The notes beneath the pieces are model-generated. The model searched no databases. It was not told the DNA's origin and worked only from the letters and a program-made list of their open reading frames with translations. Positions 1-42,686 of a stretch of DNA of 42,686 nucleotides are shown here, piece by piece (the first letter of the stretch is position 1; every line of letters begins with the position of its first letter). Where the stretch lies: assembly GCF_000972705.2 (NCBI RefSeq), contig NZ_LATL02000009.1, positions 1 to 42,686 on the forward strand. The letters are read 5' to 3'. Position numbers and translations under genes: made by a program. The stretch comes from Limnoraphis robusta CS-951 (GTDB lineage Bacteria; Cyanobacteriota; Cyanobacteriia; Cyanobacteriales; Microcoleaceae).

Positions 1-9
1 ATGTGACGC

Positions 10-1230
10 ATGACAGAAAAAGCCTATAGCTACCGTTTTTACCCTACTCTTGAACAGGAAAACCTGTTGAGGAGAACATTGGGGTGCGTAAGACTGGTGT
101 ACAACTTGGCACTGGCGGCGCGAACTCAAGCGTGGTACGAACAAAAGGAACGAGTGGGCTATTCTCAAACATCTTCAATGCTGACAAACTGGAAAAAAGA
201 GGAAGAATTAGACTTTTTGAATGAGGTCAGTTGTGTTCCCCTTCAGCAAGGTTTAAGGCATCTACAAACTGCATTTACCAACTTCTTTTCGGGTCGAGCA
301 AAATACCCGAACTTCAAGAGAAAACGTAACGGTGGTAGTGCCGAATTTACCAAGTCAGCTTTCAAGTTTAAAGAGGGTCAAGTCTATATTGCCAAATGTA
401 AAGAACCTTTAGCTATCAGATGGAGTCGCCAACTCCCCAAAAGCTGCAAACCATCTACCATTACGGTCAAATTAGATCCGAGTGGTAGATGGTTTGTTTC
501 TTTGAGGATAAATGATCCAATCAACCGCAAACTAAAACCCATCGACAAAAAAGTGGGAATCGATCTGGGAATTACCAGTCTGTTCACCACGTCCGACGGA
601 GTTAAAGTTTCTAATCCCAAACATTTTAACAAGCTATACAAAAAACTCCAACTTGCTCAAAAGTCTTTAAGCCGGAAAATCAAAGGCTCAAAAAACCGAG
701 AGAGAGCAAGAGTTAAAGTAGCTAGAATAAGCGCAAAAATCGCTGATTGCAGGCGTGACCATACCCACAAGTTGACGACTCAACTCCCAAGTGAAAATCA
801 CAGAATAGTGGTTGAGGACTTAGCTGTGAAGAACATGGTCAAAAATCATAAGTTAGCCAGAGCAATTAGCGATGCCAATTGGGGAGAGCTTGTTCGACAA
901 CTTTCCTATAAAGCTGAGTGGTATGGACGAGAATTAATCAAAATAGATCGTTGGTTTCCCAGTTCAAAGCGATGTTCCAACTGTGGATACATTGTAGAAA
1001 GAATGCCGTTGAATATCAGAGAGTGGGATTGTCCTAAGTGTGACTCTCACCACGACCGGGATATCAACGCCAGTATAAATATTTTGGCTGCGGGACTCGC
1101 AGTGTCAGCGCCACTTGCTCTACTTGGGGAGACCCCAAGACCGCAGTGGCTTGTCTGTGGAGCGACCATAAGAGCCGAACAGAGTAAATCTGTTAAGCCA
1201 GGTGCTAAGAAGCAGAAACCTAAATCGTGA
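10..1230 (+). CDS. tnpB: TnpB (IS200/IS605-family OrfB), RNA-guided nuclease-type protein
   Basis: 406 residues, complete. An N-terminal helix-turn-helix/OrfB region (YRFYPTLEQENLLRRTLG) precedes a RuvC-like nuclease with Asp185 in GIDLGI, Glu269 in VVEDLAV and the DRDIN motif at about 349-353. A zinc ribbon (CSNC, then CPKC) sits between the second and third motif. All catalytic and zinc ligands expected of TnpB are present, so it looks functional. Family knowledge: TnpB is a guide-RNA-directed DNA endonuclease that helps keep its transposon. The guide RNA overlaps the 3' end of the gene, and such an end is visible just downstream. No tnpA is seen; the window begins 9 bases upstream, so a preceding tnpA cannot be excluded. 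The ATG at 10 begins at the expected family N-terminus. The protein is only distantly related to the broken TnpB at the other end of the window. Confidence 0.93.
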   Translation: MTEKAYSYRFYPTLEQENLLRRTLGCVRLVYNLALAARTQAWYEQKERVGYSQTSSMLTNWKKEEELDFLNEVSCVPLQQGLRHLQTAFTNFFSGRAKYPNFKRKRNGGSAEFTKSAFKFKEGQVYIAKCKEPLAIRWSRQLPKSCKPSTITVKLDPSGRWFVSLRINDPINRKLKPIDKKVGIDLGITSLFTTSDGVKVSNPKHFNKLYKKLQLAQKSLSRKIKGSKNRERARVKVARISAKIADCRRDHTHKLTTQLPSENHRIVVEDLAVKNMVKNHKLARAISDANWGELVRQLSYKAEWYGRELIKIDRWFPSSKRCSNCGYIVERMPLNIREWDCPKCDSHHDRDINASINILAAGLAVSAPLALLGETPRPQWLVCGATIRAEQSKSVKPGAKKQKPKS

Positions 1231-1271
1231 GGTTTAGGAATCCATCGCCTCCGGCGATGGGAGGATGTCAA
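1080..1271 (+). ncRNA. Putative TnpB guide RNA (omegaRNA/reRNA) scaffold and right end of the IS element
   Basis: The last part of tnpB and its 3' flank hold two hairpins: AAACCT/AGGTTT (1216-1235) and CCATCGCC/GGCGATGG with a 3-base loop (1242-1260). GAGGATGTCAA follows, ending at 1271. TCAA is the right-end cleavage tetranucleotide known from IS608-type elements, so the element probably ends at 1271 and guide sequence would begin at 1272. The 5' limit of the RNA is a guess. The same hairpin, GGAATC-like joint, hairpin, GAGGA order recurs at the second tnpB (42642-42686). Confidence 0.6.
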
Positions 1272-1776
1272 TGCTAACCTTTCACTGCCAAATAAAATGG
1301 GCTGCGCTCGCTTTTATCCCCCGATTAAAATGCGCTTGCTCTACGCTTCGCCACCGTAATAACAGGAGATATTAATGGTACTAGGGATCTGACGAGTTAT
1401 TTTAGCAAAATTCTTCAACTCCCCTTCCCCACCCCTAAACGATAAGCTTCAATCATCTATAAAAGCTTAAATAATCAAAACATTCTATCAAATCGCCCTT
1501 TTTACAAAACTTAACTCGACAATAATTCTCAATTAGCAAACGGACTTGCGCTCTTTCAGCCTTTTTGGTATGATAATCTCAAATCATAATACAGGAATGG
1601 TCTGACCTATAAGGTATTTTGACTCTTTTAAGCGGCTGAAACCCTTATGTTATCGTACTCCAGCCCCGTTTTTGGTCAAGTTTTTACCCCTTCCCTTTCT
1701 CTGTGACGAACAAATTTTCACCACCCTTTTTTACCCCCACTTGACAGAATCTTGAAAATGTGCATTCGCCGAAATC
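1272..1776. other. Intergenic region without a recognisable gene
   Basis: About 500 bp between the IS end and the stop of the TldD/PmbA-family gene. I see no coding sequence, tRNA or clear terminator. Weak structure only: TATGAT/ATCATA at about 1570-1589, and TTTCAGCC (1554-1561) facing GGCTGAAA (1634-1641). It would include the target side of the IS insertion. Confidence 0.4.
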
Positions 1777-3123
1777 TTAGATGCTATCGGTAATGCTACT
1801 AAAATTAAACGCCTTCACCCGTACCCCCGGAACCACAACACTGCCATAACGTTCAACCTGACTCAAGCCATCTACTTCTGCAAAGAGTTCTGGCAAGCGT
1901 TGATTAAAGCGTAAATTCTTAATCGGATAGGCAATTTTCCCGTCTTCGATCCAGAACGTACCATCCCGCGTCATTCCCGTTACCTCCAACGTGCGGGGGT
2001 TTACATATCGCACATACCAAGCGCGACTAACCAAAATTCCCCGTTCTGTTTGAGCAATCAAATCCGCCAAACTTTGCGGTGATCCTGCCATCACAACCGG
2101 ATACATCGCCCCATTCGCCTCAACGCCCTGCTGGGCTGCCCAATAGCGACTGTAGGATAACGTTTGGGGAACCCCATCTTTAATCACAGACAAATTATCT
2201 TTTTTCAGCCCATCTGCAAAAAACGTCGAACCACCAATTAAAGGATGCGCCGGATCTCGCTGCACATTCACCAACGGACTAAACATCGCTTCCCCGACGC
2301 GGTTTCCGGCAGGTTTTCCTTGTTCATCCATCCGCGACATAAACGATCGCCCTTCATCAGCAGCCCGAGCATCCAAATTAAACATCACCCACATCAACAA
2401 CTCCGCAAAGGCAGCCCCATCAAAAACCACCGGATAAACCCCAGGCTGAACTTCACGGGGATTTCGCGCAGAGTAAGCCCGGTTAATAATCGTTTTGGTG
2501 AGGGATTCTATCGGTAAATCTTGAATACTAATCGCACTGCGTTTACTCCAAGCAGAACCCTTGTCTATTTTTGCAGTAAACCCAAAATCAGCACTCGTCA
2601 GACGGTTACAAGCCCTCAACCCCAGAGAATTGCCAATGGCAAATAATTCCGCTTCACTGCTGAGAGTTCCCGAACCTTCAACATTCGCATCCTGACTCAT
2701 TTTGCAAATCGTTTGAACTCGTTCTCCGCGTTGTAGGGGGGAAAAACAAGCCGTTGCTTGATCAAAAGCCGGGATGCGGTTTTCATAGGTTTGCGGTTCT
2801 AACAACGGTACCCATTCGGGATCTTCCGGGGCAATGGTTGCGAGTTCCTCTGAGCGTTTAATCGTCGCTTTAATCGCCTCGGGGTCTAATTCAGTTGTAG
2901 AGGTTGTAGCACTGCGCTTACCAAAATAGCTGGTAATCGAGAGGGTAAACTTGGTACTGCTGACGTTTTGAGTAATTTGATTTTCCGAATAGCGAGTCAG
3001 TGCTTCTTCACTGTTGCTGAGACTGACAAACACATCTTCAGCTTCCGATTGTTGGATCACCGTTTCAATCAGAGACAGAGCTTCATCTTCAGACAACAGA
3101 TTGGGTGCAGTAGCAACAGTCAT
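1777..3123 (-). CDS. TldD/PmbA family protein (TldE-like metallopeptidase subunit)
   Basis: 448 residues, usual length for the family. Recognised by its conserved C-terminal block (GMTRDGTFWIEDGKI, then YPIKNLRFN) and by the N-terminal region with EDVFVSLSNSEEALTRYSENQITQN. Family knowledge: TldD and TldE/PmbA form a heterodimeric zinc protease that trims unfolded peptides and processes some modified peptides. TldD carries an HExxxH zinc site, which I do not find here, so this is more like the non-catalytic PmbA/TldE side; a tldD partner is not in the window. The ATG at 3123 is preceded on its strand by a purine-rich AAAGGAAGT-like stretch acting as ribosome binding site. A HIP1 octamer lies just upstream (about 3152). 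It is divergent from uvrC across about 255 bp that should hold both promoters. Confidence 0.85.
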   Translation of the reverse strand: MTVATAPNLLSEDEALSLIETVIQQSEAEDVFVSLSNSEEALTRYSENQITQNVSSTKFTLSITSYFGKRSATTSTTELDPEAIKATIKRSEELATIAPEDPEWVPLLEPQTYENRIPAFDQATACFSPLQRGERVQTICKMSQDANVEGSGTLSSEAELFAIGNSLGLRACNRLTSADFGFTAKIDKGSAWSKRSAISIQDLPIESLTKTIINRAYSARNPREVQPGVYPVVFDGAAFAELLMWVMFNLDARAADEGRSFMSRMDEQGKPAGNRVGEAMFSPLVNVQRDPAHPLIGGSTFFADGLKKDNLSVIKDGVPQTLSYSRYWAAQQGVEANGAMYPVVMAGSPQSLADLIAQTERGILVSRAWYVRYVNPRTLEVTGMTRDGTFWIEDGKIAYPIKNLRFNQRLPELFAEVDGLSQVERYGSVVVPGVRVKAFNFSSITDSI

Positions 3124-3378
3124 AAATAAAAGGAAGTAAAAGAAACCGAATAGCGATCGCGGAAGATGCGACTACTTTTTTTAGGGATGATCTGCCCACA
3201 ATATAACAGTACCGAGACACATCAGAACCGTTTTTGAAGCATAAACTCACAACAAAAACATACATCTCCCGAAAATCCGCTCTTTGTGCCTTTGTGTCGA
3301 GCGTGTTTTTTCTTCAATTGAGAGCATCATAATATAGATTATCAGAAAAGTTGCTGCAAATAACCCCCTTTCTCTACA

Positions 3379-5295
3379 ATGCCTTCAACTCCAACCCTGC
3401 CTCTGGTCAAACATCCTGAACGCCTAGAAAGTCGGTTAACAGAAATTCCGCCTGTTCCGGGAGTCTATTTAATGCGCGATCGCTCGGATCAGATCTTATA
3501 TATCGGGAAGTCGAAAAAATTGCGATCGCGAGTTCGTTCCTATTTTCGGGATTATAACCGCCACAGTCCTCGGATTGCCATGATGCTCCAACAGGTAACA
3601 GAAATAGAGTTTATTGTCACCGATACCGAAGCCGAAGCCTTAGCCTTAGAAGCCAATCTGATTAAACAGCATCAGCCTTATTTTAATGTGCTGCTGAAAG
3701 ATGACAAAAAATATCCCTATCTCTGTATTACCTGGTCAGAAGAATATCCCCGCATTTTAATTACTCGTAAACGCCGTTTAGGAAAAGCCAAAGATCGCTA
3801 TTATGGTCCCTACGTTGATACCCGACTGTTACGCAGTACCCTGCATTTAGTTCAACAAATTTTTCCCTTGCGTCAACGTCCGAAACCCTTGTTTAAAGAT
3901 CGTCCTTGTTTGAACTATGATATCGGGCGATGTCCGGGAGTTTGTCAACAGTTAATCTCTCCCGAAGACTATCATCAAATTATCCAAAAAGTTGCCATGA
4001 TCTTTCAAGGGAGAACCGGAGAACTGATTGACTCTTTAAACCAACAAATGGAAACTGCGGCTGAAACCCTCAATTTTGAAACCGCAGCCAAAATTAGAGA
4101 TCAAATACAAGGACTAAAATCACTCAATGCCGATCAGAAAGTCTCTCTCCCCGATGACAGAGTATCGAGAGATGCCATTGCCTTAGCGGCTAACGATAAA
4201 CTTGCCTGTATTCAACTGTTTCAAATTCGGGCAGGTCAACTGGTGGGGCGGTTGGGGTTTCAGGCGGAAGTTATCCAGTTTGATCTGCAAAAAGAATCAG
4301 AATTTGGGGCAATTTTACAACGGGTTCTCGAAGACCATTATCAAACCGTTGATCCAGTGGAAATTCCCAGTGAAATTTTGGTTCAATATCCCTTACCGGA
4401 AGAATCTATTCTAGCCAACTGGTTGAGTGAATATAAAGGTCGAAAAGTCACCATTGTTAACCCGCAACGCCAAACCAAAGCCGAATTAATAGAACTGGTT
4501 GAACGCAATGCAGGCTATGAACTTGAACGAGTGCAAAAATTTAGCGATCGCCATCATCAAGCCTTACAAGATTTAGCCGAAGTTATCGATCTTCCCGATA
4601 TTCCCCATCGCATCGAAGGCTATGATATTTCCCATATTCAAGGTTCAGATGCAGTGGCTTCTCGGGTGGTATTTATTGACGGTTTACCTGCCAACCAACA
4701 ATACCGACATTATAAGATTAGAAACCCCGAAGTCAAGTCAGGACGGTCTGATGATTTTGCCAGTTTAGCTGAAGTGATTGGACGACGGTTTCGAGATTAT
4801 CCGATATTAACGCCTGAAAAAATAGCCGCCGATAAACCAGATTTAATTATGATAGATGGCGGGAAAGGTCAACTGTCAGCAGTGGTGAAAGTGTTATCCG
4901 AGTTGAACCTATTAGAAGATTTGCGTGTCATTAGTTTAGCCAAACAACGGGAAGAAATCTTTCTGCCGGGTGAGTCCTTCCCTTTGGAAACCGACGCCGA
5001 ACAACCGGGAGTTCAACTGTTACGACGTCTGCGAGATGAAGCCCATCGGTTTGCGGTGAGTTTCCATCGAGACAAACGGAGTCAACGGATGAAGCGATCG
5101 CGTTTAGATGAAATTCCCGGCTTAGGACAGCATCGCCAAAAACAACTCTTAGCCCATTTTCGGTCTATTGATTATCTTCGCATGGCAACTCCCGAACAAA
5201 TAACTGAAGTCCCCGGAATTGGGTTAAAATTAGCCCAAGAAATCTATCACTATTTTCATCCGACATCGGATGTCAAAGATGCGACAATAGATTAG
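3379..5295 (+). CDS. uvrC: UvrABC excinuclease subunit C
   Basis: 638 residues, full length. Domains in order: GIY-YIG nuclease at about 20-100 (PGVYLMRD, then [18 protein letters not shown]) for the 3' incision; a Cys-containing segment ([13 protein letters not shown]); a UVR helical hairpin at about 205-240 ([14 protein letters not shown]) that contacts UvrB; the RNase H-like 5' nuclease ([37 protein letters not shown]); and a C-terminal tandem helix-hairpin-helix ([26 protein letters not shown]). It makes both cuts around bulky DNA lesions in nucleotide excision repair. The ATG at 3379 gives the standard N-terminus; no strong ribosome binding site is seen. An AT-rich segment at about 3330-3345 could hold the -10 region. 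It stands alone, with the next gene about 90 bp downstream on the same strand. Confidence 0.97.
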
Positions 5296-5384
5296 GAAAG
5301 GGAAGCCACAACCAACTTCCAGGGTGTCTAGGAAATTATGACTAATGCTTAAATAGAATTAAATTCTCTAACCCTCGATGACCC

Positions 5385-8300
5385 ATGCCTGCCAGCAGCT
5401 TATCTCAATTTGATTCTAGCCTGGATGCGGCGATTAACCCCAACCCGTTAACGGTTTCTCCGCAAACGCCTCTGTCTGAAGTCTTTAGCTTGATGTGTCG
5501 GTCTAGAAAGACTTGTCAGCTTTTTACAGATGATCAGATCGAAGATGTAGAGACCTGTTGTGTTTTGGTGATAGATGATGATCGCCTTGTTGGACTGTTG
5601 ACTCCTGGGGATATTGTCCAATTAATTGCAGAGGGAATGCTGGATGTTCAGGTTAGCATCTCGGAAGTAATGACTGTTGAACCGATAACCCTAAAGCGAT
5701 CGCAATTTGAAAATCCGTTTACCCTAATTCACCGATTCAATCAATACCAGATTTGTCATCTTCCGATTCTATCCGATCAAGGGCAGGTTCTAGGATTAGT
5801 CACTCTAGAGAGTCTTCGCTGTTGCTTACCGCCTTTAGACTTTCTCAAATTTCGCCGCGTCGAAGAGGTGATGCGTCGAGAGGTGATTTATGTTTCCCCA
5901 AGTGCTACTGTTCAACAGGCTACCCAACAACTCGCGAAATCTCCAGAAAATTGTCTTGTGATTGCTGAGAAAATTTATAATTATCAACTTCAGCCTTTGG
6001 GTTTCATCACAGCCGGGGATTTAGTTCAGTTTTATGCTTTGGGGTTAGATGATCGCATCCGAGTGGATCAAATTATGAATTTCTGCTTGCCATTGATTCA
6101 CCCGGATGATAATCTAATAGAAGCGGATCGGCGAATACAGCAACATCGGATATCCCAATTGTTTGTCAGTTCACAATCGGGACAGATTGCGGGAATCATC
6201 ACCCCAAACTGCATTTTAAAGGGTCTAGATGCGATGGAAATGTACGGAGTGATTCAACTTCTCCAACAACAGGTGAGTCTACTCCTAAGCCAAGACGTTC
6301 AACTCCCTAGCCCTCAAAACGGTAAAGTTGCCCCCCCTAAACCCGATCTTAATGCGGCGATTGTAGAAACGGTCAGTAACTTAGTTGTGGTTCTTGATAG
6401 CCAAGGACGAATTGTTCGGTTTAATCAAGCCTCGGAAGCGGTAACGGGATATTCGTTTCGAGAAGTGCGAAATCAAATTTTCTGGGAAATCTTTCTCTCG
6501 TCTGAGGAACAACAGCAATTCAAAGCCAATTTTCAAACCTTACCGTCTTCTGAGTTTCCCCCTCAGCAGGAACTCACTTGGCTAACAAAAGGGGGTTTAC
6601 AGGCCCGCACGGTTTCCCATTTTAATAGTACCCTATATAACGATGCAGGTCAAGTGGAATATGTAATTTTGACGGGAGAGGATATTACGCAATATCGTCA
6701 GAGGGAAAAGGCTGATGATCAACTGACGGAAGAACTGAAAAACCGAGTGGATGAAGGCGGCGAAAAATCAACCCAATATCTGGCAAAATATCGCGGTAGC
6801 GAAAGTCAATCTCAATCGGAAAAAGAGAGATTAAAGTTTTTATTATCAGCCAATCCAGCGATTATTTATAGCTGTGATTATCAGACCTATAAAGCCACAT
6901 TTGTCAGTAAAAATGTGCGGCTAATTTTAGGGTATGACCCTGAAGAATTTTTAGAGAGTTATGAGTTTTGGTGGGAGCGAGTGCATCCCGACGATCAAGC
7001 CTTTATAGCGGTAGAAATGAACAAAATTTCCGAACAGGGTTACTATCGCTACGAATATCGGTTTCGTCATCAAGATGGTAATTATCGTTGGATGCGGGAT
7101 GAAGTGAAATTAGTTCAGGATGAAAGGGGAAATCCTGTTGAATTAGTGGGATACTGGATCGAAATTAGTGAGTATAAGCAAACCGAAGTAATTCTACAAG
7201 AACAAGAAGCCATTCTCAGTAGTTTGTGTAACAGCACAACCTTAATGATGGGAGTTGTGGAAATACTGGATAATAATATACGTCATCTGTGGGATAATCC
7301 AGCCACCGCAAAATTATTAGGCTGTGAAGTTCAGCAGTTAAAACATCAAACCTGTCGGGGGTTAGGAATTCCAGAAAACTTAACTGTACTGTGGGTCAAA
7401 TATTGTCAGGAAACCCAACAGACTCAGAAACCGGCTCACTTTGAATATACTCATCAAACCATCAAGGGAAAAAATTGGTTTTCCGCCACAATTTGTCCTG
7501 TTCCGGGAAACTTTTCTCGTCCGCGATGCTGCTATGTTGTTGAAGATATTACCGAACGAAAACGCACCGAAGAAGCCCTGCGTCATAGCACTCAAAACCT
7601 ATTAGAATCTCAACGCATTGCTCATCTGGGAAATTGGGATTTTGATGTAACAACGGGAAAGATTAGTTGGTCAGAAGAAGTGTTTCGGATTTTCGGGTTA
7701 GACCCTTGCGAAGAGGAACCCAACCTAGAAGAATGGCTAGAGATGATTCACTCCGAAGATCGGGAACAGTGCTACAACATTTTACAACGAAGCCTGAACA
7801 CAGGAGAATATTTTGATATCGAGTATCGCCTGATTCGTCCCGATGGGGAACTGCGTTATCTTCACAGTCAAGGAGAAGTGATCGAAAACCTACACAGCCA
7901 AGCGATACGGCTGTTTGGAGTGATAATAGACATTACCGAGCAGAAACTCGCCGATCAAGCGTTGTGCGCCTCAGAAGCCCGTTATCGTGCGCTGGTGGAA
8001 CAAATGCCTGCTACGGTTTACACGATAACGGTGGGGGAAGCGAGTATGCCGCTTTATATTAGTCCTCACATTGAACAAATGTTAGGATATACGACGGATG
8101 AATGGATGAGTAACCCGCAATTGTGGTGTCAATGTCTGCATCCCGATGATCGAGAACAGATGAGTAATCGCTTAAAAAATTTACCATCCCATGATCGCCC
8201 GTTTGTTTGTGAGTATCGGCTGTTAACGCGCAATCAGGATGTATTATGGGTACAAGATGCAGCCGTTGTGATTCGAGATGAGGACAATACTGCGATTTTG

Positions 8301-10181
8301 CTACAAGGGGTAATGCTGGATATTACCGAACGCAAACACACCGAAGTTGCACTGAGACAAAGTGAAGAACGGTTTAGTACCTTAATTCGGAATTTGAGTG
8401 TTGGCGTAACGTTACATGGGTCTGAGGGTGAAGTGTTGTTATGTAATCCTAAAGCATGGCAATTAGTGGGGTTATCGGAAGCGGAACTCTTAGGGATAAC
8501 ATCTCTCCCTCCAGAATGGAAAATGATTCACGAAGATGGTTCACCTTTCCCGTATAACACTCATCCGGTTCCGCAAGCAATTGTAACCCGTCAAGCGGTG
8601 AAAAATGTGTTGATGGGGATTTATCGTCCGACGGTGAAAGCGGAAGCCGAAACGGAGTTAATCTGGGTTTTGGTGAGTGCTGAACCGCAACTGAGAGAAG
8701 ATGGAACGGTTCAACAGGTGATTTGTACCTGTAGCGATATTACCATCTTGAAAAAAGTTCAGGAAGATTTACGCACCAGTGAACAACTTTATCGCACCAT
8801 TGCCCATAATTTTCCCAATGGGACTATCTTTTTGTTTGATCGCAATTTACGCTATCTCGTCGCTGATGGTCAAGGACTCGCCCATTTACAACTGCGTCGA
8901 GAAGCGTTAGAAGGTTATACTTTGTCGGAGGTGTTATCACCGGAAACTTGTACTTCGGTTGAACCGTTGTATCAAACGGCGTTAGCGGGAAGTGAACGGG
9001 TCGAAGAAATTCAATATCAAGATCAGACTTATCTCGTTCGGGCGGTGCCGATTAGAAATGAAGAGGGTGAGGTGATTTTAGGGATGATTGTTTATCAGAA
9101 TATCACAGAACACAAACAAGCCGAACTGGCTTTACAACGAGCAAACCAACATCTGGCTGAAATTAACCAACGCTTAGAACAGTCTGTTCAAGAGTTAGAG
9201 CAACGCCACCGGGAATCTGCTATTATTAATCAAATGATTGAGTTTTTGCAAGCTTGTCATGGGGTTGAGGAGGCTTACGGGCCGATTTCTGAGTTTCTCA
9301 AACAGCTTTTTCCGGGTTGTAGCGGCACGGTATTATTGAGTAATCAAAAAACGAATCAAGTGGAGTCTATCGCGACATTTGGGGAATTAGCGGCTTGTGA
9401 ACTGAACCTGGCTTTTGATGATTGTTGGGCGCTGCGACGGGGACAAATTCACCTGGCTAGTGACAGTCAACCGGGTTTGTTTTGTACTCATGTTCAGCGT
9501 GATCCTTTACCAACGGCTTCTTTGTGTATTCCAACGATTGTTCAAGGACAGGCTTTTGGATTATTTTACCTGCGAACCCAAGAATTTGAGGGGTTGAGTA
9601 AAGGTCAACAACAGTTAGCCCAAACGGTGGCGGAACAGATTTCTTTGGGTTTATCTAATTTACAATTGCGGGAGGAGTTGCACAACCAAAGTATTCGTGA
9701 TCCGTTAACGGGGTTGTTTAACCGTCGCTATTTGAAAGAGGTTTTACAGCGAGAATTTCAGCGATCGCAACGTTCGGGTCAACCGTTAGGAGTTATTATG
9801 GTTGATATTGATCATTTTAAGCAATTTAATGATCATTTTGGTCACGAGGCGGGAGATGTGGTTTTGCAGGAAGTCGCCCGGTTCCTTCAGCGTCAAATTA
9901 GATTATCGGATGTCGCCTGTCGCTACGGAGGTGAGGAGATGACGTTGATTTTACCGGAGATGTCGTTAGAAACTGTAAAAGCGAGGGCGGAACAGTTGTG
10001 TGAAGGAATTCGACAACTTCAGTTATCCTATCAAGGGAAAGATTTAGGACGGATAACGGCTTCCTTTGGGGTGGCTGGTTTTCCCGATCAGGGTTCGACA
10101 CCGGAAACTGTGATTAAAAAGGCAGACGAAGCGTTATATCAAGCTAAAAATCAAGGTCGAAATCAGGTTATTTGTGCTTAA
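5385..10181 (+). CDS. CBS-PAS-GAF-GGDEF diguanylate cyclase
   Basis: 1598-residue multi-sensor protein. Four CBS motifs (about 15-290; repeated EVM/QIM starts and GLLTPGDIV, GFITAGDLV, GIITPNCIL ends) suggest adenine-nucleotide sensing. About seven PAS/PAC units follow (approx. 320-440, 480-600, 608-725, 740-855, 865-985, 993-1125, 1134-1245), most ending in DITE-type PAC signatures. Then come a coiled coil (about 1246-1285), a GAF domain (about 1290-1425) and a GGDEF domain (about 1435-1598). The active-site motif is GGEEM at 1515-1519, a functional variant. RLSD lies five residues before it and matches the RxxD inhibitory site for c-di-GMP. No EAL domain is present, so it should make and not degrade c-di-GMP. 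No transmembrane segment is evident; it is probably cytosolic. PAS ligands cannot be told from sequence. The gene ends against a cluster of palindromic repeats that could terminate transcription. Confidence 0.93.
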   Translation: MPASSLSQFDSSLDAAINPNPLTVSPQTPLSEVFSLMCRSRKTCQLFTDDQIEDVETCCVLVIDDDRLVGLLTPGDIVQLIAEGMLDVQVSISEVMTVEPITLKRSQFENPFTLIHRFNQYQICHLPILSDQGQVLGLVTLESLRCCLPPLDFLKFRRVEEVMRREVIYVSPSATVQQATQQLAKSPENCLVIAEKIYNYQLQPLGFITAGDLVQFYALGLDDRIRVDQIMNFCLPLIHPDDNLIEADRRIQQHRISQLFVSSQSGQIAGIITPNCILKGLDAMEMYGVIQLLQQQVSLLLSQDVQLPSPQNGKVAPPKPDLNAAIVETVSNLVVVLDSQGRIVRFNQASEAVTGYSFREVRNQIFWEIFLSSEEQQQFKANFQTLPSSEFPPQQELTWLTKGGLQARTVSHFNSTLYNDAGQVEYVILTGEDITQYRQREKADDQLTEELKNRVDEGGEKSTQYLAKYRGSESQSQSEKERLKFLLSANPAIIYSCDYQTYKATFVSKNVRLILGYDPEEFLESYEFWWERVHPDDQAFIAVEMNKISEQGYYRYEYRFRHQDGNYRWMRDEVKLVQDERGNPVELVGYWIEISEYKQTEVILQEQEAILSSLCNSTTLMMGVVEILDNNIRHLWDNPATAKLLGCEVQQLKHQTCRGLGIPENLTVLWVKYCQETQQTQKPAHFEYTHQTIKGKNWFSATICPVPGNFSRPRCCYVVEDITERKRTEEALRHSTQNLLESQRIAHLGNWDFDVTTGKISWSEEVFRIFGLDPCEEEPNLEEWLEMIHSEDREQCYNILQRSLNTGEYFDIEYRLIRPDGELRYLHSQGEVIENLHSQAIRLFGVIIDITEQKLADQALCASEARYRALVEQMPATVYTITVGEASMPLYISPHIEQMLGYTTDEWMSNPQLWCQCLHPDDREQMSNRLKNLPSHDRPFVCEYRLLTRNQDVLWVQDAAVVIRDEDNTAILLQGVMLDITERKHTEVALRQSEERFSTLIRNLSVGVTLHGSEGEVLLCNPKAWQLVGLSEAELLGITSLPPEWKMIHEDGSPFPYNTHPVPQAIVTRQAVKNVLMGIYRPTVKAEAETELIWVLVSAEPQLREDGTVQQVICTCSDITILKKVQEDLRTSEQLYRTIAHNFPNGTIFLFDRNLRYLVADGQGLAHLQLRREALEGYTLSEVLSPETCTSVEPLYQTALAGSERVEEIQYQDQTYLVRAVPIRNEEGEVILGMIVYQNITEHKQAELALQRANQHLAEINQRLEQSVQELEQRHRESAIINQMIEFLQACHGVEEAYGPISEFLKQLFPGCSGTVLLSNQKTNQVESIATFGELAACELNLAFDDCWALRRGQIHLASDSQPGLFCTHVQRDPLPTASLCIPTIVQGQAFGLFYLRTQEFEGLSKGQQQLAQTVAEQISLGLSNLQLREELHNQSIRDPLTGLFNRRYLKEVLQREFQRSQRSGQPLGVIMVDIDHFKQFNDHFGHEAGDVVLQEVARFLQRQIRLSDVACRYGGEEMTLILPEMSLETVKARAEQLCEGIRQLQLSYQGKDLGRITASFGVAGFPDQGSTPETVIKKADEALYQAKNQGRNQVICA

Positions 10182-10194
10182 GAGGCCACTGTTG

Positions 10195-10449
10195 TAGGGG
10201 CGGGTTCAGCGAAAATCTATGTTTTCCTAGAAATAACTTACATAAACCCGCCCCGGCATCGTAGGGCGGGTTCAGCGAAAATCTATGTTTTCCTAGAAAT
10301 AATACCATGTCCGGTTGATTAATCCTGTTCTGGGTGTGGGGCGGGTTTATCTAAATTATTGCTCGGATACAAACATCTCGGTTGAACCCGCCCCTACCAA
10401 ATTATAATTAATTAATCCGACAGGATATAACTGACATAAACCCGCCCCG
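10195..10449. repeat. Cluster of dispersed GGGGCGGGTT...AACCCGCCCC palindromic repeats
   Basis: Fills the ~300 bp between two convergent genes. A unit of about 60 bp beginning GTAGGGGCGGGTTCAGCG and ending ATAAACCCGCCCCG occurs at 10195-10256. A second copy of its left half starts at 10260. A related inverted unit lies at about 10337-10400 (GGGGCGGGTTTAT ... TTGAACCCGCCCC), and a right-end remnant follows at about 10424-10448. The ends can pair into strong hairpins, so the cluster may act as a two-way terminator. Other family members in the window lie near 13791, 20231, 36031 and 36701. Confidence 0.85.
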
Positions 10450-10482
10450 CTTACAATTTTGCTCGATTATTTTAGCCAATAT

Positions 10483-11469
10483 TTAATATTCTACCAGACT
10501 TTTCAAATCTTCTACGAAAGCAGCCAATAAATCGGCTGAATTGACCTGTTGGGCGACCCAGGCGTTTGCTCCCATTTTAGCATGGTGGCGGCGATCGCAA
10601 ATGGTTTTTCCTTTTGTCCATTTCCCGAAGACTTCTACTTCAACTCTACCCCGTCGAAATTGTAGGGTTTCAGGATAAAATAAATAGGCTAAAGTAACCG
10701 CATCGTGAACTAAAAACCCCGATATTCCTTGGGTTTCTCGGTAGGAAAGGGAGGTTTGAGTCATGGCTTTGGCTAAGGCGAGGATAAACTGAGAAATCGG
10801 ACTTTCGGGGTTGACTTCAGCAATATTCTCCGCCATTTCGGGAAGAAAAATCAGCGATCGCGTCACATCTAAGGGTAAAATAACTAAATTATTACTGCTA
10901 TTAAAAACGATTTCTGCGGCTTCAAGACTGTAAGCGATATTAAATTCGGCTTCTGGGGTAACATTTCCTGCAACGTTAAAAGCACCGCCCATAATGATAA
11001 TTTCTTTGGCTTGTTTTAAAATGCCGGGAAATTTGGTTTCGGCGGAGGCTAAATTGGTTAAAGGGGCGAGGGCGACTATTGTAATTTCTCCGGGAAATGC
11101 GGTTAATTTTTCGATGATTATTTCATCGGAATATCTGGCTTTTTCATAGGATTTTTGGGGAGAAGGTAAGGTTTTGGCTAAATTTCCTAAGCCATCATTG
11201 CCGTGAATATGGGCTGCATCGGCAATTTCTTTTTGGGTTTTAATCATGCCTCGTCCGACTTCTATCTGAGGAAAATCGGTCAGTTGGAGGAGTTTACAAG
11301 CATTGGTAAAGGTGAGTTTTGCATTCACATTTCCCTCAACTGAAGTGACGGCCAAAAGTTCGGCGAATCCTTGTTTTACTAAACTGATTAACCACAATAA
11401 TGCAAAGGCATCATCACCGCCGGGGTCAGTATCGAGAATAATTTTAGGGGGAGATATTTGTGGATTCAT
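10483..11469 (-). CDS. Inosine/uridine-preferring nucleoside hydrolase (IunH family)
   Basis: 328 residues, usual length. The family fingerprint DTDPGGDDA at residues 13-21 supplies the Asp cluster that binds Ca2+ and the ribose. Further family blocks are IVALAPLTNLA, IIIMGGAFNVAGNVTPEAEFNI and, near the C-terminus, FLVHDAVTLAYL. It hydrolyses ribonucleosides to base and ribose; substrate preference (purine, pyrimidine or mixed) cannot be read from sequence. It lies downstream of a nucleoside 2-deoxyribosyltransferase on the same strand but is separated by a hairpin terminator. A ribokinase that could phosphorylate the released ribose is two genes away. No signal peptide, so cytosolic. Confidence 0.93.
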   Translation of the reverse strand: MNPQISPPKIILDTDPGGDDAFALLWLISLVKQGFAELLAVTSVEGNVNAKLTFTNACKLLQLTDFPQIEVGRGMIKTQKEIADAAHIHGNDGLGNLAKTLPSPQKSYEKARYSDEIIIEKLTAFPGEITIVALAPLTNLASAETKFPGILKQAKEIIIMGGAFNVAGNVTPEAEFNIAYSLEAAEIVFNSSNNLVILPLDVTRSLIFLPEMAENIAEVNPESPISQFILALAKAMTQTSLSYRETQGISGFLVHDAVTLAYLFYPETLQFRRGRVEVEVFGKWTKGKTICDRRHHAKMGANAWVAQQVNSADLLAAFVEDLKSLVEY

Positions 11470-11503
11470 GTTGGTTGAAATTTATCTATGTTTTCGGGTA
11501 TAA

Positions 11504-11536
11504 AAACCCGGTTTCTCAAAGAAACCGGGTTTTTTA
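11504..11536 (-). terminator. Palindromic terminator, AACCCGGTTTCT family
   Basis: An inverted repeat AAAACCCGGTTTCT / AGAAACCGGGTTTT with a short loop, bordered by A and T runs on both sides so it would work on either strand. It overlaps the stop codon of the deoxyribosyltransferase gene and separates it from the nucleoside hydrolase. Nearly the same palindrome occurs at 39606-39638 and, split by an internal spacer, inside the metal-ATPase gene (15317-15383). Confidence 0.75.
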
Positions 11537-12082
11537 TGATGAACTCAAGAGTTTTTGAGCGGCAACTTGAACAACTTTTTTAAACACTCGTAATTCTGTA
11601 TAATATTGTTGGGGTTCAACGGCTTCATAGACAACAACACCGCCACTGTTAATAATAGCCGCTTCTAACATGAGATTATCGATCATCTCAAATTGTTCAA
11701 TCAACAGTCCATCTTGATCTAAGGTTTCTGAGGTTTTATTCAAAACTCGTTCAGGGTAAAGACGACTATCATTAGTATACCCAAAAATAGGCTTTCCTAA
11801 TGCGGTCATGTATCCCATTTCAAAAGCGGTTCCTGCATCTAAACTGGGACTGCGAAACGGAGTCATATTGGCAATGATTAAATCACAGCTATTCATTAAG
11901 TTAATATTACAATCATAAATCTTGATTGCAGCTTCACGAGGGGTTAAGTTGGTTAAATCTAAACTAGCATCAAAGGGAAATACCCCCTCAAAGCCATAGT
12001 TTTGACAAATCTGTTTTTTTGCCTCTGCCATTTTTAAGGGTTCAGGTAAAAAGACATCGGGGCCAGCTAAATAAACTCGCAC
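11534..12082 (-). CDS. Nucleoside 2-deoxyribosyltransferase
   Basis: 182 residues, a normal single-domain length. The N-terminal VYLAGPDVF and the LDAGTAFEMGYMTALGKP block identify the family. Asp82 and Glu88 in that block match the substrate-binding Asp and the catalytic Glu nucleophile. It moves 2-deoxyribose between bases, or hydrolyses deoxynucleosides or their monophosphates; relatives of the RCL/DNPH1 type do the latter, and I cannot choose. The start is a GTG at 12082 with an AAGGA ribosome binding site about 8 bases upstream. It is divergent from the ribokinase gene across about 95 bp, which suggests shared control of nucleoside recycling. Confidence 0.88.
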   Translation of the reverse strand: MRVYLAGPDVFLPEPLKMAEAKKQICQNYGFEGVFPFDASLDLTNLTPREAAIKIYDCNINLMNSCDLIIANMTPFRSPSLDAGTAFEMGYMTALGKPIFGYTNDSRLYPERVLNKTSETLDQDGLLIEQFEMIDNLMLEAAIINSGGVVVYEAVEPQQYYTELRVFKKVVQVAAQKLLSSS

Positions 12083-12177
12083 AACTAAGTTCCTTAGAAA
12101 GTTAGATGTTTTTAGGTTAAGTTTATGATACCATCTTCACCAACATTGTGATAAACCAAAGTTAAATAAAATAGCTT

Positions 12178-13095
12178 ATGAGTTTAATTGTGTTTGGCAG
12201 TATTAACATGGACTTAGTGGTTAAAACCCCTCGTTTACCGAGTCCAGGAGAAACATTACAAGGGGAACATTTTTTTACTGCCCCCGGTGGAAAAGGTGCA
12301 AACCAAGCGGTAGCAGCAGCGCGTTTAGGGGCGTTAACTTATTTGGTGGGGCGAGTGGGAAAAGATAGTTTGGGAGAGGAACTTTTAGCCCATCTCAACG
12401 AAACGGGAGTCCAAACGGAAGGGGTTCAAATTGATGCCGAAACGAGTTCAGGTGTGGCAATGATTGCCGTTGATCAAAAGAGCGAAAATACGATTATTAT
12501 TATCCCTGGGGCGAATGGTAAAGTTGCAGGTTCAGATGTTGAAAGATTAACCCATTTATTGCCTCATGCTAGGGCGTTACTGTTGCAGTTAGAGGTGCCG
12601 TTACCTGGGATTAAATTAGCGGCTAAAGCGGCCAAAGAAGCGGGTGTAAAAGTGATTTTAGATCCGGCTCCGGCTCCGAAAAGTTTACCGGATGAACTTT
12701 ACCCCTTGATTGATATTATAACACCGAACGAAACAGAAGCCAAGCGATTAACGGGATTAGATTTAGCCGAAGAAGAAAACTGTATCAAAGCGGCGGAAAA
12801 ATTGCTGGAACGAGGTGTTAAAACGGTTGTCTTAAAATTAGGTTCAAGAGGGGTTTTTTGTATGAACGTTGCCGAACATTTTAGAGTGGAAGCTTTCCCG
12901 GTTCAAGCGATTGATACCGTTGCGGCGGGAGATGCGTTTAATGGGGCGATGGCGGCTGCTTTTGAACAGGGTTTATCGTTAAGAGAAGCGGTAATTTGGG
13001 GAACGGCGGCGGGGGCGTTAGCAACAACCAAATCAGGGGCGCAACCCTCACTTCCAGACCGAGAAACCTTTGATGCTTTTTTAAATTCTCACTAA
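12178..13095 (+). CDS. rbsK: Ribokinase (PfkB family)
   Basis: 305 residues, full length. PfkB signature 1 is at about 35-50 (GGKGANQ at 37-43) and signature 2 at about 246-255 (DTVAAGDAFNG), with Asp252 as catalytic base. The N-terminal SINMDLVVKTPRLPSPGETL is characteristic of ribokinases. It phosphorylates ribose to ribose 5-phosphate. No ribose transporter or RbsD is nearby. Adjacent nucleoside hydrolase and deoxyribosyltransferase genes suggest that the ribose comes from nucleoside breakdown (inference). ATG at 12178; no strong ribosome binding site. Confidence 0.93.
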   Translation: MSLIVFGSINMDLVVKTPRLPSPGETLQGEHFFTAPGGKGANQAVAAARLGALTYLVGRVGKDSLGEELLAHLNETGVQTEGVQIDAETSSGVAMIAVDQKSENTIIIIPGANGKVAGSDVERLTHLLPHARALLLQLEVPLPGIKLAAKAAKEAGVKVILDPAPAPKSLPDELYPLIDIITPNETEAKRLTGLDLAEEENCIKAAEKLLERGVKTVVLKLGSRGVFCMNVAEHFRVEAFPVQAIDTVAAGDAFNGAMAAAFEQGLSLREAVIWGTAAGALATTKSGAQPSLPDRETFDAFLNSH

Positions 13096-13203
13096 ATCTC
13101 TATCTTTTGATAGTCAACATATCTAACTTAAGGATGAAGATGAATTGAGAAAGTTTTTACTAAGCTAAGGCAATGAAAATGAGAATAAAAAAAGGAAATA
13201 ATA

Positions 13204-13743
13204 ATGCCAGACGACGTTTTTAATCGAAATTTGCCCGAGGTTGATCCGACGGAAGTTGAAGATAGAAGAACTGTTATCGCGGATGAAAATCGCTCTTTTC
13301 TGGAAAAAGTGATGAAAAAAAGCGGTTTTGCCGATCTTTATGATGCCCGAGATTTTACGGAAGTTGTCTTCCGAGTGATGCGAGATTTGATGACAACAGA
13401 AGCAGCAGATCGGGTTGCAGATGAACTGCATACCGAAGCGTTACCAACGAAAGAAAAAGCACTCCAGATGGAAGTTACTGAACTTTGGAAAGATACCAAC
13501 CCGATTGTAGGCTTTTTAAGTCGGGTTCGTCCACCCTGGCAGGGGCCAGGAATCTTTAAAATTGACGCGGATCGCTTCTTATTCCGAGTCGCAAATGAAG
13601 GTGGACTTCCGAGAACCGTTGATCGGGAACAAGCGGTAACAGCCGTATTTTCAGCGACAAAAGATGAACTTTCAGAAGAACGAATTCAAGAAGTTTCTAG
13701 TTGGCTTCCCGGAAAAGTGAAAGAACTTTGGGAACAAGCATAG
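13204..13743 (+). CDS. DUF2267 domain protein
   Basis: 179 residues. The sequence FLEKVMKKSGF, then ARDFTEVVFRVMRDLMTTEAADRVADEL, followed by LPTKEKAL and a second similar helical block (REQAVTAVFSATKDEL), matches the DUF2267 family of small, helical, soluble proteins of unknown function. The start is well supported: an AAAGGAAA ribosome binding site lies about 7 bases before the ATG. Likely monocistronic, with a heptamer-repeat hairpin directly after the stop. No function can be given. Confidence 0.82.
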   Translation: MPDDVFNRNLPEVDPTEVEDRRTVIADENRSFLEKVMKKSGFADLYDARDFTEVVFRVMRDLMTTEAADRVADELHTEALPTKEKALQMEVTELWKDTNPIVGFLSRVRPPWQGPGIFKIDADRFLFRVANEGGLPRTVDREQAVTAVFSATKDELSEERIQEVSSWLPGKVKELWEQA

Positions 13744-13797
13744 ACAGTTTACAGTTTACAGTTTACTGGTCACTGATAACTGTAAACTGTAATGAAC
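13744..13797 (+). terminator. Hairpin built from tandem CAGTTTA heptamers
   Basis: CAGTTTA is repeated three times in tandem (13745-13765), and the exact complement AACTGTAAACTGT stands at 13778-13790, giving a 13-bp stem with a loop of about 14 bases. The heptamers resemble the short tandem repeats (STRR) known from filamentous cyanobacteria. A stub of the AACCCGCCC repeat follows. It probably ends transcription of the DUF2267 gene. The loop piece (TGGTCACTG) recurs near 20320. Confidence 0.6.
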
Positions 13798-13803
13798 CCG
13801 CCC

Positions 13804-15888
13804 TTAAGATTTTAATAACCTTAAACCGCTTAAGGTGACTAAAACGGTTGAACCTTCATGTCCGATCACGCCTAACGGCAGATTAATTTGACCTGCAAAA
13901 TTAGCGACTAAAAGTAAACCAATAAATGATAAAGCAAACACAATATTTTGGCGTACAATTCGATTAGAACGACGACCTAAATTAACGGCTTCGGGTAATT
14001 TGTCTAAACGATCCGCCATTAACACAATATCTGCCGTTTCTAAGGCTACATCCGTTCCGCCTCCTCCCATTGCAATACCGACTGTTGCGAGGGCTAAAGC
14101 AGGCGCGTCGTTAATTCCATCTCCAATCATGGCAACGGTGTTATATTGTTGTTTTAATTGTCGAATAACGGTTAGTTTATCTTCAGGCAATAAGTTAGCA
14201 TAAATTTGGGTAATTCCCAAAGATTGAGCGACAGTATCGGCGGTGCGTTGGTTGTCGCCTGTTAACATAACAATCTGTTTAATTCCCATTTGATTTAACC
14301 GTTCAATCACGCTTTTGGCTTCAGTTCTAACGGTATCTGAAACTGCTATTAATCCTAATATTTCCTGAGATTTTGCCACCCAAATCACCGTTTTTCCTTG
14401 ATTTTCTAAGCGATAGGTTTCCGCTTCTAGGTTTTTATGATGTTGAGAAAGTTCGCCGATCACAAAACTCGCTTTTCCGACAATCACGGATTGATTTTCA
14501 ACGGTTCCCAGAATTCCTAAACCTGCTTTAGCTTGTACATTTTTGGCGGTTAAAAGTTGTAGATTTTGGGCAGAATTTTCACCCGTTATGGCTTCTCCGA
14601 TGGGATGTTCAGAAACGGCTTCTAAAGCGGCGGCGAGTTGTAAGACTGTTTCGGGAGAATTGCCTTCTGTTGGAATGATTTCAACCACTTGTAATTTTCC
14701 CGTTGTTAAGGTTCCAGTTTTATCAAAAGCAATCGCTTTTATTGTGCCAATTTTTTCTAATTGCGCCCCATTTTTAAACAAAATCCCCTGACGCGCCCCA
14801 TTGGCAATTCCTGAGAGTAAAGCAGGCATAATTGCCGCCATTAATGCACAGGGAGAAGCGACTACTAAAAAAATTAAAGCCCGATAAATGGTGATTTCCC
14901 AATTCCAACCGAATAAAAGAGGCGGAAGAATTGCCAGTAAAATTCCTCCTATCACAATAACTTTAGCATAATTTCGTTCAAATTTTTCGATAAATTGTTG
15001 AGAGGGCGGGGCTTCGGTTTGGGCTTGTTCAACTAAACGAATGACTCGTTGAATTAAACTACTTTCAGGGGATTTATGCACTCGTAAACGTAACGCCCCA
15101 TGACCATTTAACGTTCCGGCAAACACTTCATCCCCGATGGTTTTTTCAAGGGGAATAGATTCTCCGGTAATCGAAGCTTGATTAAGATGACTCTGACCTT
15201 CTATAATTAAAGCATCTGTGGGAATAAGTTCACCGGGTTTGACAATCACAATATCATTGATTTGGAGTTGATGAATCGGAACTTCAACTTCTTCAAAATT
15301 TTCAGAGGAGTCGTTTAAAAACCCAGTTTCTTGGGGGTAATTCGGGGTAGAAATAGGGAAGTGACTGTCAGAAACCGGGTTTTGGTGAATCTTACGAAGG
15401 GTTCTGGCTGTATCCGGTGCAACTGTCATTAAACGGCGAATATTGCGTTCAGTGCGTTGCATGGCGAAACTTTCTAACGCCCCACTAATCGCAAAAATTA
15501 GGATTAAAATTGCCCCATCAATTATTAAAGTATAATCTCGTTGCCATAACCCTAAACTTGCCGCTCCCAAAGCTGCCACCATCATCAACAAATCAACATC
15601 AAGCTGATGTTCTTCAAACAGAGTGGTTAATCCTTCTTTGGTGCTTTCATAGCCCCCAATCACATAAGCAGCCGGAAGCAAGAATAAGGCAATCCCCACC
15701 CAACCTAAGTTTAAAAATAACCAACCTAAAAACACTAAAATAGCACAACTAGCAGCAGCGAAAGCTTCGGGATATTTGTGGATAAGTTGACGAAAATTTG
15801 GAGTAGAAAGAAAACGGGTCATGGCTTGTGTAGAGTCTAATAATTTTATAAGTTTAAGACGATTCCGCTCAAAACAATCTGAAATCAT
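13804..15888 (-). CDS. P1B-4-type heavy-metal translocating ATPase (CoaT-like)
   Basis: 694 residues. Core P-type elements are present: SITGESIPLEK actuator loop, SPC metal site at 345-347, phosphorylated Asp389 in DKTGTLT, the SEHPIGEA nucleotide-binding motif, and GDGINDAPALA. SPC in the central helix plus HEGST near the C-terminus (H677) is the mark of subgroup P1B-4, typically Co2+ (sometimes Fe2+, Zn2+ or Ni2+) exporters such as cyanobacterial CoaT. There is no N-terminal HMA domain, as is usual for this group. An extra stretch at about residues 169-191 corresponds to a palindromic DNA repeat inserted in frame (see repeat at 15317-15383), between the TART motif and the EVEVPIHQLQ strand. 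The ATG at 15888 is used; Met23 is an alternative start. No CoaR-type regulator is adjacent. Confidence 0.92.
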   Translation of the reverse strand: MISDCFERNRLKLIKLLDSTQAMTRFLSTPNFRQLIHKYPEAFAAASCAILVFLGWLFLNLGWVGIALFLLPAAYVIGGYESTKEGLTTLFEEHQLDVDLLMMVAALGAASLGLWQRDYTLIIDGAILILIFAISGALESFAMQRTERNIRRLMTVAPDTARTLRKIHQNPVSDSHFPISTPNYPQETGFLNDSSENFEEVEVPIHQLQINDIVIVKPGELIPTDALIIEGQSHLNQASITGESIPLEKTIGDEVFAGTLNGHGALRLRVHKSPESSLIQRVIRLVEQAQTEAPPSQQFIEKFERNYAKVIVIGGILLAILPPLLFGWNWEITIYRALIFLVVASPCALMAAIMPALLSGIANGARQGILFKNGAQLEKIGTIKAIAFDKTGTLTTGKLQVVEIIPTEGNSPETVLQLAAALEAVSEHPIGEAITGENSAQNLQLLTAKNVQAKAGLGILGTVENQSVIVGKASFVIGELSQHHKNLEAETYRLENQGKTVIWVAKSQEILGLIAVSDTVRTEAKSVIERLNQMGIKQIVMLTGDNQRTADTVAQSLGITQIYANLLPEDKLTVIRQLKQQYNTVAMIGDGINDAPALALATVGIAMGGGGTDVALETADIVLMADRLDKLPEAVNLGRRSNRIVRQNIVFALSFIGLLLVANFAGQINLPLGVIGHEGSTVLVTLSGLRLLKS
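15317..15383. repeat. AACCCGGTTTCT-family palindromic element inside the ATPase coding sequence
   Basis: AAAAACCCAGTTTCT at 15317-15331 and AGAAACCGGGTTTT at 15370-15383 are inverted copies of the arms that elsewhere form an intergenic hairpin (11504-11536, 39606-39638). Here they are separated by about 38 bp and read through in frame, adding about 23 or more residues (HQNPVSDSH...PQETGFLN) to the P1B-4 ATPase in a loop of its actuator region. Confidence 0.8.
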
Positions 15889-15955
15889 ACTAAAACCTCA
15901 CCCCACAACTTGGGCAAAAACATGATAATCTGTGAGGGAAAGACATCTGCGCTGA

Positions 15956-17494
15956 GTGATCAATTCCATGACGCAATTCCAGGCTAAACCTCACAATTGG
16001 CTAAAAAACAGCGAACCTGTGGATCGAGTGGCGATCGCATTAATGATCGTGTTAACGGTGCTGATTGGAATGATGTTACTCAGTGGCGATCGCAGTACAC
16101 CGAAAGTCCGAGAATTTAGCTGGAATAACAAACATATTAGCGCCCTGGATACCGGATTTATTTTAACGTTCAATCGTCCGATGAATCGCGAAAGTGTAGA
16201 GCGAAATCTGCGAATTGATCCGCCCCTTCCCGGTAAAATCAGTTGGGCAGGCCGACGGATGGCTTATACTTTAGTTGAACCAGCCCCCTACGGAACGCCC
16301 TATAGCGTGCAGTTAAAGGATGCCAGCGATCAGTTGTACGCAGGTAACACCGGACAGGTGATTGAACCGTTTACAGGCTATTTTCGCACTCGTGATCGGG
16401 CTTTTGCTTATATTGGAGTCACAGGAGACCAACAAGGGCGATTAATATTAGTTAATCTCTCCCAAGAAAGCCCCCAACCCATTGCACTCACGCCTGATGA
16501 TTTAGTGGTTTTGGAGTTTGAACCCTATCCCGATAGCGATCAAATTCTGTTTTCAGCGATTTCCCGCAAAGATCAAGCCCAAGGAAAATTTGAGTCACAA
16601 CTCTACACGGTGACGACTGGAGTTAATCCGAATTCTCCCCAACAACAGCAACCCAAACGCAGCCAACCCCAAGGAGTGGTTAAGTTACTGCTAGATAGTC
16701 AAAACTATCGCAATCTCAAATTTGACCTATCTCCCAATGGCCAAAGGATTGTCGTTCAGAGAGTGAGTAAAAAAAATCCCGCCGATTCGGGTCCTTGGAT
16801 TATTGAGTCGGGTGATTCGCCCGAACCCCTGAAAACCGAGGGCGGCGACTTTTTGATTGGCCCGGATAGTCAATCGTTGCTGATTGCTCAAGGGCCAGAT
16901 TTAACGACTATTTTACCTCTAGAACCCGGATCTGAACCCTTAGAATTTTTACCCCGATATGGTCAAGTTCTCGGCTTTGCCAACGATGGTTCAGCCGCCG
17001 TGATGGTAAGATTTAACCAGGATGGGACGCGATCGCTATTTTTGGTGAATAATCAAGGGGAAGAACGAGAACTCTATCGCACGCCTCCTTTTGGTAATAT
17101 TTTGAATGCTCAGTTTGATCCGAGTAACACGTTGTTATTTTGTTTGTTAACGGAATTGTTAGATGAGCAGCAAGAATATAAAGAACAGCCCTATATTGCG
17201 GTGATTGATCTAGAAAGCAGTGAGTTGGCGCCGTTGGTGATTTTACCGAATCAACAAGAGATTAATATGAGTTTGTCACCGGATGGTTTGGCTTTGCTGT
17301 TTGATCAAACGGTGATTAAAAGTCAGCAAAATTCACAGGAATCTGAAAATTCAGCCCGGAGTTCAGGGGGTGATGCGATTATTACCAGTCGCTTGTGGAT
17401 ACTTCCCCTAGAAATATTATCCGATCCGACTCAATCGGAAATCAAGCCGGAAGAATTGCCATTTTTTGGGTTTAATCCCCGTTGGTTGCCTTAA
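15956..17494 (+). CDS. Membrane-anchored protein with Ig-like and TolB-like beta-propeller regions
   Basis: 512 residues with a GTG at 15956; an in-frame ATG at 15968 gives MTQFQAKPHNW and is a reasonable alternative. One transmembrane segment (about 25-44, VAIALMIVLTVLIGMMLLSG) is followed by a bacterial Ig-like/SbsA-type domain (about 55-145; FILTFNRPMNRESVERNLRI...). Next come several WD40/TolB-like blades (LDSQNYRNLKFDLSPNGQRIVV, INMSLSPDGLALLFD). I do not recognise a characterised member; such proteins occur across cyanobacteria. Topology suggests an N-in, periplasm-facing protein. It is divergent from the metal ATPase with only about 67 bp between them, and its stop codon overlaps the convergent downstream gene by 4 bases. 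Confidence 0.75.
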   Translation: MINSMTQFQAKPHNWLKNSEPVDRVAIALMIVLTVLIGMMLLSGDRSTPKVREFSWNNKHISALDTGFILTFNRPMNRESVERNLRIDPPLPGKISWAGRRMAYTLVEPAPYGTPYSVQLKDASDQLYAGNTGQVIEPFTGYFRTRDRAFAYIGVTGDQQGRLILVNLSQESPQPIALTPDDLVVLEFEPYPDSDQILFSAISRKDQAQGKFESQLYTVTTGVNPNSPQQQQPKRSQPQGVVKLLLDSQNYRNLKFDLSPNGQRIVVQRVSKKNPADSGPWIIESGDSPEPLKTEGGDFLIGPDSQSLLIAQGPDLTTILPLEPGSEPLEFLPRYGQVLGFANDGSAAVMVRFNQDGTRSLFLVNNQGEERELYRTPPFGNILNAQFDPSNTLLFCLLTELLDEQQEYKEQPYIAVIDLESSELAPLVILPNQQEINMSLSPDGLALLFDQTVIKSQQNSQESENSARSSGGDAIITSRLWILPLEILSDPTQSEIKPEELPFFGFNPRWLP

Positions 17495-17937
17495 TTTTTG
17501 TTGGATTGAATATTTTTCAGAAAATTTTGTTCATTTGGATCGAGGGAATCAGGATTGTCAGCAGATTTTGCTCGTTCAGACTGCTCTTTTAATCGGTTGC
17601 TGGCGTGATCTCTGGCTTTTTCAATCACTTGTTTTCTGGGTTCAGTTTTGCCAATAAAATCTTTGGTTTTATCTAAACCTTGATAGATTTTATCAGCAGC
17701 CTCTTCGGAACGATTGGCTGCGCTGTCTAAATCTAAGTTTTTATTACTTTGAGACTGATTATTAACGCCATAAACTTGATAATAATCGGCTTCGGGTGTC
17801 AGAGAAGCGGCAAAAGCAGTTGTTATTGAACTGAAACCATTCAAACTTGAAAATAAAACTCCTACCACGATCAACAAGCCGAACACTTTTATTAAACGCA
17901 TTCCGAACAGTTTAACATGAGAAAGTAAAGATTTCAT
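17491..17937 (-). CDS. Small exported protein of unknown function
   Basis: 148 residues. A long positively charged leader with one hydrophobic stretch (VFGLLIVVGVLFSSLNGF) and a probable signal-peptidase site after AFA (about residue 43) indicates export. The mature part is hydrophilic, rich in Asn, Gln, Lys and Glu, and predicted helical (AANRSEEAADKIYQGLDKTKDFIG). No family with known function is recognised; similar short proteins are common in cyanobacteria. The start is fixed by an AGGAGA ribosome binding site 5-6 bases before the ATG at 17937. It converges on the Ig-like/TolB-like gene with a 4-base overlap of stop codons, so there is no room for a terminator between them. Confidence 0.7.
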   Translation of the reverse strand: MKSLLSHVKLFGMRLIKVFGLLIVVGVLFSSLNGFSSITTAFAASLTPEADYYQVYGVNNQSQSNKNLDLDSAANRSEEAADKIYQGLDKTKDFIGKTEPRKQVIEKARDHASNRLKEQSERAKSADNPDSLDPNEQNFLKNIQSNKN

Positions 17938-18192
17938 TTGTTCTCCTGAGTTTATTGATAATTTAATTTTTACCTATTTTAACCTTAGAAGATTCTCAAA
18001 AAATTGACATCTATCCTAAGGAAGTGATTGCCTTTATAGATTGGTGATGTATGAATAAAACTTAAAAAAATCAAACAAAGCGGTTTTACAAATGTTCAAC
18101 AATACAGGTTAAGATATCATTCGGGTTCAAGTCTATTTACTTTTTTCTAGGGTTATGCTATCTTGTCTTCTAATTTAAACTCTCGATCAATT

Positions 18193-18546
18193 ATGTTAAC
18201 CCAATTCACCGTTTTTCTTTCTTTAGCAACAGTGGCAGTTTCTCCCCTTTCAGTTGAGGCGATTCCGCCAGAAAACTTAAGGGCTGAAAACCCCGTTTTA
18301 GAAGTGGGAACCGTACAGAACTTAAATACAGGCGATATCATGTGCTACGCCACTTTAATAGACGAAAACGATGTTGAATATAATATCGGTGCTAGCTTTG
18401 AAATTTGTCAAGAATCAGAGAATTACCTCAACCAAAAGGTAAGGTTAACTTATGAAGAAGTGAATGTTAATGATTGTCAGAGTAATGACCCCTGTGGCAA
18501 AACGCGCCAAGAACAGATTATTACAGAAATGGAAATCCTAGAATAA
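18193..18546 (+). CDS. Small secreted protein of unknown function
   Basis: 117 residues from the ATG at 18193; the frame is open upstream to a TTG at 18163, but the ATG gives a proper signal peptide (MLTQFTVFLSLATVAVSPLSVEA). The mature part has four cysteines (MCYATL, EICQES, DCQSNDPCG), consistent with disulphides in an oxidising compartment. No known family. It is directly followed by a MITE-like inverted repeat that could end its transcript. Confidence 0.7.
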   Translation: MLTQFTVFLSLATVAVSPLSVEAIPPENLRAENPVLEVGTVQNLNTGDIMCYATLIDENDVEYNIGASFEICQESENYLNQKVRLTYEEVNVNDCQSNDPCGKTRQEQIITEMEILE

Positions 18547-18547
18547 A

Positions 18548-18660
18548 CTATAGCCGTTCTCATATTGGTGAGGTACAGGATTTACGAAGCAGGGCAAGAG
18601 GCAAAAGGCAACCATGCAAGATCGCAAATTTGTACCTCATTACTCTGAGAAACGCCATAG
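18548..18660. mobile_element. MITE-like inverted repeat, about 113 bp
   Basis: The arms at 18548-18577 (CTATAGCCGTTCTCA ... GAGGTACA) and 18631-18660 (TGTACCTC ... TGAGAAACGCCATAG) are imperfect complements over about 30 bases, around a non-coding middle. No open reading frame. Size and structure fit a miniature inverted-repeat element; a transposase family cannot be assigned from the ends alone. Confidence 0.6.
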
Positions 18661-18750
18661 CAATAAATAAGGCATAGTTTAAGATTTAAGGTTTAAACAC
18701 CTCAATCCAAACTATCCCTTAACGAAAATGTGCATTTAATTTGATTGAAT

Positions 18751-19128
18751 TTAATTAGAGGGATTCAGTGTTTCGACAGTAGAAGAATCCTCTTCTGCAA
18801 CTTGAGGATTTCGTTGTTCAAACACTTGGCGTTGTTTGGCGCGAAATTCGGCGGCGGCATCCTGAATATTATTTTTTTGCTGATCATAAACAGAATTCAC
18901 ATCAAGATCCAAAGTTCCCATTTGCGCCCGATGAATCAGATTGTACATGGTACTTTGATCAATACCCAGAGTCGTACCGCTATCATTGTTCTGACTGTTA
19001 AAATCCTGAAGTGGACTCAAATTGCTTTGTTGAGCAACAGTAGCCTGTGACAATAGCGTTAAACTGACTCCAACTGCGGATAGCATAGACAAAGCCATCC
19101 CCACACCAGATTTGACTTTGAGTTTCAT
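18751..19128 (-). CDS. Small exported protein of unknown function
   Basis: 125 residues from the ATG at 19128; a GTG three codons earlier (19137) is also in frame, but an AGGTG element lies better placed for the ATG. The signal peptide is MKLKVKSGVGMALSMLSAVG..., with cleavage probably after the ATVA motif. The mature part is polar, Gln- and Asn-rich, with a helical segment NNIQDAAAEFRAKQRQVFEQR. Similar proteins of unknown role are found in cyanobacteria. It stands alone, with the ABC permease next upstream on the same strand. Confidence 0.68.
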   Translation of the reverse strand: MKLKVKSGVGMALSMLSAVGVSLTLLSQATVAQQSNLSPLQDFNSQNNDSGTTLGIDQSTMYNLIHRAQMGTLDLDVNSVYDQQKNNIQDAAAEFRAKQRQVFEQRNPQVAEEDSSTVETLNPSN

Positions 19129-19239
19129 TGCGTTCACACCTAAATTGCTATTTCTAACGATAGACTAATTGACCTTATTTTAACCCTCCCTTGAGAGAGA
19201 GGGTGACAAACTCAATCGAATTTTACTGAGAAGCTTGAC

Positions 19240-20145
19240 TTAGGCAAAGCGACGGCGGAGAAGTGGTTGAATCACCAATAACGCCGCGATCGCAAATCCC
19301 AATAAAACGAGGATGGCATTACCCAAAGAAATATTCGCAAACGGGGCTTGCATTACGATACTACCGAAAGACCAATCTTCATGTAAATAAAGATAACGAA
19401 TCGGTTCAATGGCGTAACTGAGGGGGTTCAAGGAAGCAACCACCTGTAACCAACCGGGCATAAATGAAAGCGGTGCTAAAGCGGTACTGGCAAATAATAG
19501 CGGTAAATTCGTGACAAAAATCACGGCAATTAATTCAATGTGTCCCGGTAACGCAAACGCCAAACCCAAACTTAAACCCGTTACCCCCAAAACCAACAAA
19601 AACACCATCAAAGCAATCAAACCCAATTCAGGAATTCCCGGAAGTCCCGCCCCCAGAAAAGCGCCCGCCGCCATGATAGCGGAGGTTTGGACAAAACTCA
19701 TGGTGATCATAAAAATTGCAGAGGCGATAACAATCGAAAAACGGGTGGTTAACGGCGCGACTAATAAACGGTTCAAAAAGCCAAATTCCCGGTCAAACAT
19801 CACAGGTAATCCCGCATTTAACGCTCCTGCAAAAGCGGTAAAAACAATGATACCCGCACCGAGAAATTGAGCATAATTTTGGCTTTCTCCAAACAAACCT
19901 TTGGGTGCATTTTGAAACAGCGCCCCAAACAAAATTAACCACATTAACGGCTGAATGACACCCGCAATCAAGGTAGACGGACGACGCTGAAGCTGAATAA
20001 ACAACCGACGAGTTAAAGCTAGGGTTTCTTGGAGAAATTCGCCTACGGGATTGGGTTGAATGGTTTCCCGTTGACTCGGAGATAAACTCAGATTCGATGA
20101 AGTTGGTGTTGTGCTACTACTCATATTGACGATATTTTGTGACAA
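19240..20145 (-). CDS. ABC-2 type transporter permease (DrrB-like)
   Basis: 301 residues with about six hydrophobic segments in the ABC-2 pattern. After a cytosolic N-terminus come PSTLIAGVIQPLMWLILFGALFQ (about 56-78), FLGAGIIVFTAFAGALNAG with VMFDREFGFLNRLLVAPLT (a hallmark of DrrB-type permeases), and a closing block LQVVASLNPLSYAIEPIRYLY. It should form the membrane channel for the ATPase encoded just upstream on the same strand. The substrate is unknown; the family exports drugs, lipids or polysaccharides. The about 190-bp gap to the ATPase gene is occupied by a dispersed repeat, yet the order is the usual drrA-drrB one. Confidence 0.9.
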   Translation of the reverse strand: MSQNIVNMSSSTTPTSSNLSLSPSQRETIQPNPVGEFLQETLALTRRLFIQLQRRPSTLIAGVIQPLMWLILFGALFQNAPKGLFGESQNYAQFLGAGIIVFTAFAGALNAGLPVMFDREFGFLNRLLVAPLTTRFSIVIASAIFMITMSFVQTSAIMAAGAFLGAGLPGIPELGLIALMVFLLVLGVTGLSLGLAFALPGHIELIAVIFVTNLPLLFASTALAPLSFMPGWLQVVASLNPLSYAIEPIRYLYLHEDWSFGSIVMQAPFANISLGNAILVLLGFAIAALLVIQPLLRRRFA

Positions 20146-20209
20146 CGTTTTAACAATTTCAGCAAGACGTTTAATCGATTAATTCTCTCTAAAAACCAAT
20201 GCCTTCAAT

Positions 20210-20337
20210 GTTAGGTGTTAGGTGTCAGGTAGGGGCGGGTTCCGAGTAAATGTATGTTTTCCTACAAATAACTGACATAAACCCGGCCCGTGTCGGGTGT
20301 CACCGAACTTGGTCGGTCACTGGTCACTGTAAAACAC
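20210..20337. repeat. Dispersed repeats between the ABC transporter genes
   Basis: GTTAGGTGTTAGGTGTCAGGT (heptamer-like, about 20212-20232) is followed by a copy of the 60-bp GGGGCGGGTT unit (about 20231-20290: GTAGGGGCGGGTTCCGAG ... ATAAACCCGGCCCG). After it comes a TGGTCACTG segment shared with the hairpin at 13744. Inserted between two genes that should be cotranscribed. Confidence 0.75.
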
Positions 20338-20338
20338 C

Positions 20339-21358
20339 TTAACGCATATTCTGTTTTTTCTCAGCTTTGGGGTCACGAACCGCTACCGCCGCGAGTTCCG
20401 CATCCATTAAGGTTCGACCCGTCGCCGCGAGATAAACATCATCTAAACTGGGTCTAGATTGGGCAATCCCAAAGGTCGGTAAACCTGCATCCTTTAACGC
20501 TTGTTGTACTGTCAATAGCGCATCAGTTTGAGATTGAACCACCAAGTTGAGAGAATTTCCTTGAGCGGTATTAATAATCGCTTCAGTCACAAATGGTAAA
20601 GCTTCCAGCAGAGATTTCGCTTTTTGGGCTTCCTCCATCGGCGAAAACTCGCGAATTCTCAGAGTAATGCGATCGCCCCCGACTTGATCTTTGAGTTGAG
20701 AAGGAGTTCCCGTCGCAATCACCATCCCCTGATCAATAATCGCCACGCGATCGGCCAAAGCATCCACTTCTTCTAAATAGTGACTCGTGATCAAAACCGT
20801 AGTTCCCGCTTGACGCAACTGGCGCAGAAAATCCCAAACTGCCACACGGCTTTCAATATCTAAACCCACAGTCGGTTCATCTAAAACCAAGACATCCGGT
20901 TGATGGAGAAGTCCCGCCGCGAGGTCTAGGCGTTTACGAATACCGCCGGAATAAGTACCACTTTTCAGGTTCGCCCAATCTGCTAAACCCAATAAATTGA
21001 TCACCTTGGCAATCCGATCTTTAATCGTTGGCCGAGGCAGATGATAAAGTGCCGCTTGTAATTCTAGCAACTCACGACCCGTTAGCACCTTGTCTAAGGC
21101 GACTTCTTGGGCGACATAGCCGAGGCGTTGTCGCGCTTGTCGGGGATGTTTGACTACATCTACCCCAGAGACTTCTAGGCGACCTGCATCGGGGGTGATT
21201 AACGTACACAAGGCTCGTAGAGTCGTGGTTTTACCCGCACCGTTCGGGCCAAGTAAGCCAAAAATTTCCCCCGGTTTGATTTCTAGGGAGACCTCTTTGA
21301 CCGCCTCTACAGAACCATAACGTTTTTGCAGTTTTTCAATGAGAATCGCAGGAGTCAT
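20339..21358 (-). CDS. ABC transporter ATP-binding protein (DrrA-like)
   Basis: 339 residues. Walker A GPNGAGKT is at 37-44, the Q-loop around YVAQE, signature YSGGIRKRLDLA (a typical DrrA-type variant of LSGGQ), Walker B VLVLDEPTVGLD, and the switch His in TSHYLEEVD. The C-terminal ~100 residues form the extra regulatory domain common in DrrA-type proteins. It energises the permease encoded downstream on the same strand. ATG at 21358. Confidence 0.93.
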   Translation of the reverse strand: MTPAILIEKLQKRYGSVEAVKEVSLEIKPGEIFGLLGPNGAGKTTTLRALCTLITPDAGRLEVSGVDVVKHPRQARQRLGYVAQEVALDKVLTGRELLELQAALYHLPRPTIKDRIAKVINLLGLADWANLKSGTYSGGIRKRLDLAAGLLHQPDVLVLDEPTVGLDIESRVAVWDFLRQLRQAGTTVLITSHYLEEVDALADRVAIIDQGMVIATGTPSQLKDQVGGDRITLRIREFSPMEEAQKAKSLLEALPFVTEAIINTAQGNSLNLVVQSQTDALLTVQQALKDAGLPTFGIAQSRPSLDDVYLAATGRTLMDAELAAVAVRDPKAEKKQNMR

Positions 21359-21877
21359 TTTACACTTCCATTGGGGACTGCCCTTGTTGATATCACTTGT
21401 ATTTTAAGAGATCCCATAAAAACCCGGAGAAGTCCAACAAAAGACATCAGGTGAGGAAAACCGACTACCGGATGAGAAAAATAGATTTCCCAGTCGTATA
21501 ACTACAAGGATTGATATTTTAGGGGTGCTTTTGGGAAAACTAGAGATTAAGGCAAACAGTATCTATGTATCGAGTATCTATCGGGACTGCTGATGGCGAT
21601 CAATCATTGACTGTTAAGATGGAATCGATATGCAGTTAGGATGGCAATCCCAGAGCAGACAAAGCATCTACTGATGGCCAACAAAACGTTGATCTGTTGA
21701 CTATAAATATTGAGGGGATCGCTTAAGGTTCTAAGAATTAAGTGTAAACGGTTACAGAAGATGAATTTTAATCCAGAGCGACTCCAGCAAATACAGGCTG
21801 CATCTTTAGGATTTCACATCCAGCATTCGTTTTGATCAATTGTCCTGAAATCATTCTCCTGAAGGAAGTTCTGTCTA
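21359..21877. other. Divergent intergenic region, about 520 bp
   Basis: Lies between the ABC ATPase start and the response-regulator start, so it should carry promoters for both. I see no gene, tRNA or long repeat. TTGACTATAAATATTGA near 21697 looks promoter-like but lacks a well-spaced -10. A GAAGGAAG ribosome binding site precedes the regulator's ATG. Confidence 0.4.
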
Positions 21878-22546
21878 ATGAGTCGGATTTTGATTGCTGA
21901 AGATGAACCTCGGATCGCCGCCTTTCTCGAAAAGGGACTGAAAGCTAATGGCTACACCACAACAGTCGCTAACGATGGCGATGACGCCTTACAAAAAGCA
22001 TTGGGAAATCAATTTGACTTGCTTATCCTGGATTTGAATCTTCCTCATCAGGATGGCTTTCAAATCTTGAAGCAGTTACGGGGTCAGGGAGAAACAGTCC
22101 CGATCATTATCTTAACCGCTCGTGATGATCTCGAAGATAAAGTCGCAGGCCTCGAAGAAGGGGCGGATGATTATGTGACTAAACCCTTTCGCTTTGCGGA
22201 GTTACTCGCCAGGGTTCGCGCCCGTTTGCGCCATCAAACCTCTGCACCGATGAAAGAGGAACGGGTGTTAACCGCAGGGGATATTCTCCTGGACTTGTAT
22301 ACTCGTCAAGCCCAAGTCGGTGATTGTCCCATCAAACTTTCTGCTAAAGAATTTCAGCTTCTCGAAACCTTGATGCGTCATCCCGAACAAGTGATGAGTC
22401 GAGAGCAACTACTGGATCGCGTTTGGGGGTATGATTACGATCCGGGATCTAATATTGTTGATGTCTATGTGGGATATCTGCGGAAAAAACTTGGAGGCGA
22501 TCGCATTGAAACGGTGAGAGGGATGGGTTATCGGCTCTGTCCTTAA
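21878..22546 (+). CDS. OmpR/PhoB-family response regulator
   Basis: 222 residues. The receiver domain (about 1-118) has the acidic pair in EDEPR, phospho-acceptor Asp52 in ILDLNLP, the Thr of ILTAR and Lys102 in VTKPF. The C-terminal winged-helix DNA-binding domain spans about 125-222 (LSAKEFQLLETLMRHPEQVMSREQLLDRVWGYDYDP, then VDVYVGYLRKKL). No histidine kinase is encoded in the window, so it is an orphan by position. Its target is unknown. It is the last gene before the long leader of the giant acidic protein gene, and a terminator separates the two. Confidence 0.94.
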   Translation: MSRILIAEDEPRIAAFLEKGLKANGYTTTVANDGDDALQKALGNQFDLLILDLNLPHQDGFQILKQLRGQGETVPIIILTARDDLEDKVAGLEEGADDYVTKPFRFAELLARVRARLRHQTSAPMKEERVLTAGDILLDLYTRQAQVGDCPIKLSAKEFQLLETLMRHPEQVMSREQLLDRVWGYDYDPGSNIVDVYVGYLRKKLGGDRIETVRGMGYRLCP

Positions 22547-22753
22547 TTTGTGGAAATATTAGGGAACCGGATTTGGAAAATCACGTCTTAAATAAAAAGG
22601 TTCTGACTCCCGGATTCAGATCGGAGCCGTTGACAACAGTCGCCCTATTAATCTTCTAAAATCTATCGAAAGATAGAGACAAAAGAGAAATTTATAAGGT
22701 AATTTTCTTAACTTTTTTTAAGGAAGCTTGACAATCCATCAAAATTAATTTTT
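22547..22753. other. 3' flank of the response-regulator gene
   Basis: About 200 bp without a gene. TTGACA occurs at 22630, but no convincing -10 follows at standard spacing. Nothing else recognised. Confidence 0.35.
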
Positions 22754-22803
22754 GAGTCATTCCGTTAGATCAATCTCAACAAAAACGGAGTGACTTATTT
22801 TTG
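22754..22803 (+). terminator. Rho-independent terminator
   Basis: GAGTCATTCCGTT pairs with AACGGAGTGACTT (one mismatch) around a loop of about 15 bases and is followed by ATTTTT. It is a good terminator for transcripts coming from the response-regulator side and insulates the giant gene. Confidence 0.65.
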
Positions 22804-23341
22804 GATCAAAAAAATTTGTATGAATAAATTATAACTTTTAGATCTCAGTAAAAACACGTAAATTGCCCGATTTAATTTTAGCTATCACTTAGAGATTGAT
22901 ACTAAAATCCTTGCGATATGATGCTTTCAAGACTTTCTAGGGCGGATTTCAAAGTTCCGTGTTTTCACCGATGCCGTTGTTGGAGTCAGGGTGTAAAAAT
23001 TGAATATGTAGGTCTAAAAAATCATAAAAATCTTCTCATCTGACCCTCATAGAGATCTTAAAACTGTTGATTAGAATCAGGGTATAGAACAAAAAGTTCG
23101 GTGTAAGGCCTCAGATTAAATCCTGAAAGATGAGAACTAAAAAATCCAAGCTGAAAGGAGGACATCAATTCAGGCTTGAAACGAAGCTAATCACAGCTCA
23201 ATTCTAGGGTCTTTATCAACCGAATTCCCCCTTCTAGTCTGGGTGAAATCTCGAAGGGAAAAGTAGACTCCGGTTAGTCACTAACCTACAGATTTTTTTT
23301 GAGTAAAGTTTTTGTAATTTAACTAGAGGTTTTATTTAGCT
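22804..23341 (+). promoter_or_regulatory. Long non-coding leader with an attenuator-like hairpin before the giant gene
   Basis: About 540 bp with no open reading frame of note. At 23272-23286 GGTTAG/CTAACC forms a small stem-loop followed, after six bases, by eight Ts (23293-23300), only about 40 bases before the ATG at 23342. AGTCT/AGACT around 23236-23269 could form an alternative stem overlapping it. A strong GGAGG at about 23157 has no start codon behind it. The structure suggests transcriptional attenuation, but this is inference. Confidence 0.35.
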
Positions 23342-26300
23342 ATGGATGACTTAATTTTTGACCCCTTAACTGGCCTTCCTGTTAACGAAGAAACCCAAAC
23401 CATCACAGAAGAACCCGTTGAGTCTGTGGATGTTGTACCGGGAGACTCAGACGATGAACCCGTCGAAATTACAATAGTAGAAGACGGCGATGATGAGGAT
23501 GACACCGATGATGAGGATGATGATGAGGATGATGACATCGACGACAACATTGACGATATTAATCAACCCGTAGATGTCACCTCAGACGATGATATAGATG
23601 ATGACATCGACGACGGTTCAGAAACGCCTGTTGATGAGACCCCCATCCCTACTGAACCCGATGGCGGAATAGGAGACGGCGCAGAACCCCTTCCCGATGA
23701 AGCGGTACAAACAGGAGTTGAACTGGATGATACAGAATCAACAGATGATATCCTGGAAGAATTATTTGATGTAGATGCTTACTTAGAATTCAACGCCGAC
23801 ATCAAAGCCTTAGTAGATGCAGGTCAACTGGATGCGAAAGCACACTTTGATGAGTTTGGTAAGTTTGAAGGTCGGGAATTTAGCTACATTTTTAATATCA
23901 CCGAATACTCAGAGAAAAACATTGATGTTGCCCAAGTTGTCAGCCGTCAAAGTTTACTCACCCATTTCCTAGAATCTGGCATCAAAGAAGGACGGGAATT
24001 TAACAGCTTATTTAAAGTTCAGAAGTACCTAGAAAAGAATACTGACCTCGATAGCATTTTCCAAGGTGAAGGTAAATTTGTCAGTGCTATCCGTCACTTC
24101 CTGCGGTTTGGACAATACGAACAACGCGAATGCGGCGACTTCTTTAAACCCGGCGAATATCTCAGCTTTAACTCCGATTTAGAGTCTTTTGTTCAAGGTG
24201 GTCAATTCAGTCTGTTCAAGCATTTTTCTCAGTTTGGTAAGAAAGAAAGACGGGAATTTAGCAACTTCTTTAAAGTTGGTGAATACTTAGAACTCAACCA
24301 AGACCTGGTTGAATTTGTTCAGTCCGGTCAAATTAATCTGGTTGACCACTGGTTCAAGTTTGGACGGTTTGAAAATCGTGAGTTTAGCTTCTCCTTCTCG
24401 GTTTCTAAAGTTCTAGAAGTTCTGCAAATTTCTAGCATCGCTGAGTTAGATATCGAACAATTAGTTGAGTCTATTGTTAGCAACCTGAACCTCATTTTAG
24501 GCGATGATGATGACGCCGATGATGATGACGTTCCTCCTCTAGATGATGATGACACCGATGATGACACCGATGATGATGACGCCGATGATGATGACGCCGA
24601 TGATGATGATGCCGATGATGATGATGCCGATGATGATGATATAGCAGGAGACGATAGCGACGACTCCGAGGTTGGCGGTGAAGGAAATGACGGTATTGTT
24701 GGAGAAGTTCCTCCTGTCAACATTCCCGGTGAAACTCCCGATGACGGTGAAACTCCCGATGACGGTGAAACTCCCGATGACGGTGAAACTCCCGATGACG
24801 GTGAAACTCCCGATGACGGTGAAACTCCCGATGACGGTGAAACTCCCGATGATGATGGCGAAGTAGAACCCGTATCTCAGGTTTATCTCAACATTAAAGT
24901 TGTTAAAGGGAACGCCGAACTGTTAGAAAAACTCGGTATTACAGGTGAAATTAGCAACGAAGAACTGCAAGACTTGTTACTCGAAAAAGACTTGTCTGAC
25001 CTGAAAGGAGTCAAACTGTCTAAGTTCTTTGATGTTGATAAACTTTTGAAGGAATTTGATGCAGAAATCAAAGCTTTCTTTTCAGTTGAATCTGTTGAAA
25101 CCCTGAATTTAGGACAGTTAATCCAATTCGTTCAAGAGGAAGTTGTTGGCAAAGGAAACAGTCCTTCAGCTAAAGTTAACTTTGATTATCTCAAAGCAAT
25201 TCACGGCGAAAAGCTAACTGAAGAACTGGGAGAAAATCCAACTCCTGAACAAATTCTTGAATATCTAGAAGAAAAAGGAATTAAAGAAGGTTTAAATACT
25301 TCTGCTTTCCTAGACTTCAACTTCATCAAAAAACAATACGGTGAAGAAATTCGCGAAGAAATTGATGTTGAGAATGCCAGCGAACTCACCGATGAACAAG
25401 TTATCGACAGTGCGAACTTAGAAATTGAGGTTGATGTCGAATATTCTAAAGTAAAATATGCAGTTCAACTGGCTCAATTCTTTAATATTGAAATCGAGCA
25501 AGTTAGCAGCTTAGAAGTTTCTCAAATCAAGAGCTTTGTCCTCGAGCAAGAGTTAAGTGGTTCTGTATTTGACTTCAAGAAACTGCGTAAAGAACTTAAA
25601 GGATTTGAAAAAGAAATCAAAGACTTTTTCAAAGGTGGAGTTAAAGACTTCGATGACTTAACCGATGGTCAACTCAAAGCGTTCTTAAAAGGCGAAGGTT
25701 TGAAACTCGGACTGCTGAAGCAAGTGGTTGATGTTGAATACCTGAAAGAAGTCTACAAAGAAGCTTTAGAACTTCAATTTGGTGCTGATGTTACCGTTGA
25801 TGAAACCTTAGAATTTATCTACGGTGGAAAACACCCTTATATCGATGAAAAATGGGTTCGTAAGCAATTCAAAGATGAACTGGAAGACTTTGCAGAATCT
25901 ATCGGTAAGAAAGAAAAAGACCTGAATTTTGAGGAAATCAAAGAATACTTCTTCACGGAAGGGTTTGAAGCCGACAAACAACTGTCTGCATTCCAAGTCG
26001 AAGTTTATCGCACAGAAAATGCTTCAGCACTGACAAGTTTCTTTGAAGTAGCAAACGTTAGTTTAATCAGTTCCGAACAAGTCTACAAGTACATGGTGAC
26101 GGTTGGCTTGGAACAAGGAATTGACCTTTCAACCTATATTGAAGAAGAAACTGTAGAAGTTTACCGCACAGAATTCGCTGAGAAAATCGCATCTTTCTAC
26201 AATATTGAAGTCACTGAAGTTAGTGAACTTAATGTCAATGTTGTGATTGATTTTGTAGTCGGTGGTTTATCTCAAGAGATTGACTTTGACTACTTCCGTC

Positions 26301-29300
26301 AAACTTTTGAAGGCGATGTTCAAGCTACCTTTGGTGTAGAGTCTATTATCGAAGTTAGCAAACTGCAAATTGTTGAATTCGTCTACGAACAAGAAGGTGC
26401 AGTTGAGTTTAGCAAGTTAAACTGGTTCAACGCTAAAGAATACAAAGCAGAATTCGGAGAAGAACTTGAAGCCGCACTGAAAGAATACTATGCCGAATTC
26501 AAAGATATTTCTGAACTTTCCTTCGAGCAAGTCTTCAAGTTTGCTATCGAACACAGCGAAGAATTTAGCTTAGAAGGATTAGTTGACCTCGAGTACGTTA
26601 AAGACACTTACGCGGCTGCAATTGCTGAAGCGCTGGGTGTTGATATCGCCGCTATTACAGGTGAAGATGTTGTAACGGTTTCTGACACTGAAATTCTCGA
26701 GTTCTTAGCGGAAACAAATGTTACTGCAATTGCTGACTATGCGGATGTTGATGAAGATGGTGTCACCGACGAATTAGCAACAGAATGGTTTACACAGTCG
26801 AACGTTGTCAGTGTGGAAGGTGGAGAACAAGACATTAATTATGACTTCGTTCGCTATCAACTGACTCAGGTTATTACCGCAGAAAATCTCACCAGTGTTT
26901 CGGAAATTCTAGAGATTGAGTTAACTGCTGTCGAGGATATTGATACTCTCACGAACGAACAAGTTGCTCAGTTAATTTCTGATAGCGAGTTCGAGGAAAT
27001 TCTGGGTGAAGAAACAACAATTGAACTGGTACCGGCTGAGTTTAACCTAGAGTTCGTTGTCTCTGTTTACGGTGAACAAATCATTACCGCTCTTGACTTA
27101 GAAGCGGATGCTGTAATTACTCAAGAACAAGTCATTGAATACTTCAGCACAACTTTCGCTACCGAAATTGAAGAGTTTCTGGGTGATGAAGGCGATGATG
27201 ATGATGATGCTGAAGGCGATGATGATGCTGAAGGCGATGATGATGCTGAAGGAGATGATGATGCTGAAGGCGATGATGATGCTGAAGGCGATGATGATGT
27301 AGAAGGAGATGATGATGCTGAAGGCGATGATGATGTAGAAGGAGATGATGATGCTGAAGGAGATGATGATGCTGAAGGAGATGATGATGCTGAAGGCGAT
27401 GATGATGTAGAAGGCGATGATGATGTAGAAGGAGATGATGATGCTGAAGGAGATGCTCCCTTTACCGATGCGGATGTTCTAGAATACATCAAACAACTCG
27501 ATGTTACAACGGTTGCTAAACAAGTCGAAGTTGATGAAGAGTACGTTGAGTTCCAACTAAACAGTTTAGTCGAAGCAGGAACCGTTACCGTCGAAGAAAT
27601 TAACACCATCCTCTCTGTTACAGTTACCAATGTTGAAGAACTGACTGCTCAACAACTGGTTCAACTGTCTGGAAGCGAAACATTCCAAAGCTTTGAACTC
27701 AAACTGGTTCAGTCTGAAATTAGCTACGAATATATTCGTCAAACGCAGACTACCGAAATTGCGACATTCTATGAAGTCTCAGAAGACGATGTTCTGCGGG
27801 GAGAAGTTGTTCCTCTGACGGATGCGGATATTCTCGATGGTTTAGATGATACCTTCGCTAACCTCGATGTTAATTACCTGAAATATCAAATCTCGCAGTT
27901 AACGGTTGAACAACAAAATCAATTGTTAGCAGAGTTTGAAATTGAAGTCACCGATATCTCTAAACTCAGCGTTAAACAGGTCGTTGATATCTGCTTCAGT
28001 CGCGAGTTCGAGGAAATTCTCGGAGAAGAAAAGGTCAAATATAGTCCTATTGACCTCGACAAATACCGTGAAGATAACGCAGAAGAAATCGCCAAGTTCT
28101 ATCACGATATGGATGATGACTCTGATGATGATTCGGATGATGATTCGGATGACTCTGATGATGATTCGGATGATGATTCTGAAGAAATGGATGATGATTC
28201 CGATGATGATTCCGATGATGATTCCGATGATGATTCTGAAGAAATGGATGATGATTCCGATGATGACTTGGATGATGATTCTGACGACTTGGATGATGAT
28301 TCCGATGATGACTTGGATGATGATTCCGATGATGACTTGGATGATGATTCCGATGATGATTCTGATGATTCTGATGATGGCGTAGGTGATAACGTTGATG
28401 ACCCCGACGACATGGAAGGTGGAGAAGTCGATGTTACTTCCATCCCCGATAAAGACTTAATCAAGTTCATGTTCGGTAAGGGATGGAAAAACGGAATCAA
28501 CCCGTTAGAATATGTCGATGAAGACTCTGAAAACTACCTGCGAGAAGAATTTAAACATGAACTCGCAGAACGGTTTGAAATTGCGGTTGAACAAGTTGCA
28601 GAACTTCCTTCTGAAATGGTTGTCGGAGGTGTGTACAGCAAGTTTGTTGCAAAAGAAGAAGTCGATGTCGAGTTCTACAAATCTACCCAAAAGACTGTTT
28701 TAGAAGCCAATTTTGGAGTTTCAGTTGAGGAACTCAGCGAAACTCAAATTGTTGAACACGCTTCAACCTACGGCTTGGCAAATAGCTTAGAATTGTCTCC
28801 GGTTGATGTTCATGGATTTGTCGAAGAATATAAGTCAGAAATCGCTGAACACTTCGAGATTTCTGTTGAAAAAGTCGCCGAACTTGATGCTTCAGTTGTC
28901 AAGACGTTCATCTTAGAAACAGCAACCGAAATTGGTTTAGATGTCGGAGGGTTCGTTAACCTCGAATACTATCGCGGTTTAGAAGAAGTGGTTGAAAACT
29001 ACCGAGTTGAACAGGTTTATTCCTTCAACTATGAAGCTGCTTTCGAGTATACCGAAACACAAGCAGTCAGCACTTCTGCTATTCTCGATACTGAGTGGTT
29101 CCGCCAAGAAAATGCTGCGTTGATTGAGCAAAATCTAGAGGAACTTGATACTGATGAAAGCGGTGAGGTTGAAGATGATGAATTAATCGGTGAAATGCAG
29201 GGTCAATTCCTCGAAGAAGGTTTAGAAACTGATGACTCTTATGACCTCGATGAATACATCGCAGAAAATGGAGATGTCCTGACTGATTTCTACGGTAAAC

Positions 29301-29566
29301 CTCTCGATGAAATTAGTAACCGTCAAGTTGTTGAGTATGCTTTCGGTGCAGGTTTAGAAGAGGGTGTTGACCCCTACAGCAATGAATTCCTGACTGAAAA
29401 TCCTGAGTTACAATTGGATACATTCGTAGCTCAAAATGCTCAACAGTTGACTCAATTCTACGGGGTTCAAGAAGTGACTCAAATCAACTTCTATCAAGCC
29501 TATCAATATCAAGTTTCCTTCGGTTTAGTGGGTACGACAACTGATTCTTCTGAAGGAATTGTCTAA
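23342..29566 (+). CDS. Giant acidic repeat protein with Asp-rich tracts and EF-hand-like loops
   Basis: 2074 residues; function unknown. Layout: acidic leader (1-140); five ~42-residue repeats at about 141-350, each like YLEFNADI ... HFDEFGKFEGREFS; a D/A tract (388-435); seven GETPDD copies (463-505); a long block of divergent 45-55-residue repeats (about 510-1280; Y-x3-E ... FYN-IEV-x-ELxxxQVxxF); fourteen DDD(A/V)EG units (about 1281-1373); more repeats; a DSDDDS/LDDDS tract (about 1591-1680); and final repeats to the C-terminus. DTDESGEVEDDE (1936-1947) is a perfect EF-hand loop; DVDEDGVTDEL (from 1135) is a partial one. There is no signal peptide or transmembrane segment, and only about two cysteines. 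Family knowledge: N-terminal-type repeats occur in cyanobacterial surface and RTX-like proteins. Inference: a Ca2+-binding surface or matrix protein, perhaps exported by a type I system through its C-terminus. A weak AGAGG lies upstream of the ATG. Confidence 0.85.
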   Translation: MDDLIFDPLTGLPVNEETQTITEEPVESVDVVPGDSDDEPVEITIVEDGDDEDDTDDEDDDEDDDIDDNIDDINQPVDVTSDDDIDDDIDDGSETPVDETPIPTEPDGGIGDGAEPLPDEAVQTGVELDDTESTDDILEELFDVDAYLEFNADIKALVDAGQLDAKAHFDEFGKFEGREFSYIFNITEYSEKNIDVAQVVSRQSLLTHFLESGIKEGREFNSLFKVQKYLEKNTDLDSIFQGEGKFVSAIRHFLRFGQYEQRECGDFFKPGEYLSFNSDLESFVQGGQFSLFKHFSQFGKKERREFSNFFKVGEYLELNQDLVEFVQSGQINLVDHWFKFGRFENREFSFSFSVSKVLEVLQISSIAELDIEQLVESIVSNLNLILGDDDDADDDDVPPLDDDDTDDDTDDDDADDDDADDDDADDDDADDDDIAGDDSDDSEVGGEGNDGIVGEVPPVNIPGETPDDGETPDDGETPDDGETPDDGETPDDGETPDDGETPDDDGEVEPVSQVYLNIKVVKGNAELLEKLGITGEISNEELQDLLLEKDLSDLKGVKLSKFFDVDKLLKEFDAEIKAFFSVESVETLNLGQLIQFVQEEVVGKGNSPSAKVNFDYLKAIHGEKLTEELGENPTPEQILEYLEEKGIKEGLNTSAFLDFNFIKKQYGEEIREEIDVENASELTDEQVIDSANLEIEVDVEYSKVKYAVQLAQFFNIEIEQVSSLEVSQIKSFVLEQELSGSVFDFKKLRKELKGFEKEIKDFFKGGVKDFDDLTDGQLKAFLKGEGLKLGLLKQVVDVEYLKEVYKEALELQFGADVTVDETLEFIYGGKHPYIDEKWVRKQFKDELEDFAESIGKKEKDLNFEEIKEYFFTEGFEADKQLSAFQVEVYRTENASALTSFFEVANVSLISSEQVYKYMVTVGLEQGIDLSTYIEEETVEVYRTEFAEKIASFYNIEVTEVSELNVNVVIDFVVGGLSQEIDFDYFRQTFEGDVQATFGVESIIEVSKLQIVEFVYEQEGAVEFSKLNWFNAKEYKAEFGEELEAALKEYYAEFKDISELSFEQVFKFAIEHSEEFSLEGLVDLEYVKDTYAAAIAEALGVDIAAITGEDVVTVSDTEILEFLAETNVTAIADYADVDEDGVTDELATEWFTQSNVVSVEGGEQDINYDFVRYQLTQVITAENLTSVSEILEIELTAVEDIDTLTNEQVAQLISDSEFEEILGEETTIELVPAEFNLEFVVSVYGEQIITALDLEADAVITQEQVIEYFSTTFATEIEEFLGDEGDDDDDAEGDDDAEGDDDAEGDDDAEGDDDAEGDDDVEGDDDAEGDDDVEGDDDAEGDDDAEGDDDAEGDDDVEGDDDVEGDDDAEGDAPFTDADVLEYIKQLDVTTVAKQVEVDEEYVEFQLNSLVEAGTVTVEEINTILSVTVTNVEELTAQQLVQLSGSETFQSFELKLVQSEISYEYIRQTQTTEIATFYEVSEDDVLRGEVVPLTDADILDGLDDTFANLDVNYLKYQISQLTVEQQNQLLAEFEIEVTDISKLSVKQVVDICFSREFEEILGEEKVKYSPIDLDKYREDNAEEIAKFYHDMDDDSDDDSDDDSDDSDDDSDDDSEEMDDDSDDDSDDDSDDDSEEMDDDSDDDLDDDSDDLDDDSDDDLDDDSDDDLDDDSDDDSDDSDDGVGDNVDDPDDMEGGEVDVTSIPDKDLIKFMFGKGWKNGINPLEYVDEDSENYLREEFKHELAERFEIAVEQVAELPSEMVVGGVYSKFVAKEEVDVEFYKSTQKTVLEANFGVSVEELSETQIVEHASTYGLANSLELSPVDVHGFVEEYKSEIAEHFEISVEKVAELDASVVKTFILETATEIGLDVGGFVNLEYYRGLEEVVENYRVEQVYSFNYEAAFEYTETQAVSTSAILDTEWFRQENAALIEQNLEELDTDESGEVEDDELIGEMQGQFLEEGLETDDSYDLDEYIAENGDVLTDFYGKPLDEISNRQVVEYAFGAGLEEGVDPYSNEFLTENPELQLDTFVAQNAQQLTQFYGVQEVTQINFYQAYQYQVSFGLVGTTTDSSEGIV
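24502..24645 (+). repeat. Asp-rich tandem repeat tract within the giant gene
   Basis: A run of GAT/GAC codons with GCC and ACC interspersed encodes DDDDADDDD-type sequence. It is a likely substrate for slippage and length variation. Confidence 0.85.
24730..24858 (+). repeat. 18-bp tandem repeat encoding GETPDD
   Basis: Seven essentially identical 18-bp units (GGTGAAACTCCCGATGAC), identical at DNA level, so recently expanded or kept uniform by recombination. They form a Pro/Thr-rich acidic linker after the first Asp tract. Confidence 0.9.
27184..27459 (+). repeat. 18-bp tandem repeat encoding DDD(A/V)EG
   Basis: Fourteen units of (GGC/GGA)GATGATGATG(CT/TA)GAA type, the A/V and GGC/GGA variants interspersed, which lets copies be tracked. 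Third low-complexity linker of the giant protein. Confidence 0.9.
28112..28380 (+). repeat. Ser-Asp-rich tandem repeat tract within the giant gene
   Basis: GATGATGATTC(C/T/G) units encode DDDSDDDS, with longer-period LDDDS and EEMDDDS variants. Superficially like the Ser-Asp repeats of mineral-binding phosphoproteins; no homology is implied. Confidence 0.88.
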
Positions 29567-29648
29567 CGGTTAGCCACCTTCTTCCGCCTTCCTAGTTCAA
29601 CTGGGGAGGTGAGAAAACCCCTCTCGTCACAATTGGTCTAAAATAAAC

Positions 29649-29683
29649 GAGGTGTTAGGTCTTCGGACTTAGCACCTCATTTT
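29649..29683 (+). terminator. Rho-independent terminator after the giant gene
   Basis: GAGGTGTTAGGTC, a TTCG tetraloop, and GACTTAGCACCTC form a stable stem followed by ATTTT. A second, weaker hairpin (ACCCGT/ACGGGT, 29688-29717) follows. Together they suggest that the FecR gene has its own promoter, though read-through is possible. Confidence 0.75.
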
Positions 29684-29838
29684 ACTGTGACCCGTGTTTT
29701 CAGTCATATAAAACGGGTCTAGTCAGATTAGATTTACAGTGATAAATTTAGGAGATTAACTATCCCGAAATACTTCTGTTTTCGTTGAAAAGTTCATCGA
29801 CAGACAAGTAAACCATTCATAGAGAAAGGAGAGAGGAG

Positions 29839-30561
29839 ATGAGGAGTTCACTTAAACCCATGAAATCTCGTTTAGGCGGATTAGGAGTTGCCCTAACCAT
29901 CGCTTTTGCGGCTATTGAGGCGATCGCACAAATCGATTTAGCAATCCTAACAGAAATTCTCGGAGATAACAACGAAGTCTTTATCGAAAACCAAGTTGCC
30001 CAAGAAAACGATAATGCGACTATCGGCGAAGAAGTCCGCACCGAACAAGCCCGAGCGCAGATTGATTTTAACACAGGCGCATCGGGACGAATCACCGAAA
30101 ATTCTGCGATTGTTGTGGGTCAATGTATCGAAGTCCAACAAGGGGTTTTAGTGGCTTCAGGCCCTGCTAACGGTTGTCTTTCCGGGTTCGCTGTCGGTGT
30201 CCAAGGAACGATTTATTTAATGAGTGCTGATGAAGACGGAATTGGTACAATAAACGTTTTAGAAGGTGAAATTCAACTGGCTCTCCAAGATAACCCCGAT
30301 GACCCCAACGCCCTAACCATTACAGCCGGACAGAGGGTTGCAAGCTTAACACAGGGTTTAGCGCTGGCGGAAGTTCTGATAGAACAAATGACCAAAGAAG
30401 AATACGAAGCGATTATTCCCGGGCCGTTATTTAGAGGGTATCAAAATCCATTACGGGATCAAGATAAAATTGATGAAGTTTGTAAACGGCTTTATGGAAG
30501 TTGTCTGGCTGTGGGAAGTGAACCGCCACAACCCCCCACACCCGTTCGAGGTCTATGGTAA
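29839..30561 (+). CDS. FecR-domain exported protein
   Basis: 240 residues. Signal peptide with hydrophobic core LGGLGVALTIAFAAIEAIAQ (cleavage about residue 30). A FecR-like beta-rich domain follows (about 45-165), recognised from EEVRTEQARAQIDF, GVQGTIYLMSA and TINVLEGEIQL with AGQRV. In Fe-siderophore systems FecR is a periplasmic transducer, but cyanobacterial FecR-domain proteins are usually stand-alone and of unknown role; no sigma factor or TonB receptor is here. Five cysteines are present (CIEVQ, GCLSG, VCKRLYGSC), possibly disulphide-bonded. The C-terminus is Pro-rich. An AAAGGAG ribosome binding site about 7 bases upstream supports ATG 29839. It lies downstream of the giant acidic protein gene and shortly upstream of the pentapeptide gene. 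Confidence 0.82.
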   Translation: MRSSLKPMKSRLGGLGVALTIAFAAIEAIAQIDLAILTEILGDNNEVFIENQVAQENDNATIGEEVRTEQARAQIDFNTGASGRITENSAIVVGQCIEVQQGVLVASGPANGCLSGFAVGVQGTIYLMSADEDGIGTINVLEGEIQLALQDNPDDPNALTITAGQRVASLTQGLALAEVLIEQMTKEEYEAIIPGPLFRGYQNPLRDQDKIDEVCKRLYGSCLAVGSEPPQPPTPVRGLW

Positions 30562-30632
30562 GAATACATTAAGATTTGAGAAAGCACGGGTTGTCGTCAA
30601 CTCGTGACTTCTTTTTAAGCGGTAGAAGCAGT

Positions 30633-32165
30633 ATGACCTTGAAACGACCCAAACGTGTAAAATGGTATCAGTGGAAAAATATCTTTCAACGATCGCCTTT
30701 ATTTCACTCCTTTGATAAATGTCTGTGGTTTCGCATTTACCTGGCGTTAGTCATTGCTTATATTGGTCTACTGTTTGTTAACCGCATTGAAAACTGGGTT
30801 GCAGGTGAAACCATTTGTCAGGTACAAGACACGGCTTTACATTGTATTACTCAGGAAATCCTCTCGCTGATTACCGTTGACCATATCGAAAGCTTCAGTA
30901 TTTCAACGGTTGCGGTTTTATATTTACTCGAAAGTCGTAAACGCCGACAACGGGCGATTTATGAAGCATGGCAGGTGGTTGATAGTGCTGCAACTTCAGG
31001 AGTTTCAGCTAGTCGAGCTAGACTAAAAGCCCTCGAAGACCTCAATAATGAAGGTGTTTCTCTCGATGGACTCGATATTTCTCAAGCCTATCTCAAACAG
31101 ATTAACCTATCGGGCGCCAGTTTGAGCGAAGCGAACTTAGAGGGAGCCAACTTACAAGGCTCTAGCCTGAGTCATGCTAATCTCAGTGGAGCGAATTTAC
31201 AAGGTGCTGACTTACAAGGTGCCAATCTCCATGAAACGAACTTCACAGGTGCCAACCTCACAGGTGCCAACCTCGAAGGGGCGAACCTCAAATGTGCAGA
31301 CTTTCAGGGTGCTAACTTGCAAGGAAGCCATCTCAAACAAGCCTATTCTCTACGAAAAGCTAAATTTGTACAAGCCAACCTCTCGGCTGTGGATTTTCAG
31401 GGCGTTAATTTACGCGGAGCCAATCTCAAACAGGCTAATTTGTGCGAAGCTAATCTCACGGATGCGAATCTCTCTGAAGCGAATTTAGAGCAAGCAGAAT
31501 TGATGGGCGCTGAACTCCAAGGTGCAAATGTAAAAGGGGCGAACCTACGTCAAGCCTATTTAGTGAGAACAAACCATTTACGAGAGGTTCAAAATTTGCG
31601 AGAAGCAGACTTACAAGGGGCGAATTTAACTCGGGCGAACTTGCGGGATGTTAACCTACAACAAGCTAAACTGGAAAAGGCTAACTTGCAACTCGCTATC
31701 TTACAGGGAGCTGATTTGAGGGAAGCTAACTTAACAAAAGCGAACTTGAGAGAAGCGAAACTTCAAGAGGCTAAACTTCAAGGGGCTAACTTTGAACGGG
31801 CTAATTTAGAAGCTGCAAATTTAGCTCAAGCCAACTTTCAAGGTGCAAATTTGACTGATGCGAATTTGTGTGGAGCCTGTTTGAATCATACTCAATTCTA
31901 TCAAGCTATTCTGATTAGAGTTGATTTTTATTCCGTTGATGACCTGTTTGACACGGATTTTCAAGATGCTAATTTTAAAGAAGCTAACCTCAAAGGTGCT
32001 AATCTCCGAGGTGTTCATCTGAAAAATGCGAACTTTCACCAAGCCAACCTCAAACACGCAAATTTGAGCGATGCGGAAATTATCAACCCTCTACAAATTC
32101 AATCGGCTCAAAATTATTGGGAGGCTGAATACAATGACGATTTTCGCAAAAAAATTCATCTCTAA
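30633..32165 (+). CDS. Membrane-anchored pentapeptide-repeat protein
   Basis: 510 residues from the ATG at 30633; an in-frame TTG at 30576 would add 19 residues and reduce the gap to fecR to 14 bp, but the ATG seems better. Two hydrophobic segments lie near the N-terminus (WFRIYLALVIAYIGLLFV, then SFSISTVAVLYLLE). After RKRRQRAIYEAW and a short helical region come roughly sixty pentapeptides of A(N/D)L-x-x type (about 150-490), which fold as a right-handed quadrilateral beta-helix. Some breaks (AYSLRKAKFV, YLVRTNHLREVQN, HTQFYQAILIRVDFYSVDD) interrupt the coil. Function unknown; the basic residues after the second segment suggest the repeat domain is cytosolic. Probably cotranscribed with the FecR gene. 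Confidence 0.88.
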   Translation: MTLKRPKRVKWYQWKNIFQRSPLFHSFDKCLWFRIYLALVIAYIGLLFVNRIENWVAGETICQVQDTALHCITQEILSLITVDHIESFSISTVAVLYLLESRKRRQRAIYEAWQVVDSAATSGVSASRARLKALEDLNNEGVSLDGLDISQAYLKQINLSGASLSEANLEGANLQGSSLSHANLSGANLQGADLQGANLHETNFTGANLTGANLEGANLKCADFQGANLQGSHLKQAYSLRKAKFVQANLSAVDFQGVNLRGANLKQANLCEANLTDANLSEANLEQAELMGAELQGANVKGANLRQAYLVRTNHLREVQNLREADLQGANLTRANLRDVNLQQAKLEKANLQLAILQGADLREANLTKANLREAKLQEAKLQGANFERANLEAANLAQANFQGANLTDANLCGACLNHTQFYQAILIRVDFYSVDDLFDTDFQDANFKEANLKGANLRGVHLKNANFHQANLKHANLSDAEIINPLQIQSAQNYWEAEYNDDFRKKIHL

Positions 32166-32172
32166 TTGGCTC

Positions 32173-33714
32173 TTAAATTTGACATAAATCAGATGAGATT
32201 TCCTCAACAGATTTATGATGATTTTCAGAGGAATTCTTCCCTACAGTTTTGGGAAAAACACCTTTCTGATAAGCTGTAATTTGAGTAGGTGTCAGCAAAT
32301 CCATAAAATCTGCAAGTTCGCTATAGGTAATACATTGAACTTCGGGTTGACCACAAACGGCTTCCGCAAACTGAAATAACGCATTCCAATAGGCACCGTT
32401 ATTCCAAGCTGAAAAATGATGACCAATATGTATGGGGGCGCGATTTCCGTTATAGTTACTCTCAAAATAGTTCATATAAGTTTTGAACATATCTTCTTCA
32501 TACCGTTTGGCTTGACTGGGGTTAGGTTTTGCCTTAGAATGAAGATAATAAAAGTTATAATCCATTGACAATAAACTTTGTTTGGTTAAAGCAGTTGTAA
32601 TACTCGCTAACGGAAAATTCCAAACGCCGTTTTGTTTTTGCGGCCAATAGTTAAGTTGGTTCGAGCGACTGGTATCATACCGAAATCCTTCTTTTTCTAA
32701 GGTTTTAAATAAACCGGGACTGATTCCTAATTCCGGCGCTCTAAATCCTTGAATTGCACTGCGGTCAAAGGCGAGACGACCTGTTAAACCGTTGAGTTGA
32801 TAAGCGTCAAAAATGAACTTTTCAAAGTATTCAAACTCTTTTTTCCAGTCGGCTTCACTCCAGTTATTGCCGTTAAAATGACCAACAGCATGGGAAGCAA
32901 TTTCATGTCCGTCTTGATAGGCTAAATTAAGCTGTTCGAGTCGTTGTTTCACTTCATCGGCTGAACCGCCCCAACCAATGGCTGAACGTCCGAGACCCTT
33001 TCCTGCTGGGGCATCGTAGAGTTTGCGGTTGTCATTGTTGACAAAATAAACGGCACTGATAAAATAAGTAAAGCGGAGATTAATGTCTTTCTGTTCTAAC
33101 GTTTTTGCAAAGTTTCGGGACTTGTTCCAGGCCTCTAGAGAACTAGAACCATCGAAGGCTAATAATACAAATTGTGGAGGAACTTCTGGGGGTTGTATTA
33201 ATCCTTCATTTCGCAAAATTTGAGACAAAAATCGACTATCCCAACGATTAGATTGACAAGAATTTCCCCCATCTGCGTTAGTACAAGCTGTTACTAATTG
33301 TTGAGGAAAAGGGCCGATAGCATTCTTTCCTTCTACACAATAACCTGTAATCGAATTGAAGCGAGAACCATCAGGACAGCGTTGATTTCCGTAGGCTTTG
33401 AGAAAGAGTGTTTCCGACCATTGGTTATTATTGCAGCTACTTCCGCCTCCCCAGTCAACACATTTTTCAATCATTTTTTGGGTGACTGGCCCCCATGCGG
33501 TTTTGCCATCTGAACAATAATATCCGCCTTTATCATTAACCTGTTTTGTTTCAAAAATGGGGGAGTCTGCAACAACTTCTTTAGATACTTTGGGTTGGGT
33601 TTCTATTTCTTGGAGAGAAACACTTGATGAGGTTGTACAAGCGGAGAGTGACAGGAATAAACCCCAGTAAATAAAACCCTGATGCCATAAGTTTAACTTC
33701 AATTTTCTCAGCAC
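32173..33714 (-). CDS. Polysaccharide-deacetylase-like lipoprotein with two Cys-rich modules
   Basis: 513 residues. Lipobox LSAC gives Cys26 as the lipidated residue. Two homologous modules follow at about 67-104 and 126-162 (C-x2-GK-xAxGP ... C ... GG-x-SC-x2-N-x-W). A NodB-like deacetylase domain follows at about 180-470, with FDG (Asp188) in place of the usual TFDDG, the metal-binding HEIASHAVGH (His275, His279), GFRAPELG, and a late HIGHH. The second Asp of the classical metal triad is thus not evident, as in some chitin-deacetylase-like proteins; activity is uncertain. Expected to act on a cell-wall or extracellular glycan from a membrane-anchored position. It converges on the pentapeptide gene with 7 bp between stops. 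Confidence 0.85.
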   Translation of the reverse strand: MLRKLKLNLWHQGFIYWGLFLSLSACTTSSSVSLQEIETQPKVSKEVVADSPIFETKQVNDKGGYYCSDGKTAWGPVTQKMIEKCVDWGGGSSCNNNQWSETLFLKAYGNQRCPDGSRFNSITGYCVEGKNAIGPFPQQLVTACTNADGGNSCQSNRWDSRFLSQILRNEGLIQPPEVPPQFVLLAFDGSSSLEAWNKSRNFAKTLEQKDINLRFTYFISAVYFVNNDNRKLYDAPAGKGLGRSAIGWGGSADEVKQRLEQLNLAYQDGHEIASHAVGHFNGNNWSEADWKKEFEYFEKFIFDAYQLNGLTGRLAFDRSAIQGFRAPELGISPGLFKTLEKEGFRYDTSRSNQLNYWPQKQNGVWNFPLASITTALTKQSLLSMDYNFYYLHSKAKPNPSQAKRYEEDMFKTYMNYFESNYNGNRAPIHIGHHFSAWNNGAYWNALFQFAEAVCGQPEVQCITYSELADFMDLLTPTQITAYQKGVFPKTVGKNSSENHHKSVEEISSDLCQI

Positions 33715-33897
33715 ATTAAACCCCTTGGTGAGACCGTTTGAACACCCATCAGAAAAGTCTTTGAAATTTGGACATTAAAAAATGCGTTAACGCCTCGTCT
33801 TTGAGGGTTAACTTTGATGGGTATTTTAAGCGAAAAACTGAGTTGAAGTCAAGAGGTTTAGGCTAATTTTGGGTTAATTTTGTGTTGGGTTCATTCT

Positions 33898-34278
33898 TTA
33901 AGAGGACAGCTTGTATTCTAAGGGTTCACAGAATTGCTGAATACCTGTTTTTATCGCATAGATAACAACGGGAGTCACCAACAGTTGGGGACAAGTATTT
34001 TGTGCAATTAAATGTCCAACCATTTTACTAATATTCCCTTGCAACAATTCCTCGCGGTATTCTTGATGACAAATTGTCACCCGATATCGCTTTGCTACAC
34101 CATCCAACCAATTTTCTGAGGTTGTCGGTGTTTGTCCCACTTGGATAGCGAGGGAAATGGCTGCATCTTCAATATCTCCTTCACAGTCTTCTATGGTATC
34201 CAAGGCTTCTAAGGCTTGCGGATATTCTGAGAGTTGGGAACGAAATTGAGCAATTTCTTGAGACGTTAAAATAACCAT
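33898..34278 (-). CDS. Conserved cyanobacterial protein of unknown function
   Basis: 126 residues, hydrophilic, no signal peptide or membrane segment. Acidic middle (TIEDCEGDIEDAAISLAIQVG) and a helical C-terminus (LLVTPVVIYAIKTGIQQFCEPL). I recognise no family with assigned function. It lies 28 bp downstream of ruvC on the same strand and is likely cotranscribed with it. Confidence 0.72.
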   Translation of the reverse strand: MVILTSQEIAQFRSQLSEYPQALEALDTIEDCEGDIEDAAISLAIQVGQTPTTSENWLDGVAKRYRVTICHQEYREELLQGNISKMVGHLIAQNTCPQLLVTPVVIYAIKTGIQQFCEPLEYKLSS

Positions 34279-34306
34279 CTATCCTAAATTGATATTTTTT
34301 TCTATT

Positions 34307-34816
34307 TTATAGCTTAGGAACCATTTCATCATCAAACCAAGCCGTTAAAGCAACAGCTAAAGCATCGGCTGCATCATCGGGTTTCGGAATTTTATCTAAG
34401 TCTAACTCTCGGGCAACAGCATTTTGGACTTCTCGTTTGTCGGCGTTACCGTAACCTGTTAACGCTTGTTTAATTTGGGGAGGCGTAAACTCAACCAAGG
34501 GAATTTTTTCTTGGGCTAAAACCAACATTAAAATCCCTCGGGCTTGAGCGACGGGAATGGTACTTCCCATGCGATAAAAAAACAATTTTTCTGCAACCGC
34601 TAAATCAGGTTTAAACTGTTCAATTAACGTGTGTAAATCATCATAAATCGTACAAAGACGCTTTCCCATTTCCTGATGAGCGGGTGTTTTAATCACACCA
34701 AAATCAACAAGAGAAACGGAATAACGGCCATCCCGTTCCCTTGTATTTTCACAATGAATCACACCAAAGCCCAAAGTCGCGAGTCCCGGATCAAATCCAA
34801 TAATACGTCTTGGCAT
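34307..34816 (-). CDS. ruvC: Crossover junction endodeoxyribonuclease RuvC
   Basis: 169 residues, normal length. The acidic catalytic residues are in place: Asp9 in [15 protein letters not shown], Glu in VAEKLFFYR, and the C-terminal Asp pair in [26 protein letters not shown] and [19 protein letters not shown] are family blocks. It resolves Holliday junctions in recombination and repair. It lies about 57 bp downstream of chlI on the same strand. Confidence 0.96.
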
Positions 34817-34873
34817 GGGTTAGGGGTTTTTAAAGGTTTAATGTTCCACTTTCTAGCCCTTTAACCCCCTAAA

Positions 34874-35977
34874 TTAATTCCCCTCCCCGGGTTCGGGTAA
34901 ACCAAATACTTGACGGAAAACTTTCTGGACTTTATATCCTGAATCTATCGACTCTAAGGGATCTTTTCGCAGACGATGACGCAAACATAACGTAATTACC
35001 CGACCAATATCTTCGACTGTTACCTCTGTGCGACCTTCTAGGGCGGCTAAGGCTTTGGCGGCGCGGTTTGTAACAATATCCCCTCGCAAGCCGTCAACAT
35101 CCAATTCTGCACAAACTTGAGAAATTTTGACTCGAAAATCATAGTCAATTTCTACAGAAGAAAGTCTTTCTTGAGCGTCAATAATCGTCTGTTGTAGTTG
35201 TTCTTGATCGCTGACATACTGATCGAGAAATTCTTTAGGTTGGCGATCAAAAGCAGTGCGTTGTTCAACAATTTTCACCCGCAAATTCGGTTCTTTAACC
35301 GTGCGAATTTCCGCGTGCATTCCAAAACGATCTAACAGTTGAGGGCGTAATTCACCTTCTTCTGGGTTTCCTGAACCGACTAATACAAATCGCGCTGGAT
35401 GACGAATCGAAATTCCTTCTCGTTCAACCGTATTCCAACCACTGGCCGCAGAATCTAATAATACATCAACTAAGTGATCATCTAACAGGTTCACCTCATC
35501 AACATAGAGGATACCGCGATTCGCTTTGGCAAGTAAACCCGGTTCAAAGGCTTTCACCCCTTCGGCTAAGGCTTTTTCAATATCAATCGTGCCACAAACC
35601 CGATCTTCCGTCGCCCCCAGAGGTAAATCAACCATCGGTACTTTTTTACGCGCGACGGGAACTGAGAGTTGGTTGAAAACTCGTTCACGCACGCTATCAC
35701 TCATCAATTCGGGATCGTCTGGATGGCTATTGAAGGGATCATCTGCAACGATATCAATTTCGGGTAATAAGTCAGCTAACGCTCTAATTGTAGTCGATTT
35801 GCCCGTTCCGCGATCGCCCATAATCATCACACCACCGATTTTAGGGTCAATCACATTCAGCAGCAAAGCCAGTTTCATCTCTTCCTGACCGACAATCGCC
35901 GTGAAGGGGAAAACAGCACGACGGGCTAGGCTAGCTGTTGATTTTGCATTTTCAGTCGTGACGACAGTTGAACTCAC
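34874..35977 (-). CDS. chlI: Magnesium chelatase subunit I
   Basis: 367 residues. AAA+ ATPase with Walker A GDRGTGKS at 54-61, Walker [21 protein letters not shown], sensor [18 protein letters not shown], and [19 protein letters not shown] in the C-terminal lid. With ChlD and ChlH it inserts Mg2+ into protoporphyrin IX, the first committed step to chlorophyll. Its presence is the best single sign that the host is photosynthetic. ATG at 35977; palindromic repeats lie upstream. Confidence 0.97.
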
Positions 35978-36030
35978 AGTTTTTCAATTCTCTATTCCGA
36001 TGTACCGCCTTTTATTGTCTCATATATTTG

Positions 36031-36179
36031 TAGGGGCGAGTTTATCAATTGGACTTTGGATAAATCAGCTCGTCAAACCGTTCAGGCGTATCCCCTCTTG
36101 ATCTCCCTTTTTAAGGGAATCCCCCCGCCTGCGGCTTCCCCCCTTTTTAAGGGGGGCTAGGGGGGATCTAAGGGGGGAT
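36031..36179. repeat. Palindromic repeats upstream of chlI
   Basis: A GGGGCGAGTTTATC ... GATAAATCAGCTC unit (about 36031-36073) belongs to the GGGGCGGGTT family. Then come nested CCCTTTTTAAGGG and CCCCCCTTTTTAAGGGGGG palindromes with GGGGGGATC copies (about 36090-36179). Such blocks are widespread in cyanobacterial genomes. They can form strong hairpins between the GNAT gene and chlI. Confidence 0.8.
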
Positions 36180-36210
36180 TAATTAAATGCAGCTTCATAA
36201 AAAATCGGTA

Positions 36211-36684
36211 TTACATCCCCTGAACAGCTAGCATCTTACGGTAAACAATCTTATCGTCGCCAATATCGTAGAAATCACGAATTCGCGCTTCCTCATCGTA
36301 ACCGCACTTGCGGTAGAATGCCCGTGTGCGCTCGAAACTGGGCAGCCCAGAGGTTTCTACCAATAGCACGCGCTCACCCCGCCCCATCAACGTTTGTTCA
36401 ACCTGGCGCAGCAATGCGGAACCCCGTCCTTGTCCCTGATAGTCGGGGCGGATGGCGATCAACAGCAAATTCCACGTCCCGTTGGTCATCCGTTCGGGGG
36501 CGCAGTAGGCCACCCCTACCAGCCCATTTTCATCGTCGGTAATGCAGATGTCATCGCTATTACCGTTGAAGTAGTCGGCGAACATTTTATCGAGTTCCTC
36601 AAGTTCGTTTGGTTCAAAGCTAATTGTGTCTTTGGCTAGGGCGATCAGTTCGGCTGTATCATCGGGAGTAATGGGTCGAATCAT
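36211..36684 (-). CDS. GNAT-family N-acetyltransferase
   Basis: 157 residues from the ATG at 36684 (MIRPITPDD), preferred to a TTG four codons earlier. The acetyl-CoA-binding motif A is RPDYQGQGRGSALLRQVE, and the C-terminal FERTRAFYRKCGYDEEARIRDFY is typical of GNAT motif B. The substrate cannot be predicted. The gene is visibly richer in G+C and uses GC-ending codons more than its neighbours, and it is bordered on both sides by dispersed repeats, which suggests acquisition by transfer. Confidence 0.88.
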   Translation of the reverse strand: MIRPITPDDTAELIALAKDTISFEPNELEELDKMFADYFNGNSDDICITDDENGLVGVAYCAPERMTNGTWNLLLIAIRPDYQGQGRGSALLRQVEQTLMGRGERVLLVETSGLPSFERTRAFYRKCGYDEEARIRDFYDIGDDKIVYRKMLAVQGM

Positions 36685-36700
36685 CGCAATTAACAATTTT

Positions 36701-36722
36701 GTAGGGGCGGGTTTCGCCTAAA
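36701..36722. repeat. Stub of the GGGGCGGGTT repeat
   Basis: GTAGGGGCGGGTTTCGCCTA just upstream of the GNAT gene is the left end of the dispersed repeat; no matching right end is seen nearby. Confidence 0.6.
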
Positions 36723-36870
36723 TACTAAAGTTTAGACTAAAGTTTGAACAATAACTTGATATCAAAGGTATCTTATCAAAAAAAAGGCAGTTGTCAGCTA
36801 ATTGGCGATCATTGGGTTGACTGTATATATTGGATTTAGAACAAATTATCATTTAGGGGTATTTTAATCT

Positions 36871-37446
36871 GTGGCACAGTCCAAACAGAGCGGATTAATT
36901 TTACTGAAACTCGCCCTATTGGGTCTTTCTTTTCCCGTCGCGATCACAAGCTTTTCCCCAACACACGCCAACCCAAAACCGAATAATAGTTGGGAATATG
37001 CTCAAGCCATCGATCAACCTACACCTCAACCTAACACTTCTGCTGAGTCAGAAAAAACAAATCAACTCACCGAAGATAAAACAGAAGTCGAATCAGAAAA
37101 TAATCAGGAGAAGAAGCAACAATGGTGGTTGCTTTCAATTCCCGTGTTGGCTGTTTTGTACTTGGGAACTCTCCGGTTTCGTCCCCTGTGGTTGCTGTCG
37201 CTCCCGGCGGAATTTAGCATACCTCAAACGCCCATAAACCCGCCGATGAAAATACCCGTTGGTCTTTTACGCTTTCTAAAATATCGTCCTCGGGTATTAG
37301 ATGCTTGGGTTGAGAAGCATCTGGAAACGTTTCAGAAGAATTTTTTAAAAGAAGAAACGGTTGATGATCGAAAGGATTACGTTGCGGTTCCGGTGATATT
37401 AAATGATAAAGAAATTGATGAAATAACCCCCGAAAATTTAAGCTAA
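36871..37446 (+). CDS. N-terminal half of a split NACHT-HEAT protein (membrane anchor region)
   Basis: 191 residues from a GTG at 36871. A signal-anchor-like segment (LILLKLALLGLSFPVAITSF) is followed by a polar linker, a second hydrophobic stretch (WWLLSIPVLAVLYLGTLRF), then PPMKIPVGLLRFLKYRPRVLDAWVEKHLE and VDDRKDYVAVPVILNDKEIDEITPENLS. The last block is the segment that normally leads straight into the NACHT P-loop in cyanobacterial NACHT-HEAT proteins. The frame ends at TAA 37444-37446, but translation beyond the stop in the same frame (TFKNDKRIRVLIKGEGG) continues without a break into the next gene. This half is therefore best seen as the front of an interrupted gene of about 865 codons. 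Confidence 0.75.
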   Translation: MAQSKQSGLILLKLALLGLSFPVAITSFSPTHANPKPNNSWEYAQAIDQPTPQPNTSAESEKTNQLTEDKTEVESENNQEKKQQWWLLSIPVLAVLYLGTLRFRPLWLLSLPAEFSIPQTPINPPMKIPVGLLRFLKYRPRVLDAWVEKHLETFQKNFLKEETVDDRKDYVAVPVILNDKEIDEITPENLS

Positions 37447-37473
37447 ACTTTTAAGAACGATAAGCGAATACGA

Positions 37474-39465
37474 GTGCTAATCAAGGGCGAGGGCGGATCG
37501 GGAAAAACAACCATAGCCTGTGAAATTGCTAAATGGGCAATGGAAAAAAATTCCGAACTAGCCGGACATTCTATGTTACCCATTTTAATAGAAAAAGACC
37601 TGGACTCGAATGCTGAAGAAAATACTACGCCTCTCACAAAAACTGTTGTAAACCTTCTTCAAGAATTAACCGACAGCGAACAAAAGTTTACCGATGAACT
37701 ATTGGTTGAACAACTTCTCCGACAGCGCCGAATTTTATTAATTGTAGACCATTACTCGGAGATGAGTCCACAAACTCGCGAACAAATCGATTTTGACGGT
37801 GAAGATTTTCCGGCGAATGCTTTTATTGTCACTTCCAGAACCGATGAAACGTTTAGAGGAATTGACATCAAAATAGAGACTTGCCGCTTTGATGGGGGAA
37901 AATTAGCTTACTTTATTGAGCAGTATTTAAAGAAGCGCGAAAAGTGGAATTTGTTTGAGGAAGATCAGGAGGATTTTTTACAAGAATGCTCCCAACTTAC
38001 CCGCATTGTAGGCGAACGGAAAACCATTACCGTTTTGCTGGCAAAGCTTTATGCCGAGCGGATGATTAATGAAAACGAGCCTACAGAAGTAAACAACAAT
38101 TATTCTGCGTCTAAGCTAGATAATATCCCCGACTTGATACTGGACTATCTTGACAAGCTGAATCTTCAAGGTGAAAGAGCGACGAACAATAAATATCCGA
38201 CAGTCAAAGAGGATGCTAAAGTCATTGCTTGGAAATGTTTAGAAAAAAGCTACAAGCCATCCCAAGCCAACCGCGAGGAGGTAGTAACAGCTTTGGGTAA
38301 CAATGCGGAATCATGCCTTGACTATTTTGAGAAATATCTCCGTCTGATCAAATTCGTAGGATACGGAGAAGATAGAAGAGATAGAGATAAAATCCGTTTT
38401 GCTTTAGACCCCGTAGCCGAGTATCTAGCCGCCCTATACTTGCTACAAAATGACTTCAAAGATGACCCGGAAAAATGGAAGAAGTTCTTAGCGGCAGCCC
38501 AGAAAAAATCGGAGAATAAAGAGGAAATCAAAGGCTTTTTGTTAGCGGTTCGAGATTGCTGTTTGGCTAAAGGTTCTGAATTTAGAGTCCCCAGTTTTGT
38601 AGCAGAGGAAATGGGTAAACTAGCCGGACTGGACTTAGAAGCTTTAGAACAAGAACGAGAGCGCCGACGAATTAAACGCCTTATCCGCAACTTATTTGCT
38701 CCAGAAGCTACGGTAGATGATCGGCTGGACGATCTTAGAAAAATTGGAGCCAGTGGTTCAGTCGCTAAATTTGCCGCTCGCGATCTTGTCACTGTTCTGA
38801 CAGATGAAAATGAAGATGTGCGTGAAGCTGCGGCAAGAGCGTTGGGCAATTTGGGCGATACTTCCCCAGTCGTGATAGCAGGGTTAGTAGCCTGTCTTCA
38901 AGATGAAAATGAACCTGTGTGTAAGGCTGCGGCAAGAGCGTTGGGCAATTTGGGCGATACTTCCCCAGTCGTGATCGAAGGGTTATTAGCCCGTCTTCAA
39001 GATAAATATAAATATGTGCGTAAGGCTGCGGTCGAGGCGTTGGGCAAATTGGGCGATACTTCCCCAGTCGTGATAGCAGGGTTAGTAGCTTGTCTTCAAG
39101 ATGAACATTGGAATGTGCGTAAGGCTGCGGCTAGGATGTTGGGCGAATTGGGCGACAGTTCCCCACCCATAATACAGGGGTTATTAGCCCGTCTTCAAGA
39201 TAAAAATGCACGTGTGCGTGAGGCTGCGGCTAGGGCGTTGGGCAAATTGGGCGATACTTCCCCAGCCGTGATACAGGGGTTAGAAGCCCTTCTTCAACAT
39301 AAAAATAAAGATATGCGTCAGGCTGCGGTGGAGGCGTTGGGCAAATTGGGCGATACTTCTGATCCCGTGATCGAGGCGTTATTAGCCCTTCTTCAAGATG
39401 AATATGAAGGTGTACAAGAGACTGCGAGAGAGGTATTAACTAAATTGGGTCATCCTCCTGATTAA
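37474..39465 (+). CDS. NACHT NTPase with C-terminal HEAT repeats (3' part of the split gene)
   Basis: 663 residues if started at GTG 37474. Walker A (GEGGSGKTT) is at residues 5-13, too close to the start for a complete NTPase fold, which shows the true gene began upstream. A Walker B-like ILLIVDHYSEM (86-96), SRTDE sensor-like motif, and winged-helix/helical arm with ALDPVAEYLAALYLL follow. The C-terminus (about 435-663) has seven 33-residue HEAT-type repeats (VRKAAARALGNLGDTSP). It belongs to the STAND NTPases, whose members in bacteria include antiphage sensors (Avs and NACHT systems); that role here is only possible. Same frame as the upstream half, with only the TAA at 37444 between them. 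Confidence 0.85.
   Translation: MLIKGEGGSGKTTIACEIAKWAMEKNSELAGHSMLPILIEKDLDSNAEENTTPLTKTVVNLLQELTDSEQKFTDELLVEQLLRQRRILLIVDHYSEMSPQTREQIDFDGEDFPANAFIVTSRTDETFRGIDIKIETCRFDGGKLAYFIEQYLKKREKWNLFEEDQEDFLQECSQLTRIVGERKTITVLLAKLYAERMINENEPTEVNNNYSASKLDNIPDLILDYLDKLNLQGERATNNKYPTVKEDAKVIAWKCLEKSYKPSQANREEVVTALGNNAESCLDYFEKYLRLIKFVGYGEDRRDRDKIRFALDPVAEYLAALYLLQNDFKDDPEKWKKFLAAAQKKSENKEEIKGFLLAVRDCCLAKGSEFRVPSFVAEEMGKLAGLDLEALEQERERRRIKRLIRNLFAPEATVDDRLDDLRKIGASGSVAKFAARDLVTVLTDENEDVREAAARALGNLGDTSPVVIAGLVACLQDENEPVCKAAARALGNLGDTSPVVIEGLLARLQDKYKYVRKAAVEALGKLGDTSPVVIAGLVACLQDEHWNVRKAAARMLGELGDSSPPIIQGLLARLQDKNARVREAAARALGKLGDTSPAVIQGLEALLQHKNKDMRQAAVEALGKLGDTSDPVIEALLALLQDEYEGVQETAREVLTKLGHPPD
38785..39462 (+). 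repeat. Seven tandem 99-bp units encoding HEAT repeats
   Basis: Units share GCTGCGGCAAGAGCGTTGGG-like and TTGGGCGATACTTCCCC-like cores, while codons for the predicted exposed turn (EDV, EPV, KYV, WNV, ARV, KDM, EGV) differ from unit to unit. High DNA identity points to recent duplication or gene conversion. Confidence 0.85.
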
Positions 39466-39540
39466 ATCTTGTTGGTTAACGGTTTGGGTAGCCCACCCGA
39501 AAAGCCCCTACCCAGTTTTCGGACTTCACCAAAATCAGAA

Positions 39541-39563
39541 GGGACGCATCACCATGCGCCCCT
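39541..39563. repeat. GGGACGCAT/ATGCGCCCC palindrome
   Basis: An inverted repeat GGGACGCAT-CACC-ATGCGCCCC followed by CTAC, probably another small dispersed palindrome. Confidence 0.55.
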
Positions 39564-39605
39564 ACTACAGTTTTGAACTTGACTGGGAGAATTCAGGTAC
39601 ATCCC

Positions 39606-39638
39606 AAAAACCCGGTTTCTTCGAGAAACCGGGTTTTT
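39606..39638. terminator. AACCCGGTTTCT-family bidirectional terminator
   Basis: AAAAACCCGGTTTCT-TCG-AGAAACCGGGTTTTT, an almost perfect palindrome with A and T runs, stands between the convergent NACHT-HEAT and site-2 protease genes. Same family as 11504-11536. Confidence 0.78.
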
Positions 39639-39668
39639 AATTGAGGGTTAGTTACAATGCTTTGAAAT

Positions 39669-40790
39669 TTAAGCGGGTTTGGCTTCAGCGTTGCGTTGTA
39701 ACACTTGGCGAATTGAGGCTTTTTCAATTAACCCGACTAACATTCCATTTCGCATCACGGCTAATTCATTAATTTGTTCTTTTTCAAATAAAGTAACAAC
39801 ATCGAGTAATGAACGTGTGGCTTCTACCGTTTGGGAAAGTTCAATGGGTTGCATCAGGTCTTTGACTTGAGTGGTCGGCCATTGAGAGGTGGGAATAAAT
39901 CTCATCTGATCGACTTGAAATTGACCTAACAATTGACCTTCGTTATTAACAATAAAGAACCGTCTGGCTTGAGCTTTTCCGATGATATATTCATTGGCTA
40001 ATTCGCGCAAGGATAAATCCTCAGAAATAATCGGAGTATCGTTACTCAGGGCATCTTCTGCGGTGAACTCAGAAAGTTTGCTGCGTAATGTGGCATCTTG
40101 GGCTAAAACCCCTGCATTTTGTAACAGGAACCAACCGATTAAGATTGTCCAAAAGTTGGGGAATTGACCGAAGAATAACGCCGGAAGGAATCCTAATGCG
40201 ATCGCTGTCCATCCCAAGGCTTGACCGACTCGGCTTGCCCAAATTACACCTGTATACTGTTTTCCTGTAATTTTCCAAACGATGGCTTTAAGCACGTTTC
40301 CACCATCAAGCGGTAAGCCAGGAATCAGGTTAAATAATGCCAGGGCGAGGTTAATATAAGCCAGTAGACCCACCATTGCCCCTAACGGCCCTGTTGTTGC
40401 GATACTTGCACCAATTCCACTTAGAAGTAGAAATAACAGAATACTCACCGCAGGGCCAGCGATCGCAATCCAAAAGGCACCACCGGGGGTTTTAGCTTCT
40501 TTGTCTAAACTCGCCAGTCCACCAAATAGAAATAACGTAATTGATTTAACGTTAATTCCTTGTTTGATCGCGACAAAACTATGTCCGAGTTCGTGGGCTA
40601 ATACTGATGCAAATAATAGCAGAGCGGCGACTAAACCGAGTAAAGCTGCACTCACCCCGCCCAAGGTGGGAAATTCGGATGCTAGGTTGGTTCCGTAACT
40701 AAATGTCATTAATCCGAGTACGATAAACCAGGAAGCATTCACATAGAACGGAATCCCGAATAAGTTACCTACACGTATAGAGTTATTCAT
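39669..40790 (-). CDS. Site-2 protease family protein (M50) with CBS domain pair
   Basis: 373 residues. Zinc motif HELGH is at 66-70 in a hydrophobic helix and NLIPGLPLDGG at about 154-164, both embedded in about six membrane segments, as in SpoIVFB-type intramembrane proteases. Two CBS motifs (about 240-365; FFIVNNEGQLLGQFQVDQM and LAVMRNGMLVGLIEKASIR) form a probable nucleotide-sensing regulatory module. It cuts membrane-embedded substrates, possibly an anti-sigma factor; none is nearby. The gene has about 475 bp upstream, with a CRP-type palindrome about 215 bp from the start. Confidence 0.93.
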   Translation of the reverse strand: MNNSIRVGNLFGIPFYVNASWFIVLGLMTFSYGTNLASEFPTLGGVSAALLGLVAALLLFASVLAHELGHSFVAIKQGINVKSITLFLFGGLASLDKEAKTPGGAFWIAIAGPAVSILLFLLLSGIGASIATTGPLGAMVGLLAYINLALALFNLIPGLPLDGGNVLKAIVWKITGKQYTGVIWASRVGQALGWTAIALGFLPALFFGQFPNFWTILIGWFLLQNAGVLAQDATLRSKLSEFTAEDALSNDTPIISEDLSLRELANEYIIGKAQARRFFIVNNEGQLLGQFQVDQMRFIPTSQWPTTQVKDLMQPIELSQTVEATRSLLDVVTLFEKEQINELAVMRNGMLVGLIEKASIRQVLQRNAEAKPA

Positions 40791-41003
40791 TAAGAATGAC
40801 CTCTGAATTCATCTTGTTTAAAAGGTGTATTACCTTAATTTAATCTATGAACCTATCGTAACGAAATGTAAACGGTTCGCGCAATCCGTCATTATTCGTA
40901 TGTACCGTCTATTTTAGTACGGTTTTCGCCGAGTTTTCTCTAAGATATATTCCGATTGAAAGATTTTTATGCTCTGGTAGCGAAAAAGTGGTATAATTAC
41001 TCT

Positions 41004-41019
41004 TGTGATAGAAATCACA
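41004..41019. promoter_or_regulatory. CRP-type binding site (TGTGA-N6-TCACA)
   Basis: TGTGATAGAAATCACA matches the full consensus of cAMP-receptor proteins, including cyanobacterial SYCRP1. It lies seven bases after a TATAAT (40992-40997) on the + strand and about 215 bp upstream of the site-2 protease on the other strand. A TATATC-like -10 on the minus strand near 40945 would place it around -74, suitable for activation. Which transcript it controls is unclear. Confidence 0.5.
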
Positions 41020-41103
41020 GTATATGAAGAAGCAAGTCACTAGGTTTTTCTAGTGCTGTCACCAAAACGTAATTCAATTTGTCACAGATTAAATTAACAA
41101 AAT

Positions 41104-41166
41104 GGAAGATGATTAAGGGTGATGAAAAATTAAATTTTAACGAATGCCCTTAATTAATCTTCTTCC
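41104..41166. repeat. Imperfect inverted repeat, 63 bp
   Basis: GGAAGATGATTAAGGG at 41104-41119 faces CCCTTAATTAATCTTCTTCC ending at 41166, with an AT-rich middle. It could be a hairpin of a small RNA, a terminator or a decayed mobile repeat. Confidence 0.45.
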
Positions 41167-41265
41167 TGGTGCTGTTTACCAAGAGAAGCAGGTTTAGAGC
41201 AAGGTCGTTCACGACGGATTATTTTATGCTAACATAAGTTTATCGTGGCTTGATGTCGATAATCT

Positions 41266-42618
41266 ATGCTTGTGTATGAAATGAAGCTGCAAGGAACGCA
41301 ATACCAGTACAGAAAGTTAGACGAAGCTATCCGTACTGGTCGTTTCGTTCGCAACAGCATCATCAAAGCATGGATAAATGGTCAAGTTAAAAGCCGCAAC
41401 GATGCCTATCGCTACTGCAAACTGCTGTCAGACAACCCCGACTTTCCTTGGGTAAACAAACTCAATTCTATGGCTCGACAAGCACACGCAGAGAGAGCTT
41501 GGGCATCAATTTAAAAACGGATAGAGAAGCGGAAGAACGGATTAACTTAACTGTAAAACCCATAGATCTTGGCATCTCACAGATAGCTTAATCCGTTAAA
41601 TCCTTATCCTATCTGTTTTAAATTGAACGATTTTATCAAAATTGTCGGCAAAAAATACCGGGCCAAAAGCGGTGCGATCTCCCGGCTTTGCAAGCCCCTA
41701 AAGGAAGCGCACCAATAAAAGGCTTTCCCAGCTTTAAAAAGTATCAAGTCAGAGCTTCTGTTGAATACAAGACATCGGGTTGGGTGCTTTCAGAAGATAG
41801 ACGCTATTTAACGTTTTCTGATAAGTTTCAAGCGGGTACATTTAAGCTTTGGGGAAGTCGAGATTTGCACTTCTATCAACTCCAACAAATTAAACGAGTT
41901 AGAGTGATTAGAAGACACGATGGATATTATGCCCAATTTTTGATAGACCACACCAGAAAGGAAAACAAAGAACTCAGTAACAAACAAACAGGTTTGGATG
42001 TCGGTTTAAACCATTTCTACACTGATTCAACAGGTAAACAGGTAGAGAATCCCCGTTTTCTAAGAAAAGATGAGCGACGAATTAAAAAGCTGCAACGTCG
42101 GTTATCAAGAACAAAAAAGGGAAGTCAAAACCGTAAAAAAGCCAGAAATCGGTTAGGAAGGGCGCATCTAAGAGTTTCACGCAGGCGTCAGAATCGGGTC
42201 TGTAAACAGGCTCAACACGTCATCCAGTCTAACGACTTGGTAGCGATTGAAAACCTACGGATACGCAATCTGGTTAAAAACCATCATTTAGCCAAGTCAA
42301 TTAATGATGCTGCTTGGTACAGATTTAGAGAATGGCTAGAATATTTTGGGAGAATTTATGGGGTTCCGGTGATTGCCGTTGAACCTGCATACACATCTCA
42401 AAATTGTTCAAATTGCGGTGAAAAGGTTGTCAAAACTCTCAGTACCCGGACTTCACGAATGTCCTCACTGCGGGTATGTAGCAGACCGAGATGAAAATGC
42501 CGCCAAAAATATTCTGAAATCTGCATTAAAACAGTTAGCAAATACCGTCGGGCAGACGGAAATCAACGCCTCCCGAGAGACTGACCTCTGCTTGGACGGG
42601 GAAACCCAACCCTTGTAA
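41266..42618 (+). pseudogene. Inactivated tnpB (IS200/IS605-family orfB)
   Basis: The N-terminal part (41266-41514: MLVYEMKLQGTQYQYRKLDEAIRTG) ends at a TAA brought in by an insertion at 41512. The rest resumes at 41625 (ERFYQNCRQK...) and runs in another frame through GLDVGLNHFYTDS, VAIENLRIRNLVKNHH and YTSQNCSNCGEKV. An extra T at about 42452 (CGGACTTCACGAA for CGGACTCACGAA) then shifts the frame before CPHCGYVADRDENAAKNIL. Removing 113 bp (element plus one target duplicate) and the extra T restores one continuous TnpB of about 410 residues with all RuvC and zinc-ribbon motifs. Two independent lesions show it is dead. It belongs to a different TnpB lineage from the intact gene at the window start. 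Confidence 0.9.
41512..41620. mobile_element. 109-bp MITE-like insertion in tnpB, flanked by AATT duplication
   Basis: AATT stands on both sides (41508-41511 and 41621-41624). Arms at 41512-41545 (TAAAAACGGATAG ... ACGGATTAA) and 41588-41620 (TTAATCCGTT ... CTATCTGTTTTA) are imperfect inverted repeats of about 33 bases. It is non-coding inside. Deleting it with one AATT restores the tnpB reading frame exactly, so the boundaries are well supported. Confidence 0.85.
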
Positions 42619-42686
42619 GTCAACTCAACGAAAGAGGAAGCCCAAACAGTGATGTTTGGAATCTCCGTTGTTTACGACGGAGAGGA
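42541..42686 (+). ncRNA. Putative guide-RNA scaffold/right end of the second tnpB element (cut by window end)
   Basis: Downstream of the broken tnpB, CCAAAC/GTTTGG (42642-42659) and CTCCGT/ACGGAG (42663-42682) hairpins are followed by AGGA at the window edge. This is the same order and joint (GGAATC, hairpin, GAGGA) as at 1216-1265, where TGTCAA follows. The element end should lie about 6 bases beyond the window. Confidence 0.5.

Follow-up and report, generated by a model that had tools for sequence, protein, structure and literature searches.

A giant acidic repeat protein with an invariant EF-hand loop in filamentous cyanobacteria: a candidate Ca2+-binding surface or sheath protein

Little is known of the exoproteins of cyanobacteria and of the routes by which they are exported. 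The stretch of DNA analysed here (the window; 42,686 nucleotides of Limnoraphis robusta CS-951) raises the question of what a giant, extremely acidic repeat protein, encoded at 23342..29566 on the + strand, might be, and where it resides. The reading frame is open for 2074 codons from its ATG, while the one reverse-strand frame that was read has many stops, and the apparently monocistronic gene has an orthologue in Lyngbya aestuarii BL J (81% identity in the best segment). The product (232 kDa, pI 4.05) consists of 15.1% Asp and 14.1% Glu with only two Cys, and the repeat blocks that a sequence-only reading had described are real. Because its peak 19-residue hydropathy is only 1.24, the protein appears to lack a membrane segment and an evident signal peptide, the latter judged from hydropathy and inspection by eye.

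By sequence, the giant is a member of a family for which no prior description was found, and which comprises a type A array, type B blocks and a C-terminal EF-hand block, all present in the window protein (alignments A2, of 36 rows, A3 and A4). Neither Pfam nor NCBIfam gave a match above cut-off for the protein, and searches of the open-licence PMC literature gave no paper on the type A motif or, judged by title or start of abstract, on this family, which leaves absence from print unproven; membership in a characterised family, named earlier as a refuting condition, was not encountered in these sources. The C-terminal block (alignment A4, residues 1700–2074) serves here as the family signature. 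Within a giant, it occurs in 12 of 61 genomes sampled from the Lyngbya family; in the class of L. aestuarii, the block is present in only three of 388 sampled genomes. Of the 388 sampled from its order, 37 or more have matches that extend past the N-terminal repeats, counting fragments. Two relatives are cleanly without the giant. Matches from named organisms belong to Lyngbya, Laspinema, Oscillatoria, Phormidium, Ancylothrix and Oxynema, all filamentous and non-heterocystous genera; most matches are nameless. In the three protein searches, scoring was confined to the ~8000 candidates with the most words in common; when 36 giants were used as a profile, only four proteins came back, apparently because low-complexity words swamped the search. 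A pattern scan of viral contigs, with a viral origin in mind, gave no relative of the giant.

The protein alternates repeat blocks with linkers (all coordinates on the + strand). An acidic N-terminal region (residues 1–141, 23342..23764; 75% identity to L. aestuarii, gapped) precedes the type A array (residues 142–353, 23765..24400), defined by HMM and AlphaFold2. Linker 1 (residues 385–515, 24494..24886), recognised by composition, holds the DDDDA and GETPDD tracts, and is followed by a type B block (residues 516–1278, 24887..27175; dN/dS 0.21 against L. aestuarii), linker 2 with DDD(A/V)EG (residues 1279–1373, 27176..27460), a second type B block (residues 1374–1588, 27461..28105; dN/dS 0.29), linker 3 with DSDDDS (residues 1589–1695, 28106..28426; composition and a DNA tandem array), and the C-terminal block (residues 1696–2074, 28427..29563), in which alignment A4 places type B repeats and the EF-hand loop. 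The low-complexity tracts, which are tandem arrays in the DNA, cover residues ~45–92 (acidic N-terminus), ~388–440 (DDDDA), ~462–505 (GETPDD), 1281–1373 (DDD(A/V)EG) and ~1590–1690 (DSDDDS). The chain ends in EGIV; relatives end, for example, in DGLA or FSV.

The type A repeat has the 42-residue consensus F...YL..N.D....HF..fG..E.RefS, and its five tandem copies match at domain E-values of 5e-15 to 1e-19 with an HMM whose seeds included these very repeats. Structure prediction of the array, one of the checks proposed for the locus, gave a confident all-helical AlphaFold2 model (residues 131–395, mean pLDDT 92.6, pTM 0.86). For type B, whose copies are divergent, the HMM gave 27 matches at E < 0.01, 20 of these at E < 1e-5 and several partial. 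The type A repeat has no Pfam or NCBIfam match, neither kind of block finds anything better than E 0.1 by sequence in the PDB, and homology between the two types, though it looked plausible by eye, received hhalign probabilities of only 2–13%. Like the giant, three proteins of Laspinema and Phormidium (P0008–P0010) have N-terminal type A and then type B repeats, the latter regular and of 49 residues; they differ from it in their size (~1370 residues) and in the VWA and SdrD_B domains at their end.

The linkers bear on the proposal that this is a Ca2+-loaded or mineral-interacting protein. The non-linker blocks from residue 141 are 79–87% identical to the L. aestuarii orthologue, with dN/dS of 0.15–0.29, and are therefore constrained coding sequence. 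Identity in linkers 1, 2 and 3 is 75%, 41% and 59%, with length differences in linkers 2 and 3; dN/dS is also low there (0.20–0.37), in a region where the alignment of repeats is unreliable. A mineral- or calcium-sequestering sheath protein working through Asp-rich linkers would suit the 51% and 66% Asp plus Glu of linkers 1 and 3 in the window giant, and L. aestuarii is described as a marine mat former (PMC3858816); however, acidity at linker 1 varies from 5% to 52% among homologues, and linker 3 is Lys-rich in several of them, which makes this explanation very improbable. No evidence emerged for a role in mineral interaction, and the acidic linkers were rejected as a conserved Ca2+ device; loading by them would not be the essence of the family. 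The four acidic linkers noted earlier are, on the sequence comparison, a trait of this lineage and not of the family, for relatives have Pro/Thr-rich, Lys-rich or RTX-type linkers instead. RTX-type nonapeptides stand at the linker 1 position in three relatives (L056–L058), and PF00353 exceeds its cut-off at linker 1 or 3 in four of nine giants scanned, a count made up of four of the five picked for RTX-like linkers and none of the four others; it has no match in the window giant or in L046, L069 and L071. In the 60 family genomes, the extra domain of the L045–L047 type turned up in two other giants and nowhere else.

Ca2+ binding finds a different basis in the C-terminal block. An EF-hand is a 12-residue loop with Asp at position 1, Glu at position 12 and usually Gly at position 6, flanked by helices and usually paired. 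Such a loop, DTDESGEVEDDE, lies at residues 1936–1947 (29147..29182, + strand) by alignment, with Asp1 and Glu12 invariant in all 36 aligned rows; Gly6 is present in the window giant and missing from some relatives. The A4 profile matches calmodulin and polcalcin chains (best whole-sequence E 1.7e-4), and Pfam EF-hand_5 and EF-hand_1 each match seven of 29 members, the loop of the window giant having no Pfam match by itself. The giant shares with calmodulin and polcalcin the 12-residue loop with its terminal Asp and Glu; unlike them, most members of the family have a single loop, recognised by sequence and placed inside a type B repeat, and the L045–L047 type has a second loop just before the first. 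The giant is therefore likely to bind some Ca2+ through one invariant loop, which is the part of the Ca2+ claim that stands once the acidic linkers, their acidity being unconserved, are set aside as its basis.

Where the protein resides is suggested by the company of the type A array. Arrays of this type also occur on other proteins without evident signal peptides. Of 20 such proteins scanned, 14 exceed the Pfam cut-off for a domain: subtilase (two), GDSL lipase, PhoD, PETase-like, clostripain with PPC, CAP (two), PPC (two), RTX, FG-GAP, DUF4394/CHRD and NHL; the other six have no recognised domain. A PhoD domain accompanies a type A array in L. aestuarii as well. The NHL/lactonase match is not in itself a mark of extracellular location. 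Since the recognised partner domains are mostly of exoprotein type, the giant is likely to be extracellular as well. In addition, Cys accounts for 0.16% of residues in 38 giant-type ORFs; the figure for 180 further ORFs from these loci is 1.16%, and 40 of the 180 are as Cys-poor as the Cys-richest giant. Together with the RTX linkers of some relatives, these features make a large surface or sheath protein the best reading of the sequence, as had been suggested. An intracellular scaffold or signalling substrate, on which a kinase and a response regulator would act directly, is consistent with the missing signal peptide and with conserved cytosolic regulators next to the gene, but is improbable given the Cys depletion, the repeats shared with exoenzymes and the RTX repeats in some orthologues.

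The acidic, Cys-poor profile without evident N-terminal signal, and the link to Ca2+, are what the giant has in common with RTX exoproteins (type I secretion, PF00353). It differs from them in the absence of PF00353, in a bulk made of type A and B repeats, and in having no secretion genes seen adjoining: the scan of 20 window ORFs showed no type I secretion gene. The HlyD adaptor TIGR01843 is above cut-off in five of six genomes of giant-bearing relatives. LapA-type and BapA-type proteins are adhesins secreted by type I systems, and a large adhesin or biofilm/sheath matrix protein of this kind, with no specific link to gliding, is a serious possibility that falls short of even chances. Giant size, a repeat stalk, rapid linker turnover, patchy presence with clean absence in relatives and the signal-less profile all fit it, as do the VWA and SdrD_B domains of more distant relatives (others of which carry RTX domains); yet in the window giant neither a known adhesin domain nor a retention module exceeds its cut-off, and type A arrays sit on enzymes too and therefore need not be adhesive. 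HesF of Anabaena PCC 7120, compared by description only, differs from the giant as a heterocyst-specific attachment factor.

On balance we favour, by a modest measure, a surface or sheath protein of filamentous cyanobacteria that binds Ca2+, probably leaves by type I secretion and is under dedicated signalling control. The giant would leave the cell unfolded through an ABC/HlyD/TolC system without an N-terminal signal, would fold outside as Ca2+ fills the EF-hand (and the RTX linkers of some relatives), and would come to rest on the outer face of the cell or within the sheath. The type A array may be a common docking or export module, as on many exoenzymes; the type B blocks would form a long stalk, and the linkers would space it with flexible, charged stretches. 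Sheath structure, adhesion and gliding are examples of the surface traits that the protein might support.

Signalling control is suggested by the gene on the upstream side. A PhoB/OmpR-type response regulator (21878..22546, + strand; Pfam Response_reg and Trans_reg_C) is the same-strand upstream neighbour of the giant in 12 of 39 loci, and is present at 77% identity or more in all 12 giant-bearing genomes of the family sample against two of the 48 others (Fisher p 7e-11, uncorrected for kinship and with the identity threshold chosen after the list had been viewed); two genomes thus retain the regulator without the giant. Between the two genes, an operator-like element TCAT-N7-TCAT-N4-ATCTTAAA (23036..23062, + strand), with TCAT half-sites 11 bp apart, falls within the best-conserved block of 10 aligned regulator–giant spacers. 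The exact element occurs once per genome in three of 16 genomes, always in this spacer (reversed control, 0); among the searched genomes of this clade, 11 bear the giant, and only three of these have the exact form. The window contains one copy. Weak promoter-like hexamers (23050..23077, + strand) overlap it and are not above chance alone (one found, 2.1 expected in shuffles). The sequence-only reading had overlooked both the adjoining regulator and the conserved element. In the other clade, a Ser/Thr kinase–GUN4 gene lies 94–501 nucleotides downstream of the giant in 14 of 39 loci, and the genome-wide best kinase match is this copy in all 10 such genomes searched. In the reading we favour, the regulator would control the giant through the upstream element in this clade, and the kinase–GUN4 protein would stand in its place in the other. 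Since kinases and response regulators both work in the cytosol, these partners do not by themselves point to a surface protein.

The gliding machinery offers another role: in Oscillatoriales the giant would form a surface fibril or track, taking on the task ascribed to oscillin, and the regulators would match its level to light and photosynthetic status. All named matches come from filamentous, non-heterocystous genera. L. aestuarii BL J is described as making fast-gliding hormogonia (PMC3858816), oscillin and SwmA tie Ca2+-binding exoproteins to cyanobacterial motility (PMC3034196), and it has been proposed that GUN4 domains sense photosynthetic status (PMC7159879). Oscillin of Phormidium uncinatum, a 646-residue rod with 46 repeats counted as an RTX protein, resembles the giant as proposed here in being a Ca2+-binding surface protein of an Oscillatoriales cyanobacterium (PMC3034196); compared by description only, the giant differs in its 2074 residues and its lack of a PF00353 match. 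Such a role is nevertheless unlikely, with the block in a giant in only 12 of 61 family genomes, two relatives cleanly lacking it and no recognised motility gene adjoining. A broader idea, speculative and rather unlikely, takes type A as a general cyanobacterial surface or sheath address or export tag for exoproteins that lack a signal, found on proteases, lipases, phosphatases, RTX proteins and the giant, the latter being a Ca2+-locked structural member of the sheath or gliding track with its output set by an interchangeable OmpR-type regulator or tetrapyrrole-sensing GUN4 kinase. If type A is a true surface address, it would give a handle on what cyanobacteria place in the sheath and how, and a swap of regulator and kinase beside a homologous gene would connect surface structure with signalling and perhaps with photosynthetic status. 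With one conserved Ca2+ loop, a neighbouring regulator, a candidate operator and two natural absences, the gene is a tractable case.

The long leader of the giant gave no riboswitch (nothing in the window reaches the Rfam gathering score), and a tRNA scan of the window found none. On the downstream side, an envelope operon of FecR, pentapeptide and deacetylase genes was rejected, the last two recurring, in the flanks fetched, only in L. aestuarii. FecR homologues occur in 10 of 60 family genomes, are on the contig of the giant only in G001, G141 and G076, lie 3–4.5 kb away on its opposite side in two loci, and are unlinked in most other holders. The envelope theme once read into these neighbours is accordingly not borne out, and the synteny comparison proposed with it came out divided: immediate neighbours on the FecR side vary freely, and the regulator is constant within its clade. 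A terminator-like hairpin of 13 pairs (29649..29678, + strand; one found, 0.3 expected in shuffles) separates the 3′ end of the giant from the FecR-like gene.

The giant frame at 23342–29566 of the forward strand is open throughout and encodes 2074 residues, with 29% Asp plus Glu, a pI of 4.05 and two cysteines, and a membrane segment was not found by sequence analysis of all 2074 residues. The size, strong acidity, approximately two cysteines and lack of a membrane segment described in the sequence-only reading are all borne out by this translation and composition. Against Pfam, the giant gave only matches below cut-off (the best being DUF7194, E 0.003, 17.4 of 27 bits), and the sole NCBIfam match was of low complexity (E 0.13). 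The giant is probably a Ca2+-linked, signal-less kind of exoprotein, made of repeats absent from both libraries.

Five tandem 42-residue repeats form the type A array (residues 142–353), and type B repeats of approximately 50 residues each make up much of the remaining non-linker chain, with 27 profile matches at E < 0.01 and 20 at E < 1e-5 by our count, many of them partial. Iterated profiles picked up 180 repeats of type A and 800 of type B across 41 proteins: three of VWA type and 38 giant-type ORFs, with one VWA-type protein counted in both groups (under L080 as a giant). Homology of A and B repeats was not demonstrable by comparison of the repeat profiles. Structure prediction of a repeat block, the check that had been suggested, was carried out on the type A array (residues 131–395, 28 sequences), which AlphaFold2 modelled as all-helical (pLDDT 92.6, pTM 0.86). 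A PDB sequence search with the type A and B blocks gave no good match to a solved structure (best E 0.26 and 0.13). In the giant of locus L058, a short PASTA match spanning 25 of 64 positions lies in the type A array (residues 246–270), narrowly exceeds the cut-off (24.1 bits against 23.2) and is weaker in L056 and L057; it is probably due to chance.

The nearest relative found, with 81% identity in its best segment, is the giant of locus L001 in Lyngbya aestuarii BL J. Between the two proteins, dN/dS is 0.26 in the N-terminal region and 0.15–0.29 in the non-linker blocks from residue 141 on, values that place the blocks outside the linkers under purifying selection. Divergence is strong in linkers 2 and 3, two of the low-complexity tracts between blocks (41% and 59% identity, gapped); their dN/dS is also low (0.20 and 0.37), and is reliable only as far as the repeats can be aligned. 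The L. aestuarii giant is divided into two overlapping ORFs (L001, 10001–16407) with a frame change at linker 1, reflecting either an assembly error or a real split.

A first protein search returned 11 relatives, the four named being from Oscillatoria princeps, Laspinema, Phormidium and Ancylothrix, and a second, with the Laspinema protein as query, returned 21, adding Oscillatoria acuminata and Oxynema. A search of 388 genomes sampled from the L. aestuarii order gave matches at E ≤ 1e-30 in 111; by our reading of the matches listed, at least 37 of the 388 match past the N-terminal repeats (a few as fragments only), and the remaining order genomes among the matches listed match in the type A region alone. 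The C-terminal block (residues 1696–2074), taken as the signature of the family, found 3 of 388 sampled class genomes and 14 of 61 family genomes; 12 of these 14 matches are giants (G295 in two frames), and the other two are weak and lie in smaller ORFs. Arrays of type A by themselves are more widespread: 51 of the 388 class genomes have them at E ≤ 1e-15, in many cases several to a genome. Genome G061 retains no more than a 184-residue C-terminal remnant of a second giant (L106, 7689–8243) at the place where G038, with the same neighbours, has a 1913-residue copy (L076).

The conserved calcium feature of the giants is the EF-hand loop DTDESGEVEDDE (residues 1936–1947), a predicted Ca2+ site, in which Asp at position 1 and Glu at position 12 are invariant in 36 of 36 aligned rows, at least two pairs of which look like one protein each (P0004/L049 and P0011/L048). 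Searched against the PDB, a profile of the EF-hand block found 164 sequences at E ≤ 1 (best whole-sequence E 1.7e-4), and calmodulins, centrins and polcalcins account for nearly all of the best 60 of the 164; individual stretches give weak scores (0.6 for polcalcin). At E ≤ 0.1, Pfam EF-hand_5 and EF-hand_1 each match 7 of 29 members, and no Pfam EF-hand match at that threshold was found in the window's own C-terminal segment. A DxDxDG-like stretch, DVDEDGVTDELA, lies mid-giant (26744–26779, residues 1135–1146), where L. aestuarii has other residues.

The acidic linkers of the sequence-only reading are present in the window, but do not stand as a family trait: the Asp plus Glu share of linker 1 across the 36 rows ranges from 5% (Pro/Thr-rich) to 52% (L071), with 51% in the window and no linker at that place in L067, and linker 3 is Lys-rich in several relatives. 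RTX matches above the Pfam cut-off cover the linker-1 stretch of three close kin (L056, L057 and L058) and the linker-3 stretch of L049; none was found by Pfam scan in L048, L046, L069, L071 or the window protein, giving four of nine giants scanned, five of which (L048, L049 and L056–L058) had been selected for the RTX-like look of their linkers. Given this spread, both the acidity of the linkers and their RTX repeats are traits of particular lineages. In L068, the position of the window's DSDDDS tract is occupied by a 338-residue linker 3 that is rich in KDTG repeats and both acidic and basic.

Three lines of sequence evidence point to an extracellular location: the company of type A arrays, low cysteine content and RTX/HlyD matches. 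A type A ORF is present in 22 of 23 regions examined, of which 20 came from type-A-only order matches and three from L. aestuarii. Pfam scans covered 20 of the 22 proteins (three from L. aestuarii and 17 from 16 further genomes); L117 and L118 were set aside as look-alikes of L124 and L112. Pfam domains exceed cut-off in 14 of the 20 and in none of the other six: subtilase (twice), RTX, GDSL lipase, NHL, FG-GAP, PPC (twice), PhoD, PETase-like, CAP (twice), clostripain with PPC, and DUF4394/CHRD; an additional L. aestuarii type A protein has PhoD. The array starts within 140 residues of the N-terminus in 21 of 22 (C-terminal in L043), and each of the 22 has 0–4 cysteines; signal peptides were judged by eye, a few start codons being unsure (L107, L119). 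Cysteine makes up 0.16% of 38 giant-type ORFs versus 1.16% of 180 further ORFs (300 residues or longer) from the same loci, 40 of which are as cysteine-low as the highest giant. Because sub-cut-off HlyD matches occur in nearly all control genomes (any score, 13 of 14; over cut-off, just one), over-cut-off matches alone were counted, and five of six giant-bearing genomes have them. Among cyanobacteria, HesF already exemplifies export that depends on TolC and needs no signal peptide (PMC4390845). The giant may be exported by a type I route, bind Ca2+ and reside at the surface, where its role, if any, might be in sheath, adhesion or gliding.

Neighbours were compared at 39 loci, several of which end close to the giant gene with neighbours there out of view. 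In 12 of 39 loci, the window among them, an OmpR-type response regulator (window 21878–22546, forward strand) precedes the giant on the same strand. The spacer is 612–829 nt in 11 of the 12 and, by ORF coordinates, 801 nt in the remaining one, L001, when taken to the first rather than the second ORF of the split giant. In 14 of 39 loci, none of them regulator loci, a Ser/Thr kinase-GUN4 gene lies 94–501 nt downstream on the same strand, and in one further locus it is 4.3 kb away; the example in L052 (12146–13522) pairs with the giant, as in 14 other loci, and Pfam confirmed both domains in five of five scanned. In a tree of 29 C-terminal blocks, regulator- and kinase-labelled sets fall on opposite sides of a branch with support 92/92, where seven unlabelled rows may fall inside the sets and the window, a long branch, is placed unsurely. 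A kinase search of 14 genomes found all 10 with a kinase near the giant to have that copy as the genome-wide best match; three regulator-clade genomes have a best match only 36% identical, and G061 has a copy at 54% with no giant adjoining. Among 60 genomes sampled from the Lyngbya family, the regulator occurs at ≥77% identity in 12 of 12 giant-bearing genomes versus 2 of 48 others (p 7e-11, with the threshold chosen post hoc and kinship uncorrected), and three more match at 66–68%. The giant is cleanly absent from the two others with the regulator, L103 (4920–5656) and L104 (4854–5590), since the gene found beyond it in relatives, presumably a gamma-glutamyl phosphate reductase, follows the regulator after approximately 60 nt. 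Gene order and co-occurrence show an association of regulator and kinase with the giant, which these neighbours may regulate. GUN4 domains have been proposed to sense photosynthetic status (PMC7159879), the kinase plus GUN4 architecture has been noted in Nostoc (PMC1262709), and a gene with both domains appears in a table on a phage-resistant cyanobacterial substrain (PMC10811720).

The FecR-like gene (29839–30561) fared otherwise as a linked neighbour: homologues occur in 10 of 60 family genomes, most unlinked to the giant, and a Pfam match over cut-off was not found (FecR, E 0.11). The window also encodes an IS605-type transposase (OrfB/TnpB-like, 10–1230), a distant copy of which (38%) separates the ABC permease gene from the ATPase gene in L. 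aestuarii, a 1598-residue CBS/multi-PAS/GAF/GGDEF protein (5385–10181), and a HEAT-repeat protein (37474–39465) with matches to NACHT and NACHT C-terminal helical domain 4.

PhoB/OmpR regulators bind direct-repeat sites. The long regulator-giant spacer holds a conserved block containing TCAT-N7-TCAT-N4-ATCTTAAA (23036–23062), whose two half-sites, 11 bp apart, fit a candidate PhoB/OmpR site. Of 10 aligned spacers, four carry the exact element (those of the window, L001, L059 and L060) and six a degenerate form. A search of 16 genomes, 11 of them giant-bearing, found three with a single exact copy each, every time in this spacer, and no match to a reversed control pattern. The window holds one exact copy and two copies at three mismatches; at that tolerance, shuffles average 0.9 matches, with three or more in 5 of 100. 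A weak promoter-like pair, of a frequency within chance, overlaps the element, and a terminator-like hairpin lies 3′ of the giant.
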